A stretch of 64,000 nt of DNA from a virus. Shown here in pieces: positions 1 through 64,000 of this stretch. The position numbers and the translations under genes were made by a program. The stretch is taken from positions 1 to 64,000 of IMG/VR virus record IMGVR_UViG_3300047548_001390. One strand, 5' to 3'. The notes beneath the pieces are model-generated. The model was not told where the DNA came from. It worked only from the letters and a program-made list of their open reading frames with translations, and ran no database searches. Numbering within the stretch: position 1 is the stretch's first letter; each line of letters begins with the position of its first letter.

Positions 1-74
1 GCATCCTTTACGCTTTGCCTGTAGGCTTTGATCGCGGACAAGAAATCCGCGTTGTTAACATAATGATTAGCCAT
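1..74 (-). CDS. 55: Late-transcription sigma factor gp55, N-terminal fragment
   Basis: Only the first 24 codons lie in the window; the gene continues off the left edge. The peptide begins MANHYVNNADFLSAIKAYR. This matches the start of T4-family gp55, which in T4 reads YVNNKELLQAI. gp55 is the phage sigma factor that directs host RNA polymerase to TATAAATA late promoters, which abound in this window. The ATG at 72-74 is preceded by GAAAAGG at good spacing. A sigma70-like promoter lies 33-62 bases upstream, fitting expression before the late genes. Gene order uvsY-uvsW-55 is as in cyanophage T4-likes. The call rests on a short stretch plus synteny. Confidence 0.75.
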   Translation of the reverse strand, partial: MANHYVNNADFLSAIKAYRQSVKD

Positions 75-106
75 AACAACCTTTTCCACATTTTATAAAC
101 ACTTAT

Positions 107-136
107 ATTATATACTGCACAGGGCGGCTCTGTCAA
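107..136 (-). promoter_or_regulatory. Sigma70-type promoter upstream of gene 55
   Basis: On the minus strand TTGACA (131-136) is followed after 18 bases by TATAAT (107-112); an alternative TATATA at 109-114 gives 16-base spacing. It sits directly upstream of gene 55 and would let the late sigma factor be made by unmodified host polymerase. Confidence 0.6.
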
Positions 137-150
137 ATATAAAAATAAAT

Positions 151-179
151 TTGACCTATATTTTTTGGTCCCGTATAAT
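151..179 (+). promoter_or_regulatory. Candidate plus-strand sigma70 promoter (antisense)
   Basis: TTGACC (151-156), a 17-base spacer and TATAAT (174-179) form a near-consensus promoter pointing right. No plus-strand gene follows. A transcript would be antisense to the 212-589 gene and uvsW. The box spacing equals that of the early promoters at the right end of the window. It may be fortuitous in AT-rich DNA. Confidence 0.35.
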
Positions 180-211
180 TTCCTATGTCGGGTTTCATGT
201 AGGGTTATAAA

Positions 212-589
212 TTAATGCTTTGTATCGTTACCTTCGATATAGTTCTTATTATATAATTTAGCTTCTAGCTGATCAAGCATTCTATCTTCTTCAAGTAATG
301 ATTCAATATGTTCTTCCTTTGCAGCATTAGCCTGATCAATTGCATCCAAGAACTTGATTGCAACTTCATGACTGGCAGGAACAACAAATTCAATCTTCTC
401 TTTGTTTATTTCATAAAAGGTCTCATCAGAGAGACTGCAATAAGGAATGAGAGAGAACTTGGATGTATAAGCATTGATCTTAACGAAGTAGGGCTGTTCA
501 ACTTTAATCATATTATCTAAATCACCAACAAGTATTGCCAACACATCTATCCCGTTCTTAAATCTTATAACTGCAACACATTCCGTCAT
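212..589 (-). CDS. Conserved T4-like hypothetical protein (125 aa)
   Basis: The protein has a beta-rich N-terminal part (VAVIRFKNGIDVLAILVGD, then a run of short strands to about residue 75). A charged helical tail follows, with repeated Glu/Lys and a likely coiled coil at residues 80-115. The N-terminal layout (short strand, NG turn, long strand) recalls the small Sm/Hfq-like proteins seen beside uvsW/gene 55 in cyanophages, but that assignment is a guess. The start ATG overlaps the uvsW stop by 4 bases (ATGA), so translation is probably coupled to uvsW. Gene 55 lies downstream. No catalytic motif is visible. Confidence 0.75.
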   Translation of the reverse strand: MTECVAVIRFKNGIDVLAILVGDLDNMIKVEQPYFVKINAYTSKFSLIPYCSLSDETFYEINKEKIEFVVPASHEVAIKFLDAIDQANAAKEEHIESLLEEDRMLDQLEAKLYNKNYIEGNDTKH

Positions 590-2070
590 AAATCCGCCTC
601 TATGAGTTTGATGGGAAATTCCTCTTCCATGTAGAGCTTGTATCTTTCAGCTCCATGCTTGAGAGTGTGGTTCTTCCAAGACTTCCAATGTAGATCATCC
701 GTAATATCAAACAATTTACAATGATCCTTTCCATTATTTAGTCTGAGTCCCCTCCCGATAGATTGCAGATTTCTTATTCGTGATTTAGAAGGTGAAGCAA
801 ATATAATATTCTCAATAGATGGAATGTTAATACCTGTTGAGAACACACCAAACGAAGCGACAACAATAGCATTGCTCTCTTCACTCAAAATATGTCTAAC
901 CTCTTCTCGACTCTCCACATCAGTACCACCATGGATGTAGAATACTTTCTTTCCTTTCGAGTTGTTGTTAATCATGTTATAAAGAACATCACCATGCTTC
1001 TCTACAAACTGAAACAGCACCAATGTATTTCCTTTTGTACTTAAAGCCAGGTTCTTGATGAACGTATTTCTTTTCTCATTTGTAACAAGAAAATCAATTT
1101 CTTGTTGATAGTCCATCTTATTACATGCTTTCCTTACGTCTTCTGGATATTTCAACAACAAAGCAGTAATCTTTAATGGAGATAACTTGCCTTCCTCTTG
1201 GAGTTTTTTTGTAGTAGTTACCCTATGGACTTTCCCAAAGATTCCCTCTAGAACTAAAGTGTTGATCTTTTTATTATCAAGTGAACCAGTAGTACCTATC
1301 CTGTACTTGACATTGGGCATCCTTTCCATAATCGTTGTGAGGGACTTAGCTTTAAATTGATGAGCTTCATCACCGATGATCACATTGAATTGCTGAAACC
1401 AAGCTTTTGGCATGGTGTAAGCAGATTGCCACGTAGTAAAGAGAATATCACTCTCAAACGTTTTTGGAAATCCGGAATACAACTTCTGGCAATGCTCTTG
1501 AACGGGCCATTCGTTTTGCGTAGAATAATCAATAAAGTCTGAGTACATCTGTTCAACAAGAGATGTCGTAGGGACAACAACAATACACTTACGACCACTT
1601 TCAACATGCCATCTACAAATAGAATAGATGATCAAAGACTTGCCAGATCCAGTAGGACTAAGAATTAAAGCTCTATTGTTGTGAAGGGAATGCCAAACAG
1701 CTTCGTTCTGATAATCGTGGACTGTGATAGGTTTACCTCTACCACAAAGATTTAAATCAAGAGTGAACTGTTTGATTGTGTCTAGATCGACGTCAGACTT
1801 TGTGTCGACGTCATTGACATAGTTGATTTCATGTTGGTACTTCTCACAAAACTTCTCAAGATAGTATAGAAGGCCAACATAGAGAGTTTTTCTTAGAGGG
1901 TCTGCTAACCGAACTTTTCCATCCCACAATCTTGCTTTGTATTGGGGGGTAAACCTAGCTCCGGGATAATCGTAAGTAAAATAGTCTACCAGTTCCGATT
2001 CAACACCGACATCGTCACAATAAAATCTTAAAAATACTTCATTAATCTTCTCAACGTTTACGATAGACAT
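586..2070 (-). CDS. uvsW: UvsW RNA/DNA helicase
   Basis: Superfamily 2 helicase of 494 residues (T4 UvsW is 503). Visible motifs are Walker A SPTGSGKS (about residues 138-145), DEAH (234-237), a TGS motif III region and the motif VI signature QSIGRGLR near residue 448. The N-terminal 110 residues carry the UvsW substrate-recognition domain (YKARLWDGKVRL). In T4, UvsW unwinds R-loops and branched DNA, drives the switch from origin- to recombination-dependent replication, and helps branch migration. It lies downstream of uvsY as usual, but a homing endonuclease has been inserted between them; that ORF overlaps the uvsW start by 13 bases, and only a weak AAAG precedes the ATG. Confidence 0.95.
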   Translation of the reverse strand: MSIVNVEKINEVFLRFYCDDVGVESELVDYFTYDYPGARFTPQYKARLWDGKVRLADPLRKTLYVGLLYYLEKFCEKYQHEINYVNDVDTKSDVDLDTIKQFTLDLNLCGRGKPITVHDYQNEAVWHSLHNNRALILSPTGSGKSLIIYSICRWHVESGRKCIVVVPTTSLVEQMYSDFIDYSTQNEWPVQEHCQKLYSGFPKTFESDILFTTWQSAYTMPKAWFQQFNVIIGDEAHQFKAKSLTTIMERMPNVKYRIGTTGSLDNKKINTLVLEGIFGKVHRVTTTKKLQEEGKLSPLKITALLLKYPEDVRKACNKMDYQQEIDFLVTNEKRNTFIKNLALSTKGNTLVLFQFVEKHGDVLYNMINNNSKGKKVFYIHGGTDVESREEVRHILSEESNAIVVASFGVFSTGINIPSIENIIFASPSKSRIRNLQSIGRGLRLNNGKDHCKLFDITDDLHWKSWKNHTLKHGAERYKLYMEEEFPIKLIEADL

Positions 2071-2732
2071 CTTTGTTTACAATTATCAAAATGAAATCGA
2101 TACATTCCAGGGGAGGCCTGTCCTTCTTTACTACAGTGTGGACATTTTATTATAGGACGTTGCTGAGCCGATTGCTTTATTTTTAATCTCACATCTTCTC
2201 TTTTGGAAGGATTTTTATCCCCCGATATATCACGAAACACACCTCGTTCTTTTCTTGTTTTAGCAGCTTTAACTCCAGCTTGTTTACGAATCTCAGGAGT
2301 TTGAACTTCATGGCTTCTTTTTGACATCTCTTTTTGGAACTGAGAATCATTAAACTTGCAATTAGATCTACCCAATCTCCAACCCTCAGGCAGTTCTTTG
2401 TCCTTAGGGAAATACTTATCTACCACCCCGTCAGTTATCCACCTTAATGAAGATACGGTATCCCCACCATCACCTTCTTCTATCTTTAGATTAGCCCATT
2501 CTGCACTTTCTACAACATTAAACTCAATAGATTTTAATTTTGCAATTTTCACAAACTCTTCGTAATCTTCAGTTTGAAATATTACTTCCGTAATAATATT
2601 TTTTCCGTGTTCTTGAACATGTCTTTTCCAGTAGCGACCTGAACCTAGATAAGAATCGTGATTATTTTTTTGTGTGTAACAAAGGTACTTTAACCCAGTG
2701 ACGGCGTGAGTTTTGATCATTAACTTGTGCAT
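2058..2732 (-). CDS. Free-standing homing endonuclease (GIY-YIG/Seg-like, tentative)
   Basis: The chosen ATG (2730-2732) has an ideal AAAGGAGA upstream. Translation starts MHKLMIKTHAVTGLKYLCYT with YLGSGRYWKRHVQEHG following, an N-terminal block typical of phage-borne putative homing endonucleases. The middle carries NUMOD3-like DNA-binding repeats (GDKNPSKRED, around residues 175-185). The C-terminus has a zinc-finger-like CPHC...H...C arrangement. It is inserted between uvsY and uvsW, a common niche for such genes, and is non-essential by analogy. The nuclease fold is inferred from resemblance; I see no clean GIY...YIG pair. It has its own late promoter within a hairpin that covers the start region. 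Confidence 0.7.
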   Translation of the reverse strand: MHKLMIKTHAVTGLKYLCYTQKNNHDSYLGSGRYWKRHVQEHGKNIITEVIFQTEDYEEFVKIAKLKSIEFNVVESAEWANLKIEEGDGGDTVSSLRWITDGVVDKYFPKDKELPEGWRLGRSNCKFNDSQFQKEMSKRSHEVQTPEIRKQAGVKAAKTRKERGVFRDISGDKNPSKREDVRLKIKQSAQQRPIIKCPHCSKEGQASPGMYRFHFDNCKQRCLS

Positions 2733-2768
2733 AAGAATCTCCTTTGTTGTATTTATAAAGATTCTTAT
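2731..2768 (-). promoter_or_regulatory. Inverted repeat occluding the endonuclease ribosome-binding site
   Basis: A perfect 10-bp inverted repeat (2731-2740 and 2759-2768) encloses the Shine-Dalgarno sequence, with the first two bases of the ATG in the 3' arm. The 18-base loop also holds the late promoter 2750-2757. RNA reading through from uvsY can form the hairpin and hide the start. RNA started at the late promoter lacks the 5' arm. Confidence 0.7.
2750..2757 (-). promoter_or_regulatory. T4-type late promoter for the 2058-2732 endonuclease
   Basis: Perfect TATAAATA on the minus strand. Initiation would fall about 6 bases downstream, just before AAAGGAGA and the ATG, giving a very short leader. 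Confidence 0.75.
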
Positions 2769-2778
2769 CTTGCCGTCA

Positions 2779-3216
2779 TTATGATCCTGCAAGAAATTGC
2801 TTCCAAGTTATGCCATTTTTAATTTGCCAATCTCGCTGCTTGATCTGAGACATAATCGATTCTATTGCATACAGGACTGTGTCCATGTATTCTAATCGAA
2901 CCTGAACTTGAGATAGATCTTCGTCACCTTTTAGAAACTCATCCATCTCAGCTTTGAGGGGTTTGGTGTATTGCCATTGATCCCATTCAAGCTGTTTCAA
3001 TTCGTCTTTTGAAAGCTCACCACGATAATAGCGAAACTTCAGCTTTCGAAGATTGTTGTATTCGATCTCAAGTTTTGTCTTTCGGAGCTTTGCATCTACA
3101 AGCAGCTTTAGGTATTTAGCATGCAGTTTTGCGGTGTGGATTGAAGCCTCACCAAGGTGATTATCATCAATTGAGCTGTCTGCTTCCCACATCACCAACA
3201 CATCATCAAGTTTCAT
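2779..3216 (-). CDS. uvsY: UvsY recombination mediator
   Basis: A 145-residue, highly charged, mostly helical protein (T4 UvsY is 137). It starts MKLDDVLVMWEADSSIDD and has the UvsY pattern of an N-terminal helix followed by KLEIEYNNLRKLKFRYYRGE and a C-terminal amphipathic helix ending WQIKNGITWKQFLAG. UvsY loads the UvsX recombinase onto gp32-coated single-stranded DNA. Position between the gp3-like gene and uvsW is the cyanophage-type order. An endonuclease gene now separates it from uvsW. Confidence 0.9.
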   Translation of the reverse strand: MKLDDVLVMWEADSSIDDNHLGEASIHTAKLHAKYLKLLVDAKLRKTKLEIEYNNLRKLKFRYYRGELSKDELKQLEWDQWQYTKPLKAEMDEFLKGDEDLSQVQVRLEYMDTVLYAIESIMSQIKQRDWQIKNGITWKQFLAGS

Positions 3217-3231
3217 ATCAAATCCTATCAG

Positions 3232-3765
3232 TTATTCTATACGGTAGTAAGTATACCTGAAATTCGCATTTCCGGCAAGATAAACTACATCGGAAACGGT
3301 AGATTGCAATTGAATAGAGGATAGTGCAGTTGGGAACAAGTTGATGAACAAAATTGTCTTTATTGATGTACCAAAAGCATTTAAAATACTTAGCGTGCCA
3401 TCAGAATACCCAGCTAAGAGTTGATTTCTGTTTAATTCATCTGTTCTTGAAGAGATGAAGTTTTTGTATTGGTCATGTGATTGAGGAAATCCAAGACCCA
3501 CCATCCAGTTGTGAATAGCAACATAATTGGTCATATCACTGTCAATCAAAAATGTCATCGACAAATCACCAAATGTCAGTTTCTCGCCAGGCATTGGAGC
3601 ATTGACCAAAGGATTACCGAAGTCGGCAGCTGGAAGGTCCAAAGATGGAAGAGTTATTTCTTGACAGAAAAATGTCACCTCTGGAAGTTTTTGAATATTA
3701 AACTTAAAGCCATTATTCTGTAACGGACTAATGTTTGAAGGTACTGGACACGATAATGATTGCAT
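3232..3765 (-). CDS. 3: Tail completion protein gp3-like (tail-tube fold)
   Basis: About 177 residues (T4 gp3 is 176). The sequence has the tail-tube-like pattern FKFNIQKLPEVTFFCQEITL, then PGEKLTFGDLSMTFLID and a Trp-rich helix NYVAIHNWMVGLGFP, which also resembles gp19 and gp54. In T4, gp3 caps the tail tube below the neck. The second ATG (3763-3765) is preferred because AAGGA lies 6 bases upstream; the first ATG (3771) touches it. In T4-like cyanophages gp3 follows gp23, as here. gp54 is the main alternative. Confidence 0.65.
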   Translation of the reverse strand: MQSLSCPVPSNISPLQNNGFKFNIQKLPEVTFFCQEITLPSLDLPAADFGNPLVNAPMPGEKLTFGDLSMTFLIDSDMTNYVAIHNWMVGLGFPQSHDQYKNFISSRTDELNRNQLLAGYSDGTLSILNAFGTSIKTILFINLFPTALSSIQLQSTVSDVVYLAGNANFRYTYYRIE

Positions 3766-3793
3766 AATCATTCCTTCTATTGTTTGATGTTTC

Positions 3794-3801
3794 TATTTAT
3801 T
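3794..3801 (-). promoter_or_regulatory. Late promoter for the gp3-like gene
   Basis: AATAAATA on the minus strand, just past the gp23 terminator and 29 bases upstream of the start codon. Confidence 0.55.
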
Positions 3802-3830
3802 GAAAAAGAAACCCGCCGAAGCGGGTTTCT
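3801..3830 (-). terminator. Intrinsic terminator after gene 23
   Basis: On the minus strand a perfect 10-bp stem (AGAAACCCGC / GCGGGTTTCT) closed by a TTCG tetraloop is followed by a T tract. It begins 25 bases after the major capsid gene stop and ends the abundant gp23 message. Confidence 0.9.
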
Positions 3831-3854
3831 TACTAGCAGAACTAACTAACTAAA

Positions 3855-5171
3855 TTACATCAAGTTCGTAACCGCGACCTTCCTATAATAATAATTCTTG
3901 TTAGCGGTCAAGTCACCCTGTGAACCCGAAGAATCGTCGAGGTCAACAAATGGGTTAGCAACCATGCCATAACGTGTCTTGAAGCCAATCTTTGGTTGGA
4001 AGCTGTTAGGATCAACAGCACGAACCATTTGGAGAGGAACGTATGGGCAGTAGAACAGACCAGCATCAAAAGCGGATGTGCCTTTGTAGCCAACCATGAA
4101 GAACTGAGTGGCGGACTGGTTAGCAGCATATGGATCAACATACACTTTGTACTTACCATTCAACACACCAGCGAAAGTTGTCGAAGCTTCGTCAACGTTC
4201 AAGCCAGTCGAGAGAGCAGGAGCGTAGTCGAGAACACCAGCCATTGCAAGAGCAGAAGCAACGTCGCTCGAGCAGAGGATGAAGTTACCACGGCCACGAC
4301 GTGTTTGCTGCGCAATCGCGTTAGCTTCACGTTCGATTTGGAACAACATGCCCTTGAATTTCTCAACAGACCAACGGCCGTTAGCGTCAACGTCCAAGTC
4401 AAATGTACCAGCGTTAGCTGTACCGACCTGAGCACCTGGCTTAGCAGTTGCGTAGATTGTGCGAATAACTTCGCGGTTGATTTCAGCAAGAATCTCTGCG
4501 GAGAGAATGTTGCTCAACTCGCCTTCAGCGTCAAGACCATGAACTGCTTTCAAGTCCTGAGCGAGTTCGAGAGAGTATTCAGCTTTCAGAGCGCGTGTCT
4601 TAGCAACAACGCTGGTCTTCTCGATCGAGAAAGCCATCTGAGCGAACGAACCGTCACCAACACCACCTTGGCCAAGAGCTTCAGCAGCAGCTGTCGTGAT
4701 ACCACGGCCAGTTGTAACAGAGCCAGTCCATGGGGAAAGGTCGGAGTCGTTTGTGCCGTCACCGGAGAAACCAGTATCAGCTTCGTTAAACAAAGCTTCC
4801 GTACCGTTCTGTGTGCTGTAGCGTGACTTCATAGCGAAGATCAAGCCAGTTGGCTGAGTCATTGGCTGAACGCCGCAAACGTCATAAGCGATCAACTGAG
4901 GCATTGCACGGCGAACCAAGCTGATCAAAACTGGGTCGTAACCTGCAACGGTACCTGTAGCAGCACCAGCACCACCGAGGGCGAGGCCTGTACCACCAGC
5001 GTTAGCTGGAGCAGCTTCGAAGAGAGCTTCAGCTTGCTTGCGCATTTCGCGCTCTTGGTTTTCCAAGAGAACAGCTGTAACTTCTTTACGGTAGTTGTCT
5101 TTGATTTGTGGAAGGGCGTCGTGGTTAAGAACTGGAGCCCATTTTTCCATTAATTGTTTACGATCGGACAT
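3855..5171 (-). CDS. 23: Major capsid protein gp23
   Basis: A 438-residue T4-family major capsid protein (T4 is 521), forming the hexamers of the head. The N-terminus MSDRKQLMEKWAPVLNH and the run DPVLISLVRRAMPQLIAYD followed by GVQPMTQPTGLIFAMK are hallmark gp23 sequence. Residues LFE (50-52) before AAPANAGG fit the gp21 cleavage consensus (L/I-x-E), so the first 52 residues are probably a propeptide. It is preceded by scaffold gene 22 and followed by a strong terminator. The ORF is shorter than in T4, consistent with loss of insertion-domain sequence as in marine relatives. Confidence 0.97.
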   Translation of the reverse strand: MSDRKQLMEKWAPVLNHDALPQIKDNYRKEVTAVLLENQEREMRKQAEALFEAAPANAGGTGLALGGAGAATGTVAGYDPVLISLVRRAMPQLIAYDVCGVQPMTQPTGLIFAMKSRYSTQNGTEALFNEADTGFSGDGTNDSDLSPWTGSVTTGRGITTAAAEALGQGGVGDGSFAQMAFSIEKTSVVAKTRALKAEYSLELAQDLKAVHGLDAEGELSNILSAEILAEINREVIRTIYATAKPGAQVGTANAGTFDLDVDANGRWSVEKFKGMLFQIEREANAIAQQTRRGRGNFILCSSDVASALAMAGVLDYAPALSTGLNVDEASTTFAGVLNGKYKVYVDPYAANQSATQFFMVGYKGTSAFDAGLFYCPYVPLQMVRAVDPNSFQPKIGFKTRYGMVANPFVDLDDSSGSQGDLTANKNYYYRKVAVTNLM

Positions 5172-5182
5172 TTTGTTTCCTT

Positions 5183-6163
5183 TTATTTAAGATTGTCTAA
5201 TACTGACAAGTAACCCTTGATCGAAGGATCAACAACCTTAGCTGTCTTCTCTTCTGTCAGAGTAACTGGAGTATCTGTTACTACGGATTCAACAACAGGA
5301 GTTGTTGCCTTGTTTGTGAAATAGCTTTCACGAATTGTCTGTGCTTTCTTCTGGAAAGTTTCGACGCCGTCAAATTCCAACTCTTCGATTAAAGCGAAGA
5401 ATTTTTCTTTGTCAGTCTCAACCAAACCTTCGGCAAGTTCAGCAGCAACCTGACCAACTTGATACTCGGTCAATTGCTTGTTCAACTCGACGTTAGTATT
5501 GAATTGCTCGTCTAACTTCGATTTCATTTCAGCAAGCTGCTGTTCCATTTCACCAAGCACATCGAATTTTTCTTCAGGAATATCGATATAGTGCTCTTCG
5601 AAAAGAGACTTCAACCCACCAACGAAGCCTTCCAAAATTTCAGACTTCATACCACTCTCAAGGGCAATTTCATTCTGTTCCATCCACTGCTCGACTACGT
5701 AGTCAAGATATCCATCAACTTTTTCAACAAGACCCTCTTTAATGCTTTCGACTTCTTCAGCAAGTTTTGCTTCGTAAGCCTCATCCAACTTTTGTACTTC
5801 TTCTTTAACTCTATTCATAACAGCTGCTTCAAAAATTGTAGCAGCTTTTTCTTTGAATTCTTCTGTAAGATCTTCACCAGCAACCAAAGCGTCGATATCT
5901 TCTTTCATACCGGCAATGTGGCTTGCTTCTTGAGCAGATTCACCTTTGTTAACAACGTTAGCGGTCTTGGCTTTTCCACCAACTTCCTGTTTGTCAACGT
6001 TGTTCTTTTTGTTTTCTTCGTTCTCACCTTCGACGCTTGTAACGCCATCGGTCTTAGGAGTCATTTCTTCCTCAGCTAAAACCTCTTCAACGATAGATTC
6101 TTCTTGTGTTTCAACTTTTTTAGATTCAGCAAGAATATCTGCAATTTTTTGTTCGATAGACAT
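5183..6163 (-). CDS. 22: Prohead core scaffold protein gp22
   Basis: A very acidic, Glu/Lys-rich helical protein of 326 residues (T4 is 269) directly upstream of gene 23. Long coiled-coil segments (about residues 85-260) and the lack of globular motifs suit a scaffold that is degraded by gp21 during prohead maturation. Several LxE-type sites are present. A late promoter lies 25 bases upstream. Identification rests on composition and position between genes 21 and 23. Confidence 0.85.
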   Translation of the reverse strand: MSIEQKIADILAESKKVETQEESIVEEVLAEEEMTPKTDGVTSVEGENEENKKNNVDKQEVGGKAKTANVVNKGESAQEASHIAGMKEDIDALVAGEDLTEEFKEKAATIFEAAVMNRVKEEVQKLDEAYEAKLAEEVESIKEGLVEKVDGYLDYVVEQWMEQNEIALESGMKSEILEGFVGGLKSLFEEHYIDIPEEKFDVLGEMEQQLAEMKSKLDEQFNTNVELNKQLTEYQVGQVAAELAEGLVETDKEKFFALIEELEFDGVETFQKKAQTIRESYFTNKATTPVVESVVTDTPVTLTEEKTAKVVDPSIKGYLSVLDNLK

Positions 6164-6187
6164 AAGTTTCTCCTGTAAACTCTATAT

Positions 6188-6195
6188 TATTTATA
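6188..6195 (-). promoter_or_regulatory. Late promoter for genes 22-23
   Basis: Perfect TATAAATA on the minus strand, 25 bases upstream of the gene 22 start; an AGGAGA ribosome-binding site follows. Confidence 0.75.
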
Positions 6196-6235
6196 CAATT
6201 AAAGTTTTCACATAATCCATTATTGTTATTTGGTA

Positions 6236-6808
6236 TTAACTACCTAGTAACTTATTTAAGTAGTAGTAATTAATACCCAAAGCATCAATTGCTTCTTTCT
6301 TGCAGCTATAATGAATTCCATTCACAATAACCGGCTTTGCTGCAGGAGCTCCTCCACCTCTTCGGCTTTCGCAAAACTCCTGCGATCTTTTTTTACCTCT
6401 GTTTGATTCGGCTCGAGCATTGACGTATTCCGGCAATTGCTTCCTACCTTTTTTAGCTTCACTGAGTTTTCTTCTCGTTTCGCTAGACGGTTTTCTTCCT
6501 AAATTAGCCAACCTCATTTTATGTCTCGTTACATCTGATTTATTAGATGTACCTTCACCTCCGTCAGTCTGATTATGTAAGATACCTGTGCCAATATCCT
6601 TACGACCATACCACAGAATGTATCTTCTTTCGAGTGCAAGAGCACCAACCTCAGTCAATTTATGCTCTAGAAAAACTATTCTCGCCTTATCTTTAGGAGG
6701 TCTATGACCAACTGTTGAAACAAAAGCGCGGTTTGCTTGACCTTTGCCAATATAATATGGCGTACCATCTTCGCGTAAATAAGCATAAACGTAGAACTTC
6801 AACATCAT
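6236..6808 (-). CDS. GIY-YIG homing endonuclease
   Basis: A 190-residue protein with a canonical GIY-YIG start, [19 protein letters not shown] (residues 5-23), a conserved ERRYILWYG helix and [13 protein letters not shown]3-type repeats ([17 protein letters not shown]) and a C-terminal NUMOD1-like segment ([12 protein letters not shown]) for DNA binding follow. It is a free-standing homing endonuclease placed between genes 21 and 22. The ATG overlaps the gp21 stop (TAATG) and has no good ribosome-binding site of its own, so it probably depends on reinitiation after gp21. Confidence 0.9.
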
Positions 6809-6833
6809 TACTTAATATTGTTCAGGAAGTTCT
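6793..6833 (-). repeat. Inverted repeat around the GIY-YIG endonuclease start
   Basis: An 8-bp perfect inverted repeat (6793-6800 and 6826-6833) puts the gp21 stop and the endonuclease ATGATG in a 25-base loop. No late promoter lies inside, unlike the repeats at the other two endonucleases. Confidence 0.4.
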
Positions 6834-7461
6834 GAAACATTCTTGCTTGAGATTCTGCCAACTGTTTAGTCGACATTTTTTTAATGTCAGATTTAAGCTG
6901 CTCAGCCATAACCCAAGATTTTGTAGATGCGTTATACACCCACTCAGCTCCTTCCATCACCCCTTCAACAAAAGCATCAGGAGCAGAAGGATCTGCAACG
7001 ATATCAGCAGCAGTAGCTAGCATGAAATCGTCTTGAACAAGGTTCACACCATTTTTTTGAACAAGTGAACCCATACCACGAGAAGATACGCCAAGCTGTG
7101 CACCTTCATCAATCAAAGACTTAACAATCTTGCCATATGGTGTATCCATAATCTTTGCTTTTCCAACCCAATTATTACCATCAAGTTTCAACGACTTGAT
7201 CATGTGGGAGACGCGGTCAAGATTAATGGTTGGGGAATCGGGATGACCTAATTCACCAAAAGCACGATTTTTAGTAATGTATTCTTTGTTGTAACGGTTA
7301 ACTTCTTTCTCCATGATCTCTCTTGGATACATACGACCGTTACGGTTCTTTAAGTTAGATTGGAGGAATACGCCTTCAATAAAGTACGATTTTTCTTTCG
7401 TCCCTTTGGCTTCCTCAACAATCAACTTAACTTCTTCTGTGTGTTCCTTTATGAGCTTCAC
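6808..7461 (-). CDS. 21: Prohead protease gp21
   Basis: Serine protease of the assemblin/herpesvirus type, 217 residues (T4 is 212). Catalytic candidates are His73 in GELGHP and Ser126/127 in GVSSRG; the conserved ADPSAPDAF segment follows. It cleaves the scaffold, gp23 and itself at L/I-x-E sites before DNA packaging. Its position between the core genes and gene 22 is canonical, apart from the endonuclease inserted directly after it. Confidence 0.93.
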
Positions 7462-7470
7462 TATATTTCC

Positions 7471-7938
7471 TTAAGGAGCTACGTAGTCTGGGCTACCGTT
7501 AATTGTTGTGCTAGCACCAACACGAGTTGGATCATCATAAGCACCGTATGTAGCATCTTCAACTTTAGTCTTATAGCCACCAGTCTTACGGATTCTCAAC
7601 CAGCAAGAAGCTTGAGCTCCAGAAATGGCAACTACGATATCAGATGCAGCACCAATTGTATCAGGAGGCATATCCTGACCGCTAAAATCTAAAAATCCAG
7701 CAGCGTTAGCTTGCAATGTCATAACAACGACACTATTACGTGTAATCGTGATAACACCATCTGCAGCACCAGTCCATGTTACTCCAGCAATTGTTGCTGT
7801 TTGGGTTTCACCGTCTAATGCTTGATTAGAAAGTAACAAATCAGTTGCTAATGCGATTGTTGCAGAACCGTCTGTGCCAGACACTTTTACAACAGCTTCC
7901 TGAGCAACATTTTTTAAAATAGTTTTGACGACTGCCAT
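7471..7938 (-). CDS. Putative small virion structural protein (155 aa)
   Basis: A beta-rich, Ala/Thr/Gly-rich protein with the look of a phage structural or decoration protein (ATIAGVTWTGAADGVITITR, then WLRIRKTGGYK and YGAYDDPTRVG). It lies between prohead core genes and gene 21, where marine T4-likes carry extra small structural genes. A capsid decoration role is possible but not shown. No catalytic motif is visible. Confidence 0.7.
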   Translation of the reverse strand: MAVVKTILKNVAQEAVVKVSGTDGSATIALATDLLLSNQALDGETQTATIAGVTWTGAADGVITITRNSVVVMTLQANAAGFLDFSGQDMPPDTIGAASDIVVAISGAQASCWLRIRKTGGYKTKVEDATYGAYDDPTRVGASTTINGSPDYVAP

Positions 7939-7939
7939 T

Positions 7940-8500
7940 TTAATCCTCTATTTGGTCTACAACATTTAAAAAGTTTTCAACTGATTCGCGCATATACTTA
8001 ATAACATCTTCATGCTGCCCGAATATATTATTTATGCGGTTGTACAAATCTTCTGATACCACTACTGAAGTACCATCATTTAACGTAAAATCAAATCTAC
8101 CTTCTATTAAAGTGTCTAAGTTATTGATCTTTCTTATTTCTAATGACACAGGATCAGCGTTAAATGCTTTAGATGCTGCCAATTGAATGTAAGATTCAAT
8201 CAACGTATCCGTTACCTTCACATCTGTGTGATGCTTTCTAATAATGGAAGCAATCTTACTATCAGGAAGATCCTGATACATCTCCTCCTGAAGGTCATTT
8301 AATACAGATCGTTGTATTCTTGATTCTGTAATATGTTGCTTTGCTTCTTCAATCGAATGAAATAATGTAGGCTGTTTATCAATTAAAACAACCCCATCAT
8401 CTCCTTCAGAGATAACGTGTTCGTAACAGGTTACTCGTCTAGATATTCCTGTACCGGTCAACTTTTCATAAAGAGATGATTGGAGTTTTTTGTAATTCAT
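7940..8500 (-). CDS. Hypothetical protein in the prohead core cluster (186 aa)
   Basis: Acidic, mainly helical protein starting MNYKKLQSSLYEKLTGTG. Its start overlaps the stop of the upstream 8497-8871 gene by 4 bases, so translation is coupled. By position it corresponds to the gp68 site in T4 (order 20-67-68-21), but I do not recognise the sequence. The C-terminus (DVIKYMRESVENFLNVVDQ) is probably helical. A head-assembly role is inferred from context only. Confidence 0.7.
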   Translation of the reverse strand: MNYKKLQSSLYEKLTGTGISRRVTCYEHVISEGDDGVVLIDKQPTLFHSIEEAKQHITESRIQRSVLNDLQEEMYQDLPDSKIASIIRKHHTDVKVTDTLIESYIQLAASKAFNADPVSLEIRKINNLDTLIEGRFDFTLNDGTSVVVSEDLYNRINNIFGQHEDVIKYMRESVENFLNVVDQIED

Positions 8501-8871
8501 TTTACGTGTTTAATTTTGCCGCCCATTTCACGGAAGTCATCCAATTCTGTATCAGAAAGGTGTTCGCCAGCTTTAATGCCGTGCTCAAAGTTTTTGCCAA
8601 CAGCATGGACTTTGTACTTACCACCGCCGACTGGTTTGACGTGAAGAGCGTTGGCGTGAACTTTAGATTGATCCATTTCTTCGTCAACCAATTCAATCTC
8701 TTCAACAACTTCTTCAGCTTGCTCTTGTACGTTGAACATATTCTTGGCAACTTCCTGACGCATTACATCAAGACGCTCGGCAATACGGCCGGCCATTTCT
8801 GTTTCGAACGATTTCTGAATAGCGACAGAATCTCCGGATGCAATTGCATCGATTAGGTCACGAGTGCTCAT
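8497..8871 (-). CDS. Prohead core protein, gp67/gp68-like
   Basis: A 124-residue protein starting MSTRDLIDAIASGDSVAIQ, with an acidic helix EEVVEEIELVDEEMD (about residues 52-66) and a lysine/histidine-rich C-terminal part. The N-terminus resembles prohead core proteins found right after gene 20 in T4-likes. In T4 these small core proteins are part of the scaffold and are digested by gp21. Its start overlaps the end of gene 20 by 4 bases. Assignment is by resemblance and position. Confidence 0.65.
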   Translation of the reverse strand: MSTRDLIDAIASGDSVAIQKSFETEMAGRIAERLDVMRQEVAKNMFNVQEQAEEVVEEIELVDEEMDQSKVHANALHVKPVGGGKYKVHAVGKNFEHGIKAGEHLSDTELDDFREMGGKIKHVK

Positions 8872-10409
8872 TGGTTATCTCCTTGTTGAGCTTGCTGATC
8901 AAGCATTGGTTGTTGTTTGGCGACTGCTACTTGTCCTTCATGAGATGCAAAGTCGAGGTCTTGCTCGCGATCTACTTCCATCTCCTTATCCATATCCTTA
9001 ATGTCATCTTCAGTTTGCATAAGAACATTCTTACGAACCCAAGTACTCGAGAAGTACTTACCTACAAAAGGATCGATAACTTGAAGAAGTGCAACTCTAT
9101 TATTAATAATCTCGGAATCTTTCATCTCAGCAAAATGATTATCTCGCTGGAAATCAAACCGTATAGAATAGGACATATCATCCCACTCATCAGGCCTAAT
9201 GATTCCTTTTGTTATTAATTGAATTCTCAGTGCATCTTTTAAAAGCGAAGAAAATTTATTACGCAGCCTATCAATAAACTTGCTAAATTTAATTTCTTCA
9301 CGAGTAATCTCGTTTGTTCTACCCAGACTAAAGTTTTGATTTGGTTGTAGTCTTGAGATAGGAACATTAAGTGCTTTGTATAATTTATTCTGGAAGTATT
9401 CGATATCCTCAATCTGACCTAAATTCTGACCACCCTGAAGAGTAGTAATCTCTGTACCCTTACCACCTTCGCGGCGAGGCATCCAGAAGTCTTCCATCAA
9501 CGATAGGTGCTGGCGGTTGTCTTTTACTTCGCCTGTGGACGCATCGTATACAACTTTATTACGGAACTTAACCATAATGTCATTAACATACTGTTCAGCT
9601 TTCACTTTAGGTAAGTTACCAACATCAATATAGAAAATTCTTCTTTCTGGTGCGCGCGAGATGCGATAGATGACTAACGCATCTTCCATCATCTTTAATT
9701 GGTTTACTGGCTTGATTGCTTTGTGTAAGTAGCTCAACACCATATTAGTGTTGGCGTCAATTAATCCAGAATTAGCGTAAAGAATAGAATCAACAGAAAT
9801 CTTTACGCCTTGTGTTGTTTGCTCTGTAATACCTTTGTCATTGTATAGATAGTATTCTTCTACATTTTTTACAACTTCAACGCCTTTCTCATTCTTCTCT
9901 TTCTTTACGTTTTTAATCTTTCTCATCTTACGAGGATCGACAAAACGTAATTCTTGAATGCCTGCTTTTACATTCTTCTCATCTAGAAGGACATGATAAT
10001 ACATTCTTCCGTCAATATACCACTGACGGAACATATCGTGACCTTTTTCTTCGAATTTGTAAAGTCGAAGAATTTGATCAAACTCATCACGAATTTTTTT
10101 CTTTATTGAGTCGGAAACTTTAAGGTCATCGAGAACGACTGTGACAGATTGTGATTCTGCATCAGTAACAATTGCTTCATTAACGATATCTTCAATAGCT
10201 GCATCACAATCAGCGTACTGAGCTGCTTCACGATATCGACGGATTAAATCGTTTTCGTTCTTTACTACACCTTCAAGGTCAACAACGAGACCATAATATG
10301 CAGCTGCACTATTGACAACAGTGGAACCGTCGTCAGGAGTAGGAGCAATGATGCTTTCTATTTCCTGCGACGGCTTTTTACGTTTAATTTCAAAACCAAA
10401 AAAGTCCAT
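8868..10409 (-). CDS. 20: Portal vertex protein gp20
   Basis: A 513-residue portal protein (T4 is 524). Conserved T4-family portal blocks are visible: NENDLIRRYREAAQYADCD near residue 52, EDIVNEAIV, FRQWYIDGRMYYHVLLD (about 124-140), IYRISRAPERRIFYIDVGN (about 247-265) and NQNFSLGRTNEITREEIKF (about 358-376). The dodecameric ring nucleates prohead assembly and is the DNA channel and terminase docking site. It is followed by overlapping core genes. Confidence 0.97.
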   Translation of the reverse strand: MDFFGFEIKRKKPSQEIESIIAPTPDDGSTVVNSAAAYYGLVVDLEGVVKNENDLIRRYREAAQYADCDAAIEDIVNEAIVTDAESQSVTVVLDDLKVSDSIKKKIRDEFDQILRLYKFEEKGHDMFRQWYIDGRMYYHVLLDEKNVKAGIQELRFVDPRKMRKIKNVKKEKNEKGVEVVKNVEEYYLYNDKGITEQTTQGVKISVDSILYANSGLIDANTNMVLSYLHKAIKPVNQLKMMEDALVIYRISRAPERRIFYIDVGNLPKVKAEQYVNDIMVKFRNKVVYDASTGEVKDNRQHLSLMEDFWMPRREGGKGTEITTLQGGQNLGQIEDIEYFQNKLYKALNVPISRLQPNQNFSLGRTNEITREEIKFSKFIDRLRNKFSSLLKDALRIQLITKGIIRPDEWDDMSYSIRFDFQRDNHFAEMKDSEIINNRVALLQVIDPFVGKYFSSTWVRKNVLMQTEDDIKDMDKEMEVDREQDLDFASHEGQVAVAKQQPMLDQQAQQGDNQ

Positions 10410-10441
10410 AATTATGAATTTTCCTTATGATGTATCAAAAG

Positions 10442-10972
10442 TTAGATACGATCGGGGATAAAGTAGTTGTAGACAAACTCTACATCAAAGATTTCAATCT
10501 GATTGTTCTGTTCAAAGTCAAGAGCAATTGGACCAACCGAAACGGGATATGCGTTATAAAATTTATACGACTTGATTGTTGAATCGTTGCGATCAAGTTG
10601 GTAAACAGTCATGTCAACTTGATAATCAGTGGGTCTCATGATACCATTAGTGGCCGAATAGTTGAGGACACCATTCATCCACGTTTCCATTACATTACGA
10701 ATCAAGAAATTCGTATCATTGAACACGCTAACAGCCCATGGCTGGAATGTGCGCTCGCCTGCAAAGTGTACGGGACGACCACGGTAAGACGTGGTAATAT
10801 CTTCCACTACAGAAGCTGGCAACGTTGTTGCACGGCATAAAAACTGTGCTGCATTACCTGCTGTCGATCCAATTGCCCCAACAAAAGCTGGAAATGTCAA
10901 TTCAACGCGAAACTGGTTGGGGCGTGCACCACCACCTTGCATTTGCGCTACGAAACCTGAAATAGTAGCCAT
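10442..10972 (-). CDS. 19: Tail tube protein gp19
   Basis: A 176-residue protein (T4 is 163) with the gp19 pattern: RPNQFRVELTFPAF, FLCRATTLPASVVEDI, the loop YRGRPVHFAGERTF and WAVSVFNDTNFLIRN. It polymerises as hexameric rings forming the inner tube through which DNA passes. It has its own late promoter with a hairpin at the transcript start. Gene 20 follows after 32 bases. Confidence 0.95.
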   Translation of the reverse strand: MATISGFVAQMQGGGARPNQFRVELTFPAFVGAIGSTAGNAAQFLCRATTLPASVVEDITTSYRGRPVHFAGERTFQPWAVSVFNDTNFLIRNVMETWMNGVLNYSATNGIMRPTDYQVDMTVYQLDRNDSTIKSYKFYNAYPVSVGPIALDFEQNNQIEIFDVEFVYNYFIPDRI

Positions 10973-10988
10973 TTAATTCTCCTTAATG

Positions 10989-11018
10989 AGGGGTCCGTAG
11001 ACCCCTGTTATATTTATT
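10989..11018 (-). promoter_or_regulatory. Late promoter and 5'-terminal hairpin for gene 19
   Basis: AATAAATA (11011-11018) overlaps the gene 18 stop codon. Immediately downstream, a 7-bp stem AGGGGTC/GACCCCT with a TACG loop (10989-11006) begins at about the predicted transcription start. No T tract follows, so it looks like a leader hairpin rather than a terminator. Confidence 0.65.
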
Positions 11019-12948
11019 AGCCGCCAATTTCGTCAAACGAGATTCCGGTGCGGACAGCAACGAAATTCAGAGTGATGAAGTTAATCGAGCGAGCAGGTTT
11101 AATGTAGATATCAGCAACAAACTCGTTACGATCAATGACTTCGCCAGTGTTGTTTGTTTCGTCACAAATAACACGGAAGTCAATAACACCTCGACGACCT
11201 TGAACATCTCTTAAGAATGGCTCGACTAAGTTCTTAAATTGAGCACGTGTAAAGAAGTCGTTGAATTCAAACAGCTGATACTTAGCAGCCGTTGCAATTG
11301 CTTTTTCAAGGACAATAAACAGTCTACGTACGTTGATGCGGTCGAAAGCAGAGGGTTTAGCCAACAATGTTTTATCACCAAACAGAACAGTTCCCTGACC
11401 TGGGAATGTAACAACTGGGTTAATACCAGCTTTGTACAACTCATCGCGTTCCGTCTTATTGGGTGTAACGTTAAGTCTAACGACATTTTTGATCTGACCT
11501 CTATTCAAACCACCTGGCGACCACCAAGGATCATTTGTAAGATCTGTGCGTGCACACAACCCAGCGATATCACCATTCAATGGAACCCAGCGATACTTAT
11601 CGTTGTAGCGGTCATATTGGTATTTCCAACCAGAATCAAGAACACCATACGAGGAGCTAACATTAAAGGAAGATTGTTGACGGAATTCAATCGTTTTCTC
11701 AACAATGTCCAACCCCAGGATAACATTACCAGAGTTTGTGACTGGGGAAACAAACGCAACACAATCTTTACGAACTTCAGCAATTTGTTCAATAACAAAT
11801 TTGGCTACTGGAGCTGTGACAGGACCTGTAGGAATCAATGAAATGTCGTAAATTTCCGAGTTTGCAAAAATTGAAAATCCTTCTTGCAGCTGACCGGCAG
11901 TTGGAGACAAGTCATCTACACCACCATCAAGATTAGAAACGCTAAGAGATGACAACGAAGCAAACGTAGAATTTCTTGCCTGTGATCCCCATGCTGCACC
12001 AACACCAACAGCTGTTGGGTGATCCATCCACCAGATGTATTTGGAATTAACGTTAATGACGTTTCTGTAATAATTATTTGTTCCGTCTGGTTTTCTTGCG
12101 TCAACTGCTTTAGACACAAACTCGAACTTTTCCAAAATTGCACCACGAGTGCCAGTCCAAGCACCGTTGTCGTCAATCAAAATAACGTGCATTTCATCGT
12201 TAAGACCATTAACACCATCAACGTACGTTGAGGTTCCTGGTGCTGAATCAAATTCTGTGCGGTATGTCCACGAGCTAAATGTAGCCGAGTCAGCCATTTC
12301 GACACGAATCGAATTACCTAACGATCCAGGATATTTGGCAGCCCAAGTTCCAACAACACCAGCACCGTTTGCATAATTGGTTTCATACTCAACTTCATTT
12401 CTAATCTTAATACCGCCAACAACAATTTCTGGTGTACCATCAAAATCGACACCAACACTGTCAGTGACCGTAATGGTTGGGGCAGAGGTGTACCCAGAAC
12501 CTGGATCGGTAATGTTAATGCTTACAATCACGCCGTCTTCAACAACTGCCGTGCCTGTAGCTGTAACTCCACCAGTAATCTGAGGTGCGGAAAATTCAAC
12601 AACTGGATTTAGATATCCTGAACCACCAGCAACAATCTCAACGTTTGTGACGGTACCAGAAAGGGTAGAAACTGCGTTACGAGCTGCTGTGGTATCAACA
12701 CGAACCAACAAAAGATTATTTGTGTAAGCCAAAAAGTTAGCAGCAGTAAACCATGAAGCTGCATTGCCGTCAACAGGACGTCCAAAACGGGATACTAGTT
12801 GATTTTCCGATGAGATCGTTGTGGTATCCATAACAGGACCCCACATGAAAACACCAGCGTAAGCGCCTGTGGATGTGGCCACAGCAGGTACAATATTAGT
12901 CAGGTCTTTTTCGGTGACCAAAACCCCAGGTGAAAGCTGAAAAGCCAT
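11017..12948 (-). CDS. 18: Tail sheath protein gp18
   Basis: A 643-residue contractile sheath protein (T4 is 659). The start LSPGVLVTEKDLTNIVPAVA, GAYAGVFMWGPV and the C-terminal half with NVRRLFIVLEKAIATAAKYQ and FEFNDFFTRAQF are typical. Residues about 100-155 contain two GGSGY/GSGYT beta-repeat units not expected in the sheath core, probably a surface insertion. The same repeat occurs in gp14, gp8 and the 947-residue wedge protein. The sheath contracts to drive the tube through the cell envelope. Own late promoter upstream. Confidence 0.96.
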   Translation of the reverse strand: MAFQLSPGVLVTEKDLTNIVPAVATSTGAYAGVFMWGPVMDTTTISSENQLVSRFGRPVDGNAASWFTAANFLAYTNNLLLVRVDTTAARNAVSTLSGTVTNVEIVAGGSGYLNPVVEFSAPQITGGVTATGTAVVEDGVIVSINITDPGSGYTSAPTITVTDSVGVDFDGTPEIVVGGIKIRNEVEYETNYANGAGVVGTWAAKYPGSLGNSIRVEMADSATFSSWTYRTEFDSAPGTSTYVDGVNGLNDEMHVILIDDNGAWTGTRGAILEKFEFVSKAVDARKPDGTNNYYRNVINVNSKYIWWMDHPTAVGVGAAWGSQARNSTFASLSSLSVSNLDGGVDDLSPTAGQLQEGFSIFANSEIYDISLIPTGPVTAPVAKFVIEQIAEVRKDCVAFVSPVTNSGNVILGLDIVEKTIEFRQQSSFNVSSSYGVLDSGWKYQYDRYNDKYRWVPLNGDIAGLCARTDLTNDPWWSPGGLNRGQIKNVVRLNVTPNKTERDELYKAGINPVVTFPGQGTVLFGDKTLLAKPSAFDRINVRRLFIVLEKAIATAAKYQLFEFNDFFTRAQFKNLVEPFLRDVQGRRGVIDFRVICDETNNTGEVIDRNEFVADIYIKPARSINFITLNFVAVRTGISFDEIGG

Positions 12949-12967
12949 TATTATCTCCTTGTTAACG

Positions 12968-13006
12968 ACGAAGTTAGTTCCACACTAAATCTTCGTATTA
13001 TTTATT
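12968..13006 (-). promoter_or_regulatory. Late promoter and 5' leader hairpin for gene 18
   Basis: AATAAATA (12999-13006) lies just after the gene 17 stop. A hairpin starts about at the predicted transcription start: ACGAAG...CTTCGT outer stem plus a 5-bp inner stem (12968-12996). An AAGGAG ribosome-binding site follows. Confidence 0.6.
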
Positions 13007-13010
13007 GATT

Positions 13011-14660
13011 TTAAAAGTTCAATAGCTCTATTTGGTCAGGTGTAAGGTGGTAAGGGTTGTTTTTTGAAGGTAATTTGCGGTTATCATCTGTTTCTTTTGA
13101 TAGTTCTACCGGTTTGTTATCTTCAAAAAACCCAAATGGAGTTAAAGTTGAATCGATGTATTGTTGTTTTTGTTCCGTCAAAATACTACGTAGATTAATA
13201 TTTGTAATTTGTTGGAACACATCTTGTTTTGTCAACCACGCTAATAACCATAATGTAGTGCACAAATCGTCATTAACAGAGGGATCTTGCGATGCATAAG
13301 ACTTTCGATACATCACAAATAACCCAAGTTCACTGATAATTCTATGTGAGCTGACAATTAGTTGATCTTTTTCAATCAACTCTTTTAAAACTGAACACCC
13401 AAGAGATTTAACCTTTGAAGTCGTTCTGACGCCTGGATATCCTCTTGTTTGAGAAAGTTCGTTGCCATTGGTAAAATATAAGTTTTCATACTCATATTCA
13501 TACCAAATTGTATTGGCAACCTCTTCTCCAAGATCATTAATTTCAATCAGAATAAAAGCATTATTATATTCTCGAGCAGTATTATATATCAGATGTGGAT
13601 ATTCAAGAGTAGAAATCTCATTATCCTTATATGTCGCTACTACTCTATACGGCATTTCTGAAACATCCGTAACAGTAAACGCTGAAAAATCATGATGACG
13701 TCCTCGAGAAACGTCAACTGTAATAACATATGACCTATCTTTTTCTGGAGGGTAAAAAACTTCGAAGTTGTCTTTTTGAATAACAGGGACAGCAAGGGGA
13801 AGTGTAGCTAGCTTTGATCCATCAACAAGAGTATATGAACTACCTTCGAATGTTGTTTCGATTTCTTGACGGTACTTAACTTCACCTAGTTTCTTGCGTT
13901 GAGAATCTGCCCATTCTTGTGATCTTTTTGGATTCTCTTGCCAATGACCTTCAACGGTCTTAAAGTCATTTACTTCCTTAACAGCTTCAGCCCACAACTT
14001 ATGGTAATGGTTCAATCCATTGGGTGTACTAATAATTACTAGTTTAGAAGATTCGGAAGATGACAATGTTGGAAATACAGAAGCAATGAACTCTTCTGCT
14101 AGGTTTGGGTGAAGATGAGCAAACTCATCGCAAAGCAATAAGTTAACGGACATACCACGAACAGCACTGGCTGATGTAGCTGATGCAACACATCTTGAAC
14201 CATTTTCAAGAACCAACGACTTTTTGTTCCATTCAACAACACCTTGCTGTAACCATTGTGGAAGGTTTTCAATGATGAACTGCACACGACCAAAGATTTC
14301 AATAGCAATAGCTTGCTTGTTTGCTAAAATAACTGCTGTCTTATTTTCATTGAATAGCACATACCATGCGAAGTAAGCTGCAACAATTGTTGACTTACCA
14401 GCCTGACGAAATAGTTTACCTAAGGTGTTTTTGTTGTTGTGAATAGATTCGATGATTCGCCTTTGATAGGGAAACATCTTAAAAGGAACAACTCCATCAT
14501 CAAGCGAAACAATCTTTGCGTACGTCTCAATGAAGTATATGGGGTCTTTAGCACACTTAATATATTCGTGTACCTGATCTTGAGTAAAAGCAACCTGAAC
14601 TCCAGCTGCTTTTAAGAGGGGATTTCTGTTATAAAATTGCATTAAAAATCTTGAAGCCAC
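13011..14660 (-). CDS. 17: Large terminase subunit gp17
   Basis: A 549-residue packaging motor (T4 is 610). The ATPase domain has Walker A FRQAGKST (84-91) and Walker B LLLCDEFA (174-181), with STPNG as the coupling motif region (211-215). The RNase H-like nuclease domain has acidic motifs ITVDVSRG (Asp316), LIEIND and a C-terminal SVNDD. It translocates DNA into the prohead at gp20 and cuts concatemers. Its start overlaps the gp15 end by 19 bases. No small terminase gene (16) is recognisable in the window. Confidence 0.96.
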   Translation of the reverse strand: MASRFLMQFYNRNPLLKAAGVQVAFTQDQVHEYIKCAKDPIYFIETYAKIVSLDDGVVPFKMFPYQRRIIESIHNNKNTLGKLFRQAGKSTIVAAYFAWYVLFNENKTAVILANKQAIAIEIFGRVQFIIENLPQWLQQGVVEWNKKSLVLENGSRCVASATSASAVRGMSVNLLLCDEFAHLHPNLAEEFIASVFPTLSSSESSKLVIISTPNGLNHYHKLWAEAVKEVNDFKTVEGHWQENPKRSQEWADSQRKKLGEVKYRQEIETTFEGSSYTLVDGSKLATLPLAVPVIQKDNFEVFYPPEKDRSYVITVDVSRGRHHDFSAFTVTDVSEMPYRVVATYKDNEISTLEYPHLIYNTAREYNNAFILIEINDLGEEVANTIWYEYEYENLYFTNGNELSQTRGYPGVRTTSKVKSLGCSVLKELIEKDQLIVSSHRIISELGLFVMYRKSYASQDPSVNDDLCTTLWLLAWLTKQDVFQQITNINLRSILTEQKQQYIDSTLTPFGFFEDNKPVELSKETDDNRKLPSKNNPYHLTPDQIELLNF

Positions 14661-15391
14661 TCATCACGAGTAATTTGATACGTCTCTGGATCACCTTCAG
14701 CAACGTGTACAGAAGCAATGTTTCCAGACATATCCCTAACATTCATTCCAGTAGAGTATATAGGTTTGTTTTGACCAACTGGACCAAACAGATTTGTTTT
14801 TAAAGTGAAGTCTAAAGTATGTGTCACAAAACGTCTTGTTTCAAATGAGCCATCGTACTCATCAGCAACTTGAAGATTGTTTAGGACAACCGGAACATCA
14901 ACAATCAAATTAAGATCTGGGACTACTTTAACAGCTAATGTATATTCTGGATTGAACCAAGGAAGAATCTGCTCAATAATTTGTAAACCGTCTTCTTGCG
15001 TTTTGGTCAATACATATAAAGAAATGTTTATATTGTACGGGACCGGCGATCCAACGCTTGTTGAGGCTTCACCGTTATTACAGTTTATAGTGTTGTTTTT
15101 ATTAAACTTTCTTGTAGGGTCGTAGCTGTAGCTAGTAATTTCAAACGACATCCTTGGGAGACTTGTGTACGTATGATTATTTAAATCCGGATCTTGCTCA
15201 ATACGAACTAACCACTTTTCCTTAGGGGAGTACGCGAGGGGAATTTGGAGTCTTTGTACGATGGGCCCGTTAACAGAATCACCCTCTCTACGATCAATAT
15301 AGATGTCGCTAAACAATCGCCCGAAGGACACAATCGTCTTACGGATGATACCCCAATAAAAAGTTTGTTGGTTTAACACATCAGTCTCCAA
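14642..15391 (-). CDS. 15: Tail terminator / sheath stabiliser gp15
   Basis: A 249-residue protein (T4 gp15 is 272) with the family start NQQTFYWGIIRKTIVSFGRL followed by FSDIYIDRR, and the later block RRFVTHTLDFTLKTNLFGPV. In T4 a gp15 hexamer ends the tail at the neck side and binds gp13/gp14. Overlaps both neighbours (gp14 upstream by 11 bases, gp17 downstream by 19), consistent with one late operon 13-14-15-17. Confidence 0.9.
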   Translation of the reverse strand: METDVLNQQTFYWGIIRKTIVSFGRLFSDIYIDRREGDSVNGPIVQRLQIPLAYSPKEKWLVRIEQDPDLNNHTYTSLPRMSFEITSYSYDPTRKFNKNNTINCNNGEASTSVGSPVPYNINISLYVLTKTQEDGLQIIEQILPWFNPEYTLAVKVVPDLNLIVDVPVVLNNLQVADEYDGSFETRRFVTHTLDFTLKTNLFGPVGQNKPIYSTGMNVRDMSGNIASVHVAEGDPETYQITRDEWLQDF

Positions 15392-16277
15392 AAGGATTGT
15401 TTTCGTTAAATAACAAATCCCTTGCCTCTAACTTAAATTTATTATTGTCACCGTACGATTCAACCGCATCTACATTGTTTTCAACTGTGGCAACTGCTGT
15501 TGCATTTTGACCGTTACCAGTAATAGTGACAGTAGCTGTCTTGTAGTTATATCCACCATTAGTAACATTAACACTTGTAATTGACCCGCTTTGAATCACA
15601 GCTTGGGCAGTAGCTCCTCTTCCTGTAGGAGAAGTAATTGCTACCGTAGCACTTGTATAACCAGTGCCGCCGTTCGTGACCTGGATGTCAGTTATCTCGC
15701 CACTATTAGTTCTATTCAGATCAGTTGTAAACGACTTCAAGTTTTCAAATGCATCAATTTCTGATATACCAGTATCAATACGCTCCGAAGCATACTGAAA
15801 CAACTCGACTTGAAGCTTATAAACATACAGCTTACCTAATTGATAGAAAGGATCCTGATGCTTGACAAACTTAATTTCAAACAACCCATCTGTAAGAGGG
15901 AAATAAATCAAATCACCTTCGTTGGGTCTTGTTGGAATAGTTGTCTTATTGTATCTTCCAATCAGTTGTTCCCAACGACGTCTAGCTACAACTAATGTAG
16001 CTGATTGTTCCATCATAAGACCAAACTTCTGAAGGAATGCACCTTGACCATCGAAAGAGTCAACGTTTTCAAAATACATCTCAATTGGAAATGAAGTCTT
16101 AAACTGACTCAGACGATCCTCGCCAAGAATATCATCCTTGGAAACAAGTTCTCTTGGAATGTAGTACAGAGTTTGACCAAATATTTTTAATGATTCAATG
16201 ATCAAGTCTTCAACAAGTAACTGCTCGTTACGAGTTCCTTGAGTAAAGTATACGTTGGGCCCAGACATTGGTATCAT
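15381..16277 (-). CDS. 14: Neck protein gp14
   Basis: A 298-residue neck protein (T4 is 256). The N-terminal part (NEQLLVEDLIIESLKIFGQ, YYIPRELVSKDDILGEDR) and YQLGKLYVYKLQVELFQYAS are diagnostic. Residues about 192-265 carry two GGTGYT-type beta-repeats absent from T4 gp14, explaining the extra length. gp13 and gp14 seal the filled head and accept the tail. An ATG at 16268 is an alternative start. Confidence 0.92.
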   Translation of the reverse strand: MIPMSGPNVYFTQGTRNEQLLVEDLIIESLKIFGQTLYYIPRELVSKDDILGEDRLSQFKTSFPIEMYFENVDSFDGQGAFLQKFGLMMEQSATLVVARRRWEQLIGRYNKTTIPTRPNEGDLIYFPLTDGLFEIKFVKHQDPFYQLGKLYVYKLQVELFQYASERIDTGISEIDAFENLKSFTTDLNRTNSGEITDIQVTNGGTGYTSATVAITSPTGRGATAQAVIQSGSITSVNVTNGGYNYKTATVTITGNGQNATAVATVENNVDAVESYGDNNKFKLEARDLLFNENNPFGD

Positions 16278-16281
16278 GGTT

Positions 16282-17253
16282 TTAACCTAAGTAGAAGTCA
16301 AGAGGAGCTGACTTGTTGATCAATTCATCTTCAAGCTCTTTAATTTCTGATATGGCCGTTTGATACATTGATTGACCATCAATGGTGACTCCACCAGGTA
16401 GTTGAATACCAGAAAATTTAGAAAGATTAGTTGCCCATTGTCTCTTAAAAAGAGCAGTAGTATAGTGTTTCAACCATGGCTCGCTCCAGACTTTTTGGAA
16501 CTGAGCTGGATCTAGAGCACGATAGCATTCCACCACAACATGATCTCCAGGACGGATATCTGTTTCCCAGTTAATTACAGGATACAAACGTCCTTGCATA
16601 CGGTTGAAACTGATTTGTGGTCTGCCATTCAATTCTAGGTCAAGCAAAGCAAGGTGACCCATCACTTGCTTATAATAGATGATAGATGTTGATGCAAGAT
16701 CATACAAGTCGTTCAATCTTAACTGATATTGAATATCAAACATTGATTTGGATGTCTGAGTACCAGCAAATGGAATTAAACGAACAACACCATATACCCA
16801 ATCTGACAACTGAAGATATTTTAATTCTGTTTCTCCAGGCGTATAAAAATTTGTAGTGGCAAGGGTTGCGGTAATCGCTGGATTGTCTTCCACTTGAATT
16901 GTTTCACCGGCTTGGAATTCGCCAGTAACAAAACGAATAATCAGTTCTGTTCCTTGCGATACTTTGTCTGTTTGATCAACAACTCGAGCACGTGCTCCAG
17001 ATGTTTGGCCAATAACCCAATCATTTAATGGGAAGGTTTCTGCAACAGATTGCTGCAAAGTAAGAGTTGAAGCATTAATCTTGTGCTTGAGATATACTTT
17101 TTCAATGCCGTCATAGTGATACAAACGCCAGTATTCCAAGGCTTCGTCGATGCGATCCTCCAACTGGTCGTCTTCTATATTAATTTCAAGAACAGGAGCT
17201 CCGAGATTACGAAGGCAGTATTCTTTTAATTGCTGTCTAGTTGTAACGGCCAT
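16282..17253 (-). CDS. 13: Neck protein gp13
   Basis: A 323-residue neck protein (T4 is 309). It starts TRQQLKEYCLRNLGAPVLEI followed by the helix QLEDRIDEALEYWRLYHYDG, and later has WVYGVVRLIPF and ASTSIIYYKQVMGHLALLDL. All are gp13 signatures. Residues about 75-125 hold a beta insertion (GQTSGARARVVDQ...AGETIQVED). It is the first gene of the 13-14-15-17 operon, behind a late promoter. Confidence 0.93.
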   Translation of the reverse strand: MAVTTRQQLKEYCLRNLGAPVLEINIEDDQLEDRIDEALEYWRLYHYDGIEKVYLKHKINASTLTLQQSVAETFPLNDWVIGQTSGARARVVDQTDKVSQGTELIIRFVTGEFQAGETIQVEDNPAITATLATTNFYTPGETELKYLQLSDWVYGVVRLIPFAGTQTSKSMFDIQYQLRLNDLYDLASTSIIYYKQVMGHLALLDLELNGRPQISFNRMQGRLYPVINWETDIRPGDHVVVECYRALDPAQFQKVWSEPWLKHYTTALFKRQWATNLSKFSGIQLPGGVTIDGQSMYQTAISEIKELEDELINKSAPLDFYLG

Positions 17254-17291
17254 GTTGGGTCTCTTAATCGGGTAGGTTAATCGTTTATTGA

Positions 17292-17726
17292 TTATTTATT
17301 TAGTTGTTTAACTACCTCTTCTGGAGACACCCAGCAATCATCCCGGAACTCACACTGTTCCCAGATCCAAAACTGCTTTTCTCTTAGGTATTTTCTATCT
17401 TTTAACATGTTAATGTTTTCAGGATGTCCAAATATATTAGGATCCGACTGTCCCCACAAAACAATCCCTGGTTTACCAAGATCCCAGCAGAAATGTTGAA
17501 AAAAACTATCCACTGAGATCCAAGTTCTACATTCATTAACTAAAGAACCCAGTTCTTTCAAACTGAGATTCTTTCTGAAATCTTCGACTAATTGTTCCTC
17601 TCCTTCTATCCCTATTTGCACGATTGGCTCATCAATCAGCTCAACCAACTGTTTAAAAAAAGGATAGTTTTTAGGGTTATTCTTTCCATTACGAAGTTTC
17701 TTGGAATATGGTGAGATAATAATCAT
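17292..17726 (-). CDS. Glycosyltransferase family 9-like, C-terminal half
   Basis: A 144-residue protein resembling the C-terminal (nucleotide-sugar-binding) half of heptosyltransferase-like GT9 enzymes: CRTWISVDSFFQHFCWDLGK (about 86-105) and PGIVLWGQSDPNIFGHPENI (about 106-125). No N-terminal half is present. The missing half appears as the C-terminal part of the upstream gene, whose stop overlaps this start by 4 bases (ATGA). The two products may form a split enzyme, or a fusion protein has been broken here. A sugar-transfer role on virion or host surface is inferred. Confidence 0.75.
   Translation of the reverse strand: MIIISPYSKKLRNGKNNPKNYPFFKQLVELIDEPIVQIGIEGEEQLVEDFRKNLSLKELGSLVNECRTWISVDSFFQHFCWDLGKPGIVLWGQSDPNIFGHPENINMLKDRKYLREKQFWIWEQCEFRDDCWVSPEEVVKQLNK
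17293..17300 (-). promoter_or_regulatory. Late promoter for the gene 13 operon
   Basis: AATAAATA on the minus strand, overlapping the end of the upstream glycosyltransferase gene and 39 bases before the gene 13 start. Confidence 0.6.
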
Positions 17727-18718
17727 GATAGGTACATCTTCCTAAACGCATCTTCAACAGATCCTTTCCAATTCCATTGATCCATTTTCTTGTAGATATT
17801 CCATTGATCAATACTTCCATACAAAGCAATTGCTTCAGCGATTGGTCTACACGGAATAATTTCTGGATAACAACCAAACACAATTGGATCTTTCAGGTCT
17901 TTTAGGATTTTTTTAAACACAATGTGGTCACCCATACCATTATCAAGAACCACAATTGTTTTATCTTTTATGTTTAACGTGTTTCTAAAAATTTGCTCAT
18001 CATGCGCATACAATTCAGCATTATCGTTTGATCGAATACCACCTTCTGGGTTCTTTAGATGCCAAGTAACGCAGTCTTCTATAACTGCACACTTATATCC
18101 CTTTTGTACTAATCCACAAGAAAACAGAGTCTCCTCTCTGTGTGCAACTCTTGATAACCCAGTGTTGTAATCAACAACTCCAGCACGATACAAAAAAGAA
18201 CAGTGTAGATGATCTACATATCTGTCTTGTGTAATGTGACCCCATTGAATGTTTGGTTCGCTGTCAATATTTTCGATTTTACCAGTTGCTTTTCTTGGAG
18301 AGCAGTCCCAAGATGGCGTTAGAATAGATCCACCAACTGCCCCAATCCGATCTCGATCAAAAGTATTAGCTCGTTTCCAGAGTTTTTTTAACACATCTGG
18401 TTCTAATATAGTATCGTCATCAACTCGAAGAAGCCATTGATCTTTATACTTTGTATTAAAATATTGATGCCCGAAATGTTGACCTTTACATACACCATAT
18501 ACTACTTCCCACGATATGTTTTTTAAATTCATTATAAGAAATATATTGGTATAGAGAGGATTACTACGAAGATCAATTCTCTTATCTTCATCATTATCAT
18601 CATATAAAACAATTCTTTTAGGTAGAAGTGTCTGATTTATTATTGAAACTAGAGCCATCGGTAATGTTGTTAGATATCTCCCCCTCGTGCATATATAAGC
18701 AATTATGTCTGGTTTCAA
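17723..18718 (-). CDS. Glycosyltransferase GT2 fused to a GT9-like N-terminal half
   Basis: Residues 1 to about 240 form a GT2 (GT-A fold) enzyme: start KPDIIAYICTRGRYLTTLPM, metal/sugar-binding DDD at 100-102 (LLRVDDDTILEP), a GAVGGSILTP loop and the EDCVTWHLKNP region. From about 250 the sequence changes to a GT9-like N-terminal half (TIVVLDNGMGDHIVFKKIL). It stops at an ATGA overlap with the 17292-17726 gene, which supplies the GT9 C-terminal half. The first 101 bases overlap the 3' end of the HNH endonuclease ORF in another frame. Target sugar and acceptor are unknown. Confidence 0.8.
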   Translation of the reverse strand: MKPDIIAYICTRGRYLTTLPMALVSIINQTLLPKRIVLYDDNDEDKRIDLRSNPLYTNIFLIMNLKNISWEVVYGVCKGQHFGHQYFNTKYKDQWLLRVDDDTILEPDVLKKLWKRANTFDRDRIGAVGGSILTPSWDCSPRKATGKIENIDSEPNIQWGHITQDRYVDHLHCSFLYRAGVVDYNTGLSRVAHREETLFSCGLVQKGYKCAVIEDCVTWHLKNPEGGIRSNDNAELYAHDEQIFRNTLNIKDKTIVVLDNGMGDHIVFKKILKDLKDPIVFGCYPEIIPCRPIAEAIALYGSIDQWNIYKKMDQWNWKGSVEDAFRKMYLS

Positions 18719-19262
18719 AATAATTTCTCCACATATCTCTATTAAAATTGGTTTTACTGTGACACACTGAACAAAGAGTTACTAGGTTTTTGGGGTCGTG
18801 ATTAGTTTTATCATAATCAATATGATGCACCGATTTTCCTGGATTGTTACATAAACAACATGTTCTATTATCCCGGATTCGAATAGATTCCTTTAGATCG
18901 AAATTCCACCCCTGTGCATATTTCGATAAATTTCCTTTAGATAATCCTCCTTTCCAATTTGGATTTTTATCTCCGGAAACTAAGCAACCCTTACCCCATC
19001 TGGGATTTTTATCACCAGAAATTCTACCCTTCTGTCCATACATCGGATTACCTTCGCCGGATCGTTCTTGAGACCATTTCTGTTTTGTTTCATCCGAATG
19101 TTGTTTTCCATACATGGAATTTAAGGAACCTTGATGTAGATCGCTGTTAATTTTTCTTAATGCAGGACAGGAATTCTTGCTTTTATGGCAACATCTTTTA
19201 CCGTTTTTAAAAACAAACAATGCTTCTTGCCCGCACCCATAATCACACAAATATATTTGCAT
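18618..19262 (-). CDS. HNH homing endonuclease with NUMOD3 repeats
   Basis: A 214-residue protein. Residues 45-110 have repeated NUMOD3 motifs (NSMYGKQHSDETK, GNPMYGQKG, SGDKNPRWGKG, SGDKNPNWKGG). Residues 130-170 form an HNH domain with zinc-binding CCLC (135-138), VHHIDYD (145-151) and NLVTLCSVCH (159-168). The domain is complete by about residue 180; the last 34 residues come from reading into the following glycosyltransferase gene in another frame. This suggests insertion of an endonuclease lacking its original 3' end. A late promoter and start-covering inverted repeat precede it. Confidence 0.9.
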   Translation of the reverse strand: MQIYLCDYGCGQEALFVFKNGKRCCHKSKNSCPALRKINSDLHQGSLNSMYGKQHSDETKQKWSQERSGEGNPMYGQKGRISGDKNPRWGKGCLVSGDKNPNWKGGLSKGNLSKYAQGWNFDLKESIRIRDNRTCCLCNNPGKSVHHIDYDKTNHDPKNLVTLCSVCHSKTNFNRDMWRNYFETRHNCLYMHEGEISNNITDGSSFNNKSDTST

Positions 19263-19303
19263 ATAAGATCCTTTGGTATATTCACCAAACTATTTATGCA
19301 AAT
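19255..19303 (-). promoter_or_regulatory. Late promoter inside a start-occluding inverted repeat (HNH gene)
   Basis: The late promoter CATAAATA (19291-19298) overlaps the upstream arm of a perfect 9-bp inverted repeat, 19255-19263 with 19295-19303. The other arm contains the ATG start. An inner 6-bp stem (19272-19277 with 19284-19289) lies between. Read-through RNA can hide the start codon and AAAGGA; promoter-initiated RNA lacks the upstream arm and keeps only the inner hairpin. Confidence 0.6.
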
Positions 19304-19322
19304 GCATCGTCAATTTACCATA

Positions 19323-20606
19323 TTATTCTGCATTATATTCACACAACATTAAATTAAAGCGACTATTTTCGATAGGTTTATCATCAAGGTTTCCGTGCTC
19401 ATCACAAAAAGTGTATTTAAATCCTGGAAGATGGGATTCATTCAACATATGCAATTTGTGATGCTCACCCCAGAATCCAGGAGGTTCTTTATATGGAACA
19501 GAGATCAATAAAGTATTACAATGTTTCTTTAACTTCTCAACAATTTCTAAACCATTGTCTAAGTGTTCAATCACCTCAAATGCAACAATGGTGTCGTATT
19601 GTTTGAGATGATACGTGTTAATGTCTGCCCATTCAAACTTTCTGTATTTGTTACCAAACTCATATCTTGCCACATCAATAATACGCTTATCATAATCAAC
19701 ACCAGTGTAATCCGATTGTAAATTAAAAAATTGTGATCCAAATCCACTGGAGCATCCAATTTCTAAAATAGAACCATCAAGTGCTTTTGTTGCTGCCCAT
19801 TTATATCGTGCTGCTTCTCTTGCTGGGACTTCTTCACCTGCAAGGTTAACATGACGCTCGAAATTATTCGTTAAAAGGTATTTGTAATACTCTCGATTAT
19901 ACTTACGAGCGACTCTTAACATATTAGATTTGAATCTATCATCCCAATCTTCAACTAGATTGGTGTCTCTCATCGTACCTTGACCTTTGTGATAGATCGG
20001 AAATCCGCCAGTGAACTGTTGACCGCCAGCAAACTTTGGTACGCACTCTTGTAGTGTAAATCCTGCTCTTTGAGCTTCAACACAAAACTCAATGTCTTCT
20101 CCAGCACCAGTGCCATACTCAGTATTCAGTAAACCTATTTTGTCGAATACTTTACGATCAATCATCACACAGAAAAACACTGCAAAGTCTGCATTTGCTT
20201 CTGGTGAGTGATTAATGATTGGTGCGGAAATACCACAATTCTGTTTAAGCAGAAGCGGACTCTCTAAAAGATTTATCCAGTAGTTTTTATCTTGTGGAAG
20301 GAGAACGGTGTCATTGTTTAGAAGAATGATACGCTGTCCAGTACAGACTTCGAGACCAACGTTAATTGCTTCCGGATATCCAATAGCGTCATTGTTCCAA
20401 ACAACTTTGAGATGATTTGAGAATCCAATAAAATCGAACTTTTGTTGAAGTCCACTAAGGTATTCGCCAGTGTTATCGATACATCCGTTTGCCGATATGA
20501 CCAACTCAACATCAGTCATATCAGTGTGATTGAAGATGGATTCTATGCAGGGTTTTAAATAATCATCACAATGATTAAAAGTTGGGATTACAATACTATA
20601 TTTCAT
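19323..20606 (-). CDS. Bifunctional glycosyltransferase GT2 - methyltransferase
   Basis: The N-terminal GT2 domain (1 to about 235) has MKYSIVIPTFNHCDDYLKPC, LNNDTVLLP (donor/metal site) and a GEDIEFCVEAQRAG helix. The C-terminal class I SAM-dependent methyltransferase (about 275-400) has motif I LEIGCSSGFG, the acidic residue in TGVDYDKRI and AFEVIEHL. Such fusions build or cap methylated glycans. Its place among tail-fibre genes suggests modification of virion proteins or host surface sugars; the substrate cannot be told from sequence. Confidence 0.85.
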   Translation of the reverse strand: MKYSIVIPTFNHCDDYLKPCIESIFNHTDMTDVELVISANGCIDNTGEYLSGLQQKFDFIGFSNHLKVVWNNDAIGYPEAINVGLEVCTGQRIILLNNDTVLLPQDKNYWINLLESPLLLKQNCGISAPIINHSPEANADFAVFFCVMIDRKVFDKIGLLNTEYGTGAGEDIEFCVEAQRAGFTLQECVPKFAGGQQFTGGFPIYHKGQGTMRDTNLVEDWDDRFKSNMLRVARKYNREYYKYLLTNNFERHVNLAGEEVPAREAARYKWAATKALDGSILEIGCSSGFGSQFFNLQSDYTGVDYDKRIIDVARYEFGNKYRKFEWADINTYHLKQYDTIVAFEVIEHLDNGLEIVEKLKKHCNTLLISVPYKEPPGFWGEHHKLHMLNESHLPGFKYTFCDEHGNLDDKPIENSRFNLMLCEYNAE

Positions 20607-20656
20607 AATAACTCCATTGTAAAATTACATATTACTTATTCTTGCAACAAATAACG

Positions 20657-20946
20657 TTATAAAGCAGATGGAGGTGTAAAATTCGCTGTGTATCTAGCTA
20701 TACCTTTTGTAATACGAAGATCATCTATATATCCCGAAAACCACTCACCATAGGACAAAGTACCGGTTGATAATTGTCTAGCTCCAATAGCGAAGTTATT
20801 ATTTTGAATATTATAAGACTGAGAGTTGGTTGCTGTGGCGTATGCAGTACCGTTTACAAATATTCTGAATATCCGCTAATGCCGGAATATCCTGACTCTC
20901 CTTGAGGTAGACTAGATTGTAGTACGGTTTTAATGTCTAAAGTCAT
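20657..20946 (-). pseudogene. Broken tail-fibre gene: collagen-like start joined out of frame to a LamG end
   Basis: The stretch 20607-20949 has no intact long ORF but is not empty. An ATG at 20944-20946 with AGGA upstream opens a 30-codon frame ending in a collagen-like run (PQGESGYSGISGYS), stopping at 20854. A second frame from about 20875 to the stop at 20657 encodes a typical LamG/concanavalin C-terminus (FRIFVNGT...FAIGARQL...YIDDLRITKGIARYT). The two are joined with a frame change, as expected of an internal deletion in a collagen-LamG fibre gene. It could still be translated as a 30-residue peptide. Confidence 0.7.
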
Positions 20947-20949
20947 GAC

Positions 20950-21627
20950 TTATCCTGCGTTGTTTACACGGTTACTTGTTTTTAAAGTGCTAACTTCTGA
21001 TCGCAATGATTCAATTTGTTTTTGCTGCTCTTTGATTGCTTCAATTAATATTCCTACAAGACTTCCATAAGATACTGTTAGAACTTTTCCACCACCATTT
21101 ACAGCATACGGAACAACCTTTAACACTTCTTGAGCAATTACGCCAACAGCATGCTCTCCCGTTGCTTTCCAATCAAACTCTACACCACGTAAAGATAGTA
21201 TCTTATTTAAAGCATTTTCAATTGTAGTAATATTTGTTTTCTCACGCTCATCAGATACACTATTAAAATCAGTCGCTTGTGCTGTCCCGTTTACCTGTAA
21301 TTTAGATGATCCATTATCAGTTCCAGTACCAATCAACACATTACCAGAATACTGAGCAATCTTAACAAGACCTGTGTCTATCACTTCAAGAGACGGAATA
21401 CCAGAAACATCGTTAACCGACCAAATAGTTCCTGTTAAACTATTTGTGATGGAAAACAACTGACCAGCAGATCCCTCCAACGAAATGGTTCCATTGTTGG
21501 TTGGATAGACGTTCAGAGTAATAGTCCGAGGACCAGTAGAGGCGTCAGCACCCTTGAATTCAATCTTGGGATCCGCTGACTGACCTTTGTTCGTGGTAAT
21601 TAAAATGTCTTTATCTGATAATGCCAT
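20950..21627 (-). CDS. Tail fibre protein with S74 autoprocessing chaperone
   Basis: A 225-residue protein. The N-terminal part is a short beta-structured fibre (IKTDPKIEFKGADAS-like start, GTISLEGSAGQLFSITN). From about residue 128 there is an intramolecular chaperone of the endosialidase/S74 type: SVSDEREKTNITTIENALNK with the catalytic Ser-Lys dyad, LRGVEFDWK, AVGVIAQEVLKVVP and a C-terminal coiled coil LIEAIKEQQKQIESLRSE. This domain trimerises the fibre and then cleaves itself off. A second S74 fibre lies at 34620-35465. Confidence 0.9.
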   Translation of the reverse strand: MALSDKDILITTNKGQSADPKIEFKGADASTGPRTITLNVYPTNNGTISLEGSAGQLFSITNSLTGTIWSVNDVSGIPSLEVIDTGLVKIAQYSGNVLIGTGTDNGSSKLQVNGTAQATDFNSVSDEREKTNITTIENALNKILSLRGVEFDWKATGEHAVGVIAQEVLKVVPYAVNGGGKVLTVSYGSLVGILIEAIKEQQKQIESLRSEVSTLKTSNRVNNAG

Positions 21628-21650
21628 TATAGTTTCCTAGATTACTCTTT

Positions 21651-21658
21651 TATTTATT
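21651..21658 (-). promoter_or_regulatory. Late promoter for the S74 fibre gene
   Basis: AATAAATA on the minus strand, overlapping the stop of the upstream LamG fibre gene and 23 bases before the ATG. Confidence 0.6.
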
Positions 21659-23165
21659 AGATGCCGAAGCGTCCACGCAATGCGTTAAAGTTTTGTTTTA
21701 CTTCTGCTGCTGTAAGTGCTCGGTTGTACATAAAAGCGCTACCAATTTTTCCATTAAAAAATTCAGCTCCACCCAAACTTCCAATTAATAAATTTCCTCC
21801 CGTGGGTGCCGAAGGAGAAAATGGTGTGGTATTACTAGCAACTAACTGTCCGTTTACATAGGCTTTAAGACCCGATGAATCTCCTGTTACAGCACAATAT
21901 GACCACACGTTGTTTGGACACTCACCACCCTGAACCGAATTTCCAGATACATACCACCACAGTGCATTAGAAGTGCTGTCTAATCTAAATCTATATCCTG
22001 AATTTTGATTTTTTGACATTACATTACCAAGGCCACTAGCGGATACAGGATTTACCCAAGCAGCCATAGTTATTGAACTTGCTTGTTGTAGAGATACGCC
22101 GTTACCACAATCAATATAATTACTACTACCATTAAAACTAAACGTACCATCAGCAGCATAAGTTAAACTATTTGCTGTAATTGTATTGTTTCCTGTTTGA
22201 TCTATAATTGCCTGAGTGTTAGAACGAGTTCCTGCTGCAAAATTATTGGCAACAGATCCAGCTTCAAATTGTATGTTAGAAATGTCATATTTCATATTTC
22301 CACTTGCAGGAAACCAATATGAAATGCAACTAGGGTTATTAGGAGTAAAAGTAAAATAATACTTTTTCCATTCGTTAAAAGCACCTAACGTAAAATTCCA
22401 AGATGGATTTGTCGGGGAAGTTACACCATAATTGTATATTGAATATGAGTTGTTTAATCCTACTGCGGATACAGAAGCTGCCCTTGCCCAGAACGATACA
22501 GTGTGTGGAGTACCAGCAGTAACAGTCGCATCGACTCCATATGCCATTCCATCCAGTCCTTCATTCCGAATGTAGTGTAATCTAATACAATCGGTTGCAG
22601 CACGACCTGGAATTCCGTTAAATCCTTTAGATATAATTTCTTTAACTAGTCCCGAATTAGCTAGGTGAGGATACCCCCACCACATAGTTGGGAATGAGGT
22701 TGAATTAATAGAAACTCGTTGATCTAACGCAATACTATCATGGACTTTGAACATGCCTGTAAAAGGGTTCACATAACCTTGACTACCATCCTGACTACTA
22801 TTATATGCATGTAAGGAAAATTGTGTGTCTGAAATTTTCTTTATGAAATAGTTTGTTGCTGCTGTAACTCCACCACCAGTTGTCTGAGGTTGCATCACAT
22901 CGTATGTTCTCAAACTGTGAGGCGCAGTCATAGTTACAATATTATCAGATACACTTGAAACTGTACCTATAGAAAAATAAGTGCCTGATCCATATTGATT
23001 AGTATTATACGTACCCCAACCGTTTCCTGTGGTAGGATATCCATTAATTGCTGGCGTTGGAAGCAAATTCGTAACTGGAGCCCCAATATTAGACTTACCG
23101 TTGCCCATATCATAGGCAAACACTAATCCTTCAGTTACAATTTTAGGAGAATGATTAAGTGCCAT
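21657..23165 (-). CDS. LamG-domain tail fibre/adhesin
   Basis: The chosen ATG (23163-23165) follows AAAGGA at good spacing, giving 502 residues. The N-terminus (PKIVTEGLVFAYDMGNGKS) matches that of the neighbouring 223-residue LamG protein. A central carbohydrate-binding-like beta domain (about 180-310) is followed by a LamG/concanavalin-like domain (about 335-495): FSFNGSSNYIDCGNG, ITMAAWVNPV, WSYCAVTGDSSGLKAYVNGQ, GKIGSAFMYNRALTAAEVKQ. It ends with NFNALRGRFGI, almost the same tail as its neighbour. Probably binds a host surface polysaccharide. The start overlaps the stop of the small upstream gene (TAATG). Confidence 0.85.
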   Translation of the reverse strand: MALNHSPKIVTEGLVFAYDMGNGKSNIGAPVTNLLPTPAINGYPTTGNGWGTYNTNQYGSGTYFSIGTVSSVSDNIVTMTAPHSLRTYDVMQPQTTGGGVTAATNYFIKKISDTQFSLHAYNSSQDGSQGYVNPFTGMFKVHDSIALDQRVSINSTSFPTMWWGYPHLANSGLVKEIISKGFNGIPGRAATDCIRLHYIRNEGLDGMAYGVDATVTAGTPHTVSFWARAASVSAVGLNNSYSIYNYGVTSPTNPSWNFTLGAFNEWKKYYFTFTPNNPSCISYWFPASGNMKYDISNIQFEAGSVANNFAAGTRSNTQAIIDQTGNNTITANSLTYAADGTFSFNGSSNYIDCGNGVSLQQASSITMAAWVNPVSASGLGNVMSKNQNSGYRFRLDSTSNALWWYVSGNSVQGGECPNNVWSYCAVTGDSSGLKAYVNGQLVASNTTPFSPSAPTGGNLLIGSLGGAEFFNGKIGSAFMYNRALTAAEVKQNFNALRGRFGI

Positions 23166-23332
23166 TACCACAAATCCTTTGGACAAGCGAGCTGTTCAAC
23201 TACAATTCGAATTGATACATCATTACTCAACTTACATACTTTAAAATTAGGCATAACTTCATATACACATTGATTGCAATTGCTACAGATCTGTATTCTG
23301 TTATTAATAACGTCTTCGGTTAATTCTGTCAT
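23165..23332 (-). CDS. Small cysteine-rich protein (55 aa)
   Basis: A short gene packed between two LamG fibre genes. The start overlaps the upstream stop (ATGA) and its stop overlaps the next start (TAATG), strong signs of real coding. The peptide has RIQICSNCNQCVYEVMP, KVCKLS and ends LACPKDLW. This CxxC...C...CP...W pattern matches small putative zinc-binding proteins often found beside phage fibre genes. Function is unknown. Confidence 0.75.
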   Translation of the reverse strand: MTELTEDVINNRIQICSNCNQCVYEVMPNFKVCKLSNDVSIRIVVEQLACPKDLW

Positions 23333-23997
23333 AATCCAAACCTTCCACGAATTGCTCTAAAATTATCTAAAACTTGTTGGTCACTTAATGAAATATTGTA
23401 AGCTAATACCATTGACATATCACCTTGCCAATATCCGGCATATCCGGCACCGATAGTTATATTTGCTGATGTATATGTTAATTGTCCATACGAATGTGCT
23501 GTTGTGGATGATAAGCTACCGTTAATATACCACTTATGTTGATTGAAATCACGGGTAATACACATGACATTCCAAACGTTTCTAGGAGTAGTTGGGCTAG
23601 CAATGCCTATGTAAGGTACGTTGTTTGCTCCAGCATCACCAATATACTGACTTATATTATCTCCTTGCTCATGAGTCCAAGTTCCATACCCACCATATGC
23701 CTGATCCCACGGATTGCGCCTACCGGACGTATATGTGTGCCTCATCACAATCATGAGTGTTTGATTGTTAGAAAAATCCAATGTTGAATTATTCGTAACT
23801 GTTCCGGAATTGGAAGTACCGTTAAAGGTAAAATAAGGTCTCGTAAATGTAGGTGTTGACGTCCAAACACAGTGATTATTGTTTCCGCTTACATCAAACC
23901 ACGTTGACCCTGTACCTGGATAGCTTTTGACGTTTGCTGCATCAAGACAAAGTACTAATCCATCAGTAATAATAGTCGTACCATACTCAATTGCCAT
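23329..23997 (-). CDS. LamG-domain tail protein (222 aa)
   Basis: A single LamG/concanavalin-like domain behind a short anchor. The start (IEYGTTIITDGLVLCLDAA) and end (LDNFRAIRGRFGL) are near-copies of those of the 21657-23165 fibre. Internal signatures are STWFDVSGNNNHC, PYFTFNGTSNSGTVTN, NVWNVMCITRDFNQHKWYIN and ITIGAGYAGYWQGDMSMV. The ATG at 23995-23997 overlaps the stop of the collagen-like fibre gene (TGATG). A sugar-binding adhesin role is inferred from the fold family. Confidence 0.85.
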   Translation of the reverse strand: MAIEYGTTIITDGLVLCLDAANVKSYPGTGSTWFDVSGNNNHCVWTSTPTFTRPYFTFNGTSNSGTVTNNSTLDFSNNQTLMIVMRHTYTSGRRNPWDQAYGGYGTWTHEQGDNISQYIGDAGANNVPYIGIASPTTPRNVWNVMCITRDFNQHKWYINGSLSSTTAHSYGQLTYTSANITIGAGYAGYWQGDMSMVLAYNISLSDQQVLDNFRAIRGRFGL

Positions 23998-26921
23998 CAA
24001 TCAGTCTCCACTTGCAACTTATCAATATCGACACGTTCCGCTAACACATAGTAATAACAGTTGATATCTGTACTCATAAAATTATCATTCCCAACATACA
24101 CTTTGTTGTCTTCAACTTTCTTAACATACAGTTTCTGGTGTTTTCCAATAGGTGTAAGTTGAACAGTAATTGATTCTGGATCAACTAACTTTGTCCAGTA
24201 GTCCGGTAATTCAATTACATTCCCTGTAAGTTTTCCACGAACATAAACGCCGTTCTCTGGACCTTCCAAAGAACCATAAATTAACCTCTTACCCTCTTTA
24301 GTTGGGTGAGGGATAGAGAACGACTTGGATACAGCAGATATTGTACCAGTTGCTGCATTAAATGATAATTTTGTTGTAGTTACTTTAGGTGTCTGATTAG
24401 ATCCAGCAGCACCAACCATGACAGGATATAGAGTAACGGTTGACGTGTCATCAGTTGCGTTAATTGCAGTTGATGGGCCGCTGGCACCACTGATACCAGA
24501 CCAACCTGAATATCCAGAAATACCCGAGTATCCACTAAATCCAGAATCACCATTAGATCCAATTACTCCATCTTGTCCTGAGTACCCACTAAAACCTGAG
24601 TAACCAGAAAATCCGGATGCACCGTCACCACCAAGTACACCATCTTGCCCTGAGTAACCACTTATTCCGGAGTATCCAGAATAACCAGAAATACCACTGT
24701 ACCCCGAGGCACCAATTTCTCCGGAATAACCAGAGAACCCAGATTCACCTTGTGGTCCAGTTTCTCCAGAAAATCCTGAATAGCCACTAAAGCCAGAATC
24801 ACCTGAAGCACCAACTTCACCCGACAAGCCGTCTTGACCACTAAACCCTGAGTACCCGGAAATGCCCGAGTAACCACTAGTGCCAGACTCGCCTTGAATA
24901 CCCTGTTCACCTTGCGCACCAGAATATCCGCTGATACCAGACTCTCCAGAATATCCACTAAATCCTGATATGCCGGAGTCACCAGAGTATCCACTAATGC
25001 CGCTGAATCCTGATATTCCAGTCTCTCCTTGAGCGCCATCTTGGCCGGAGTAGCCACTAAATCCAGAATATCCGGAGATACCTGAAGCGCCGGAGTCTCC
25101 ACTAAATCCGGATGCGCCCTCTTGACCGGAGTATCCACTAATGCCGCTGAATCCAGAGTAACCACTGAATCCCGATTGTCCATCTAACCCCGAATAACCC
25201 GAGTAACCAGACTCACCGCTAAACCCTGATTCACCTTGTCCAGAATATCCGCTAATACCACTAAACCCTGAGAAGCCGCTTAACCCCGATATACCTTGCT
25301 CACCTTGGATACCTTGCGCACCAGAAAGATCAGTTACATACTGATATGAAGAGCCGTTCCAAAGATATAACCTTGAGCTCTCTGCATCTTCCACATTACC
25401 AGTATCGATAATAGCAAATTGACCTGCTGTGATACCTGTTGGCGATGTATCTGCTGTTAATGCTGCAACTGAACTATAAGTTTTGGCAATAGTGAATCCC
25501 ATACCAACAGCACCACTGAATCCTGAGAATCCACTAATACCTGAATATCCAGAAATACCAGATTCACCTTGAATACCATCTTGTCCTGAATATCCACTGA
25601 AGCCTGAGTACCCACTAAATCCTGATTCCCCATTAGCACCAGATTCACCTGAGAATCCGGAATATCCAGAAATACCAGATTCACCTTGGATGCCGTCTTG
25701 TCCTGAGTATCCACTGAAGCCGCTTGTACCAGAATACCCACTGATACCAGATTCGCCTTGAGCGCCATCTTGGCCAGAATAACCACTAAATCCAGAATTA
25801 CCTGAGAAACCACTGATACCTGATTCACCTGAATATCCACTTGCACCCGACTCACCTGAGAATCCACTATAACCAGAGATACCCGAGTCTCCGGAAATAC
25901 CAGAATCGCCACTATAACCGGAGATACCGGAGTATCCCGATTCGCCAGAACCCCCACTGAATCCCGATTCTCCTGAGTATCCACTAATGCCGCTATAACC
26001 AGAGATACCCGAGTCTCCGGAGTATCCACTGATACCACTAGCGCCCGATTCTCCTGAGAATCCACTGTAGCCAGAAATACCAGAGTCTCCACTGAATCCA
26101 GATATACCCGATGTGCCTTCTTGTCCTGAATATCCACTGAACCCAGATTCTCCGGAATAACCACTAAACCCAGAGGTACCCGATGCGCCCTCTTGACCAG
26201 AGTAACCGCTAAATCCGCTGTAACCAGAATATCCGGATAATCCTGGAACATCGCCAGGTTGAACATTTTCCCAACGTCCAGCTGTAGAGTTGTATACAAT
26301 TAAATCGTTATTTGCAAGTGTTCCAAATTCGACGTTAGAGTCAGTTCCACCAAGAACTGAACCATTAGTCATCCTAACGTAAATACGACCAGTACTTGCG
26401 TGCTGACGAAGAACAATTGCTATTGGGGTTTTGATATTTGGTGCGGATGGTTTTGTAGAGGTCCATCCACCTGCAACAGCAGGGTTTGGGTAGAGAATTG
26501 TACCAACTGCATATGCACTGGTGTTGACGTCACGAACAACGCCATTTGTAATAATTTGTGCAAACTCATCGTCAGTGGTGATGTCACGAGTAGCAACACC
26601 AATCATGTATTCTGGAGCAACGGTACCATTTGTTACAGCAGCAGCAATAGTGATCTTGTCACCTTGCGCTCCAGTCGCCATAACAAAAGAACCGTTGGGA
26701 ATTGTTATGCCTGATGTGTTTTTACACGGCGGCATGAAGAACTCTTGACCAACCTGTTGGACGACACCATTATCGTGCCCAACATTAAGAGTATCATCTT
26801 CTGTGTTATACCATACACGACCTAGAGCAGGAGTTGCTGCTGTAGTGGTATCAAAGTCTACATAAACAACACCAGCATATGGTGCTAAAAGACCATTCTT
26901 GGCCTTAAATTCGTTTGCCAT
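23997..26921 (-). CDS. Collagen-like tail fibre protein (974 aa)
   Basis: The N-terminal 220 residues resemble phage fibre connector sequence (LGRVWYNTEDDTLNVGHDNG). Residues about 224-470 and 535-810 are Gly-X-Y triplets, dominated by SGYSG, SGFSG and SGISG with occasional GQEGASG/GQDG units, a collagen-like trimeric stalk. A globular insert (about 472-535, TIAKTYSSVAALTADTSPTG to LYLWNGSSYQYV) interrupts it. The C-terminal 110 residues (SFSIPHPTKEGKRLIYGSLE, YVRGKLTGNVIELPDYW) match a conserved end domain of marine T4-like fibres. A late promoter lies 59 bases upstream. Confidence 0.9.
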   Translation of the reverse strand: MANEFKAKNGLLAPYAGVVYVDFDTTTAATPALGRVWYNTEDDTLNVGHDNGVVQQVGQEFFMPPCKNTSGITIPNGSFVMATGAQGDKITIAAAVTNGTVAPEYMIGVATRDITTDDEFAQIITNGVVRDVNTSAYAVGTILYPNPAVAGGWTSTKPSAPNIKTPIAIVLRQHASTGRIYVRMTNGSVLGGTDSNVEFGTLANNDLIVYNSTAGRWENVQPGDVPGLSGYSGYSGFSGYSGQEGASGTSGFSGYSGESGFSGYSGQEGTSGISGFSGDSGISGYSGFSGESGASGISGYSGDSGISGYSGISGYSGESGFSGGSGESGYSGISGYSGDSGISGDSGISGYSGFSGESGASGYSGESGISGFSGNSGFSGYSGQDGAQGESGISGYSGTSGFSGYSGQDGIQGESGISGYSGFSGESGANGESGFSGYSGFSGYSGQDGIQGESGISGYSGISGFSGFSGAVGMGFTIAKTYSSVAALTADTSPTGITAGQFAIIDTGNVEDAESSRLYLWNGSSYQYVTDLSGAQGIQGEQGISGLSGFSGFSGISGYSGQGESGFSGESGYSGYSGLDGQSGFSGYSGFSGISGYSGQEGASGFSGDSGASGISGYSGFSGYSGQDGAQGETGISGFSGISGYSGDSGISGFSGYSGESGISGYSGAQGEQGIQGESGTSGYSGISGYSGFSGQDGLSGEVGASGDSGFSGYSGFSGETGPQGESGFSGYSGEIGASGYSGISGYSGYSGISGYSGQDGVLGGDGASGFSGYSGFSGYSGQDGVIGSNGDSGFSGYSGISGYSGWSGISGASGPSTAINATDDTSTVTLYPVMVGAAGSNQTPKVTTTKLSFNAATGTISAVSKSFSIPHPTKEGKRLIYGSLEGPENGVYVRGKLTGNVIELPDYWTKLVDPESITVQLTPIGKHQKLYVKKVEDNKVYVGNDNFMSTDINCYYYVLAERVDIDKLQVETD
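24490..26250 (-). repeat. Collagen-like coding repeat tract
   Basis: About 1.75 kb of near-repetitive 9- to 18-bp units encoding Gly-Tyr/Phe/Ile-Ser triplets, interrupted once near 25320-25505. The repeat units are similar enough to recombine or slip, and the same unit appears in the broken fibre gene at 20854-20946. Confidence 0.85.
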
Positions 26922-26953
26922 CTCGTTTCCCTATCCACGAGTAATTTTGATTA

Positions 26954-27427
26954 TTAAGATTCCAGTAGAATCCTTCTTATATTTATAGTTGCCATCGCAT
27001 TCGATTGCATTGTAATCAATAATCTAACATTACCAGCATACACGTCAGTCGTAACAGTGCATAGTAAAGATGGAGTGGTGTGAAGTAATGCGTATTCAGT
27101 AGTAAACGTAGTTGTACCGTTATGCAGTAAAAGCATTTCGGAAGTTTGGTATTCGGTGCCTTGAGTCACCTGAATAATATACTTAGCAGATCTATACGCC
27201 GATGCAGACCAAGAGTCTGTAACTTGTTGATCAGTTGATGTATAGGTTGCAGTAATAACTTTGAAAATTTGTTTCTGAGAAACAAGAGGTTCAATGACAT
27301 CGCCGACAGTTTTATAGTACGCCGCTCCATCATTATAATTCAACGCTAATTCACCATATGAAAGATCATTGGTGATAGGAACTTTACCTGCTACTGAGGA
27401 TTTTTTCAGTAAGACTTTATTTGCCAT
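26954..27427 (-). CDS. Putative tail-fibre-associated protein (157 aa)
   Basis: The N-terminus (KVLLKKSSVAGKVPITNDLS, YGELALNYNDGAAYYKT) is the common anchor of phage fibre and fibre-hinge proteins that start with a peptide lattice motif and a GELALNY signature. The rest is beta-rich (YIIQVTQGTEYQTSEMLLLH). It has its own late promoter with a leader hairpin. It probably sits at the fibre/baseplate junction, by analogy only. Confidence 0.75.
   Translation of the reverse strand: MANKVLLKKSSVAGKVPITNDLSYGELALNYNDGAAYYKTVGDVIEPLVSQKQIFKVITATYTSTDQQVTDSWSASAYRSAKYIIQVTQGTEYQTSEMLLLHNGTTTFTTEYALLHTTPSLLCTVTTDVYAGNVRLLITMQSNAMATINIRRILLES
26980..26987 (-). promoter_or_regulatory. Late promoter for the collagen-like fibre gene
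   Basis: Perfect TATAAATA on the minus strand, within the 3' end of the 26954-27427 gene. A short stem (GATTC/GAATC plus flanking pairs) starts about at the predicted transcript start. Confidence 0.65.
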
Positions 27428-27448
27428 AATGATTCCTAAAAAGGGAAA

Positions 27449-27478
27449 GGGGTGCTATAGAGCACCCCTATATTTATA
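27449..27478 (-). promoter_or_regulatory. Late promoter with strong 5'-terminal hairpin
   Basis: TATAAATA (27471-27478) is followed at once by a perfect 8-bp stem GGGGTGCT/AGCACCCC (27449-27468, 4-base loop). A T/C-rich run follows, so the hairpin could also act as a terminator for the upstream fibre gene; its position at the transcript start of the 26954-27427 gene suggests a leader function. Confidence 0.65.
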
Positions 27479-27489
27479 CTAATTCAAGA

Positions 27490-29472
27490 TTAATATGTCC
27501 CACCATCAACATCACCATATACTGGCATACCAGAGGAATTGATTTGAAGAACTTTACCTTCAGTGCTTGCTGCCAATGTTGACAGAGTGTTGTTTGCCGA
27601 AGCGTAAATCAAATCACCTGCAGTGTATGCAGTCAGACCAGTACCACCATATCCAGTACCAATTGTGGTTGCATTCCAAGTACCGGTTGTAACTGTACCG
27701 AGTGTGGTAATGGTATTTTGACCAGCATACGTTGAAGCAATGTCAATTGCATCCGCGCTCACTGTAATACGATCAGCAGTACCACCAACAGTCAGTACAC
27801 CAGCAGCATATGTAAGACCGTCACCTGCCAAACCACTCTTCAATTGCAGAGCGTCAGAAACAATCTCAATACCACCTGAAGCAGCAACAACAACATCCAA
27901 TCTGTTGCCATCTTTTGTCAGCGCATCGCCAGCAATAATCTGACCAGCACCAGAGAACTGTGTAAAGACCAGTTCTGTAGTACCCATGGTGATAGAACCA
28001 TTGGTACTTAGAACATAACCGTTATCGGCAATCGTGTTACCTTCTTCAACGAAAGTAAACGCACCTGGAGTAACTTCAGTGTTAGTATCGAAGTCAGTTG
28101 CACGAGTCAGTACCCAGTTCGAAGAGATCGAACCAGCATCTGTAACAACATAGATACCGTTTTGTTCAGCACTTGTTTGATTCTTAACAAGGATACGATT
28201 ACCATTGGCAGCATTTACACCATCAATTTGCAACGCAGCTTGTGTACCAGAATTGGTTAATGTTGCACCAACTCCTGATGTACCGTTGTCGTATGTTGCT
28301 GTAAGAGCAGCAATAGTTGCCAAGCGAACCGATTCTTTAATGTCCAGACCTGCTTTGGTAGCGTCAACATACCCTTTAGTAGCAGCGTCTGTAGCTTGAG
28401 TTGGTTCAGCAACCGATGTAATACGCTTGCTGGAAACGTCAACTGTACCAGTACCGGTAGGTACCAAAGTAACATTGTTGTTACCAGTAGCGGCAGCAAT
28501 TGTAATTCCTGCTGTGTTACCTGTGATGCTCGTAGCAGTTGCAGCACCCAATTCTGGAGTGACCAAAGTTGGAGTATTAGCAAATACCAATGCGCCGGTA
28601 CCTGTCTCATCGCTAATAACTTCAGCAAGTTCTGAAGAAGAAGTTGCAGCGAATACGTTCAGTTTCTGGTTTGTTAATGCAACAGTACCAGTCAACGCTG
28701 GAAGTGTAACTGTATTAGTACCTGCAATTGCAGTTGCTTGAACTGTAATATTACCAGAAGTAGAACCTGGGAACTGAACACTGGAAATACCAGTTAGAGC
28801 TAAATTAGCAGAAGCACGATTTAGTGCAACTTCAGTTGTACCAATGTGATGAGTATCAGCGCGGCGAGCAATTGTACTATCAGCATCAATGGTAACAGAG
28901 TTAGTACCAACGGTAGTTGTAATGCCATCACCACCAGTAATGGTGAGAGTTTCTGTTAACAATGCAATTGATTCTGTTCCAGTGTCACCAGCAATATTCA
29001 ATGCCGATGATGCAGCCGCCCATGAAACCGTACCAGTACCGTTTGTGGTCAGAACATAACCGTTGGTACCATCAATACGGGGTAGTGTATAAGCATTAGC
29101 AATACTGACTAAACCAGTACCATTTGGATCTAATACTAGATTACCATTGGCATTGGTTGTACCTAATGTATTACCATTGAGTTGTAAGTTGTCGACCAAC
29201 AGATCATCGATCTTTTTGTTGGAATCAACAATGATTGCAGAACCAGCAGTCAATGTACCTGCTGAATGATCCAACATATCAGTAAAGTACTTACCGCCAA
29301 TGACGACATGCTCAAGAGCATTGCCATTTGTCTCGGCACCCATACCGATATAAAGTCTACCACCACCCTGTACCGAGGTATGATCGGCATTAGAGTATGC
29401 TAATTCACCAGTACCTAGTGTATTTGGATTGCCCGTTACTCCCGAGCGTTTGATACGAATGATCGATGCCAT
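27490..29472 (-). CDS. Long tail fibre protein (660 aa)
   Basis: The N-terminus IIRIKRSGVTGNPNTLGTGE with LAYSNADHTSVQGGGRLYIG is a fibre anchor found in marine T4-like phages. The body is Thr/Ala/Gly/Asn-rich repetitive beta sequence. A central module (GYVDATKAGLDIKESVRLAT ... RILVKNQTSAEQNGIYVVTD ... TRATDFDTNTE) is widespread in phage fibres. The end has GTWNATTIGTGYGGTGLTAY and DLIYASANNTLSTLAA, also common in receptor-binding fibres. It probably forms part of a trimeric tail fibre. Confidence 0.88.
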   Translation of the reverse strand: MASIIRIKRSGVTGNPNTLGTGELAYSNADHTSVQGGGRLYIGMGAETNGNALEHVVIGGKYFTDMLDHSAGTLTAGSAIIVDSNKKIDDLLVDNLQLNGNTLGTTNANGNLVLDPNGTGLVSIANAYTLPRIDGTNGYVLTTNGTGTVSWAAASSALNIAGDTGTESIALLTETLTITGGDGITTTVGTNSVTIDADSTIARRADTHHIGTTEVALNRASANLALTGISSVQFPGSTSGNITVQATAIAGTNTVTLPALTGTVALTNQKLNVFAATSSSELAEVISDETGTGALVFANTPTLVTPELGAATATSITGNTAGITIAAATGNNNVTLVPTGTGTVDVSSKRITSVAEPTQATDAATKGYVDATKAGLDIKESVRLATIAALTATYDNGTSGVGATLTNSGTQAALQIDGVNAANGNRILVKNQTSAEQNGIYVVTDAGSISSNWVLTRATDFDTNTEVTPGAFTFVEEGNTIADNGYVLSTNGSITMGTTELVFTQFSGAGQIIAGDALTKDGNRLDVVVAASGGIEIVSDALQLKSGLAGDGLTYAAGVLTVGGTADRITVSADAIDIASTYAGQNTITTLGTVTTGTWNATTIGTGYGGTGLTAYTAGDLIYASANNTLSTLAASTEGKVLQINSSGMPVYGDVDGGTY

Positions 29473-29485
29473 ATTTTATTCTCCG

Positions 29486-29743
29486 TTAAAATTCGCCGCC
29501 TTCCATAAATTGCTGATTAAGCAATCGGGTGGACGTCCATTTGCTTGTTTGTGCCTTATACACTAATACTGAACCGTCTTGTGTACCTTCTGTTATAACA
29601 TCCACATCCGATAATTCGTTGAGGGTTGTTACGCCAATATTGCCACTTCCATCTGCTCCACTTACAACAGTCGTTACTCCTCCAGTGCTATCGATAACGG
29701 TAGCAATTGTAGGTCCATCCTGTATTTGTTCGATTGTAGCCAT
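29486..29743 (-). CDS. Small fibre-connector protein (85 aa)
   Basis: Acidic, beta-rich small protein with LNELSDVDV and GSVLVYKAQTSKWTSTRLLN, ending in FMEGGEF. The pattern 'LSELxDVD...GSVLVYN...W' recurs in virion structural proteins of marine T4-likes next to fibre genes. It lies directly between two fibre-related genes with only 1-13 bases between them, so it is cotranscribed. Confidence 0.7.
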   Translation of the reverse strand: MATIEQIQDGPTIATVIDSTGGVTTVVSGADGSGNIGVTTLNELSDVDVITEGTQDGSVLVYKAQTSKWTSTRLLNQQFMEGGEF

Positions 29744-29744
29744 T

Positions 29745-30080
29745 TTAAGCTCGTGTAATCTGTGGAACTATGGTAATAATACCTTCTACTACTCTGAGTT
29801 TTTCCCCAGTATTGTCAGTTATTTCAATATCATACAAGTACCTACCTGCCGGAATATTTTCCGTAGTTTCAGCATTTAATCGCAGTTTCACTTTTCCAGC
29901 TGAAGCGTCAGTAATACTACACGGAATGGTGTAACCAATACTTGAGGTAGTATTCTTTCGCATTTGAGAGGATACAGTATATCCGGTAAGATCAAAGGTG
30001 GTTCCAGCTGGAGTCACCAATGTGATGAACCGACTGAAATATGAACCCTGATCCACGAATAGATTTGATACTGTTGCCAT
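29745..30080 (-). CDS. Small Ig-like virion protein (111 aa)
   Basis: Beta-sandwich-like sequence: SYFSRFITLVTPAGTTFDLT, GYTVSSQMRKNTTS, GKVKLRLNAE and YDIEITDNTGEKLRVVEGII. The pattern fits the small BppU/Ig-like N-terminal proteins that attach fibres or side structures in many phages. Short spacing to the next gene indicates an operon. Two possible late promoters lie upstream. Confidence 0.7.
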   Translation of the reverse strand: MATVSNLFVDQGSYFSRFITLVTPAGTTFDLTGYTVSSQMRKNTTSSIGYTIPCSITDASAGKVKLRLNAETTENIPAGRYLYDIEITDNTGEKLRVVEGIITIVPQITRA

Positions 30081-30099
30081 GCGTACTCCGCGTTTGTTT

Positions 30100-30132
30100 T
30101 ATTTATCTTTACAATAACCTGGTATATTTATT
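30100..30132 (-). promoter_or_regulatory. Tandem candidate late promoters
   Basis: GATAAATA (30100-30107) and AATAAATA (30125-30132) lie in tandem between the PAS-protein gene and the 29745-30080 gene; either would start the fibre-connector transcript. Confidence 0.5.
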
Positions 30133-30136
30133 GTTT

Positions 30137-31000
30137 TTAAATCAACGGCTTCATTGTGCAGATGTAATAAATCGGCTGTGGTTCTCCATTCATCATCGGA
30201 AGAATGGTCATTTTGAACCTGTTATCGTAAATATCAGACCAACTTCTATTACTTTCTATCGTTTCCCACATTTGATCATATGAATTGATATAGGGAACAC
30301 ACATAATCATGTCTCTTCCTACAACATTATCATAATGACCAAAATCAAATATATCGACAAACCGATCGTTACAAAAAAACATTTTTTTATGTTTATCAAC
30401 AATAAAAATGATATCAGAGGCTGAATTCAGAGCATTGAAACACGCTTTTGTACGCTTTTGTTTTTCGCGGATTGACGTAACATCGCGGCCAATGATAATT
30501 AGCTCTTTTCGTGACCCGTCCACATTGAATACCGGGGTTTTCAAAATATCAAAAATGTATGTCGAACCATCGTGTGGGATGTATTCTTCAGTTCTACACG
30601 TCTTTTTTGTGTTCCACGCCTGGTTGTCTGTCACTTGACATTGAGATAACGACTCAAATAGATGAGGATATACCTTCTTTAATTGTTCATCCGTTTTACC
30701 GTAGTACTCACCGTGATGCCAATTATAAAGACACTGTCCCCGATGGTTCAGCGTCCTCCACTTCCCTTCCCCATCTTTCACTATGACAAGATCATTAATA
30801 GCATCAATAGTAGAATAGAACCGAGATTCAGAAGCATGCAACTCTTCTTGCAATACAGTAGCGGCACTAACGGCAGCTTCGGATACCTCCATAGCTGTAG
30901 TGCTCAATAGGTTAAGACTCTCATCAAGTTGTTTGAGGTCCACCTGATGAGAGTCTTTTTTATGCTGTTTTTTGGGTTTATTTAAAAGACGGGAAATCAT
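30137..31000 (-). CDS. Tandem PAS-domain protein without output domain
   Basis: A 287-residue protein. Residues 20-58 form a probable coiled coil. PAS domain 1 (about 57-180) has SRFYSTIDAINDLVIVKDGE and a clear PAC end (DILKTPVFNVDGSRKELIII, GRDVTSIREK). PAS domain 2 (about 186-287) has FNALNSASDIIFIVDKHKKM and FFCNDRFVDIFDFG. No kinase, GGDEF, HTH or other output domain follows. PAS domains bind small ligands, haem or flavin, or mediate protein contacts. It lies in a late operon with a small membrane protein. Function in the phage is unknown. Confidence 0.85.
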   Translation of the reverse strand: MISRLLNKPKKQHKKDSHQVDLKQLDESLNLLSTTAMEVSEAAVSAATVLQEELHASESRFYSTIDAINDLVIVKDGEGKWRTLNHRGQCLYNWHHGEYYGKTDEQLKKVYPHLFESLSQCQVTDNQAWNTKKTCRTEEYIPHDGSTYIFDILKTPVFNVDGSRKELIIIGRDVTSIREKQKRTKACFNALNSASDIIFIVDKHKKMFFCNDRFVDIFDFGHYDNVVGRDMIMCVPYINSYDQMWETIESNRSWSDIYDNRFKMTILPMMNGEPQPIYYICTMKPLI

Positions 31001-31009
31001 AGCTACTCA

Positions 31010-31288
31010 TTACTTTCTATTGGATTGAATAGTAATGAGCACGATCTTGATTTCGTTTAATGCTTGAACAAGATCTAAATTGCCTTTATGATAACGATCT
31101 ACAATCTCTTTGATTGATGTGGTTTCACTGTCTTTTGCTTCATATACTAATTTGGTTGTTTCTGTGAGGTTTTTAGAGAGAGTTTTACGGTCCCAAATCA
31201 ATACACCTATAGCGACAAACAATATCGTAATAACCGCTGCTTCTCCCCCAGCAGCTAAGAATTTTAATAGCGTGTGGGCGAAATCCAT
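31010..31288 (-). CDS. Small single-pass membrane protein (holin-like candidate)
   Basis: A 92-residue protein with one clear hydrophobic helix (about residues 15-33, AAVITILFVAIGVLIW) and a charged, probably coiled-coil cytoplasmic or periplasmic tail. Size and layout fit a class III holin or a spanin-like protein, but no endolysin lies next to it, so the lysis role is a guess. Preceded by a late promoter and a 7-bp leader hairpin, and closely followed by the PAS gene. Confidence 0.65.
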   Translation of the reverse strand: MDFAHTLLKFLAAGGEAAVITILFVAIGVLIWDRKTLSKNLTETTKLVYEAKDSETTSIKEIVDRYHKGNLDLVQALNEIKIVLITIQSNRK

Positions 31289-31311
31289 AGTGGGTTGTTT
31301 CCTTGATTAGC

Positions 31312-31348
31312 CTTTCACGAGACTTTGTGAAAGTGCCAATTATTTATG
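31312..31348 (-). promoter_or_regulatory. Late promoter with leader hairpin (membrane protein/PAS operon)
   Basis: CATAAATA (31341-31348), then a 7-bp perfect stem CTTTCAC/GTGAAAG (31312-31318 with 31327-31333) a few bases after the predicted start. AAGGA precedes the downstream ATG. Confidence 0.55.
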
Positions 31349-31368
31349 TGATTTGATTGGCTTGATAA

Positions 31369-31605
31369 TCAATTTGAAGATAGTAAATCTTTAGCCCTCT
31401 GGACGTCCGCTAAATGTGACTTTTTGCAGTGCTCTTTTTCAAAAGGGTAAAATAATGCATCAATGATTAACTGAGCGTATTTCCATTGTTGGCGATAGGA
31501 TCTACCGCTAATACTTTCGTTTGACGTCGTCTCGTCTATTCTAGGCAAAAACATTACATTTAGCAGTTGGCTTAAAGCATCGCCAATCATTAGTAATCGT
31601 TTCAT
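31369..31605 (-). CDS. Small conserved phage protein (78 aa)
   Basis: The internal ATG at 31603-31605 is chosen because the sequence MKRLLMIGDALSQLLNVMFL matches the start of a small protein common in tailed phages of Proteobacteria. Further matches are DETTSNESISGRSYRQ, QLIIDALFYPFEKEHCKKS. That family often sits near lysis genes, but its function is unknown to me. The start lies 2 bases past the GT32 stop, so expression is probably coupled to it. Confidence 0.75.
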   Translation of the reverse strand: MKRLLMIGDALSQLLNVMFLPRIDETTSNESISGRSYRQQWKYAQLIIDALFYPFEKEHCKKSHLADVQRAKDLLSSN

Positions 31606-31606
31606 T

Positions 31607-32455
31607 TTATGGCTGATCCCATATATTAGTCGCCTTAAAAAACTGTCCGTTTGTATAATCAGTATAAAAATCAAAATTATCTATTGTAACACCCTCCATG
31701 TAGGCATATTTTTTTACATCATTGAAATACACATCTGCAGTGTACTTTTCCATTGGTAAAACATTTTTATCACGAATCTTACATTCGCGGAGATGGTCAA
31801 CCCCTTCTTTCCCCCAGATACCAGTTAATAAATGCCGAGTAATAATTTTTGGATGGTAAGCCATTCCGTGATTATTGAACAATTCTCCTGGAAGTGGAGT
31901 GATCCTTTTGTATCCGTATTCTTTAATTGCTTCAAACACAAGTTTAGGTCCAGCCACATTAAGAACAAACTCTCTGTTTGATTGCTGATCAAAAGGTAAG
32001 GTAATCTTTGTTGTTTCTTTCAGTCTGTTGAACGATGCAACAGCCATCTCCATACAGGTCTCAAAAAACGTATGACCAGCTGAAGATATCATCAAAGCGT
32101 TTTCGATAGGAATATCACCATACGGTGCCTGAACAATGTATACTCCTGACCTCAAATTGCGGTCAAATCTATGATAGCAGAACACATCCATATCTGCATA
32201 GATTCCACCATACTTGTGGAGTATACAGAATCTAGCAAAATCAATTTTCATGATGTGAGCAGGGAACTGTTGGAAGGTTTCCCAGTACTGCGGATAGTGT
32301 GTTTCAATTAAATTGTCGAGATCTTCGTGGTCATTCCAAAGTTTGAACTGATAGTCCGGAAATTTGGACAACCACGAATCTCGACAAGGTTTCCATAAAG
32401 GATGCCACTTTGATTCGTCACTTGGTGCTATATGATGTATAATTTTTGGAATCAT
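31607..32455 (-). CDS. Glycosyltransferase family 32-like (OCH1/capsule type)
   Basis: A 282-residue enzyme. The start MIPKIIHHIAPSDESKWHP, the DYQFKLWND segment, MKIDFARFCILHKYGGIYAD and the DxD metal/sugar-binding motif at residues 88-90 (ADMDVF) are GT32 hallmarks. The family transfers hexoses from nucleotide sugars. It stands among tail-fibre genes, where glycosyltransferases could decorate virion proteins or alter the host surface. Its ATG overlaps the stop of an upstream truncated frame (ATGA), suggesting that a gene formerly preceding it was lost by deletion. Confidence 0.88.
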   Translation of the reverse strand: MIPKIIHHIAPSDESKWHPLWKPCRDSWLSKFPDYQFKLWNDHEDLDNLIETHYPQYWETFQQFPAHIMKIDFARFCILHKYGGIYADMDVFCYHRFDRNLRSGVYIVQAPYGDIPIENALMISSAGHTFFETCMEMAVASFNRLKETTKITLPFDQQSNREFVLNVAGPKLVFEAIKEYGYKRITPLPGELFNNHGMAYHPKIITRHLLTGIWGKEGVDHLRECKIRDKNVLPMEKYTADVYFNDVKKYAYMEGVTIDNFDFYTDYTNGQFFKATNIWDQP

Positions 32456-32501
32456 ATTATAACCTTAGTCACGTTTTTGTCAGTTTTAACGTTATGTTGT
32501 T

Positions 32502-32594
32502 TTAAAATATCTGAGAATTCCTTGTTGCTTGCGTTATTTGCATTAATAAATTGTATGTTAATTTATAAATTGGTAGTTCTTTTGTTTGTGCCAT
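32502..32594 (-). pseudogene. Truncated DGR accessory protein (Avd-like) remnant
   Basis: An ATG at 32592-32594, 29 bases after the adhesin stop, opens a 30-codon frame. Residues 5-25 (KELPIYKLTYNLLMQITQAT) closely resemble the start of four-helix-bundle Avd proteins of diversity-generating retroelements (typically LPIYKxTYDLLLxxxxxTR). The frame then meets a stop; the expected further ~90 residues are missing. From about 32530 a different frame (KEFSDILKQHNVKTDK...) runs to the GT32 start, as if a deletion joined two genes. In DGR cassettes avd follows the variable-protein gene, as here. Recognised by eye only. Confidence 0.6.
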
Positions 32595-32623
32595 AATATA
32601 TTCTCAGTTTAAATAATTAAATG

Positions 32624-33973
32624 TTAAATTACAAATCTCCGGACTGCGCGGACCCTGGCGCTGAAAGTCTTATTGGTGTTGCTCGGGGAGCCACCGTTGA
32701 AATCCTGGAACCAAGCATTGGAAGCACCGACCTCGCTGGAAGACCAGTAGTTGTCTGCGTCATTGGTTTCACCAGAAGGTAACGAAGCCCGATTGACCCA
32801 AGCAAGATTTAATTCATCTTTAGCTGGAAGGTACCAATCTGAGAATCCACTAATACTCAGTCCTCTTGTATAAAAAGCAGCAGGATGTGTTGAATTGTTC
32901 ATGTTATTAGTATTTGTCCAGCCATCAACCAAAGATGTTGTTCCACTAGTTGTTGTGCCAGTGGTTTTCCATTGTAACGTAGATGCAGACTGGCCCGATG
33001 CCTTTGGCGCTAACAGTATACCATACCATACCCCACTTACACTTATATGTCCAATAAAATATCCGCCATCAATTAGAGAACCAAGCGTTGAAGTGTAAAT
33101 ACTAAATCTCCGGACTGCGCGGACCCTGTAGCCGGTAGTCTTAGTGGTGCTGATCTGGTCGCCACTGGAGAAGTCCTGGCCCCAAGCCTCGGTTTCAGTG
33201 CGATGACTGGAAGACCAGTAGGAGACTGCATCATTAGCTTCACCGGAGGGTAATGACGCACGAGAGGTCCAAGCAAGATTTAGCTCGTCTCTAGCTGGAA
33301 GATACCAGTCTGCATATCCAGATGCAACGATCCCTCTTGTATAGCTTGCTGCAGCATGCGAAGAGTCGTTCATAAAGTTCGTATTGGCCCAGCCATTGAT
33401 TGCAGATGAGGTTCCACCAGTTGTTGTGCCAGTGGTTTTCCATTGTAACGTAGATGCAGACTGGCCCGATGCCTTAGGTGCTAACAGTATACCATATAGT
33501 ACTCCATTTACACCTAGAGCTCCAATATAATAACCACCTTGATATGATGCACCAAGTGAAGATGCGAATGAAGAGTTAGTAACAAAAGTTGTTCCGGACG
33601 ACCAGGCAGAATAAGTTCCATTTGCATCTTTATAACGCACTCTCCAGTAATATGTGGTGGAGTTACTCAACATTCTCCTTGGGTTAAAAGTATAGGATGT
33701 ACTAGTTCCTGCAATGTCACCGGTGGAAATCACAGTGCTTGCGAAGTTTGATACTGTTGACACCTGAAACTGCGCAGCTGCCATTGAAACGCCATTAAAT
33801 GATGTATATGATGACCCGATTAATGTAATATTTTCAAAATTTGCACCAGTATTTGTAGTACCATCAGCAGGAGTCACATTAGTTGGTTTAATGAGACCTG
33901 TTAGCTGAGTCCCATCACCAATGAATTCTTTGTTATCTGTGATAACAGTAACGCCAGAAATTTTAACAGCCAT
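32624..33973 (-). CDS. Adhesin with two DUF1566/C-type-lectin-like domains (candidate DGR variable protein)
   Basis: A 449-residue protein. After a short anchor, residues about 35-130 form a fibronectin III-like domain (FQVSTVSNF, TYYWRVRYKDANGTYSAW). Two homologous DUF1566 (Lcl/FGE-like lectin fold) domains follow at about 137-290 and 295-449. Both have GGYxIG, LLAPKASGQSASTLQWKTTG, DWYLPAxDELNLAW, YWSSS and the end RVRAVRRF. Each ends in a 41-residue segment of very high divergence inside an otherwise conserved frame. DUF1566 ends are a common DGR target, and this probably forms the receptor-binding tip of a tail fibre. Confidence 0.85.
   Translation of the reverse strand: MAVKISGVTVITDNKEFIGDGTQLTGLIKPTNVTPADGTTNTGANFENITLIGSSYTSFNGVSMAAAQFQVSTVSNFASTVISTGDIAGTSTSYTFNPRRMLSNSTTYYWRVRYKDANGTYSAWSSGTTFVTNSSFASSLGASYQGGYYIGALGVNGVLYGILLAPKASGQSASTLQWKTTGTTTGGTSSAINGWANTNFMNDSSHAAASYTRGIVASGYADWYLPARDELNLAWTSRASLPSGEANDAVSYWSSSHRTETEAWGQDFSSGDQISTTKTTGYRVRAVRRFSIYTSTLGSLIDGGYFIGHISVSGVWYGILLAPKASGQSASTLQWKTTGTTTSGTTSLVDGWTNTNNMNNSTHPAAFYTRGLSISGFSDWYLPAKDELNLAWVNRASLPSGETNDADNYWSSSEVGASNAWFQDFNGGSPSNTNKTFSARVRAVRRFVI
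32633..32755 (-). repeat. Putative DGR variable repeat, copy A (C-terminal)
   Basis: 123 bp aligning without gaps to copy B at 33104-33226 (offset 471). Thirty-two bases differ, 27 of them at codon positions 1 or 2, in 21 of 41 codons. Sixteen changed codons keep the same third base (C, T or G). The last 24 bp (32633-32656) are identical and GC-rich, like an initiation-of-mutagenic-homing end. Adenine-to-any changes from AAC/AAT codons in a template would give this pattern. Confidence 0.7.
33104..33226 (-). repeat. Putative DGR variable repeat, copy B (internal)
   Basis: Partner of copy A in the first DUF1566 domain. Codon pairs copy A/copy B include AAC/TCC, GTC/CGC, TTC/GGC, TCC/GAC, TTC/ACC and GCC/TAC. 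The identical 24-bp block is at 33104-33127. Confidence 0.7.
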
Positions 33974-33984
33974 TTTGATTTCCT

Positions 33985-34542
33985 TTATTGAATATTAAAA
34001 GCAACAACAAATACTTCATCTAATTGTTCTTTTGTCCAACCCATTTGCTTGTACAGTTCTTGTATCGTGGGGCTATTTTTTCTCACTTCAGTTGCATATT
34101 CCCATTCAATCAGCACTTTTGTCTTCATTGGTTCTTGTAAACCTTCAACAAAAGATTGTACTTCAGCCAATTTACCAAGCTCAAGCAGAGCCAATCTAAT
34201 TTGTCTAGCACTAGCGACAGAAGGTAATCTCGCCTTCATCTCGTCTGCTTTAGCTTGATCATATTGTTGTTGAGCAGTTGTTGTTTCCGTCACTGGATTA
34301 CCATCAGCGTCAAGAGTTGACGTTGTAATATCCTTAAACACGTGTACAACACCTTCTACTAACAGGTTTGCATCATCATCGCAGGTGCCATAGTATTTTG
34401 GTACTCGGGTTGGCCAAACACTTTCATCCCACCATTCGATTGCTAACCCTTTTATATCAGGATATTTGGGACCATTGATGGTGGGAGATTTTGAAGCAGA
34501 GACCCCGGTAACGGAATCTACGTGGGTAACACAGATATACAT
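33985..34542 (-). CDS. Putative fibre-associated/assembly protein (185 aa)
   Basis: The N-terminal part has YICVTHVDSVTGVSASKSPT and the Trp-rich GLAIEWWDESVWPTRVPKYY. The C-terminal half is helical (ARQIRLALLELGKLAEVQSF, WEYATEVRKNSPTIQELYKQ), a layout often seen in Mu-like or tail-fibre-assembly-associated proteins of Proteobacteria phages. It lies between an S74 fibre and the lectin-like adhesin. The ribosome-binding site is buried in a 10-bp hairpin. A chaperone role in fibre assembly is possible, not proven. Confidence 0.7.
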   Translation of the reverse strand: MYICVTHVDSVTGVSASKSPTINGPKYPDIKGLAIEWWDESVWPTRVPKYYGTCDDDANLLVEGVVHVFKDITTSTLDADGNPVTETTTAQQQYDQAKADEMKARLPSVASARQIRLALLELGKLAEVQSFVEGLQEPMKTKVLIEWEYATEVRKNSPTIQELYKQMGWTKEQLDEVFVVAFNIQ

Positions 34543-34598
34543 TTATTACTCCTTTGTTGTAAAGGAGTAACAATATACAGATGGAAGGTAGCCATCAT
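34518..34598 (-). CDS. Possible leader peptide (26 aa)
   Basis: ATGATG at 34593-34598 follows AGAAGGAGAACG, an excellent ribosome-binding site. The frame reads MMATFHLYIVTPLQQRSNKC and six more residues, passing through the hairpin and the start of the 33985-34542 gene before stopping. Ribosomes on this ORF would melt the hairpin. Coding is inferred from the start signal only. Confidence 0.3.
   Translation of the reverse strand: MMATFHLYIVTPLQQRSNKCISVLPT
34546..34570 (-). promoter_or_regulatory. Hairpin sequestering the Shine-Dalgarno of the 33985-34542 gene
   Basis: A perfect 10-bp inverted repeat TTACTCCTTT/AAAGGAGTAA with a 5-base loop. The 3' arm contains AAAGGAG, 6 bases before the ATG. 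It lacks a T tract, so it is not a terminator. Confidence 0.6.
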
Positions 34599-34619
34599 CG
34601 TTCTCCTTCTGAACTCGGT

Positions 34620-35465
34620 CTACTGGTTTTCTAATTTATAAAGGCGTGCTGATAATTCTTTTATTGACTCTATTAAATATGCTGTTAATCCAGCATAGTT
34701 GACATTTTTAATTCCGTCAACACTTTGATCTACTAGGTGAGGTAAAATATTCTCTAACTCTTGCGCAATAACACCAGCAGATTTTTTGCCATTGTCTTTC
34801 CATTCAAATTCAACGCCTCTCAATTGATTAACGATCGACGTTGCATCCATAACATTATTTATGTTGTTTTTGAGTACGATGTCAGAGGTTGAATTAAAAT
34901 TTGTTGTGGTTAGCGTTCCTGTACCCGAATCATACGTCAAATTAGTCGACCATGACGTTGAAGTTCCGTTTGTCGTTAAAAGACGTCCAGCGTTTCCGGT
35001 TTGAGTTGGTAACACTTTCGTTTCGTTTAATGAGGTAATCCATGCTGGATTAGCATACGATCCCGTTATAAGTACAGCATTTGTTACTTTGGAGCCAGCT
35101 AAACTGGTAATCCAAGAAGGATCAGCAATTGTTCCTGTTAATTTAACAACATCCAAAGAAGTAATCCAACCAGGATTGGCAGCTGTCCCTGTTAATTTAA
35201 CAACATCCAAAGAAGTAATCCAGGCAGGATTTGGATACGTTGCTGTTGTGTAGACACCATTCGTAACGGTTGCAGCGTTACCACTAATCGAGATACCCCA
35301 CGTCCCCGATGCCCCTCCGCCTACCAACGTTGGTTTATTAGCAAGATCATCATTAATTGACTTGAAGTTTCCATCAACCTCTAAGTTCGTTAACGGCGCA
35401 TTCTTGACCGTTGTGGAAGTAGGAGTTGTTGCAGATGCAGAGGTTCTATACAGTAAATTAGCCAT
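34620..35465 (-). CDS. Tail fibre protein with S74 chaperone domain (281 aa)
   Basis: The N-terminus has a TTPTSTTVKNAPLTNLEVDG fibre anchor. Residues about 70-160 hold four or five copies of a repeat built on NPAWITSLDVVKLTGT. From about residue 185 comes an S74 intramolecular chaperone: NSTSDIVLKNNINNVMDAT with the Ser-Lys dyad, LRGVEFEWKDNGKKSAGVIA, QELENILPHLVD and a terminal coiled coil. It trimerises and then self-cleaves. The domain is paralogous to that in the 20950-21627 fibre. Confidence 0.9.
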   Translation of the reverse strand: MANLLYRTSASATTPTSTTVKNAPLTNLEVDGNFKSINDDLANKPTLVGGGASGTWGISISGNAATVTNGVYTTATYPNPAWITSLDVVKLTGTAANPGWITSLDVVKLTGTIADPSWITSLAGSKVTNAVLITGSYANPAWITSLNETKVLPTQTGNAGRLLTTNGTSTSWSTNLTYDSGTGTLTTTNFNSTSDIVLKNNINNVMDATSIVNQLRGVEFEWKDNGKKSAGVIAQELENILPHLVDQSVDGIKNVNYAGLTAYLIESIKELSARLYKLENQ

Positions 35466-35491
35466 TTAAATATCCAGTTGAACTATGTTTA

Positions 35492-35728
35492 TTAATCCAG
35501 TTCTTTATTTGTAATACGGTTGTTTATGTCTGTTATTGATTTCGAAAGAGACTCAACAACAACTTTTAACTCAGACACTTCCTTCATTAGATTATTTATT
35601 GTCTCAGCTTGTTTCTTTTCTCTCAAATAACGACGATATTCCGCATCGTTCTTTACAGCAATTGTTCCTAAATTATCTTTGAATAAACCAGGAACAACTG
35701 CACCAGATTCATCTTTAACTTTAATCAT
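35492..35728 (-). CDS. Small coiled-coil structural protein (78 aa)
   Basis: Starts IKVKDESGAVVPGLFKDNLG, TIAVKNDAEYRRYLREKK and continues as a heptad-patterned helix (NNLMKEVSELKVVVESLSKS). The same small protein type accompanies large wedge/fibre genes in marine T4-like phages. The start overlaps the stop of the upstream 947-residue gene by 4 bases. Probably a trimeric adapter; function not established. Confidence 0.75.
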   Translation of the reverse strand: MIKVKDESGAVVPGLFKDNLGTIAVKNDAEYRRYLREKKQAETINNLMKEVSELKVVVESLSKSITDINNRITNKELD

Positions 35729-38568
35729 GCCACAATAATAACTCTAAACGATTTAACAATTGGAGCTCTCAGAGGATCTTGTGCTAACATAACGCACTTC
35801 AAATCATATGTATCAAACTCCGGAATGTTGTCCAAGTAGAATTGATATTCATAAAATTCCACATCAGAAGAACGGTCACGAGACACATTACAATTTAAAC
35901 GTTTCCAGTTTTGTGCCTCATGTTCAACACCCGAACCAGACAAAGAAGTTCGAATATACCAATCGACAGAAGCTCCGACTCCCGAATTAATTACAGAGAA
36001 TAGACGAATCCCTGTTGAGATTGTTGCCAACTCAATTCGACGAGTGAGATATCTCGATTTAGCATTTCCACCTGTTGGCAACAGCTCCGAATTAAAAGGA
36101 GTTAATCTAGCTTGTGCTGCAGCGCCCGTTCCTGTTATATCATCAGGAGCTCTTTCGATGACAACAAGCGGAACTTGGGTGAATCCAGATCCACCATTGT
36201 TAACAGTAATTCCTGTAACCACTCCAGCATTAATAACAGCTGTAGCAGTAGCCCCCGTTCCATTCCCAATGATTTTTACAACAGGAGCAACAGAGTAATC
36301 TGAACCACCTGCCGTAACAACAAAGGAAGAAATTGATGCAGACCCTTCCGTTGCATCTAAAGTTTCATCAACTTGATCGTTAATTATAGTGGAATATGCC
36401 CACAACTCAGGCATCTGTCTTAAATCAATCATAGGAGACAGATAGTCGTTTGAGCTGTTCAATTGAATGGTGATTTTACCGGAATCGGTGTTCGACATTT
36501 TAGAAAATTCATTAAAGCGAGAAGCAATCAATGAATTTTGTTCTAGAACAACCAATCCTTGTTTTTCAGAAAACTCAACTTCTCTACCCACACCATAGGT
36601 AGTAATGTTACCACCATCGTAATTCCCAAGAGTCGATTGGAAAGTATTGCGAGTAAACGTATCACCGTAATTAAGAATCTTAATGTTTGGAGTGAACTCT
36701 GTCATTGGTTTGTTTGTTGACACGGTGAACATAGCATCCGTCATCGCAACAAGAACAGCACCAGATCCTGTTGTAGAATTCACAACAACCTGAGGAGCGG
36801 ATGTGTAACCACTTCCCTGATTAGTAATCGTAACGCCTACAATCCTACCATTTAAGATGATTGGCGTAGCCTCAGCATTGCCAGATGAAAAGCTAATTGT
36901 TGTATCAGGTCCGTAGTTAATACCACCTCTATCAACATCAACTTTTGTTATAACACCAGCACTTTCAATTTTACCTGTTGAAGTAGCTAGAGCTTCTAGT
37001 TTGGTTTTGAATTTAATCGTGTTTCTATCAGGAACTGCGATTACATCAAACTCGCCTGTCAACGCCGTAGCAGGAATACCGTTATATGTGGCTCCTTCAA
37101 GACCAGCACAAGCAAATTTAGATCCAACTTCTAGTCCATGTTCCTGGTTATGATAATATGTAATTACATCGGAGCCTTCGACGGTATAAAACTGTGTTCC
37201 AAAAGCAGATACTTGAGGCACATCAGTAACTAAATCGATAACACCCGATTGAGATGTATCGAATTTAGCACGGTACATATTGAATTTAATGTCTTCAAAT
37301 TGTTCCGCTGTCCAAGTAATATTGTTTTCTGATTTAAACAACGATCCAATGAATGGCTGTTCGAAAATAATTCTACCATTCTCGATCGACTCCTCACCCA
37401 TACGTGAAGTAAACATGTTGTATTGATTTGAGTTTGTCAAGACCACAAAACAATAATCAGTGTCCTCATTTAGATAAATTGGTGGACTAAATCTGAACAC
37501 TGTTCCAGCTGATGCATCTGTCGACGTTACTACACTTGTTGCTGGCAATGAAGAAACAAGATTAGGGTTGCCCGTCGGTAAGTCAGAAGGGTATCCATTC
37601 ACCAATGGTCGAACTTCAACACGAATGGGAATTGAACTGTCTTTTGTGCGGAAAAATAATTCCACAGCCGATAAGAAAAAACCACCCCTAATTCCATACG
37701 TGAAGAACGATTGAGCCAAAGGATCTTGCGTCTTACATTCTCTAAATTGCTCTTCGAAATAATCTACAATACCAGATAATCTTCTATCCGTGCCAGCTGG
37801 CAAATCGACGAACAATCTATTTAAATCGGTATTTCTATCAATTCCCGATGCTTGAGTTAGAATCGATCCTACTGGAAGCCCTAGGGTGCCTACTCGAGCC
37901 ATCAGAAGAGTATTCGCCCCTCCAGGTTGTGTAACAAGCCTTGTATTGGGCAATGCTGCTAATTGATCAGCAGTAACACTGATCCCCCTTTCTTTCAAAT
38001 GATGAACAATTCTAGAAGTAGCAATTGTTACGGTTACTGGTTTTTCTTCAGGTTGAGGAGATTGTGTTTGAATGGGTACGTAAGGCTCGTATTGCTGAGA
38101 GTAGTCAAACGAAGGAGCTGTTACTTGAGGAGGATCCAATGGGGGTGCTGGTGGAACGTATATTAAATCTTCAATAATCCTATCTACTGTTTCTGTGCGA
38201 GTGGTTTGATAAAAATCAATACGCCCTGTTGAAGCAAAAAATCCACGAGCAGATCCATTAACCGTCCCGGGAATGTTCACTAAACTAAGATCGTTTGTAT
38301 CGGCTACAATGATTTGCTTCCGACCAACTGTAAACGTACCAGCTGGAAGAGCAAAGGTGATAGTAATTGTCCCATCATCATCTGTGGTAAGCGGATTTGT
38401 GCTTGTACCTCCAGCACACAGATGGGTTACCTCAACTTCATCAAAAAATACGTATACTTTTGTATTTGGACGAGCGTTACGGACTTTTAGAATAACATTC
38501 TGAGCACGAATAAATTGAATTGCTTCTTGTCTTACTATATTAGAAATTTCTGTAATTCTTGTAGCCAT
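35725..38568 (-). CDS. Large baseplate/fibre structural protein (947 aa, gp10-like position)
   Basis: The N-terminal 110 residues include TEISNIVRQEAIQFIRAQNV and a beta domain (VYVFFDEVEVTHLC). The core from about residue 280 has DPLAQSFFTYGIRGGFFLSA, VELFFRTKDSSIPIRVEVRP, and SPPIYLNEDTDYCFVVLTNS, a signature of large wedge-associated proteins of marine T4-likes. GSGYTSAP-type repeats occur at about 545-600 and 755-815. By position after gp8 it would take the gp9/gp10 place, linking wedge and fibres. The name gp10 is tentative. Confidence 0.75.
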   Translation of the reverse strand: MATRITEISNIVRQEAIQFIRAQNVILKVRNARPNTKVYVFFDEVEVTHLCAGGTSTNPLTTDDDGTITITFALPAGTFTVGRKQIIVADTNDLSLVNIPGTVNGSARGFFASTGRIDFYQTTRTETVDRIIEDLIYVPPAPPLDPPQVTAPSFDYSQQYEPYVPIQTQSPQPEEKPVTVTIATSRIVHHLKERGISVTADQLAALPNTRLVTQPGGANTLLMARVGTLGLPVGSILTQASGIDRNTDLNRLFVDLPAGTDRRLSGIVDYFEEQFRECKTQDPLAQSFFTYGIRGGFFLSAVELFFRTKDSSIPIRVEVRPLVNGYPSDLPTGNPNLVSSLPATSVVTSTDASAGTVFRFSPPIYLNEDTDYCFVVLTNSNQYNMFTSRMGEESIENGRIIFEQPFIGSLFKSENNITWTAEQFEDIKFNMYRAKFDTSQSGVIDLVTDVPQVSAFGTQFYTVEGSDVITYYHNQEHGLEVGSKFACAGLEGATYNGIPATALTGEFDVIAVPDRNTIKFKTKLEALATSTGKIESAGVITKVDVDRGGINYGPDTTISFSSGNAEATPIILNGRIVGVTITNQGSGYTSAPQVVVNSTTGSGAVLVAMTDAMFTVSTNKPMTEFTPNIKILNYGDTFTRNTFQSTLGNYDGGNITTYGVGREVEFSEKQGLVVLEQNSLIASRFNEFSKMSNTDSGKITIQLNSSNDYLSPMIDLRQMPELWAYSTIINDQVDETLDATEGSASISSFVVTAGGSDYSVAPVVKIIGNGTGATATAVINAGVVTGITVNNGGSGFTQVPLVVIERAPDDITGTGAAAQARLTPFNSELLPTGGNAKSRYLTRRIELATISTGIRLFSVINSGVGASVDWYIRTSLSGSGVEHEAQNWKRLNCNVSRDRSSDVEFYEYQFYLDNIPEFDTYDLKCVMLAQDPLRAPIVKSFRVIIVA

Positions 38569-38579
38569 TCTTAATCCTT

Positions 38580-41500
38580 TTATTGTTGCGAATACACAAC
38601 AAGTGATGCATCTGCATTATCAAGCGTGCTATCGTTTGTAGGCGATACGCCGCTGCTTGTATATTTAGAAGCTTGCCATAAAGACGTGTCTCCGGTTGCA
38701 GGTTCACCGAGTTTACCAGTTACAGAAAAATAATCTATGTTTCTAAGGAAATCGGTGAAGAAATTATTGTCAGACCCATCTGCCTCTAACCCATAATATT
38801 CACGAGCCGAATAATGGGTAAGATTTCTTACTTGAGTGTCCCCATTTAATTTTCGTTGCGTCAAAGTAAATTCAACTCGATCGAGGGGCACAAAATTGGT
38901 AACAACAATATTAAACAGTGGCCAAGCAGCGTTTTCACCTGTTGTCAAATACTTAAACAACTCAACCTCATTAGGAATTAATCTCCAACCCTTATTAATT
39001 TGAGTAGGAGTAGATTGAGCAGCTCTAGCAGGTGCCGTTACTGGAGGAGGAGAACTGACATAACGGGTTACACGAACGTCGTTAAAGTTTGTTTCGTAAA
39101 TTGTGGCTAAATCACGCCGTTCGACCCAATTATCGACTGGAGGAATCACTTCCAACAACCCATCCCATTTAATGATCAAGAAAGGATTAACGTTTGTCAG
39201 TCGTGAGCTGAACGATTGACCAAATATTTTCTCTTCTGTGTAAGGCAGAGTAATAAAATTATTGGCTATTGTGTAATGTTGACTGCCCGCAGATAAAAGA
39301 GCTGACACGTTTAATTTTTCCTTACGTGCAGTTACAGCTCCACCAATGAATGATGCACTAAAGTCTGAGCTAGTTTTTCTTGCTAGCAAAAGAGGATTTG
39401 CAAAATTTTCAACCAAGTACCCCGTCTTGTATCTGGATAATCCAGTTTCAGCGTCAATTACCTCAAAAGAAGTTAAACTACTTTCATCCAGAGTCAACGT
39501 GGTAAAATCTTCAACACGTTCAACTCGTCGAACAATTTTGCTTATATCCGACATTGTGTGACGATTTACATCTAGTGCACCATATCTAACGCCAGAGGCG
39601 AGCTGAGTATATGGTGGAATATCAAATTGGCCGATTTCAAATTTGCCTTCTGGAATCTGAGGAGATTTTGGTGAGTCCGATGGTCTTCCCGATATAATAC
39701 TTAAATTGCTTGATGCATCGACTACTAGCGAATCAATACGCCCCATATAGTACTGCACGTTAGTACGAAATATTGTATCGTTTCCAACAATATCATTCGT
39801 GCGAGCGTTAGGCCCGGTCATTAAACCATCGGATCCAACAGACGGTCTAAAATCAATTGCATTTAATAAATTATAATTTTGGCCAGTCGTCTGAGATGAG
39901 TACTGAATTAGTTTATCCATGTAATCTGGTGTGGATGCGTAAGAATCAACGCAAAAGAAATCACCAGAAATACTATGTTCATAATACCGATATGTAACAG
40001 TAACAGCGCCAACAGGAGCAGATCTACCCCCTTTTAACGACAAGCTACCTCTGTTGTACACATAATCAGATTGGCCGTTATTCAAAGTATAATTAACTGT
40101 TATGTCGCCTACAGTATCAATAACTGATACAACTTCTACTATATCAGTTTTCGATAAAGTAATTACATTTCCAGGTGTGTTGAATGTTTCAGAAAATGTA
40201 GTAAGCGTCTTTGTTTTAGGAAATACGTTTGTTTTTGTAACATTTGCAAACACTTTAATTACAGCGTTAGCATACGTAATACCACCCGAAAAAGATAACG
40301 TATTTCCATCAACGTTAAGACCGAACAAATTGTTTGGAATAGCACCAGTTTCGCCAATTGCTAAAAATGTGCCATCTTCAATTGGATCGATCGTACCGGA
40401 ACTGATGGTGGCAGATCCAATACCGGAAGCGTTTGCGACGATATCTAATTCTTTTTGAACTGTATATTCAAGATCATATTGCAGTGCCTGGTTCTTTAGT
40501 GTAGCAGCAACATTTACAGGCAAACTAAACAGCATGCTTGTTTGGCCAATAGACACCAACACTACGCGACTGGTAGTAGTACTTTGAGTGTCTGAAGTAC
40601 CACCAACAATCAACTCTCCCACCCTTGGTACAAGTTTGGTTGAATCGTGTTTATATACATACAATTGACCGTCGACAGGGTTATAGTATTTGACGGTGGC
40701 TGTTCTACCTGAAGCGTTTGAAACAATTTCTGCAGATTCGAATGCACCTGACGTAACTGGAGCAGTGTACTGTACAATAACTTTGGCAGTATCGTTAACG
40801 TTGTAAGTAATCGTCATCGCCTCTTCAAGCGTACGACCGCTACTAAGCGTAACGTCAACAACCCACAGTTTGTAAATGCCAGCAACAGCAGACAACGTGC
40901 TAACGTAATCAACGGCAATTATTTTTGCAGTGCCAATTACAGTCGTATCATTTTTAAAAGTAATTAGTGTGCGATCTTGAGCGGAAAAAGCACCTTGAAT
41001 GTCGGAAACGTAAATGTATTGACCATACTGAGGACGTATTCTAACCTGTCTTGAGTTGATATGTTCAGCAGTACGTGCTTTGTTGATTTCAATTCTTGTT
41101 CTAGAAAGCTTTTCTACTTCAAACCCACTAATATATGCTTTACCGGCTGCAACCTCTACAACAAGTTTATCTTTATCACCTACAGGATCAGAATAAACGC
41201 CACCATTTTGTTCTAAACGAAGATGTTCTCTTACTTTTGGTTGAAACCCATCTACAACATAATTTCCAGATTCATCAAAAGTTCTTCTTGCTAACGATTT
41301 TTCTAATTCTGAATATTTTGGATACCGCGAATGCTCTAACAACTCTCCACTATCATAACGCATCAATTCAACATAATCTTGATTAATTGGAGAGGTTAAT
41401 GGCAACACTTCTAAATCTAACGACACTTCTAGACGGTCTGCACCAGGAGCTGCATAGTTATAGCTTCCTTGAGCTGGGTCTAAGAGCGTTTCATCGTCTG

Positions 41501-42131
41501 TGGAAGAAATAATTGCTTCGGTAATTTTAAAAACAACGGAACCAGACGGTTGATTGCTAAACTTATCAAACACAATTGTTTGTTTTGGCGTGTATACAAA
41601 GTAACCATTAATATAATACACCCCAGCGTTAACTGAAGCTAAAGCGCCAAAACCAGAATAACTACCTGTGGCCACAGTAGCAACAATACCTGGAGCATCC
41701 TCAATGTAGATTTGCTCACCAGCCTGAAAAGTTACACCACCTGTTGCTCCCGCACCCGACAAGTACCCCAAATAAAATACGATAGGATCGGTAGGAGTCG
41801 CTGCAACAGTTTTTTTAACAACTGCTCTAATCCCTGTTGTTAAACCAACCACAACTTTTGATTCAAAAGCGGAAGGCAGCAACGATGTATTATTAAGCGA
41901 TGCAATTTTTACGTATGGTGCATTCAACTCTGCAAAGCTATTGCCTGGAATGACTACTGAACCATGTTTGAATACATGGTTACCAAATCTCTCTATTTGT
42001 TTTTGGAGAATGGTTTGTAGTTGAGTAAGTTCGCGTGCTTGAACAGCAAATCCCGGTTTAAATAAAATCTGATGAAACCCTTTGTTCTCATCAAAATCAT
42101 CAAAGTAGGGAGCGGTGTTGTAAATTTTCAT
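38580..42131 (-). CDS. Large virion structural protein, DUF4815 family (1183 aa)
   Basis: The start MKIYNTAPYFDDFDENKGFH, QILFKPGFAVQARELTQLQT and QKQIERFGNHVFKHGSVVIP match the DUF4815-type large structural proteins of T4-like cyanophages. Further on, KLSRTRIEINKARTAEHINS and a long beta-rich body are seen; near the end are VPPVDNWVERRDLA-like and LDRVEFTLTQRKLNG-like segments. It is probably a baseplate-peripheral or fibre-attachment protein. It is 1 base from the gp8 stop, within the wedge operon. A possible internal late promoter lies upstream (42224-42231). Confidence 0.8.
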   Translation of the reverse strand: MKIYNTAPYFDDFDENKGFHQILFKPGFAVQARELTQLQTILQKQIERFGNHVFKHGSVVIPGNSFAELNAPYVKIASLNNTSLLPSAFESKVVVGLTTGIRAVVKKTVAATPTDPIVFYLGYLSGAGATGGVTFQAGEQIYIEDAPGIVATVATGSYSGFGALASVNAGVYYINGYFVYTPKQTIVFDKFSNQPSGSVVFKITEAIISSTDDETLLDPAQGSYNYAAPGADRLEVSLDLEVLPLTSPINQDYVELMRYDSGELLEHSRYPKYSELEKSLARRTFDESGNYVVDGFQPKVREHLRLEQNGGVYSDPVGDKDKLVVEVAAGKAYISGFEVEKLSRTRIEINKARTAEHINSRQVRIRPQYGQYIYVSDIQGAFSAQDRTLITFKNDTTVIGTAKIIAVDYVSTLSAVAGIYKLWVVDVTLSSGRTLEEAMTITYNVNDTAKVIVQYTAPVTSGAFESAEIVSNASGRTATVKYYNPVDGQLYVYKHDSTKLVPRVGELIVGGTSDTQSTTTSRVVLVSIGQTSMLFSLPVNVAATLKNQALQYDLEYTVQKELDIVANASGIGSATISSGTIDPIEDGTFLAIGETGAIPNNLFGLNVDGNTLSFSGGITYANAVIKVFANVTKTNVFPKTKTLTTFSETFNTPGNVITLSKTDIVEVVSVIDTVGDITVNYTLNNGQSDYVYNRGSLSLKGGRSAPVGAVTVTYRYYEHSISGDFFCVDSYASTPDYMDKLIQYSSQTTGQNYNLLNAIDFRPSVGSDGLMTGPNARTNDIVGNDTIFRTNVQYYMGRIDSLVVDASSNLSIISGRPSDSPKSPQIPEGKFEIGQFDIPPYTQLASGVRYGALDVNRHTMSDISKIVRRVERVEDFTTLTLDESSLTSFEVIDAETGLSRYKTGYLVENFANPLLLARKTSSDFSASFIGGAVTARKEKLNVSALLSAGSQHYTIANNFITLPYTEEKIFGQSFSSRLTNVNPFLIIKWDGLLEVIPPVDNWVERRDLATIYETNFNDVRVTRYVSSPPPVTAPARAAQSTPTQINKGWRLIPNEVELFKYLTTGENAAWPLFNIVVTNFVPLDRVEFTLTQRKLNGDTQVRNLTHYSAREYYGLEADGSDNNFFTDFLRNIDYFSVTGKLGEPATGDTSLWQASKYTSSGVSPTNDSTLDNADASLVVYSQQ

Positions 42132-42132
42132 A

Positions 42133-43953
42133 TTAGAATCTTATGTAAGTTCTGATTGCAAAAGCCTGATCCTCTGTTGAGGTAAGAGGAGGATTGTTTG
42201 TGACGTACAGTAAATTGCCACTATATTTATTTACAGTTGGAGACGAAGCAATTCTGACAACTGCATACTGAGAATTCGGATCGTTCTCTTGTACAAATGA
42301 TGTACCTGGCTGCTTGTATATAGCACTAAACTGTTGAAGTCTTACCAAGTTTTCATCGACATCGACCACTCTATATTTTGTGTTGTTGCTAATCAACACA
42401 TCATCTGGCTCAATACCCGTTGCATCTAAAAACACAATATCAAATGTAATGATAGCTGAGTTGTCGGTGACTCGTTGGTTAGTGATCAAATACAGTGGAT
42501 TTTCAATCAAACCAAATTGACGGTAATCTTGTAGTAAAAGATTCATTTCAATCTCGTCTTTGATCAAAGTATATACCAACACCGTTGATCCATACAATTC
42601 TTTCACTGCATCAAACCCATGACCCATGATTGATGGAAGAATTGCGTAGGCTTGAGCATCAACAAATCCTACTCCAGGAACGCGGTTAGGGTCTGTGATT
42701 GTTATTGTAGCTCTACTATATCCGGATCCGTATGACGTCATCACAATTTTTTCAATCAAACCGCCTTCTGCAATCACAGGATACCCAGCAGCTCCACTTC
42801 CGTCACCAGTAATTGTGACAGTTGTAGCCGATGAGTAATTGTTTCCAGCATTTGCGACTTTGACTGCGTAAATGGCGCCAGGAACAGCTGTTTGTTCAAC
42901 GAGTGATTGATCAGAAAGAAAATCGGAAAGCGCAAGAGTTGCTTGGAGAGAGGCTCCTTCCCCAGTTCCAATTACTGTAAGTTTAACAAAAGAATAGTTT
43001 AATCCAGGGTTTTCAATTACCACACCAATAACTTCACCACCATAAACTACAGGACTAATTTCAGCTCCAGTTCCATTTCCTTGTACAAGAATTGTTGTAC
43101 TGGTGTCGGTTGGATAGTTTTGACCAGGATCTTCGATTGCTACATTAACAATTTCACCATCTTGTACAATTGCTTTAAGGATTGCAGTTGGATTATTGTT
43201 GAATTTTCCGGTTCCTGTCTCGGTCGCTTGTAATACTGTGAGTGTAGGATCTGTATATCCCGACCCACCATTAATGATTTCTACTTTTACAATTTCACCG
43301 GTCGTACGAGAAACAAACGGAACAATAACAGCACCAGATCCAGTCTCGTCCTCAACACCAATCGTTGTCTGAAGAACGTCTACGTAACCAGACCCACCAT
43401 TGAAAATCTCTACCTGTTCAATAGCACCCTTACTATAAAAAGCATCAGTTAGTGCTTTCTGAACGGGAACCCAAGCGTCTGATACAAACTTTAATTGTTT
43501 GACAGCAGGAATGCTGTACATGTACTTCCAAATATACCCATCAGCAGTTTGAAAAGGCGATAACAAAGATCCAGTAGGTTTAACTGTTGATGATGCACCA
43601 TTATTGTTATTCAAGCATTTATATACATTGAATTCGTCAGTAACACAATAAAACATAGTGCCTTGCATCAGCTGTGTGTGATCCCACTGCTCAAACACTA
43701 GCCCCGATTCCCACGAATATCTTGTAATGACTAAAGAAGCATCGACAGGAGCTACTTTCCTCATGAACACAATATTATTACGTGTTTCAATGTCGCTCTC
43801 TACAGTAGCGGAAGGTTCCAAGGGCGGAATAGTCTCATCAGCCCAAGGTTCTACCTTTCCAAGATAGTAGAAGAAATTTGCACGACGATACTGAATATCG
43901 TTCAGAATCTGCGTTGCTAAACTAGTGTGAAGTTCAGGTCGAATAACTGGCAT
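42133..43953 (-). CDS. 8: Baseplate wedge protein gp8 with repeat insertion
   Basis: The N-terminal part (NDIQYRRANFFYYLGKVEPW, TDEFNVYKCLNNNNGASSTV, QTADGYIWKYMYSIPAVKQL) and C-terminal part (LLLQDYRQFGLIENPLYL) are gp8 of T4-like phages. At 606 residues it is nearly twice T4 gp8 (334). The difference is a block at about 178-430 made of five or six GGSGY/GQNY/GLNYS beta units with alternating G.GA motifs. These are extra surface repeats also found in gp14, gp18 and the 947-residue protein. gp8 dimers join the wedge. Confidence 0.9.
   Translation of the reverse strand: MPVIRPELHTSLATQILNDIQYRRANFFYYLGKVEPWADETIPPLEPSATVESDIETRNNIVFMRKVAPVDASLVITRYSWESGLVFEQWDHTQLMQGTMFYCVTDEFNVYKCLNNNNGASSTVKPTGSLLSPFQTADGYIWKYMYSIPAVKQLKFVSDAWVPVQKALTDAFYSKGAIEQVEIFNGGSGYVDVLQTTIGVEDETGSGAVIVPFVSRTTGEIVKVEIINGGSGYTDPTLTVLQATETGTGKFNNNPTAILKAIVQDGEIVNVAIEDPGQNYPTDTSTTILVQGNGTGAEISPVVYGGEVIGVVIENPGLNYSFVKLTVIGTGEGASLQATLALSDFLSDQSLVEQTAVPGAIYAVKVANAGNNYSSATTVTITGDGSGAAGYPVIAEGGLIEKIVMTSYGSGYSRATITITDPNRVPGVGFVDAQAYAILPSIMGHGFDAVKELYGSTVLVYTLIKDEIEMNLLLQDYRQFGLIENPLYLITNQRVTDNSAIITFDIVFLDATGIEPDDVLISNNTKYRVVDVDENLVRLQQFSAIYKQPGTSFVQENDPNSQYAVVRIASSPTVNKYSGNLLYVTNNPPLTSTEDQAFAIRTYIRF
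42224..42231 (-). promoter_or_regulatory. Possible internal late promoter
   Basis: AATAAATA within the 3' end of the gp8 coding region (in-frame Asn-Lys-Tyr codons), 93 bases before the DUF4815 gene. May be chance. Confidence 0.25.
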
Positions 43954-43954
43954 T

Positions 43955-44395
43955 TTAATTTATGGTCACATCCCAATTGATAATAAGCGTATCAGCTGCG
44001 TCTTTGTTAACAACTTCATACGTTGTACGACACAACATAGTACCAGCTGTACCAGCATTAAAAATACCAGCCTCAACAAGAGCTCCGGAACCTGTGCCTG
44101 GAGCAAACGTTGCAGTATACCGGATGGTGTTTGTGGTTCTAACAGCTGAATCCAACTCTACACGAGCCAATTCAGCTACAAGTTCTGTGTTTGCTGTTGC
44201 TAAGTTAGAATTAGAAGTACCAACAGACATATGCGACATAACAGCTGAATCGGTACCAATCATACGATCAGCGATAAACTCTTTACCGACAGAAACGACA
44301 AGGTTTGGGACGTGAATTTTTTGCTTAATGCCCTGGTTTTTATCCAGAAGAACAATTGTTAGTTCTCCCGTTGCTTTGATTAAATCGTTGACCAT
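43955..44395 (-). CDS. Virion structural protein (146 aa)
   Basis: The ATG at 44393-44395 is chosen because AGGAG lies 5-9 bases upstream; it gives MVNDLIKATGELTIVLLD. The body has PNLVVSVGKEFIADRMIG, MSHMSVGTSNSNLATANTEL, FAPGTGSGALVEAGIFNAG and CRTTYEVVNKDAADTLIINW. This pattern belongs to small tail structural proteins found in many tailed phages. It sits between the wedge genes and gp8 with its own late promoter. Exact location in the tail is unknown. Confidence 0.75.
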   Translation of the reverse strand: MVNDLIKATGELTIVLLDKNQGIKQKIHVPNLVVSVGKEFIADRMIGTDSAVMSHMSVGTSNSNLATANTELVAELARVELDSAVRTTNTIRYTATFAPGTGSGALVEAGIFNAGTAGTMLCRTTYEVVNKDAADTLIINWDVTIN

Positions 44396-44452
44396 AATTA
44401 CTCCTGTTTGTGCGTAAGACTTCTTAAATGTCTTCAAAACTAGCTGTTAGTA

Positions 44453-44460
44453 TATTTATA
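44453..44460 (-). promoter_or_regulatory. Late promoter for the 146-aa protein/gp8 genes
   Basis: Perfect TATAAATA on the minus strand, 8 bases before the end of the upstream wedge gene and 57 bases before the ATG. Confidence 0.7.
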
Positions 44461-44468
44461 TGTTAATT

Positions 44469-46208
44469 TCAAATCAATGTTCCCTGAAGACTGGCTTCCT
44501 CACCTGCAACACCATATTGTTCTTCGAAATATGGCTCGCCATATTGTTCAGGGAAATAGTTTGTAAGATTATATGATGTGGCTGCATCTAACTGAAAAGC
44601 AATTGCTTCATCAGAAAAAGATTTTATTGACTGTCTGGCATCTTCATCATCAATTAATGATTCTGATTCCAAGTATTTGGCAAAGGTGTTAGCAACCTCA
44701 TCAACAGGATCTAAAAGATCCGATAATCCTTTAGCTACCGTAAAAAACTCTGAATCGGATGTATCGACATTATTATCTTCAAATGGTAATTCAATCGTCT
44801 TAGCCGCTAAATCTTCAACGGTCGCCACGTCAGATACGTTGATCCATTTAAATGGAATTTCAGTAGTAACTTCTACATCTACATCAAGAGTCTCTTTTAA
44901 TAAGAGATTAGAAAAAGATTTATTACCAGCTTGATGTAAATTACTCAACATCGTTTGATAGCGAGACCGCGGTATTTCTGATTCAATCACATAAGAATAT
45001 TGTTGATAGTAGTAATTATCCTGTAATCTAATAAAATTATCGGAAATAATGCCTCTACTATTTAACCACTTCCCTCTTGACGTAACAATTTCACCAAACA
45101 CATATTTCAAAGTAGCCCTTGAAGCTCTCCATTGTGCAATAGTGAGTGGAGAACTTACATCTTGGATTTCTTGAGAAACAACGTTTCTTGTTCTTTGGCT
45201 AATAACGCCAGTAGCAGTATATATTTGAGATGTATAATTTTCTAGAAAATAAGAATTGGACGAAGCATTTGCAACAGTTCCCAAAACTGTTTCAATTGTC
45301 CCTTCTGTCCCATCAAAAATAGTCAGTGTATGTGTACTTGTCTCAAGATCAAAATCATAATCATAACTAACACCAACTGGTTTAACAGCATAGGGAGAGA
45401 CGATTAAACGCTCGCCATCTAAGTGCTCGTGTCCGTATTCTAAAATCTCTACTCGTTGAAGAGTTCCAATGTTGTCGATTTGAGCAACTCTAGCTAACGT
45501 GTTTTTAGTATCAGCTGGGAGAACAATGATCTGCCCTAATTGCCAATCTCTTCCGCCATTTTCAATTTCAATTGATTTAGGAGATAATATTATGTTTCCA
45601 AGAAACGTTGTAATATTATTGTCAGTAATTCTTACCGTTTGATTAGCAAACGCTGTTACTTTTACCGTCGATTTGAAATAAAACCGTGTTATTTCAGAAT
45701 CTAGTATTTCAATGCGTGAGATATCTAGACGTTCTGTTCCGTTTTCATAGTCTAATAGTATAGTGTTAACAACACTTGGAACGCTTCCTTGACGCGTCTT
45801 GACAGTAATAAATCGTTCTTGTTCCCAAATACCATCAGAGGCTCTTAAAATACTATCACGTGGGTACCTTATCTTTACATCATTACCAGCATTATAAACT
45901 GTCTTTAATAAAAAGATTAACGCTTTTTCAGACCCTTTGGCTGTGTATATTTGTTTGATTGTTTTAATGTACTTCGTATCAAACGGCGCTACGTCATTAT
46001 AGATCCCATAAACATCAAGTTGGTTTCTAAAGTATTGAACAAATCGTTCAGGGGTAGTATCAACGTCTAGAACATTCTCAATCTTCCCTAAAGATTGCTG
46101 CTCTTCAACCCATTTGTAATAAGTTTGAACAAAGGCAACAAATGCCGGATATTCATGTTCGATGACTTCCGGAAATTGTTCTTTGATAATTATGTACAAC
46201 TTATCCAT
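44469..46208 (-). CDS. Baseplate wedge-associated protein, gp7 position (579 aa)
   Basis: The start MDKLYIIIKEQFPEVIEHEY with PAFVAFVQTYYKWVEEQQSL and PFDTKYIKTIKQIYTAKGSE is typical of the structural protein following gp6 in T4-like cyanophages. It occupies the gp7 place but is much shorter than T4 gp7 (1032), so the name is not given. The middle is beta-rich and the C-terminal region (about 470-560) is acidic and helical. Its start overlaps the gp6 stop. Confidence 0.75.
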   Translation of the reverse strand: MDKLYIIIKEQFPEVIEHEYPAFVAFVQTYYKWVEEQQSLGKIENVLDVDTTPERFVQYFRNQLDVYGIYNDVAPFDTKYIKTIKQIYTAKGSEKALIFLLKTVYNAGNDVKIRYPRDSILRASDGIWEQERFITVKTRQGSVPSVVNTILLDYENGTERLDISRIEILDSEITRFYFKSTVKVTAFANQTVRITDNNITTFLGNIILSPKSIEIENGGRDWQLGQIIVLPADTKNTLARVAQIDNIGTLQRVEILEYGHEHLDGERLIVSPYAVKPVGVSYDYDFDLETSTHTLTIFDGTEGTIETVLGTVANASSNSYFLENYTSQIYTATGVISQRTRNVVSQEIQDVSSPLTIAQWRASRATLKYVFGEIVTSRGKWLNSRGIISDNFIRLQDNYYYQQYSYVIESEIPRSRYQTMLSNLHQAGNKSFSNLLLKETLDVDVEVTTEIPFKWINVSDVATVEDLAAKTIELPFEDNNVDTSDSEFFTVAKGLSDLLDPVDEVANTFAKYLESESLIDDEDARQSIKSFSDEAIAFQLDAATSYNLTNYFPEQYGEPYFEEQYGVAGEEASLQGTLI

Positions 46209-48031
46209 TAATTCCTACTTGACGTAAAAGTATATGGTCGATCTGCAGAATCAACAACGTAATCTATCGTTGTCAATTCAGGGTCAATAGTTGCAAATTG
46301 ATATTGGGTTGAAACAACATCATTGGACTGAGGTTTGATTACAAGAGTAAATGTGTCTCTTGTAAGACCAGTAATCATAAGAGCGGTGATTTCAATCAAT
46401 CCAGTTGAGTAATCTACAGTTCCAACGTTTCTCACATAAATTTTTTGATTGTTTGCGTCAATATAAAATAAACGTAAAGCGCCAATATTACTATCACCAG
46501 AAGGAGCGTCTTCAATGTAACATACATTTGTTGTGTCGGAAACGTATATTCCGTGTGACAAAATAGATTGTTCTGGTACTCCAGAGTTATAAATCGGATT
46601 ACCTAAGTTTATTTTGTATAGCGATGACACATTAAAAATAGGAGTAACATCTCGGTAAATTTTGACTGTCGTGATATTACTTGTGATAGATGGTTCCGTC
46701 TGATCAATCAACGTAGACAATCGAGACAACTTGAACACACTTCCCAATGCATTTAATTCACGGAGATTAAAATCTTCTATCGTTTGTCTTACTAAACCCT
46801 GTATGTCATTTGGAAAACGTGTCGTTAATTGAGGATTATAGTAAAACGTCGTGTTGAGCTCTATTCTGATGTAAACAGGATCAACAATCTCTGGTGTAAC
46901 ACTTAAGGCTTTTCTTGGCGCAATAATATCGTTTAAAATAATATTTTTTTCATCAGGTGTTAAAACATCATCGTTTTGTGGAACAATAGAGATGAACACT
47001 TTGCCATAAATTGGAGGAACAGCCTCTTCACCACCCCATACAGCAATTGAACGTATATTTGCAAAATAAGCTGAGATGATTGCTTTGTAGTCATTTGCTG
47101 TTACGCATCTGTTTTGTGCGGCATAATATCTTGGAGCAACCCAACGAATAGAATCAATCTCTTCAGCACTTGCACCATTGGCAGCACGCTCTATAGTTGT
47201 GACAAATGGTTGAAAGGCATCAGGTAGACCCCCACCGTAAGTAAAGGTTGAAGCTCCATTAGGCAACTCTCTATTACAAACAATATATGTTAAGGTAATA
47301 ACGTTACCTGGATTAACAGCTGCACCAATAACATTGTTTCCGAATTCAACCTCATACAGACCATTATCCAATTCTTTTATGAAAAATACTTTGTCCGTTG
47401 CTCCAACATCAACAATGTTATTTACATTGACAAATGTAGATGATGTAGACGTTTGCGCATTTTCTGCCACAGACACCACTAATGTGCTTAAATCAACATC
47501 ATTGTTAGGAATAATGAATCTAACACCTGGTCCAACTACATATCGGTACTCTAGAAAAGTCCCTTCTCTTAGCTCAATACCAGTCATAACATATTGATTA
47601 TCTTGTTTTACAGCACTATGAGCTTGTGTAGTGTAAAACGTATAGCGGGTATTATCGACTAATGCTCTAAATGGAGTGTATTTTGGAATTTCAACAAGTG
47701 CTGGAGCATTGACCAAATCGTTAATAAAAGTTAAATCTACAACTGCAGTTGCTGCTCTAGCCGAACGAGGAGTGTATCCTAATTCCTTAGCTTTTGAAGC
47801 CACAGACGATCGCTTTGATGCTGAATCAAGAAATGCTTCGTTAATAGCCAAGTTAGTATACAAAGCATTATAATGCGTGTTGTATGCTAAGATGTCCAAC
47901 AATATAGACAGACCCGATCCTTCAAAATCGTAATCTTGAAACTCTTCTTGACCTCGCAAGAATTCCTTTAGACTTTCTTTTAGCTGATCAAAGTCGAGCT
48001 CTGTTGTTTGGATTTTTTTGTTTAAGATCAT
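46208..48031 (-). CDS. 6: Baseplate wedge protein gp6
   Basis: A 607-residue protein (T4 is 660). The N-terminal blocks ESLKEFLRGQEEFQDYDFEG, SGLSILLDILAYNTHYNALY, NEAFLDSASKRSSVASKAKE and LGYTPRSARAA are the strongest gp6 signature. The J-like/wedge-ring core includes SIRWVAPRYYAAQNRCVTAN and YKAIISAYF. gp6 dimers form the ring that holds the baseplate wedges together. It overlaps gp25 upstream and the gp7-position gene downstream by one base each. Confidence 0.96.
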   Translation of the reverse strand: MILNKKIQTTELDFDQLKESLKEFLRGQEEFQDYDFEGSGLSILLDILAYNTHYNALYTNLAINEAFLDSASKRSSVASKAKELGYTPRSARAATAVVDLTFINDLVNAPALVEIPKYTPFRALVDNTRYTFYTTQAHSAVKQDNQYVMTGIELREGTFLEYRYVVGPGVRFIIPNNDVDLSTLVVSVAENAQTSTSSTFVNVNNIVDVGATDKVFFIKELDNGLYEVEFGNNVIGAAVNPGNVITLTYIVCNRELPNGASTFTYGGGLPDAFQPFVTTIERAANGASAEEIDSIRWVAPRYYAAQNRCVTANDYKAIISAYFANIRSIAVWGGEEAVPPIYGKVFISIVPQNDDVLTPDEKNIILNDIIAPRKALSVTPEIVDPVYIRIELNTTFYYNPQLTTRFPNDIQGLVRQTIEDFNLRELNALGSVFKLSRLSTLIDQTEPSITSNITTVKIYRDVTPIFNVSSLYKINLGNPIYNSGVPEQSILSHGIYVSDTTNVCYIEDAPSGDSNIGALRLFYIDANNQKIYVRNVGTVDYSTGLIEITALMITGLTRDTFTLVIKPQSNDVVSTQYQFATIDPELTTIDYVVDSADRPYTFTSSRN

Positions 48032-48423
48032 TAGCGTGTTCTCTTCAACGTAAGATCAACTGTTATTGGTCGTTGGGTGTTTACAATTCTAAAAGTAATC
48101 TGACAAAACACAGTGTTGTTATCAGGATTTAAAGTCACTTCCACATCAATCAATCGAACACGAGGTTCAAAATTGTTGATTGTGTTGATAATAGCTCTTT
48201 GCAACATTGCTTGTAGCAAAGGTGTAAACGGCTCAAAAAGTAAATTATAGATTTGAGACCCAATTTCTGGGTGAAAAGGCTTCTCATAGTGATTAATCAT
48301 CACTAAATTTTTGACTGATTGCTTAATTGCATTTTCGTCATATTTTTTAGAGATATCACCTGTGACGGGGTTTGCAATAAAATTTAAGTCAATATCGGAA
48401 AAGGTTCGTGTATTTCTGGCCAT
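48031..48423 (-). CDS. 25: Baseplate wedge protein gp25
   Basis: A 130-residue protein (T4 is 132) with the family signature YEKPFHPEIGSQIYNLLFEP (residues about 46-65) preceded by DENAIKQSVKNLVMINH. It is homologous to T6SS TssE and P2 gpW and initiates sheath assembly from the wedge core. Only a weak ribosome-binding site precedes it, so coupling to upstream translation is likely. Confidence 0.95.
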   Translation of the reverse strand: MARNTRTFSDIDLNFIANPVTGDISKKYDENAIKQSVKNLVMINHYEKPFHPEIGSQIYNLLFEPFTPLLQAMLQRAIINTINNFEPRVRLIDVEVTLNPDNNTVFCQITFRIVNTQRPITVDLTLKRTR

Positions 48424-48431
48424 ATCTTTAT

Positions 48432-51400
48432 TTATCCGAGAAGAATGAAACCTTGTCCGTATGTCTTATGATTGTTCATGGTAAACGCCATTCTTCTGTT
48501 TGATCCCCCGCCGTATGTATTATCACGGAATGAAGTATGGATCCAAGTAGAGTTAGCTCCTTCAAATTCTAAAATTAATTGGTCGTAGGAGACGAGTTTA
48601 TCTAGCTCTTTGATTAACTGGAAATGAAGCTCCTTACGTTCTCTACCGCCAATCAATGCAATATCAACTGCACGACCTTTGGTGTGATCAGAGACTTCAC
48701 TTGTACCTTTACGATAACCAGATGTTATCTTCCATTTTCTTCCGTATCCTTGAATTCCTTCTGGTAGTACTTCCAGATACCGTTCAAGAATGTTTTCACA
48801 CAGTGTTGACAAGTTGGCTACAATTTGCTGACGTGTCAAACCACTCTGATCAACAAGTTTGTGTCGAGCATTGAAACCACCATCAAACATCATACCCAAT
48901 GTGAAGTGCTCAGAAAGTTTGAAATCGGCTGTAAACGTATCCGTTGCCATAATCTCTTCCAACTTCGAAGACTGCTTGAATCCAGGAGCTGCACCACCAC
49001 CAGCCGCTTTTTCCGATTCAAACAAATTAGCCTTTCCTTCTTGTGCAACGTTTTCCACAATATATGCTTGGCTAATCGGAGTTGCCCCTTCTTCTGGCAA
49101 CTCATACATGTACTTCTCTTCACCCAGTGTTGGAGGAGACTTAATTGGTTCAACAATGGGATTGATTGGGATTCCAAGTGGTGGAGGAATCATACCGTGT
49201 ACAAGTGCTTTTAGAGCAGGTTTGGTATTATCTGCAAGGGATGCTTGTGTGGGGCCTCTTACAGTGCCACTCATACGAATTACTACGTCAGCAAGAAGAT
49301 GCATGACCCTATCGGTTGATATTAGTAGATCTTGACTAGCTCTAACGTGGTATTTCTTACCAATCGTAACAAATGCATCGTCAGCTGCTTTTATGTGATG
49401 ATCTTTTGACGATTGTTGACACATATCTTCAACAGACAACAAGTGCATTTCCCTTTCAGATTTGACGAACATATGGTTTTTAGAATAAGTATGCAACTCG
49501 TTGTTCGATGTAATGTACATATCGTCTTCAGTTGTCATGATATGAGCTTTCTTGCGCGCTTGAAGATTCATCGTGCCGTTTGCCCAAAGAGAGAAATTAC
49601 CTTCCACAGCAATGTTCATGTCTCTTGCTACACCAATATCAAAATTACCACCTACTTTCATCTCAGCTGACCCTGCAACTTCAATGTTTGCATCAGATCT
49701 ACAATAGATGTTTACATTACCTGAGACTGTTACGTTTGCTTCACCTGCAATAGAAATAAATCCATTACGATCATAAATCGTGTACCCATCCCCTACAATT
49801 TTTGTGACTTTGGTGCCACTAGCATCAATTTCATCAAATGTACCTGAACGGTGATACGTATGGATCCGCTCGTACCCGGGAGTGTCGTCAAATTCCTGTA
49901 CATGGCCAGACTCCGTCTCCATTACTTTGTTATATGGATACTTGGCGCCGTAAGGGATTTTGGGCTGATCAAAATAACCAGCATCGAGAGACAAAGGGAT
50001 TCCCAATGTTCTCTGCGATTCTTTCAATGGAACAATTGTTTCTCTTACCACACCACGAGCTAGACGATTTGTTTCTTGCTCACTAGTGTATCGTTTGAGT
50101 GGATATTTGTTGTGAGGATCGACAAACCCTTCATTCCTTGGCTTACCAGCTTCATTCCCAAGCAATGATCCGTAAAAAGAATATGGATTTTGAGTATTAC
50201 CAGCTAACTTGTCGCCGTACCCATACCCTTCAGGTGTTCTCATCTGATAAAAGTGCTCATAATACACCAACTTACGAGCAGCAATATCAGCTGAGTTATT
50301 ACCAACACACTTCTTTGCTGCATAGAAGTATTGTGGGTGAGCAGTTGGAACAGCCTCTTTGGAACGATCGAGCAAATATAATACAGCGACCTCAGCTGAA
50401 ATGTTAATGTCTGTCACTAACAATTCTGGTTGAGCCACAATTGCATATCCAGAAAGTCTTGCATATCTTTCGTAGTTGGCTCTGCCTGTTAGCTGAATAA
50501 ACCCTCTTCCAAAAAACTTTCCACCATCTCCTGGTTGAGAATTACCTAACTGTCTTCCATTGTTTGCAGGATCATATACAAAGTTGAAGAATTCTTCTTT
50601 GGTTCCCTTTTTACCCACAATCCAGTTTGAATACAATTCGGCTAGAGCAATCTTACCTTTAAACGTTGATGGAAATATTTCCATCAATCTTTCAGGACGC
50701 GTATATTGAGCAGATTCCTCTGAAGGAATCCAATTGCACTCACCACCAACAATTGCCAACAAAGCACACTTCTGTTCGTTGGTTTTCATTCCGTATTTGT
50801 CAGCAGCTTTGAGAAGAGCTTTAATACCCTCTTCAGCCTTCGCTCTGTTGCCTTTCCAATCTGCAGGTGGCGTCAACGGAATTTCAGCCTTAGATCCTCC
50901 TGCATAACGATTCTCATCAATCACTGGAGGCTCAATAACCGGCGAAGCCCCACCGTAATTCGGACCACCATATACGCCGTAAACGGGAGGTGTCCCGCCC
51001 TCTCTTGCTGGAGGAATGAAATCGGGACTTTCCAACGTTACAATTGGTTTTGCTCGTGTGACAGCAATGTTCCCTGCGTTAATATCAGCTGACTTCTTAG
51101 AGCTGTAAGGCCCAATCATAATATTACTGACCGATACTGGATTCTCCAAAATAGGTTTAATTCCACCACCGATAGCTGATTGCAGTCCACCAGTAACATT
51201 ACCTAAACCAAAAAAGCTAACTGCTGTTTGTAATTGACCCAACCCAGCACTTGTAATACCACCAAACTCACCAAATATGGATGTTACAAATGATCTAACA
51301 TTACCGAGCAATGCACCTACTGTACCTGCCAAAGTGACTTGCGATAGTTCCCCAACAACGGTATTCAAAAGACCCGATGCTGTTGTGGAAAGACTAGCAA

Positions 51401-52253
51401 CCTGTCCAGCTATTTGCTGAACATTGGTTATGACCCCCAAAATACTTGAAGGATTGCTGAAATTGACATTTCTAATTGAGTTAAAAGAACTTTGTATATT
51501 ATTGAGAGATAGCCCACTTGAGCTTATGAGGCTGTTAAGAGACGCTTTGCCATTTAAGACTGCAACCAGTCCACTTCCTAGAGGCCCAGATTGAGTTGCA
51601 AGAATTTTAAATCTACCTATTGCTGAATCAACGTTACCTGTTCCAAGCAGCAGATTTTCAAAAGAATTCTTCGCGATACCATATGTTGACCCAACCCCTC
51701 CCACTCCACCTAAAAGGCCTCCAACAGCACTAGCCGAACTAGCCGTCTTACCAAGAAATGTTTGTAACAACCCAAACGGAGAGTTTGATACCTGATTTTG
51801 TGACAGGTTAGTAATTGCGCTTATTTGGTTATTTTGAGTTGTAATTGGACCAACGTGGTTAGCGTCAACCTCAGCAGGAGTCGTGGGAATAGGTCTTCCA
51901 GCTGGAGTAATCTCATCTCTAAAAAGAGGTGTTTTTTGAAATTCATCCACATGTACGGATTGCGTCTGAGGGATGCCGTTTAGAATTCCAATAACAATTG
52001 GTTGCTGGTTTTCAGGCCAATCGTTGAAGATGACAATAACGGAAGTTCCTTCTGGTGGAGGGATAACTGTAGCACCTGGCACACCAGTGACTGGCTGCAT
52101 CAACATCGCCCATGGTAGGTCCTCTGTTGGCAAAACCACCTTATCATGAGTATGAAGTCCAACAACCCGAACCCTCATCCTCCCCAACATAAGAGGATCA
52201 ATTCGATCCTCTACAACACCAATATAAAATTGACCACCATTACTCTGGATCAT
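48432..52253 (-). CDS. 5: Baseplate hub spike protein gp5-like with two cell-wall hydrolase domains (1273 aa)
   Basis: Residues 1 to about 115 form the gp5/VgrG OB-fold (GRMRVRVVGLHTHDK, IVIFNDWPENQQPIVIGILN). A Gly/Ser-rich linker (about 150-380) follows. Residues about 468-680 are a GH19 chitinase/muramidase-like domain (Glu in VGGECNW, FFGRGFIQLTGRANYERYA). Residues about 780-995 are the triple-stranded beta-helix spike of short repeats (SGNVNIYCRSDANIEV, NFSLWANGTMNLQA). Residues about 1094-1273 are a peptidase M15-like domain with zinc ligands in SDHTKGRAVD and WIHTSF. T4 gp5 has one lysozyme only. Predicted to open the peptidoglycan during injection. Confidence 0.9.
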   Translation of the reverse strand: MIQSNGGQFYIGVVEDRIDPLMLGRMRVRVVGLHTHDKVVLPTEDLPWAMLMQPVTGVPGATVIPPPEGTSVIVIFNDWPENQQPIVIGILNGIPQTQSVHVDEFQKTPLFRDEITPAGRPIPTTPAEVDANHVGPITTQNNQISAITNLSQNQVSNSPFGLLQTFLGKTASSASAVGGLLGGVGGVGSTYGIAKNSFENLLLGTGNVDSAIGRFKILATQSGPLGSGLVAVLNGKASLNSLISSSGLSLNNIQSSFNSIRNVNFSNPSSILGVITNVQQIAGQVASLSTTASGLLNTVVGELSQVTLAGTVGALLGNVRSFVTSIFGEFGGITSAGLGQLQTAVSFFGLGNVTGGLQSAIGGGIKPILENPVSVSNIMIGPYSSKKSADINAGNIAVTRAKPIVTLESPDFIPPAREGGTPPVYGVYGGPNYGGASPVIEPPVIDENRYAGGSKAEIPLTPPADWKGNRAKAEEGIKALLKAADKYGMKTNEQKCALLAIVGGECNWIPSEESAQYTRPERLMEIFPSTFKGKIALAELYSNWIVGKKGTKEEFFNFVYDPANNGRQLGNSQPGDGGKFFGRGFIQLTGRANYERYARLSGYAIVAQPELLVTDINISAEVAVLYLLDRSKEAVPTAHPQYFYAAKKCVGNNSADIAARKLVYYEHFYQMRTPEGYGYGDKLAGNTQNPYSFYGSLLGNEAGKPRNEGFVDPHNKYPLKRYTSEQETNRLARGVVRETIVPLKESQRTLGIPLSLDAGYFDQPKIPYGAKYPYNKVMETESGHVQEFDDTPGYERIHTYHRSGTFDEIDASGTKVTKIVGDGYTIYDRNGFISIAGEANVTVSGNVNIYCRSDANIEVAGSAEMKVGGNFDIGVARDMNIAVEGNFSLWANGTMNLQARKKAHIMTTEDDMYITSNNELHTYSKNHMFVKSEREMHLLSVEDMCQQSSKDHHIKAADDAFVTIGKKYHVRASQDLLISTDRVMHLLADVVIRMSGTVRGPTQASLADNTKPALKALVHGMIPPPLGIPINPIVEPIKSPPTLGEEKYMYELPEEGATPISQAYIVENVAQEGKANLFESEKAAGGGAAPGFKQSSKLEEIMATDTFTADFKLSEHFTLGMMFDGGFNARHKLVDQSGLTRQQIVANLSTLCENILERYLEVLPEGIQGYGRKWKITSGYRKGTSEVSDHTKGRAVDIALIGGRERKELHFQLIKELDKLVSYDQLILEFEGANSTWIHTSFRDNTYGGGSNRRMAFTMNNHKTYGQGFILLG

Positions 52254-53532
52254 TCAGATTCACCTTAATGCTGTCTTTAATTAATTCCATTGTGCACTCG
52301 TGCTTTTCTCTGGAGATGAAATGACAGATTGATCCTATCAAATAATATCCGGATAGCAATTTGTCTTCAATATCGTCTTTTGTATGAAATTCTTTAATTT
52401 GAGTATTTTTTGGCACTTCTAAGTAGATTTTCTGGCCAGCGGAGTAATCAGTCCGTCCAAAGACTGTAATTGTCACTTTATACGCTTCCGCTGCCGATAA
52501 TAATGCTTTTCTTTTTTGAATCGTCTGTGTGTTTGTCGTATCACTATATCCTTCAAAATTGTTGTAATACATATGGTCATGCATCAACAACCCTTTTGGT
52601 CTTGCTGCAACTTTTGAAGAATACAATGGATGTTCGTTTAGATGGTTTTGTTTTTCAAATTCGGGTTGATGGTAGGTGTGAACATATTGTTTAGTTAATA
52701 TATCGTAGTAAATGATCTCACTACCATAAAACCCGGATTGCAATCGATCGATGTAGTTAAAAACATCGGACATTTGAAATTCAATGACACGCTGATAATC
52801 TTTCTCAATATCTCGCTCAGAAGATCCACCACCAATCTCTGCTGAATAATTATCCCAAATAAACCTCTGCATTAACGGAGCACCGGCATACAGGGTTTCT
52901 ATCGAAATAAAATTAAAACCATATTTGTTCTCAAAAAACACATAGGAAGGGGATTCCGTTACACTCACGGCATTATCTGCGCAATACTGTAAACAGCGAG
53001 TCGGACTCCAAAAATTGGAAACAAACTTAGTTTTGTTTGATGTGTCTTCAATATTGAAGGTTTTTTTCGACTCAAGTCCAAACTCTGACGTAATCAGTTC
53101 CTCTACTATTTTTGATACTTTTCCGGAATATGCCTTGGATATTTTTTTATTGAGGTCAATGATAGCTTCTTTGGAAATAAAATGGAGAACGTAGACCACC
53201 TCTCTTTCCTGAGTCTTCATTCTATCATCCATTTTATAGATATAGAATTCTTTCTCATACACATCTTTTGCAGGAAGGGATGGAGTTGACACTTTGAGTC
53301 GAATCACTTCCTCACCAACTAGTGGCATCAGATTTGAAATTTCTTGTGAGTCTTGGAGGATTAGTTTGCCAGAAATAAACATGGAAAACATATCCTCGTA
53401 AATTTCAATACCAACCACTTGAGGAGTTACGGTTTGCGCAAACCCTATAGCCGTAATGATAGTGACGTCATTAATATCAACGTCACCAGCAAACCTTACT
53501 TTTTCACTGATCTTTTCACTATTTTCAGCCAT
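52240..53532 (-). CDS. 27: Baseplate hub protein, gp27-like
   Basis: A 430-residue protein (T4 gp27 is 391) directly upstream of the spike gene, overlapping it by 14 bases. Blocks GIEIYEDMFSMFISGKLILQ, VLHFISKEAIIDLNKKISKA and SKIVEELITSEFGLESKKTF fit gp27/gpD-type hub proteins, which form the trimeric torus joining the tube to the gp5 spike. The central part includes FWSPTRCLQYCADNAVSVTE and YVFFENKYGFNFISIETL. Identification rests on fold-level resemblance and position. Confidence 0.75.
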   Translation of the reverse strand: MAENSEKISEKVRFAGDVDINDVTIITAIGFAQTVTPQVVGIEIYEDMFSMFISGKLILQDSQEISNLMPLVGEEVIRLKVSTPSLPAKDVYEKEFYIYKMDDRMKTQEREVVYVLHFISKEAIIDLNKKISKAYSGKVSKIVEELITSEFGLESKKTFNIEDTSNKTKFVSNFWSPTRCLQYCADNAVSVTESPSYVFFENKYGFNFISIETLYAGAPLMQRFIWDNYSAEIGGGSSERDIEKDYQRVIEFQMSDVFNYIDRLQSGFYGSEIIYYDILTKQYVHTYHQPEFEKQNHLNEHPLYSSKVAARPKGLLMHDHMYYNNFEGYSDTTNTQTIQKRKALLSAAEAYKVTITVFGRTDYSAGQKIYLEVPKNTQIKEFHTKDDIEDKLLSGYYLIGSICHFISREKHECTMELIKDSIKVNLNDPE

Positions 53533-53536
53533 GTTT

Positions 53537-54031
53537 TTACACTAGTAATTTAAATTCATCTAAGACTTTAACTAACACTTCTGGAGCAATTAGTTTAATT
53601 CTTCTTTTGTTTTCATTGAGATTATTTTCGTATTGATAATTCGTCACGCCTACAGCATCCATTACATCAGAATTAACAACAAAGCCATCTTTTTCCCAAT
53701 GGTGAATCTCATTTGCTTCTTCAATTGACCCGTATTTAGTTATGATATATTCATCCAATTGGTGATAGTTCTTTGGCCAATCCTCAGCGTAGTTATATTT
53801 TTGATTAGCAATCATAATAACCCAATGATAAAAAGGAGATCCATAAACACGATCAGCAATAATTTCCGGTGTTTCTCCATCCTTGATATCATATTCATCA
53901 TACAGGGTAATATTCTCAAGAATTTCTTTTCTTAGACGTACATTAACTGTAATGTCTCTGACAACTTTGAGGACTTCCTCTCCGTTTATATTGTAGAGGT
54001 AGTATATATTTGGGAATTCTCTAAAATACAT
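53537..54031 (-). CDS. 53: Baseplate wedge protein gp53
   Basis: A 164-residue protein (T4 is 196) with MYFREFPNIYYLYNINGEEV, LKVVRDITVNVRLRKEILEN and the LysM-like VYGSPFYHWVIMIANQKYNY, YAEDWPKNYHQLDEYI. All match gp53, which completes the wedge by linking gp6/gp25. It is 2 bases from gp48 upstream and 4 from the hub gene downstream. Confidence 0.93.
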   Translation of the reverse strand: MYFREFPNIYYLYNINGEEVLKVVRDITVNVRLRKEILENITLYDEYDIKDGETPEIIADRVYGSPFYHWVIMIANQKYNYAEDWPKNYHQLDEYIITKYGSIEEANEIHHWEKDGFVVNSDVMDAVGVTNYQYENNLNENKRRIKLIAPEVLVKVLDEFKLLV

Positions 54032-54033
54032 GA

Positions 54034-55140
54034 TTAGTACCCATCGCGTATAGTTTCTTTTGTCAAGAGAGCCAATTCTCTGAACGTAAGCGAGATATTA
54101 ATTTGTGAAGGCATTCCATCATCAAATGAAGTAAACTGACCCTGAGGGGAGTACACCACAGACATATCCGTAAGAACGCAGGATGTGTGTCTGTGTAAGT
54201 TCATATTTTCTTTACCATTGTTATAATAGTATATGTCGAATTCAGAAGGGTACAAATACAAGAACTGACCTGTATTTGGTTTGAATTCGGGGTGCATGTG
54301 TAATTTGAATTCGTAGATGATATTTTGAACATCCTCAGCTTCTTTTTTAGAGCGCGGAAAGAACTGATAATTGAAACTAAATGTTCTGTAATCAACATCC
54401 TTAAAGATTTGTTCTTTTTTGGGGTTCATAGCAATCCCAGAGGATTTCGAAAGTAACTCACCCGCTCCTGGAGTTCTCAATGCCAAACCAGCAAGATACC
54501 CAGCTGTATCTTCTGTCAAAGCTGATAACTTGAGCTTAGCAATGTTTTCTGCACCCATTGCAATTGCAATTGAACCGGCTAAATCCGTATCTTGCCAATT
54601 CACCCCATACTTAATCGACATTTCATTGGGGATGAACAGTGCAATGGCTTTTCTTTGACGTTTGTATTGTTTATTTGCACCACCAACTGCAGCTACAGCA
54701 GCAAGACCAACCAAAGTACCGACACTAACGTTTGATATGGTGTTGACTGTTTCTTTCAACTTAGCTGCACCCAAACCTGTTGTGGTTTTACCAGCAATGT
54801 CAGCTGCTTGAACTCCTACAGCGCCAGCAACACCTGCAGTTGCAGCTACTCCCGTTTGCGAAATTTGTGAGCCTGATACTGCTCCTTTTCCTCTTGGAGG
54901 GACACTGCTAGCAGGCACAAACCCTCCAGTCGAAGAATCATCTTTGGTCAGCATCGAGTCTTCGTGCACATTAATATAAAAGACAACAAAATTATTACCG
55001 TAAGGGTTGTTTGGGGACAGCAAATCGGAGGGGTACGTCAACCCGTTGGTAGCATACTTGTTTCTTTCGTACTCAGTTGCTGCACGCAATGCCTTTCCGC
55101 GCGGTTGGTATTCGAGCCGTTGATTAGTAGGTTCTGCCAT
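54034..55140 (-). CDS. 48: Tail tube-baseplate cap gp48
   Basis: A 368-residue protein (T4 is 364). Conserved C-terminal half: MNPKKEQIFKDVDYRTFSFN, YQFFPRSKKEAEDVQNIIYE, FKLHMHPEFKPNTGQFLYLY, PSEFDIYYYNNGKENMNLHR. It has the tail-tube-like fold and with gp54 starts tube polymerisation on the hub. The N-terminal third contains an Ala/Gly/Val-rich stretch (about 90-165), perhaps a flexible or hydrophobic insertion. It is the first gene of the long wedge/hub late operon. Confidence 0.9.
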   Translation of the reverse strand: MAEPTNQRLEYQPRGKALRAATEYERNKYATNGLTYPSDLLSPNNPYGNNFVVFYINVHEDSMLTKDDSSTGGFVPASSVPPRGKGAVSGSQISQTGVAATAGVAGAVGVQAADIAGKTTTGLGAAKLKETVNTISNVSVGTLVGLAAVAAVGGANKQYKRQRKAIALFIPNEMSIKYGVNWQDTDLAGSIAIAMGAENIAKLKLSALTEDTAGYLAGLALRTPGAGELLSKSSGIAMNPKKEQIFKDVDYRTFSFNYQFFPRSKKEAEDVQNIIYEFKLHMHPEFKPNTGQFLYLYPSEFDIYYYNNGKENMNLHRHTSCVLTDMSVVYSPQGQFTSFDDGMPSQINISLTFRELALLTKETIRDGY

Positions 55141-55172
55141 GGAAATCCGATAAGTATTGGGTTATTACGAAT

Positions 55173-55180
55173 TATTTATC
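55173..55180 (-). promoter_or_regulatory. Late promoter for the gp48 baseplate operon
   Basis: GATAAATA on the minus strand, 33 bases upstream of the gp48 ATG and back-to-back with gene 4. No other late promoter is seen before about 44.46 kb, so it may serve about ten kilobases. Confidence 0.5.
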
Positions 55181-55185
55181 ACAGC

Positions 55186-55626
55186 ATGACAAAGTATCAT
55201 AAAAGAAAATACACCCCAATTCACCCTGAAAAGTATGAAGGTGATCCTACCGGAATCATTGCTAGATCGTCATGGGAAACGAAATTCTTTATTTGGTGTG
55301 ATAATAACCCAGCTGTCATAAAGTGGAGCTCAGAAGAGCTCGTGATACACTATAAATGCAAGACGGATGATCGATGGCACCGGTATTTTCCGGACGCAAA
55401 AGTGAAAATTAAAGACGCAGCTGGAAATATTAAGACGTATATTGTTGAAATTAAACCAGACAAACAGACAAGACCTCCCGAAACCCCCAAAAGAAAAACC
55501 AGGCAGTACATTAATGAAGTACTAACCTGGGGCCGCAACAGTTCCAAGTGGGACGCAGCGATCGAATATTGCAAGGATCGGGGCTGGGAATTTAAGATTC
55601 TAACTGAGAAGCACCTAAATGTTTAA
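55186..55626 (+). CDS. 4: Head completion protein gp4
   Basis: A 146-residue protein (T4 is 150). The ATG at 55186 gives MTKYHKRKYTPIHPEKYEGD, aligning with the T4 start; then IARSSWETKFFIWCDNNPAV, SSEELVIHYKC, RYFPDAKVKI, YIVEIKPDKQTRPP and a C-terminal NEVLTWGRNSSKWDAAIEYC block. The fold is a lambda-exonuclease/restriction-like nuclease (ERSSWE, D and E-x-K motif) acting on packaged heads. It is the only plus-strand gene in the window, and no clear ribosome-binding site or plus-strand late promoter is seen. It converges with the early operon, overlapping by 4 bases. Confidence 0.93.
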   Translation: MTKYHKRKYTPIHPEKYEGDPTGIIARSSWETKFFIWCDNNPAVIKWSSEELVIHYKCKTDDRWHRYFPDAKVKIKDAAGNIKTYIVEIKPDKQTRPPETPKRKTRQYINEVLTWGRNSSKWDAAIEYCKDRGWEFKILTEKHLNV

Positions 55627-55937
55627 TCATTGTCACAAGCGTTAGCTGAATTATTGACTGCTAACCTTAAATAATACCTTTGAAAAATATAATGGCCACC
55701 GCGTCTTGATTGAACCCAGCACAAATTCCACATTAACGCATTCTTCTGCATTGCTTCAATAATGTCTTCATTTCCAGACCAACCACCGGTAGACATATCA
55801 ATTTCTATTCCGTGGTCATCTATTAATTCCTTTCCCATCCACCAGTTTTGTCTGATGTAGTCAAACCAACCATCAATATCATCTACCAACCAGGTTTCAA
55901 TCCTGCTGAGAACTTCTTCTGAAGGATATTGAGTCAT
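55623..55937 (-). CDS. Conserved phage hypothetical protein (104 aa)
   Basis: The signature TGGWSGNEDIIEAMQKN with WNLCWVQSRRGGHYIFQ belongs to a small hypothetical family common in phages of Proteobacteria; function unknown. It is the last gene of the early operon. Its start overlaps the previous stop by 4 bases (ATGA), and its stop overlaps the stop of convergent gene 4. No terminator is visible between the convergent units. Confidence 0.8.
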   Translation of the reverse strand: MTQYPSEEVLSRIETWLVDDIDGWFDYIRQNWWMGKELIDDHGIEIDMSTGGWSGNEDIIEAMQKNALMWNLCWVQSRRGGHYIFQRYYLRLAVNNSANACDND

Positions 55938-56194
55938 TCTTTTATTCCAAAATGTTGTTTGATCCTAATAACAGCATCTACGATACCACCGTTGATGCCT
56001 CTTAGATAACATTGATCCTCAATATTATCCTCTTTGTCAATCCATTCCTCCGATACTTTTTCTTCCAAAGCCTGATTGACACATTCCCGAATAATCAACT
56101 CGGCGAACTTTTCAAAAACCTGATCTTGTGAAGGATAAGGTATTTTATCCGTGAATCTTGCTTTGTCAGCAAGTTCTCTAATTCGTTCGTTCAT
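55934..56194 (-). CDS. MNERI-family small protein (86 aa)
   Basis: A member of a paralogous family in this operon defined by an N-terminal MNERI.EL...A.F, a central KFAELIIRECV (about residues 29-39) and a C-terminal HFGIKE. Function unknown; no catalytic residues stand out. It overlaps neighbours at both ends (TAATG and ATGA). Confidence 0.8.
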   Translation of the reverse strand: MNERIRELADKARFTDKIPYPSQDQVFEKFAELIIRECVNQALEEKVSEEWIDKEDNIEDQCYLRGINGGIVDAVIRIKQHFGIKE

Positions 56195-56328
56195 TATTCA
56201 TCTCCATATAGTGCAGCATGCAATCGTTCAATTCGCTCTGCTGCCATAATCAATAACATCTTTAGAGCAATGTTATCTTGACTCTCACTTGCTTTTTTCA
56301 GAACATCAACTAATTCTCTGTTGGTCAT
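56194..56328 (-). CDS. Small protein (44 aa)
   Basis: ATG at 56326-56328 overlaps the upstream stop (ATGA) and its stop overlaps the next ATG (TAATG), so the frame is locked into the operon. The peptide MTNRELVDVLKKASESQDNI... is helical, with ALKMLLIMAAERIERLHAAL in the second half. No family recognised. Confidence 0.65.
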   Translation of the reverse strand: MTNRELVDVLKKASESQDNIALKMLLIMAAERIERLHAALYGDE

Positions 56329-56534
56329 TCTTTTATTCCGAAGTGTTCGCTAATAGCCTCTGCGTAATGGTATCTGTCTATACCACCAGTATCCACTACC
56401 GCATAGATACACTCTTTGACAATCAACTGTGCGAACTTGTCAACGTTAAAATCAATCCAGTATTCTTCAGGCCACTCAGTTGATGGGATTCTATCCGTGC
56501 ATTGTTCCATAAGTTGTTCAATTCGTTCGTTCAT
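56325..56534 (-). CDS. MNERI-family small protein (69 aa)
   Basis: Shortest full member of the family: MNERIEQLMEQC, KFAQLIVKECIYAVV and the terminal EHFGIKE. ATGA overlaps with both neighbours. Function unknown. Confidence 0.8.
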   Translation of the reverse strand: MNERIEQLMEQCTDRIPSTEWPEEYWIDFNVDKFAQLIVKECIYAVVDTGGIDRYHYAEAISEHFGIKE

Positions 56535-56767
56535 TCTTCAATTCCAAAATGTTCTTTGATGTTTCGTTGAGCAAGTGATAAAGCACTATTATACGCTCCA
56601 TCATCTTTAGGACTAATCTTTTGCCACTCCATTAAGCAAACACATCTATTGATGATTAGCTCAGCAAACTTTTTAATAGCCTGATGATCATAGTCATCCA
56701 TTGAATCCCAACACCCCTGTGCTGTTATTCCGGCATAATACATCATATCCTCAATTCGCTCGTTCAT
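56531..56767 (-). CDS. MNERI-family small protein (78 aa)
   Basis: MNERIEDMMYYAGI start, central KKFAELIINRCVCLMEW and terminal KEHFGIEE. Arranged in tandem with 56325-56534, overlapping by 4 bases; probable product of local gene duplication. Confidence 0.8.
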   Translation of the reverse strand: MNERIEDMMYYAGITAQGCWDSMDDYDHQAIKKFAELIINRCVCLMEWQKISPKDDGAYNSALSLAQRNIKEHFGIEE

Positions 56768-57012
56768 TCTTCATACACCTTTGTGGTAACATCAAAACCT
56801 TGATATGTTTTCTCTGTGATTACTGTTCCCAATAGATGTTTGACTTTGGGATCATTCCAACTGTCTTCATCAACACAAGTATTCTTTGTAAGCCTCAGTT
56901 TACTAAGAATGTAAATAACTTCCTCTACTGTGGTCACTTTGGACCAATCCAAAGGCTTGGTTCTAACGACAATGGGATCAGGCTTAGTTCGTTTAAATAA
57001 ATTCCACATCAT
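56764..57012 (-). CDS. Hypothetical protein (82 aa)
   Basis: Starts MMWNLFKRTKPDPIVVRTKP with VTTVEEVIYILSKLRLTKNT following. Not a member of the neighbouring MNERI family and not recognised. Overlaps both neighbours by 4 bases. Two adjacent ATGs are possible starts. Confidence 0.7.
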   Translation of the reverse strand: MMWNLFKRTKPDPIVVRTKPLDWSKVTTVEEVIYILSKLRLTKNTCVDEDSWNDPKVKHLLGTVITEKTYQGFDVTTKVYEE

Positions 57013-57260
57013 TTAACTCCGAAATGTTCTTGGATATGATGAACACAATCTTTCATTGCTCGATCATATCCTTTATCCCAATCTTCCTCTGCCGATTCAT
57101 TTGTATACCGTTCTGGAGTATTATCAATCAAGGTTTGAACACATTCTCTAACAATCAATTCGGCGAATTTAGAAATATCAAACGACTGATTGCGATCATA
57201 GATATTGGGATTACTACGGAACCCACATTGTTCGGCTAGTTCTTCAATTCGCTTGTTCAT
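57009..57260 (-). CDS. MNERI-family small protein (83 aa)
   Basis: The ATG at 57258-57260 is chosen because it overlaps the upstream stop (ATGA) and gives the family start MNKRIEELAEQCGF. Central SKFAELIVRECVQTLID and terminal IQEHFGVK are conserved. Residues YTNESAEEDWDKGYDRAMKD form a variable acidic helix. Confidence 0.8.
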   Translation of the reverse strand: MNKRIEELAEQCGFRSNPNIYDRNQSFDISKFAELIVRECVQTLIDNTPERYTNESAEEDWDKGYDRAMKDCVHHIQEHFGVK

Positions 57261-57544
57261 TTTTTTATTCCAAAGTGTTCTTGGAGATTCATAATATTGT
57301 CGATACATTTACTAATGCACAATTCAACGTCAGTCTTATAATTTTCATTATACAATGATTTGCCATATTTGGTCAACCGATCAATTTCAGTCTCAAGAAC
57401 GTTTACACATTCCTTGACAATCAACTCAGCGAATTTAGGTAGACTGGAATTATAGTTACCTGCCCAGCCAATTCCCTCATCTTTTATGTATTGAAAACCA
57501 GCTTGTTCAGCAAGCTCTTTAATTCGGTCGTTCACTCTCATCAT
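57257..57544 (-). CDS. MNERI-family small protein (95 aa)
   Basis: Family features: VNDRIKELAEQAGFQY, PKFAELIVKECVNVLETE and LQEHFGIKK. The start is uncertain. ATGs at 57544 and 57541 give an MMR prefix, but a GTG at 57535 aligns with the family MNERI start and sits 8 bases after AGGA. Confidence 0.8.
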   Translation of the reverse strand: MMRVNDRIKELAEQAGFQYIKDEGIGWAGNYNSSLPKFAELIVKECVNVLETEIDRLTKYGKSLYNENYKTDVELCISKCIDNIMNLQEHFGIKK

Positions 57545-57746
57545 CCTTAGCTAAAACATGAGTAACAGCAATGTCTGCACCCCATGTTTCTGGTTTAGAC
57601 TTAAACTCTGGTTCTCTATTTTCAACTATCGAAAGCGCCATCTCTAACCCATTATACAATCCCATCATGTACGGGTCATAATTCCAATTGCCTTCATAGC
57701 CTTGCACTTTTAATACATCACGAATTAATTCTGAAGCATTGTTCAT
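57519..57746 (-). CDS. Conserved phage hypothetical protein (75 aa)
   Basis: Contains the pattern DVLKVQGYEGNWNYDPYMMG, LYNGLEMALSIVENREPEFK, a small family widespread in tailed phages, of unknown function. Overlaps the next gene by 26 bases and the previous by 4. Confidence 0.8.
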   Translation of the reverse strand: MNNASELIRDVLKVQGYEGNWNYDPYMMGLYNGLEMALSIVENREPEFKSKPETWGADIAVTHVLAKDDESERPN

Positions 57747-58063
57747 TTCTTGAATCCTATTAACTTGAGAAACACTTTTGCAAAAAGATTAGGTGGCTTG
57801 GAAACGTCCAACCTATACGTCACATTTGCAAGGGTGAGGTTAAACGTTGGGGTAATCCTTCCGAGGGCCGTATTTGATGTGAGCGTAATACCCGACTGAA
57901 ACCAGAGACCTCTATTCTTTTGATTATAATAGTCGTTTACAAGTTTGCAGAAAGTTGTTGCAAACTGTTTGGTCTTGAAATTATATCTTTCTTTAGTATC
58001 AGTATCGAAAGCGTCAAACGTTCCATCTGGAAGGTCAACAACGTGGTAAGTATTGTAATTCAT
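57743..58063 (-). CDS. Hypothetical protein (106 aa)
   Basis: Starts MNYNTYHVVDLPDGTFDAFD and ends in a short hydrophobic, lysine-flanked helix (LFAKVFLKLIGFKK) that could touch a membrane. Not recognised. ATGA overlaps at both ends. Confidence 0.7.
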   Translation of the reverse strand: MNYNTYHVVDLPDGTFDAFDTDTKERYNFKTKQFATTFCKLVNDYYNQKNRGLWFQSGITLTSNTALGRITPTFNLTLANVTYRLDVSKPPNLFAKVFLKLIGFKK

Positions 58064-58419
58064 CTCCAGGTCCTATGCTTTTCGGCAACATGCTCGCTGC
58101 CATCATATTCCTCAACAGTCCATTCCACATCATCTGGAATTTCCACAATCTTTAATCTAGCACAACTACCAGATGCAGCTTCACCAAGCTCCTCTACGAC
58201 CTGTACAAGAATAGGATCATTACGTTCCAGGTCGTGATCAAAAAAGTATTCGTTATTGTTTTCAGTCCTCTGATCAGGAGGAGTGAACCAATAATGCACA
58301 ACGAAAGATCCCGGCTCATCTTCCGTGTAAATTGGAATCCCTTTAATTTCAAAATACCGAAGAATGGCTTCGTGGGATAACCCAAATCCACCAAAGCAAT
58401 CATTAATTACAACTTTCAT
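58060..58419 (-). CDS. Hypothetical protein (119 aa)
   Basis: Starts MKVVINDCFGGFGLSHEAIL. The pattern NDCFGGFGLS with later FFDHDLERNDPILVQVVEEL and LKIVEIPDDVEWTVEEYDGS matches a small hypothetical family common in phages; function unknown. ATGA overlaps at both ends. Confidence 0.75.
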   Translation of the reverse strand: MKVVINDCFGGFGLSHEAILRYFEIKGIPIYTEDEPGSFVVHYWFTPPDQRTENNNEYFFDHDLERNDPILVQVVEELGEAASGSCARLKIVEIPDDVEWTVEEYDGSEHVAEKHRTWR

Positions 58420-58748
58420 GTCTCGACCTCATCAAATAGTTGCGTGTAGTATGTCATTAAATTCTTTCTAGCAGTGTCAAACGCTTGCTCAGAAGTGTAC
58501 TGAACGTGATTTACTCCAGCAACTGCGGTAGCGTAGTCACCTAAAGTATCCAGAGTATCCTGTGCCATTGTTCTTGCTCCAGCATAGAAAGCAGCTTGTA
58601 GCCATTTTACCATAATTGCTGGATTTGGTGCACCCGATTTAAAAGAGTACTCATAGTCATCGTAGAATCGTTCTGCACGCAATGAGAACCCTTCATTTTC
58701 GTAGAAAAACTCTTCGAACTTTTCCTGCAAATCCAGTACTTTACTCAT
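58416..58748 (-). CDS. Hypothetical protein (110 aa)
   Basis: The ATG at 58746-58748 overlaps the upstream stop (ATGA) and gives MSKVLDLQEKFEEFFYENEG. Helical with many aromatics; WLQAAFYAGARTMAQDTLDT is a typical phage early-protein helix. Not recognised. Confidence 0.7.
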   Translation of the reverse strand: MSKVLDLQEKFEEFFYENEGFSLRAERFYDDYEYSFKSGAPNPAIMVKWLQAAFYAGARTMAQDTLDTLGDYATAVAGVNHVQYTSEQAFDTARKNLMTYYTQLFDEVET

Positions 58749-59179
58749 ATTGGCTCTCCATATAGCCATAGTATCTTAGGATGGGTCTTTTCGTACTCTT
58801 CTACCAATTGTTTCAAAGTCCACACTTCTTTTGTGTAAAGGTCATCCAACCATTCACGGAATCGATACCAATCTTCCTTATGCATTGGATGCACAGCGAT
58901 TTCTTCACCGTAGGGATCTCCCGTTCCGTGAACATCAATCCGACCAGTTGCCCACTGCTCACCATGCTCATCAGTCCATTTCTTACTAACTGGACCCATC
59001 CAATTCAAATAATAAGAAATTGCGTTCATGCGGTTTTCCTCTTTGCTGCACTTGTCGGTGGGAATGGGTGCCCAGTCAGCAGCCCACCCATTCTCTGTAC
59101 GGCGTAATTTACTTAGACAGTGAGTGTAATTAGATCGAACTAACGAGGAATTCTCGACTGCCGATTTGTCTTCACTCAT
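58745..59179 (-). CDS. Hypothetical protein (144 aa)
   Basis: Tryptophan-rich soluble protein (ENGWAADWAPIPTD, WYRFREWLDDLYTKEVWTLK, KILWLYGEPI). Largest product of this stretch. No family recognised. ATGA overlaps with both neighbours. Confidence 0.7.
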   Translation of the reverse strand: MSEDKSAVENSSLVRSNYTHCLSKLRRTENGWAADWAPIPTDKCSKEENRMNAISYYLNWMGPVSKKWTDEHGEQWATGRIDVHGTGDPYGEEIAVHPMHKEDWYRFREWLDDLYTKEVWTLKQLVEEYEKTHPKILWLYGEPI

Positions 59180-59385
59180 TTGACATTATCCTTTATTGGC
59201 CACTGACCTATCAACTTATACATTTCTTCTAAGTCCTTATCCCACGGAATAAAAGCTCGAACCGAATCATTCATTCCCCACGACTTATTACACCGAGTGC
59301 ACCCAACTTTCCTTGATGTTGAGCTGAATGTCATTTGGACAATGTATTTGTGTCCAAATAGTGCGCAGAGAATTCTTTCAATCAT
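59176..59385 (-). CDS. Small zinc-ribbon-like phage protein (69 aa)
   Basis: MIERILCALFGHKYIVQMTF, SRKVGCTRCNKSWGMND and FIPWDKDLEEMYK. A GHK...V...F...SRKVGC.RC.K.W.M.D pattern occurs in many small phage proteins; the cysteines could bind zinc with the preceding histidine. Function unknown. Confidence 0.75.
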   Translation of the reverse strand: MIERILCALFGHKYIVQMTFSSTSRKVGCTRCNKSWGMNDSVRAFIPWDKDLEEMYKLIGQWPIKDNVK

Positions 59386-59678
59386 GTGTTCTTCTCTTTT
59401 AATGCAGCTATAACGGCTTTAACGAAAGCAAACCTATCTTCTGTTTCAGCAGGCGATTTAACCCAAATTTCAAATATTTGCTCTTCTGTCAAGTCTACCC
59501 ACTCACGTTTAGGTGGTGCGGTGTAGAGTGGTGTCACTTGCCATCTGTCCCAAGCGTCTCCGGCAAATTCTTTGTTTGGAAATCTGTCTGAATATGTCCA
59601 ATGTGGTGGGCATATCATGTATCTCCACGCTACAGGATCCTGCTTTGCATCAAGATCATCAGTGTTCTCGCTTTTCAC
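59382..59678 (-). CDS. Modular early protein with PLYTAPPK motif (98 aa)
   Basis: Has DPVAWRYMI, a WQVTPLYTAPPKREWVDLTE block and EDRFAFVKAVIAALKEKNT. The same PLYTAPPK-x-WVxLT block and the -KEKN end occur in the 60089-60460 gene, and related pieces in 59675-59902. This AWRY...PLYTAPPK arrangement is frequent in phages and prophages of Proteobacteria; function unknown. Confidence 0.75.
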   Translation of the reverse strand: MKSENTDDLDAKQDPVAWRYMICPPHWTYSDRFPNKEFAGDAWDRWQVTPLYTAPPKREWVDLTEEQIFEIWVKSPAETEDRFAFVKAVIAALKEKNT

Positions 59679-59902
59679 GTGTTCTTCTCTCTCAGCTTAC
59701 CTTCGATGGTACGAGCGAATCTGATGTCCTCTGGAGACATTGCATCTAGATCGAAAGCCGTCAACCCAACCCACTCACGAGGAGCTTCATATGCAATCTT
59801 AGTTTCAAAAAGATCTTTCTGCCCAAGCTCCTCAAACCGTTCTTTGGAACACGACATATAGTCATCAAACCCTTTGCGTCTTACTAAGTAAATTGGCTTC
59901 AT
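59675..59902 (-). CDS. Modular early protein (75 aa)
   Basis: MKPIYLVRRKGFDDYMSCSK, then EAPREWVGLTAFDLDAMSPE and an end FARTIEGKLREKNT that is a relative of the ends of the 59382-59678 and 60089-60460 products. Looks like the shared C-terminal module attached to a different N-terminus. Confidence 0.7.
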   Translation of the reverse strand: MKPIYLVRRKGFDDYMSCSKERFEELGQKDLFETKIAYEAPREWVGLTAFDLDAMSPEDIRFARTIEGKLREKNT

Positions 59903-60102
59903 TTGTTATCGTCCCAAGCACCACATACACATTCATTTTCACTATGAGCTGCACAAATGCAAACTCGTCTAAGCTCACCTGTTTCTAGGTTTAGATCATA
60001 TCCTACGGTACCGAACGTATCACTCTGCATGACTAGAGTTGGATACCGTTCATCCTCGTAAGACAAGTAAACCCTAACTCCCAATTCTTCACTGGAAACC
60101 AT
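59899..60102 (-). CDS. Small cysteine-containing protein (67 aa)
   Basis: Starts MVSSEELGVRVYLSYEDERY. The end has CICAAHSENECVCGAWDD, a cluster of four cysteines and a histidine that could bind metal. Not recognised. Overlaps the upstream gene by 14 bases. Confidence 0.65.
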   Translation of the reverse strand: MVSSEELGVRVYLSYEDERYPTLVMQSDTFGTVGYDLNLETGELRRVCICAAHSENECVCGAWDDNK

Positions 60103-60460
60103 TCTTTTCCTTCAGTTCGTTTTCAATGACGCGAGCGAACCCTAAAACAAAATCCCTTGTACTTCTTTCAGGTTTCGATTGATCTTCCCATCTGCTCCAT
60201 ATTACATCGTCCGTCAACCCGACCCACGGTTGCTTGGGTGGTGCGGTGTATAAAGGTGTACCCTGTTGTCCCTCTCGATTCTCCACCCATGCGTCAAGGT
60301 GTAAGTCATAACGGAAGTAACCAAAAGGTTCTTGCTGCGCCTGCTCAAGTGCTTGGCGTAGTGCTTCAGCGGCGTATTTGTAATCATGAAAATTACCCTC
60401 GTTGTTAGAGGCAGATTCGAGCGCTTCCAACGCCATCTTCAATGCTTCGTCTTTAGTCAT
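60089..60460 (-). CDS. Modular early protein: ALEALE helix plus PLYTAPPK module (123 aa)
   Basis: The N-terminal module MTKDEALKMALEALESASNN ... AAEALRQALEQAQQEP is the same type as in 61118-61393. The C-terminal module FGYFRYDLHLDAWVE ... GTPLYTAPPKQPWVGLTDD is shared with 59382-59678. Both modules are common in phages of beta- and gammaproteobacteria. Function unknown. The GC content is visibly higher than in the neighbouring genes. Confidence 0.75.
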   Translation of the reverse strand: MTKDEALKMALEALESASNNEGNFHDYKYAAEALRQALEQAQQEPFGYFRYDLHLDAWVENREGQQGTPLYTAPPKQPWVGLTDDVIWSRWEDQSKPERSTRDFVLGFARVIENELKEKNGFQ

Positions 60461-60678
60461 TCTTTTACTCCAAAATGGTCTCTAACCACATCGCCTACAC
60501 TTTGACCCGCAGCGCGATTCTTTGATTGATTGCTGTGATTGGCAACTTGGGCACACTCACGCACGATCTGTTCAGCGAACTGCCGCAATTGATCCCGAGC
60601 ACAACCACTGTCAAAATATGCAGCATCGTAGTAAGCAGTCATTTCTGCGTCTACTAACTCTTTGATTCGTTTACTCAT
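60457..60678 (-). CDS. MNERI-family small protein (73 aa)
   Basis: Family member set apart from the main cluster: MSKRIKELVDAEM, LRQFAEQIVRECAQVANHSN and VVRDHFGVKE. ATGA overlaps with both neighbours. Function unknown. Confidence 0.8.
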   Translation of the reverse strand: MSKRIKELVDAEMTAYYDAAYFDSGCARDQLRQFAEQIVRECAQVANHSNQSKNRAAGQSVGDVVRDHFGVKE

Positions 60679-60857
60679 AACTGTTCCTTGGTGTACAGCG
60701 GTGTGTCGTACTCATGTTGAATGTGAAATTGACGCCATTCTTTATCTTCTCTTTCGTTCAACCATAATTTTCTATCCGGCGCAACATACACTCTTGAACG
60801 ATCAACAGCATCAAGGTATGCAACAGGCATCTCAGCGGCTTTTAGTTTGTCAGTCAT
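60675..60857 (-). CDS. Small early protein (60 aa)
   Basis: The ATG at 60855-60857 is preferred for the GAGGAGA before it; it gives MTDKLKAAEMPVAYLDAVDR. The end HEYDTPLYTKEQL resembles the PLYTAPPK module. Function unknown. Confidence 0.65.
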   Translation of the reverse strand: MTDKLKAAEMPVAYLDAVDRSRVYVAPDRKLWLNEREDKEWRQFHIQHEYDTPLYTKEQL

Positions 60858-60858
60858 C

Positions 60859-61125
60859 TCATTCTCCTCTTGCTTTTGCGATTGCGGCACGGGCTGCGTC
60901 AACTGGTATATCCATCCGTTCGCAGGCGTCAGCCAATACCGTTAGCGCATTTAACAGATCTGGTGCGGCGGCGATTAGGCGGGCGTTGGCAGCAACGTCA
61001 CCGCTGCCGCAGTCACGCACTTCAGCCAAGAAACCCGGCACTGCGCCAGCTATCATCCATTCGCCAGATGTAGGGCTTGGGTTTGCGCGAACTACGCGCC
61101 AGGGGGCAGGTGTGTGCTTACTCAT
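60859..61125 (-). CDS. Conserved phage hypothetical protein (88 aa, HTPAPW type)
   Basis: The ATG at 61123-61125 behind GAGGAG gives MSKHTPAPWRVVRANPSPTS. Together with DVAANARLIAAAPDLLNALT and CERMDIPVDAARAAIAKARG this is a very widespread small family in phages and prophages of Proteobacteria, of unknown function. Markedly GC-rich compared with the virion genes, suggesting recent acquisition. Confidence 0.8.
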   Translation of the reverse strand: MSKHTPAPWRVVRANPSPTSGEWMIAGAVPGFLAEVRDCGSGDVAANARLIAAAPDLLNALTVLADACERMDIPVDAARAAIAKARGE

Positions 61126-61393
61126 TGTTTTCTCCTCTTGCTCTAATAGCATTAGCGCATAACGTACATGCTGTATAAAACCGCTGGTCGTATTCTTGTT
61201 TGCTAGGACGCATTGACTCACACACCTCCGAACACGCCTCACGCTCCGCTAATACCGCTGCGTCAATATCGCTTGGCTGCTCAAGTGCTTGGCGCAGTGC
61301 AGTGATTGCAGCATCAAACATCTGAACGCTCATTTTGCTTTGGTATAACTCCAACGCCTCCAACGCCAGCTTCATTGCTTCTCGGTCAGTCAT
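61118..61393 (-). CDS. Modular early protein (91 aa, ALEALE type)
   Basis: The ATG at 61391-61393 gives MTDREAMKLALEALELYQSK, then AITALRQALEQPSDIDAAVL, AEREACSEVCESMRPSKQEY and NAIRARGENNE. These ALEALE and EREAC..VCE segments are standard building blocks of small phage proteins in Betaproteobacteria and relatives. Overlaps both neighbours by 8 bases. Confidence 0.75.
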   Translation of the reverse strand: MTDREAMKLALEALELYQSKMSVQMFDAAITALRQALEQPSDIDAAVLAEREACSEVCESMRPSKQEYDQRFYTACTLCANAIRARGENNE

Positions 61394-61619
61394 AATTTCT
61401 CTCCATTTTTGAAATTGCTTCACGCGCTACTGCATCTTTATCATCTAGGATATCAAACCCCATAGTATCGAAGTAACCGTTCCCGTCATTCACCATACGA
61501 CCCTCGTAATCATATGGATCAGCATAGAACTTTAATGCGGTTACAAGTTCAGCGTTTACTTTACTCAAACGCTCAATCTCATCATACAACGGTTTGACTG
61601 TGTGCCATTCTGGATTCAT
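61386..61619 (-). CDS. Conserved phage hypothetical protein (77 aa)
   Basis: The ATG at 61617-61619 overlaps the upstream stop (ATGA) and gives MNPEWHTVKPLYDEIERLSK, then NAELVTALKFYADPYDYEGR and AVAREAISKMERN. The L..AL.FYADP...G...A.EA pattern is common in small phage proteins. Function unknown; the first part is probably a coiled coil. Confidence 0.75.
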   Translation of the reverse strand: MNPEWHTVKPLYDEIERLSKVNAELVTALKFYADPYDYEGRMVNDGNGYFDTMGFDILDDKDAVAREAISKMERNYD

Positions 61620-61765
61620 AATATAAAACTCATTAAAACAAACACAATAATGATGGCAATCACAGTAAGAATCACCTGACCAGCCCACTCAGTAATAAAA
61701 GGAGACAATGCCACCACACCAGCAATCACTGCAAAGAACATAATAAAATTCAATAATCTAATCAC
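61616..61765 (-). CDS. Small two-helix membrane protein, GTG start (49 aa)
   Basis: A GTG (61763-61765) overlaps the upstream TAG stop, and the stop overlaps the next ATG (ATGA). The peptide has two hydrophobic segments, NFIMFFAVIAGVVAL and QVILTVIAIIIVFVLM, separated by SPFITEWAG. Size and topology are compatible with a small holin- or superinfection-type membrane protein; no family recognised. Confidence 0.65.
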   Translation of the reverse strand: MIRLLNFIMFFAVIAGVVALSPFITEWAGQVILTVIAIIIVFVLMSFIL

Positions 61766-61944
61766 TATTTGCTCGCATAAAACATTAGATAATCATACAC
61801 CGACTCAGGATCAATTTGCCACTGCTCATTTGGGGTCTTCAGATCAAATGCCTTGTTGGGAGAGTCCCACCACTTTGGAGCCATTTCTTTTCCCAGCATG
61901 GCCATAAGAAGAACATTACACCTCTTTCGTTTCATCTCGTGCAT
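61765..61944 (-). CDS. Conserved phage protein with MbcA/ParS-like segment (59 aa)
   Basis: The ATG at 61942-61944 lies 6 bases after GGAGG and gives MHEMKRKRCNVLLMAMLGKE. The segment WWDSPNKAFDLKTPNEQW with DPESVYDYLMFYAS resembles the short 'PNxAFDGxTPxE...DPxxVxDYL' motif of MbcA/ParS/Xre toxin-binding domains, also seen in many small phage proteins. No toxin is adjacent. Function unknown. Confidence 0.7.
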   Translation of the reverse strand: MHEMKRKRCNVLLMAMLGKEMAPKWWDSPNKAFDLKTPNEQWQIDPESVYDYLMFYASK

Positions 61945-62128
61945 CAGCAACCTCCTTAATTCCTAGTCCAATAAGACTCATTCTTGTGTTAAACTCTTCT
62001 ACTGTCTTTGGGTAGTCCTTTAGAGGATACTTCATTTCCCAGAACTCTAGATGGCCGTATAGGACATGATTAAAGTCACATACAGCTGAACATAAGGGAC
62101 ATATTAGGGTTTGTTTGCTGGTTTCCAT
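61916..62128 (-). CDS. Small zinc-finger-like protein (70 aa), first gene of the long early operon
   Basis: Starts METSKQTLICPLCSAVCDFN; CPLC plus C and H at 17-25 could bind zinc. VEEFNTRM near residue 44-51 is typical of small phage Lar-like/restriction-alleviation-type zinc proteins (where CP.C.....EAI..WN is usual), a tentative link. Directly downstream of a strong early promoter with a palindrome at the start site. Confidence 0.7.
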   Translation of the reverse strand: METSKQTLICPLCSAVCDFNHVLYGHLEFWEMKYPLKDYPKTVEEFNTRMSLIGLGIKEVADARDETKEV

Positions 62129-62138
62129 ATAGCTATCC

Positions 62139-62184
62139 TGTCGGCCGACACCCCATTATACAAGTGCCCAGTTTTAAAGGTCAA
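62139..62184 (-). promoter_or_regulatory. Early sigma70 promoter with 12-bp palindrome at +1
   Basis: TTGACC (62179-62184), 18-base spacer, TATAAT (62155-62160), followed by GGGG and the perfect palindrome TGTCGGCCGACA (62139-62150) overlapping the predicted start. It should drive the whole 55.6-62.1 kb block. The palindrome could be an operator or a leader hairpin. Confidence 0.7.
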
Positions 62185-62186
62185 CT

Positions 62187-62336
62187 TTAGTTTTGGTCAG
62201 CCTCAATTGACATCATTTCGAACTGCTTCTGCAGCTCACGCTCCATCATCAGTTCGTCGTAGAGAATGTCAATCTCCTCATCACGAATTGACTCTGTTAC
62301 TGCTGCAATCATCTGGTTAATTTGATCAACGGTCAT
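62187..62336 (-). CDS. Small acidic helical protein (49 aa)
   Basis: The second ATG (62334-62336) is best spaced from GGAG and gives MTVDQINQMIAAVTESIRDE. Glu/Met-rich helix to the end. Not recognised. Overlaps the upstream gene; last gene of its short transcription unit. Confidence 0.6.
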   Translation of the reverse strand: MTVDQINQMIAAVTESIRDEEIDILYDELMMERELQKQFEMMSIEADQN

Positions 62337-62499
62337 CATGATCTCCATATCGAATGTTATAAGCACCCCAAAGAGCAATTATACCACCAACAACAGCAAT
62401 CAGGACACCAGTGAACAGCTCAGTACCACTCTCAATTCCACCAACAGCACCCAACATCATAAACAAACCAATTGCAAAAGCGGTTGCGTAGAGTTTCAT
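62326..62499 (-). CDS. Small two-helix membrane protein (57 aa)
   Basis: The ATG at 62497-62499 sits 6 bases after AAAGGA and gives MKLYATAFAIGLFMMLGAVG, a membrane helix or signal-like segment; a second helix is LFTGVLIAVVGGIIALWGAY. The C-terminus is charged. Similar small inner-membrane proteins are common early phage products. Function unknown. Confidence 0.65.
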   Translation of the reverse strand: MKLYATAFAIGLFMMLGAVGGIESGTELFTGVLIAVVGGIIALWGAYNIRYGDHDDR

Positions 62500-62512
62500 G
62501 TTCATTCCTTTA

Positions 62513-62728
62513 TTAAACGAAATCGTAGGCAGTTTCAAAACCAACACGGGAGGTGATCACACCGACTTCACCCTCCATCGAGTCCAGAATCAGCGTTTCC
62601 AGTTTGATGGCTTCTTTGATGGAACACTCAACAAACAGAGTGCCGTTGAAGAATTCAGCTTTCGATGGGTTGATGGCTTTGGTAATTTCGAGAACTTTGG
62701 CTTCGAATTCGATTGCGTCTGCTTTCAT
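62513..62728 (-). CDS. Hypothetical early protein (71 aa)
   Basis: MKADAIEFEAKVLEITKAIN, then FFNGTLFVECSIKEAIKLET and MEGEVGVITSRVGFETAYDF. Small alpha/beta protein behind its own strong early promoter. Not recognised. Confidence 0.7.
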   Translation of the reverse strand: MKADAIEFEAKVLEITKAINPSKAEFFNGTLFVECSIKEAIKLETLILDSMEGEVGVITSRVGFETAYDFV

Positions 62729-62761
62729 TTTATTTAACTCCGTTTTGTTAACTGATAACCC

Positions 62762-62790
62762 ATTATAGCAATTAATTGATATTTGGTCAA
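62762..62790 (-). promoter_or_regulatory. Early sigma70 promoter (TTGACC-N17-TATAAT)
   Basis: -35 at 62785-62790 and -10 at 62762-62767 on the minus strand. The transcribed start GGGTTATCAGTTAA is shared with the promoters at 63392-63420 and 63612-63640. Confidence 0.85.
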
Positions 62791-62814
62791 CAGGGTAACC
62801 TCTTGTTTTTACAG

Positions 62815-62852
62815 GTAAAAAAATGCCCGGGGAATTTTCATTCTACCCGGGC
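62815..62852 (-). terminator. Intrinsic terminator after the 62859-63044 gene
   Basis: On the minus strand a perfect 7-bp stem GCCCGGG/CCCGGGC with a 14-base loop is followed by A and seven T. It isolates the transcription unit upstream from the next early promoter. Confidence 0.85.
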
Positions 62853-62858
62853 GAGGAT

Positions 62859-63044
62859 TTAACAGTATGGATCAAAATCCTCCCATTCCTTCAGTTCATC
62901 TACGTCTGTATCATACGTGTACTGAGGATCTGCGTCAATAATTTCAATCAGCTCTTCAGCCTCTACAAGAGCCTGAGCGTCACTTCGGCTCATTCCCTGC
63001 TCGATGTAACACTCAACTCGAGCTTCATATTCCTTGGGATCCAT
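62859..63044 (-). CDS. Conserved acidic phage protein (61 aa)
   Basis: ATG at 63042-63044 gives MDPKEYEARVECYIEQGMSR, SDAQALVEAEELIE, then a strongly acidic tail ending in EDFDPYC. The YEARVE...GMSRSDAQ.VVEAE pattern occurs in many phages; function unknown. One base past the upstream stop. Confidence 0.75.
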   Translation of the reverse strand: MDPKEYEARVECYIEQGMSRSDAQALVEAEELIEIIDADPQYTYDTDVDELKEWEDFDPYC

Positions 63045-63045
63045 A

Positions 63046-63360
63046 TTACTGCTCTGCAAGACTCAAAAGTTCTTCGTACGAAAGGCTTTTCTCAGGGAAA
63101 GCGATTTTACCCTCGTACTCAAGCTGGCTGATTTCGAAATCGGACATATAGTCGTCTTCTTCGAAGGAAATGTCAACAACATGCTGCATGAACATGGGTT
63201 CACCCACTTCCAGAACCACAGCAGATCTGGATAGATCGAACATGCTGATACCAGCAGGAAGGTTGGTGACTTTCACTTGTTCACCGCCCTTGGGTTTCCA
63301 GTAAGGAGCGTCTGCTTCGCCGTAGTTTTCGTAGACTTGGGTATGGATGACTGCAATCAT
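63046..63360 (-). CDS. Conserved phage hypothetical protein (104 aa)
   Basis: The ATG at 63358-63360 lies behind AGGAG; starts MIAVIHTQVYENYGEADAPY. The VYENYG...YWKPKGGEQVKV pattern marks a small family frequent in phages of Proteobacteria; function unknown. Cotranscribed with the 62859-63044 gene between a strong promoter and a terminator. Confidence 0.8.
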   Translation of the reverse strand: MIAVIHTQVYENYGEADAPYWKPKGGEQVKVTNLPAGISMFDLSRSAVVLEVGEPMFMQHVVDISFEEDDYMSDFEISQLEYEGKIAFPEKSLSYEELLSLAEQ

Positions 63361-63391
63361 TTTTAACTCCTGTTTGCTTAACTGATAACCC

Positions 63392-63420
63392 ATTGTACTA
63401 ATTAATTGATTTTTGGTCAA
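63392..63420 (-). promoter_or_regulatory. Early sigma70 promoter (TTGACC-N17-TACAAT)
   Basis: -35 at 63415-63420 and -10 at 63392-63397 on the minus strand. The following leader to the ribosome-binding site is nearly identical to that of the 63612-63640 promoter. Confidence 0.85.
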
Positions 63421-63433
63421 CCGTTATCGTTCA

Positions 63434-63580
63434 CTACAGCACATCATACTCGGAGATCACAACATCCATCGACTTCACAGCGCTTTCGCTCCAGCAGCTT
63501 TTAGCGTAGGTCAATGCTTTGTCCTTAGAGTCAAACACGCCATATATCGTACCTCTATAGTTTACAATATAGACCTTCAC
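63434..63580 (-). CDS. Small early protein, GTG start (48 aa)
   Basis: No suitable ATG follows the promoter; a GTG (63578-63580) 6 bases after AGGAG gives VKVYIVNYRGTIYGVFDSKD, KALTYAKSCWSESAVKSMDV. Small alpha/beta fold resembling phage proteins that begin '...VYVV...G...GVF.SK..A'. Function unknown. Confidence 0.65.
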   Translation of the reverse strand: MKVYIVNYRGTIYGVFDSKDKALTYAKSCWSESAVKSMDVVISEYDVL

Positions 63581-63611
63581 TTTTAGCTCCTGTTTGCTTA
63601 ACTGATAACCC

Positions 63612-63640
63612 ATTGTACCAAAGTGACCAATTAATGTCAA
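63612..63640 (-). promoter_or_regulatory. Early sigma70 promoter (TTGACA-N17-TACAAT)
   Basis: Consensus -35 TTGACA at 63635-63640 and TACAAT at 63612-63617 on the minus strand. The -35 box contains the TGA stop of the upstream 63637-63804 gene. Confidence 0.88.
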
Positions 63641-63804
63641 CAGGCTTCCCCGTTGCGGCGAGCGTCTTCATCAAACATAGCCAAGTCAAATTCAAGTTCC
63701 CGGGCGCACGCGGGGGACATATTGTAGAGCTTTGCAACGAGTTCCTGCAGGGAGTTGTTGCTAAGATTAGAGAGTTGCAGAGCAATCATTTCAATTGAGT
63801 TCAT
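63637..63804 (-). CDS. Small early protein (55 aa)
   Basis: The ATG at 63802-63804 follows AAGGAGA. The peptide is MNSIEMIALQLSNLSNNSLQ, ELVAKLYNMSPACARELEFD, then an acidic end. A helical, possibly helix-turn-helix-like small protein (QELVAKLYNMSPACARELEF), which is speculative. Its stop codon is inside the next promoter. Confidence 0.7.
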   Translation of the reverse strand: MNSIEMIALQLSNLSNNSLQELVAKLYNMSPACARELEFDLAMFDEDARRNGEAC

Positions 63805-63826
63805 GTAGTTCTCCTTAAGAACCCTG

Positions 63827-63855
63827 AGCTTATGACAAATTCAAATAAAGGTCAA
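63827..63855 (-). promoter_or_regulatory. Weak early promoter candidate
   Basis: TTGACC at 63850-63855 with 17 bases to TAAGCT (63827-63832) on the minus strand. The -35 box fits the early series, but the -10 is poor. Confidence 0.3.
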
Positions 63856-64000
63856 CTATCGAGTCCAAAGTCTTTCTTAGTCTTCCAGATTGCAAAATCA
63901 AGATCCCCCTCACAGGTTTCCATGTTTTTGATACAGCGTGCAGCGATCAACTTAGCGAACTTGTCAAGCTCCTTATCGTACCGGGCAGCCCAATCAATCA
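63852..64000 (-). CDS. C-terminal part of a small early protein (possible MNERI-family relative)
   Basis: The start is beyond the right edge; 48 residues are visible. The segment LDKFAKLIAARCIKN echoes the KFAELIVRECV core of the MNERI family, and the end KTKKDFGLDS recalls HFGVKE. Family membership is uncertain. Confidence 0.55.
   Translation of the reverse strand, partial: IDWAARYDKELDKFAKLIAARCIKNMETCEGDLDFAIWKTKKDFGLDS

Follow-up and report, generated by a model that had tools for sequence, protein, structure and literature searches.

In the diversity-generating retroelement (DGR) of Bordetella phage BPP-1 (mtd/avd/TR/brt), the target gene is followed by avd, a template repeat (TR) and a reverse transcriptase (RT) gene; the target is of the C-type-lectin type, and the changes that it receives are adenine-directed. 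DGRs are usually catalogued through their RT, so targets whose machinery has been deleted go unseen. More than one variable repeat (VR) can lie within a single open reading frame, as in 31 of 271 multi-VR DGRs, and a Pseudomonas adhesin carries 21 merged VRs (Yan et al. 2019, PMC6642488). Proteins with two VRs are known but uncommon. Of the 48 DUF1566-family loci with several VRs that we examined, none had two in frame in one ORF; apparent same-ORF pairs in other DGRs were artefacts of non-coding frames and were discarded.

We analysed a window of 64,000 nucleotides, positions 1–64,000 of the viral record IMGVR_UViG_3300047548_001390, which is linear and 78,106 bases long in full. The record encodes the T4-type virion proteins gp20 (portal), gp17 (terminase), gp18 (sheath), a neck protein and gp23 (major capsid), together with gp6 (baseplate), gp32 and UvsW, and on the strength of the gp20, gp23, gp17, gp18, neck, gp6 and gp32 genes the source phage of the window is T4-type. 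Among named phages, its nearest portals belong to marine T4-type phages (approximately 50–55% identity). No family B DNA polymerase was found in the linear 78-kb record, which therefore probably lacks the replication part of the genome; T4-type relatives run to 140–180 kb. Several other features of the window were observed. Long collagen-like G-X-Y repeats of GFSGYSG types occur in a 974-aa protein (23997–26921, minus strand; PF01391 in five stretches), which is probably a fibre of the same phage. Within the tail-fibre region lies a 287-aa protein with two PAS domains (30137–31000, minus strand), an odd site for a sensor-type protein. Many small ORFs between 55933 and 60479 have repeats of 24–36 bp (families D7, D8) at their start, and a 50-bp repeat is present at 62742, 63372 and 63592.

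The locus of interest is a tail adhesin gene with two candidate VRs, whose features and neighbours are listed in the table. The adhesin matched PF07603 in two stretches (E 5e-21), Ig_Rha78A_N (E 8e-7) and PHROG 4245. The AlphaFold model of its second DUF1566 domain had a pLDDT of 96, and its best PDB match was the C-terminal domain of Legionella Lcl (8q4e, E 4e-7), followed by weaker matches to C-type lectins. According to the predicted secondary structure, the altered VR residues sit in the last strands and turns of the domain. Judged by the double PF07603 match and the model, the adhesin is a target of the DGR type, with a predicted C-type-lectin-like domain and a VR at its C-terminal end, and it presumably binds the host surface. 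A further glycosyltransferase gene lies among the tail genes (19323–20606); one of the two glycosyltransferases is fused to a methyltransferase domain.

Coordinates of the adhesin locus in the window
Feature	Coordinates	Strand	Description
Tail adhesin, 449 aa	32624..33973	(-)	N-terminal part, Ig/FN3-like domain and two tandem DUF1566 domains (Lcl_C, PF07603)
VR_N	33104..33226	(-)	End of first DUF1566 domain, internal to the ORF, in frame
VR_C	32633..32755	(-)	End of second DUF1566 domain, at adhesin C-terminus, in frame
Candidate IMH (initiation-of-mutagenic-homing) element	32633..32657 in VR_C; 33104..33128 in VR_N	(-)	Identical GC-rich 3' end
Probable tail (fibre) assembly chaperone	33985..34542	(-)	Homologue of the gene 3' of RT in intact cassettes
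avd stub, 30-codon ORF MAQTKELPIYKLTYNLLMQITQATRNSQIF	32505..32594	(-)	Residues 1-26 match the Avd N-terminus, then break
Short frame (...KEFSDILKQHNVKTDKNVTKVII)	32452..32530	(-)	Runs on from the avd stub in a different frame, overlaps glycosyltransferase start
Glycosyltransferase, DXD sugar-binding type	31607..32455	(-)	Occupies the place of TR and RT in relatives

The earlier note had read the two 123-bp segments as gap-free copies bearing the codon signature of a DGR, and its position assignments and counts were confirmed, on the minus strand. The segments differ at 32 sites, 13, 14 and 5 of them at codon positions 1, 2 and 3 (27 at positions 1 and 2); 21 of the 41 codons are altered, only two synonymously, and the third base is unchanged in 16 of the 19 codons that change the amino acid. 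The last 24 bp are identical. The candidate IMH element, a 25-bp GC-rich end that is the same in both segments, resembles the VR ends of intact DGRs. The GC content of the segments is 56–59% versus 40% in the genome.

The upstream part of the duplicated domain (111 codons) resembled ordinary divergence, with 29, 16 and 37 differing sites at positions 1, 2 and 3 and 24 synonymous changes among 55 altered codons. Against this background the segments had an excess of differences at positions 1 and 2 (P = 4e-4, binomial test). The third base differed in 5 of 41 codons of the segment versus 17 of 41 just upstream (P = 0.005), and the ratio of transitions to transversions was 8:24 versus 42:40 upstream (P = 0.012), the transition bias being absent from the segments. 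We took as controls pairs of DUF1566 paralogues that lie in related phage contigs with no DGR found beside them. Over the same segment these pairs had 76 differences at positions 1 or 2 and 55 at position 3, compared with 27 and 5 in the window (P = 0.007, Fisher test). Since the two segments match in their third bases and 3' end, whereas the domains around them have drifted apart, one template most likely rewrote both after the duplication.

Two further observations concern the duplication. A 57-bp block well upstream of the VRs is identical in both DUF1566 domains (33419–33475 and 32948–33004), which suggests gene conversion; some exchange between the domains that was not DGR-driven probably occurred. 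Immediately after VR_N (33080–33103) the protein reads RRFSIYT, where VR_C is followed by RRFVI and a stop; the tyrosine codon TAC aligns with the stop codon TAA, as would be seen after the fusion of two tandem genes.

Setting each differing base to A, as the earlier note had proposed, gives AAC/AAT codons (W-N-Q-N-F-N-N-G-N-Q-N-N-N-N-K), and this prediction led to real TR loci. Run as a degenerate DNA pattern over viral contigs, the predicted A-rich template found 65 TR loci, 63 with an adjoining DGR-type RT and 58 with a VR. Their 110 VRs carried 1455 mismatches to the template, 1406 of them at a template A. Both window segments can be aligned gap-free with several templates of complete DGRs. 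Enrichment of A is biased within the searched core of TRs found by the pattern, so we scored sites outside the core and repeated the comparison with TRs from contigs found through the adhesin N-terminal domain only, thereby avoiding circularity. Outside the core, the TR of L151 had A at 12 of 20 differing sites versus 11 of 58 identical sites (P = 1e-3). Among the templates found through the N-terminal domain, that of L172 had A at 25 of the 32 sites that differ in the window versus 24 of the 91 identical sites (P = 4e-7), and that of L206 at 21 of 32 versus 24 of 91 (P = 1e-4). As these two templates were not found through the pattern, they give independent support to a VR identity of both segments. 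Shared structural constraint could explain part of this agreement, so the third-base and control tests are needed alongside it. Taking the codon pattern, the controls and the template alignments together, we consider it near certain that both segments originated as DGR variable repeats.

For this phage, use of a template may be assumed by analogy with the TRs of homologues, and the expected TR end would be AGGGTCCGCGCAGTCCGGAGATTT. The pattern GGGTCCGCGCAGTCCGG had three matches in viral contigs, in unrelated genes, which we dismissed as chance. A blastn search of the adhesin region against phages returned no match, nor did an A1-based search of genome contigs.

The earlier note had suggested looking for a TR and an RT; neither was found in the 78-kb record, and both were found in related contigs, including one from a T4-type relative. 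This contig (L169, IMGVR_UViG_3300047277_000082, which contains L150) has the order adhesin with VR, Avd (PF22296), TR, RT (PF00078) and tail chaperone-like gene (PF16778), an order repeated in further contigs (L176, L178, L194–L198 and L206). In tblastn comparisons with the window, its neck protein was 71% identical, terminase pieces 38–54% and the sheath start 68%, and by these matches L169 is a T4-type relative. Its chaperone-like gene (16448–16909) and the window homologue share 58% identity over 66 aa, and both window VRs align with the L169 TR without a gap, agreeing at 71 of 91 constant sites. Searches for Portal_T4 and Gp23 in the DGR contigs gave no match, the controls being likewise silent and most of the contigs short. 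A search of 50,697 phage records gave 114 DGR-RT matches, and among the matches listed none lay in a record longer than 112 kb, short of the 140–180 kb of T4-type relatives; the RT matches found in phage records included Brt of BPP-1. A 118-aa DUF1566-like protein of L169 (8146–8502, plus strand) is a further DGR target, with VR–TR differences mainly at A (11 of 15). The terminase large subunit gene of L169 (179–3134) looks interrupted by intein-like stretches.

The record of the window, an incomplete genome, contained no RT, including by tblastn with a DGR RT query, and no TR, the best ungapped hit outside the VRs agreeing at 43 of 91 constant sites. What remains of avd begins 30 bp past the adhesin stop, at the place where avd starts in intact cassettes. 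We built an Avd profile from 59 proteins of the TR loci, and in six frames of the 78-kb record hmmsearch gave this stub as the only significant match (E 3.8e-6; next 0.39). The match is short, with 26 residues left versus 109 profile positions in an intact Avd. The short frame joined to the stub resembles the 3'-terminal part of another gene; the joined peptide had no phage homologue at E 10. A Pfam match of the stub to PTPase (E 0.04) was dismissed as chance. Here the chaperone gene precedes the adhesin, whereas in intact relatives it comes after it. Because avd is cut and no RT or TR lies beside the adhesin, the adhesin would seem to be frozen and no longer to vary actively. The local machinery has very likely been deleted, the phage as a whole likely lacks an RT on the available sequence, and variation of the adhesin would have stopped. 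Thus, of the DGR proposed in the earlier note, the VRs stand and a working element in this genome finds no support; nor does a present doubling of tip diversity, as the 78-kb record has no RT or TR and its avd is a 26-residue stub.

Comparable stubs occur elsewhere. In L007 and L008, an adhesin with an Ig/FN3-like domain and a single DUF1566 domain is followed by an avd stub (profile positions 1–24) and then the chaperone gene, and in L009 a similar adhesin is followed by a stub covering positions 1–49 and the chaperone gene. No RT was present in the records of L007 and L008 (61 kb for L007) or of L009. L007 and L008, from two metagenomes, show no base mismatch across 12 kb, a stretch that includes the VR. 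This identity would fit a frozen VR and is weak evidence, as the samples may be closely related. In L173 and L174 the adhesin is followed by the chaperone gene, and avd was not detected between the two. Three stubs with three break points make at least three separate losses likely, and the best reading is that loss of avd, TR and RT is recurrent. In three other phage contigs (L097, L098 and L099), two or three tandem DUF1566 genes lie beside the chaperone gene; avd or RT was not found within the fetched stretch.

Our preferred reading, to which we give a probability of a little over three in four, is that the VRs were written by a DGR whose avd–TR–RT part was later deleted, leaving the adhesin frozen. 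The adhesin of this T4-type phage ends in two tandem C-type-lectin-like (Lcl/DUF1566) domains. An error-prone RT would have copied one TR, randomising the template adenines, and the mutated cDNA would have replaced the matching stretch at the end of both domains, so that the binding face differs per domain and the non-adenine positions stay alike. Later, a deletion or recombination within avd would have removed the TR, the RT and all of avd but a 26-residue remnant between the adhesin and the glycosyltransferase gene. The adhesin in this genome would then be the frozen product of past hypermutation.

We think it unlikely that a DGR still diversifies the VRs in trans, with RT, Avd and TR encoded in unseen sequence of this phage or by another phage or host element. 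The genome is incomplete, and activity would be possible only through an RT and TR in its missing part or through another element. The window VRs keep a clean signature, and targets distant from their RT exist: in L169, approximately 8.5 kb separates the second VR from the RT gene, which lies on the opposite strand. Weighing against this, avd is cut at its canonical place, the 17-bp core of the VR end was in no plausible TR among viral contigs, a 21-bp form of it was absent from genome contigs, and 50 records of T4-type relatives found by their portals, mostly fragments, contained neither DUF1566 nor RT. VR and TR repeats are known to trouble short-read assembly, and a misjoin within avd could have hidden a full avd–TR–RT cassette in the true genome. 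We regard such an artefact as very improbable: the break falls inside avd, approximately 120 bp past the VR and outside any repeat, two assemblies (L007 and L008) share one identical stub junction, and the L009 stub breaks elsewhere. That duplicated lectin domains simply diverged by positive selection or cassette exchange, as phages with DUF1566 domains and no nearby DGR and variable positions that partly follow the fold might suggest, is largely refuted by the avd stub alongside, the coincidence of differing sites with template adenines, the retention in changed codons of third bases that diverge freely just upstream, and the control paralogues, which lack third-base conservation.

More broadly, the DGR might act only transiently as a diversifier of this adhesin in T4-type phages and related large phages, its avd–TR–RT part repeatedly lost through separate avd deletions that fix a successful tip, and the adhesin with its frozen VRs might persist and be duplicated into tandem tips; our confidence in this generalisation is evenly balanced. 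The three stub lineages with different break points, together with intact cassettes, form a set for testing the later fate of a hypermutation system, including whether the VR freezes and whether loss is favoured in lytic phages. With the L169 cassette, a T4-type phage is seen to carry a complete DGR.

Among the systems compared, L169/L150 shares with the window a T4-type phage, a DUF1566 target and an avd start at the same place after the target. Unlike the window, it keeps avd, TR and RT intact between adhesin and chaperone gene and has its two VRs in two genes, whereas the window has lost these parts and continues with a glycosyltransferase. L007, L008 and L009 resemble the window in their Ig/FN3-like and DUF1566 adhesin, in an avd cut past its N-terminus and in having no RT in the record, and differ from it in having one DUF1566 domain, other break points and the chaperone gene directly next. 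The BPP-1 DGR, in contrast to the window, has one VR and complete machinery. Legionella Lcl has the fold of the DUF1566 domain in its C-terminal domain (PDB 8q4e) and is a bacterial, non-phage adhesin. The same-ORF multi-VR DGRs (PMC6642488) are like the window in having several VRs per target protein, but there the DGR is present.
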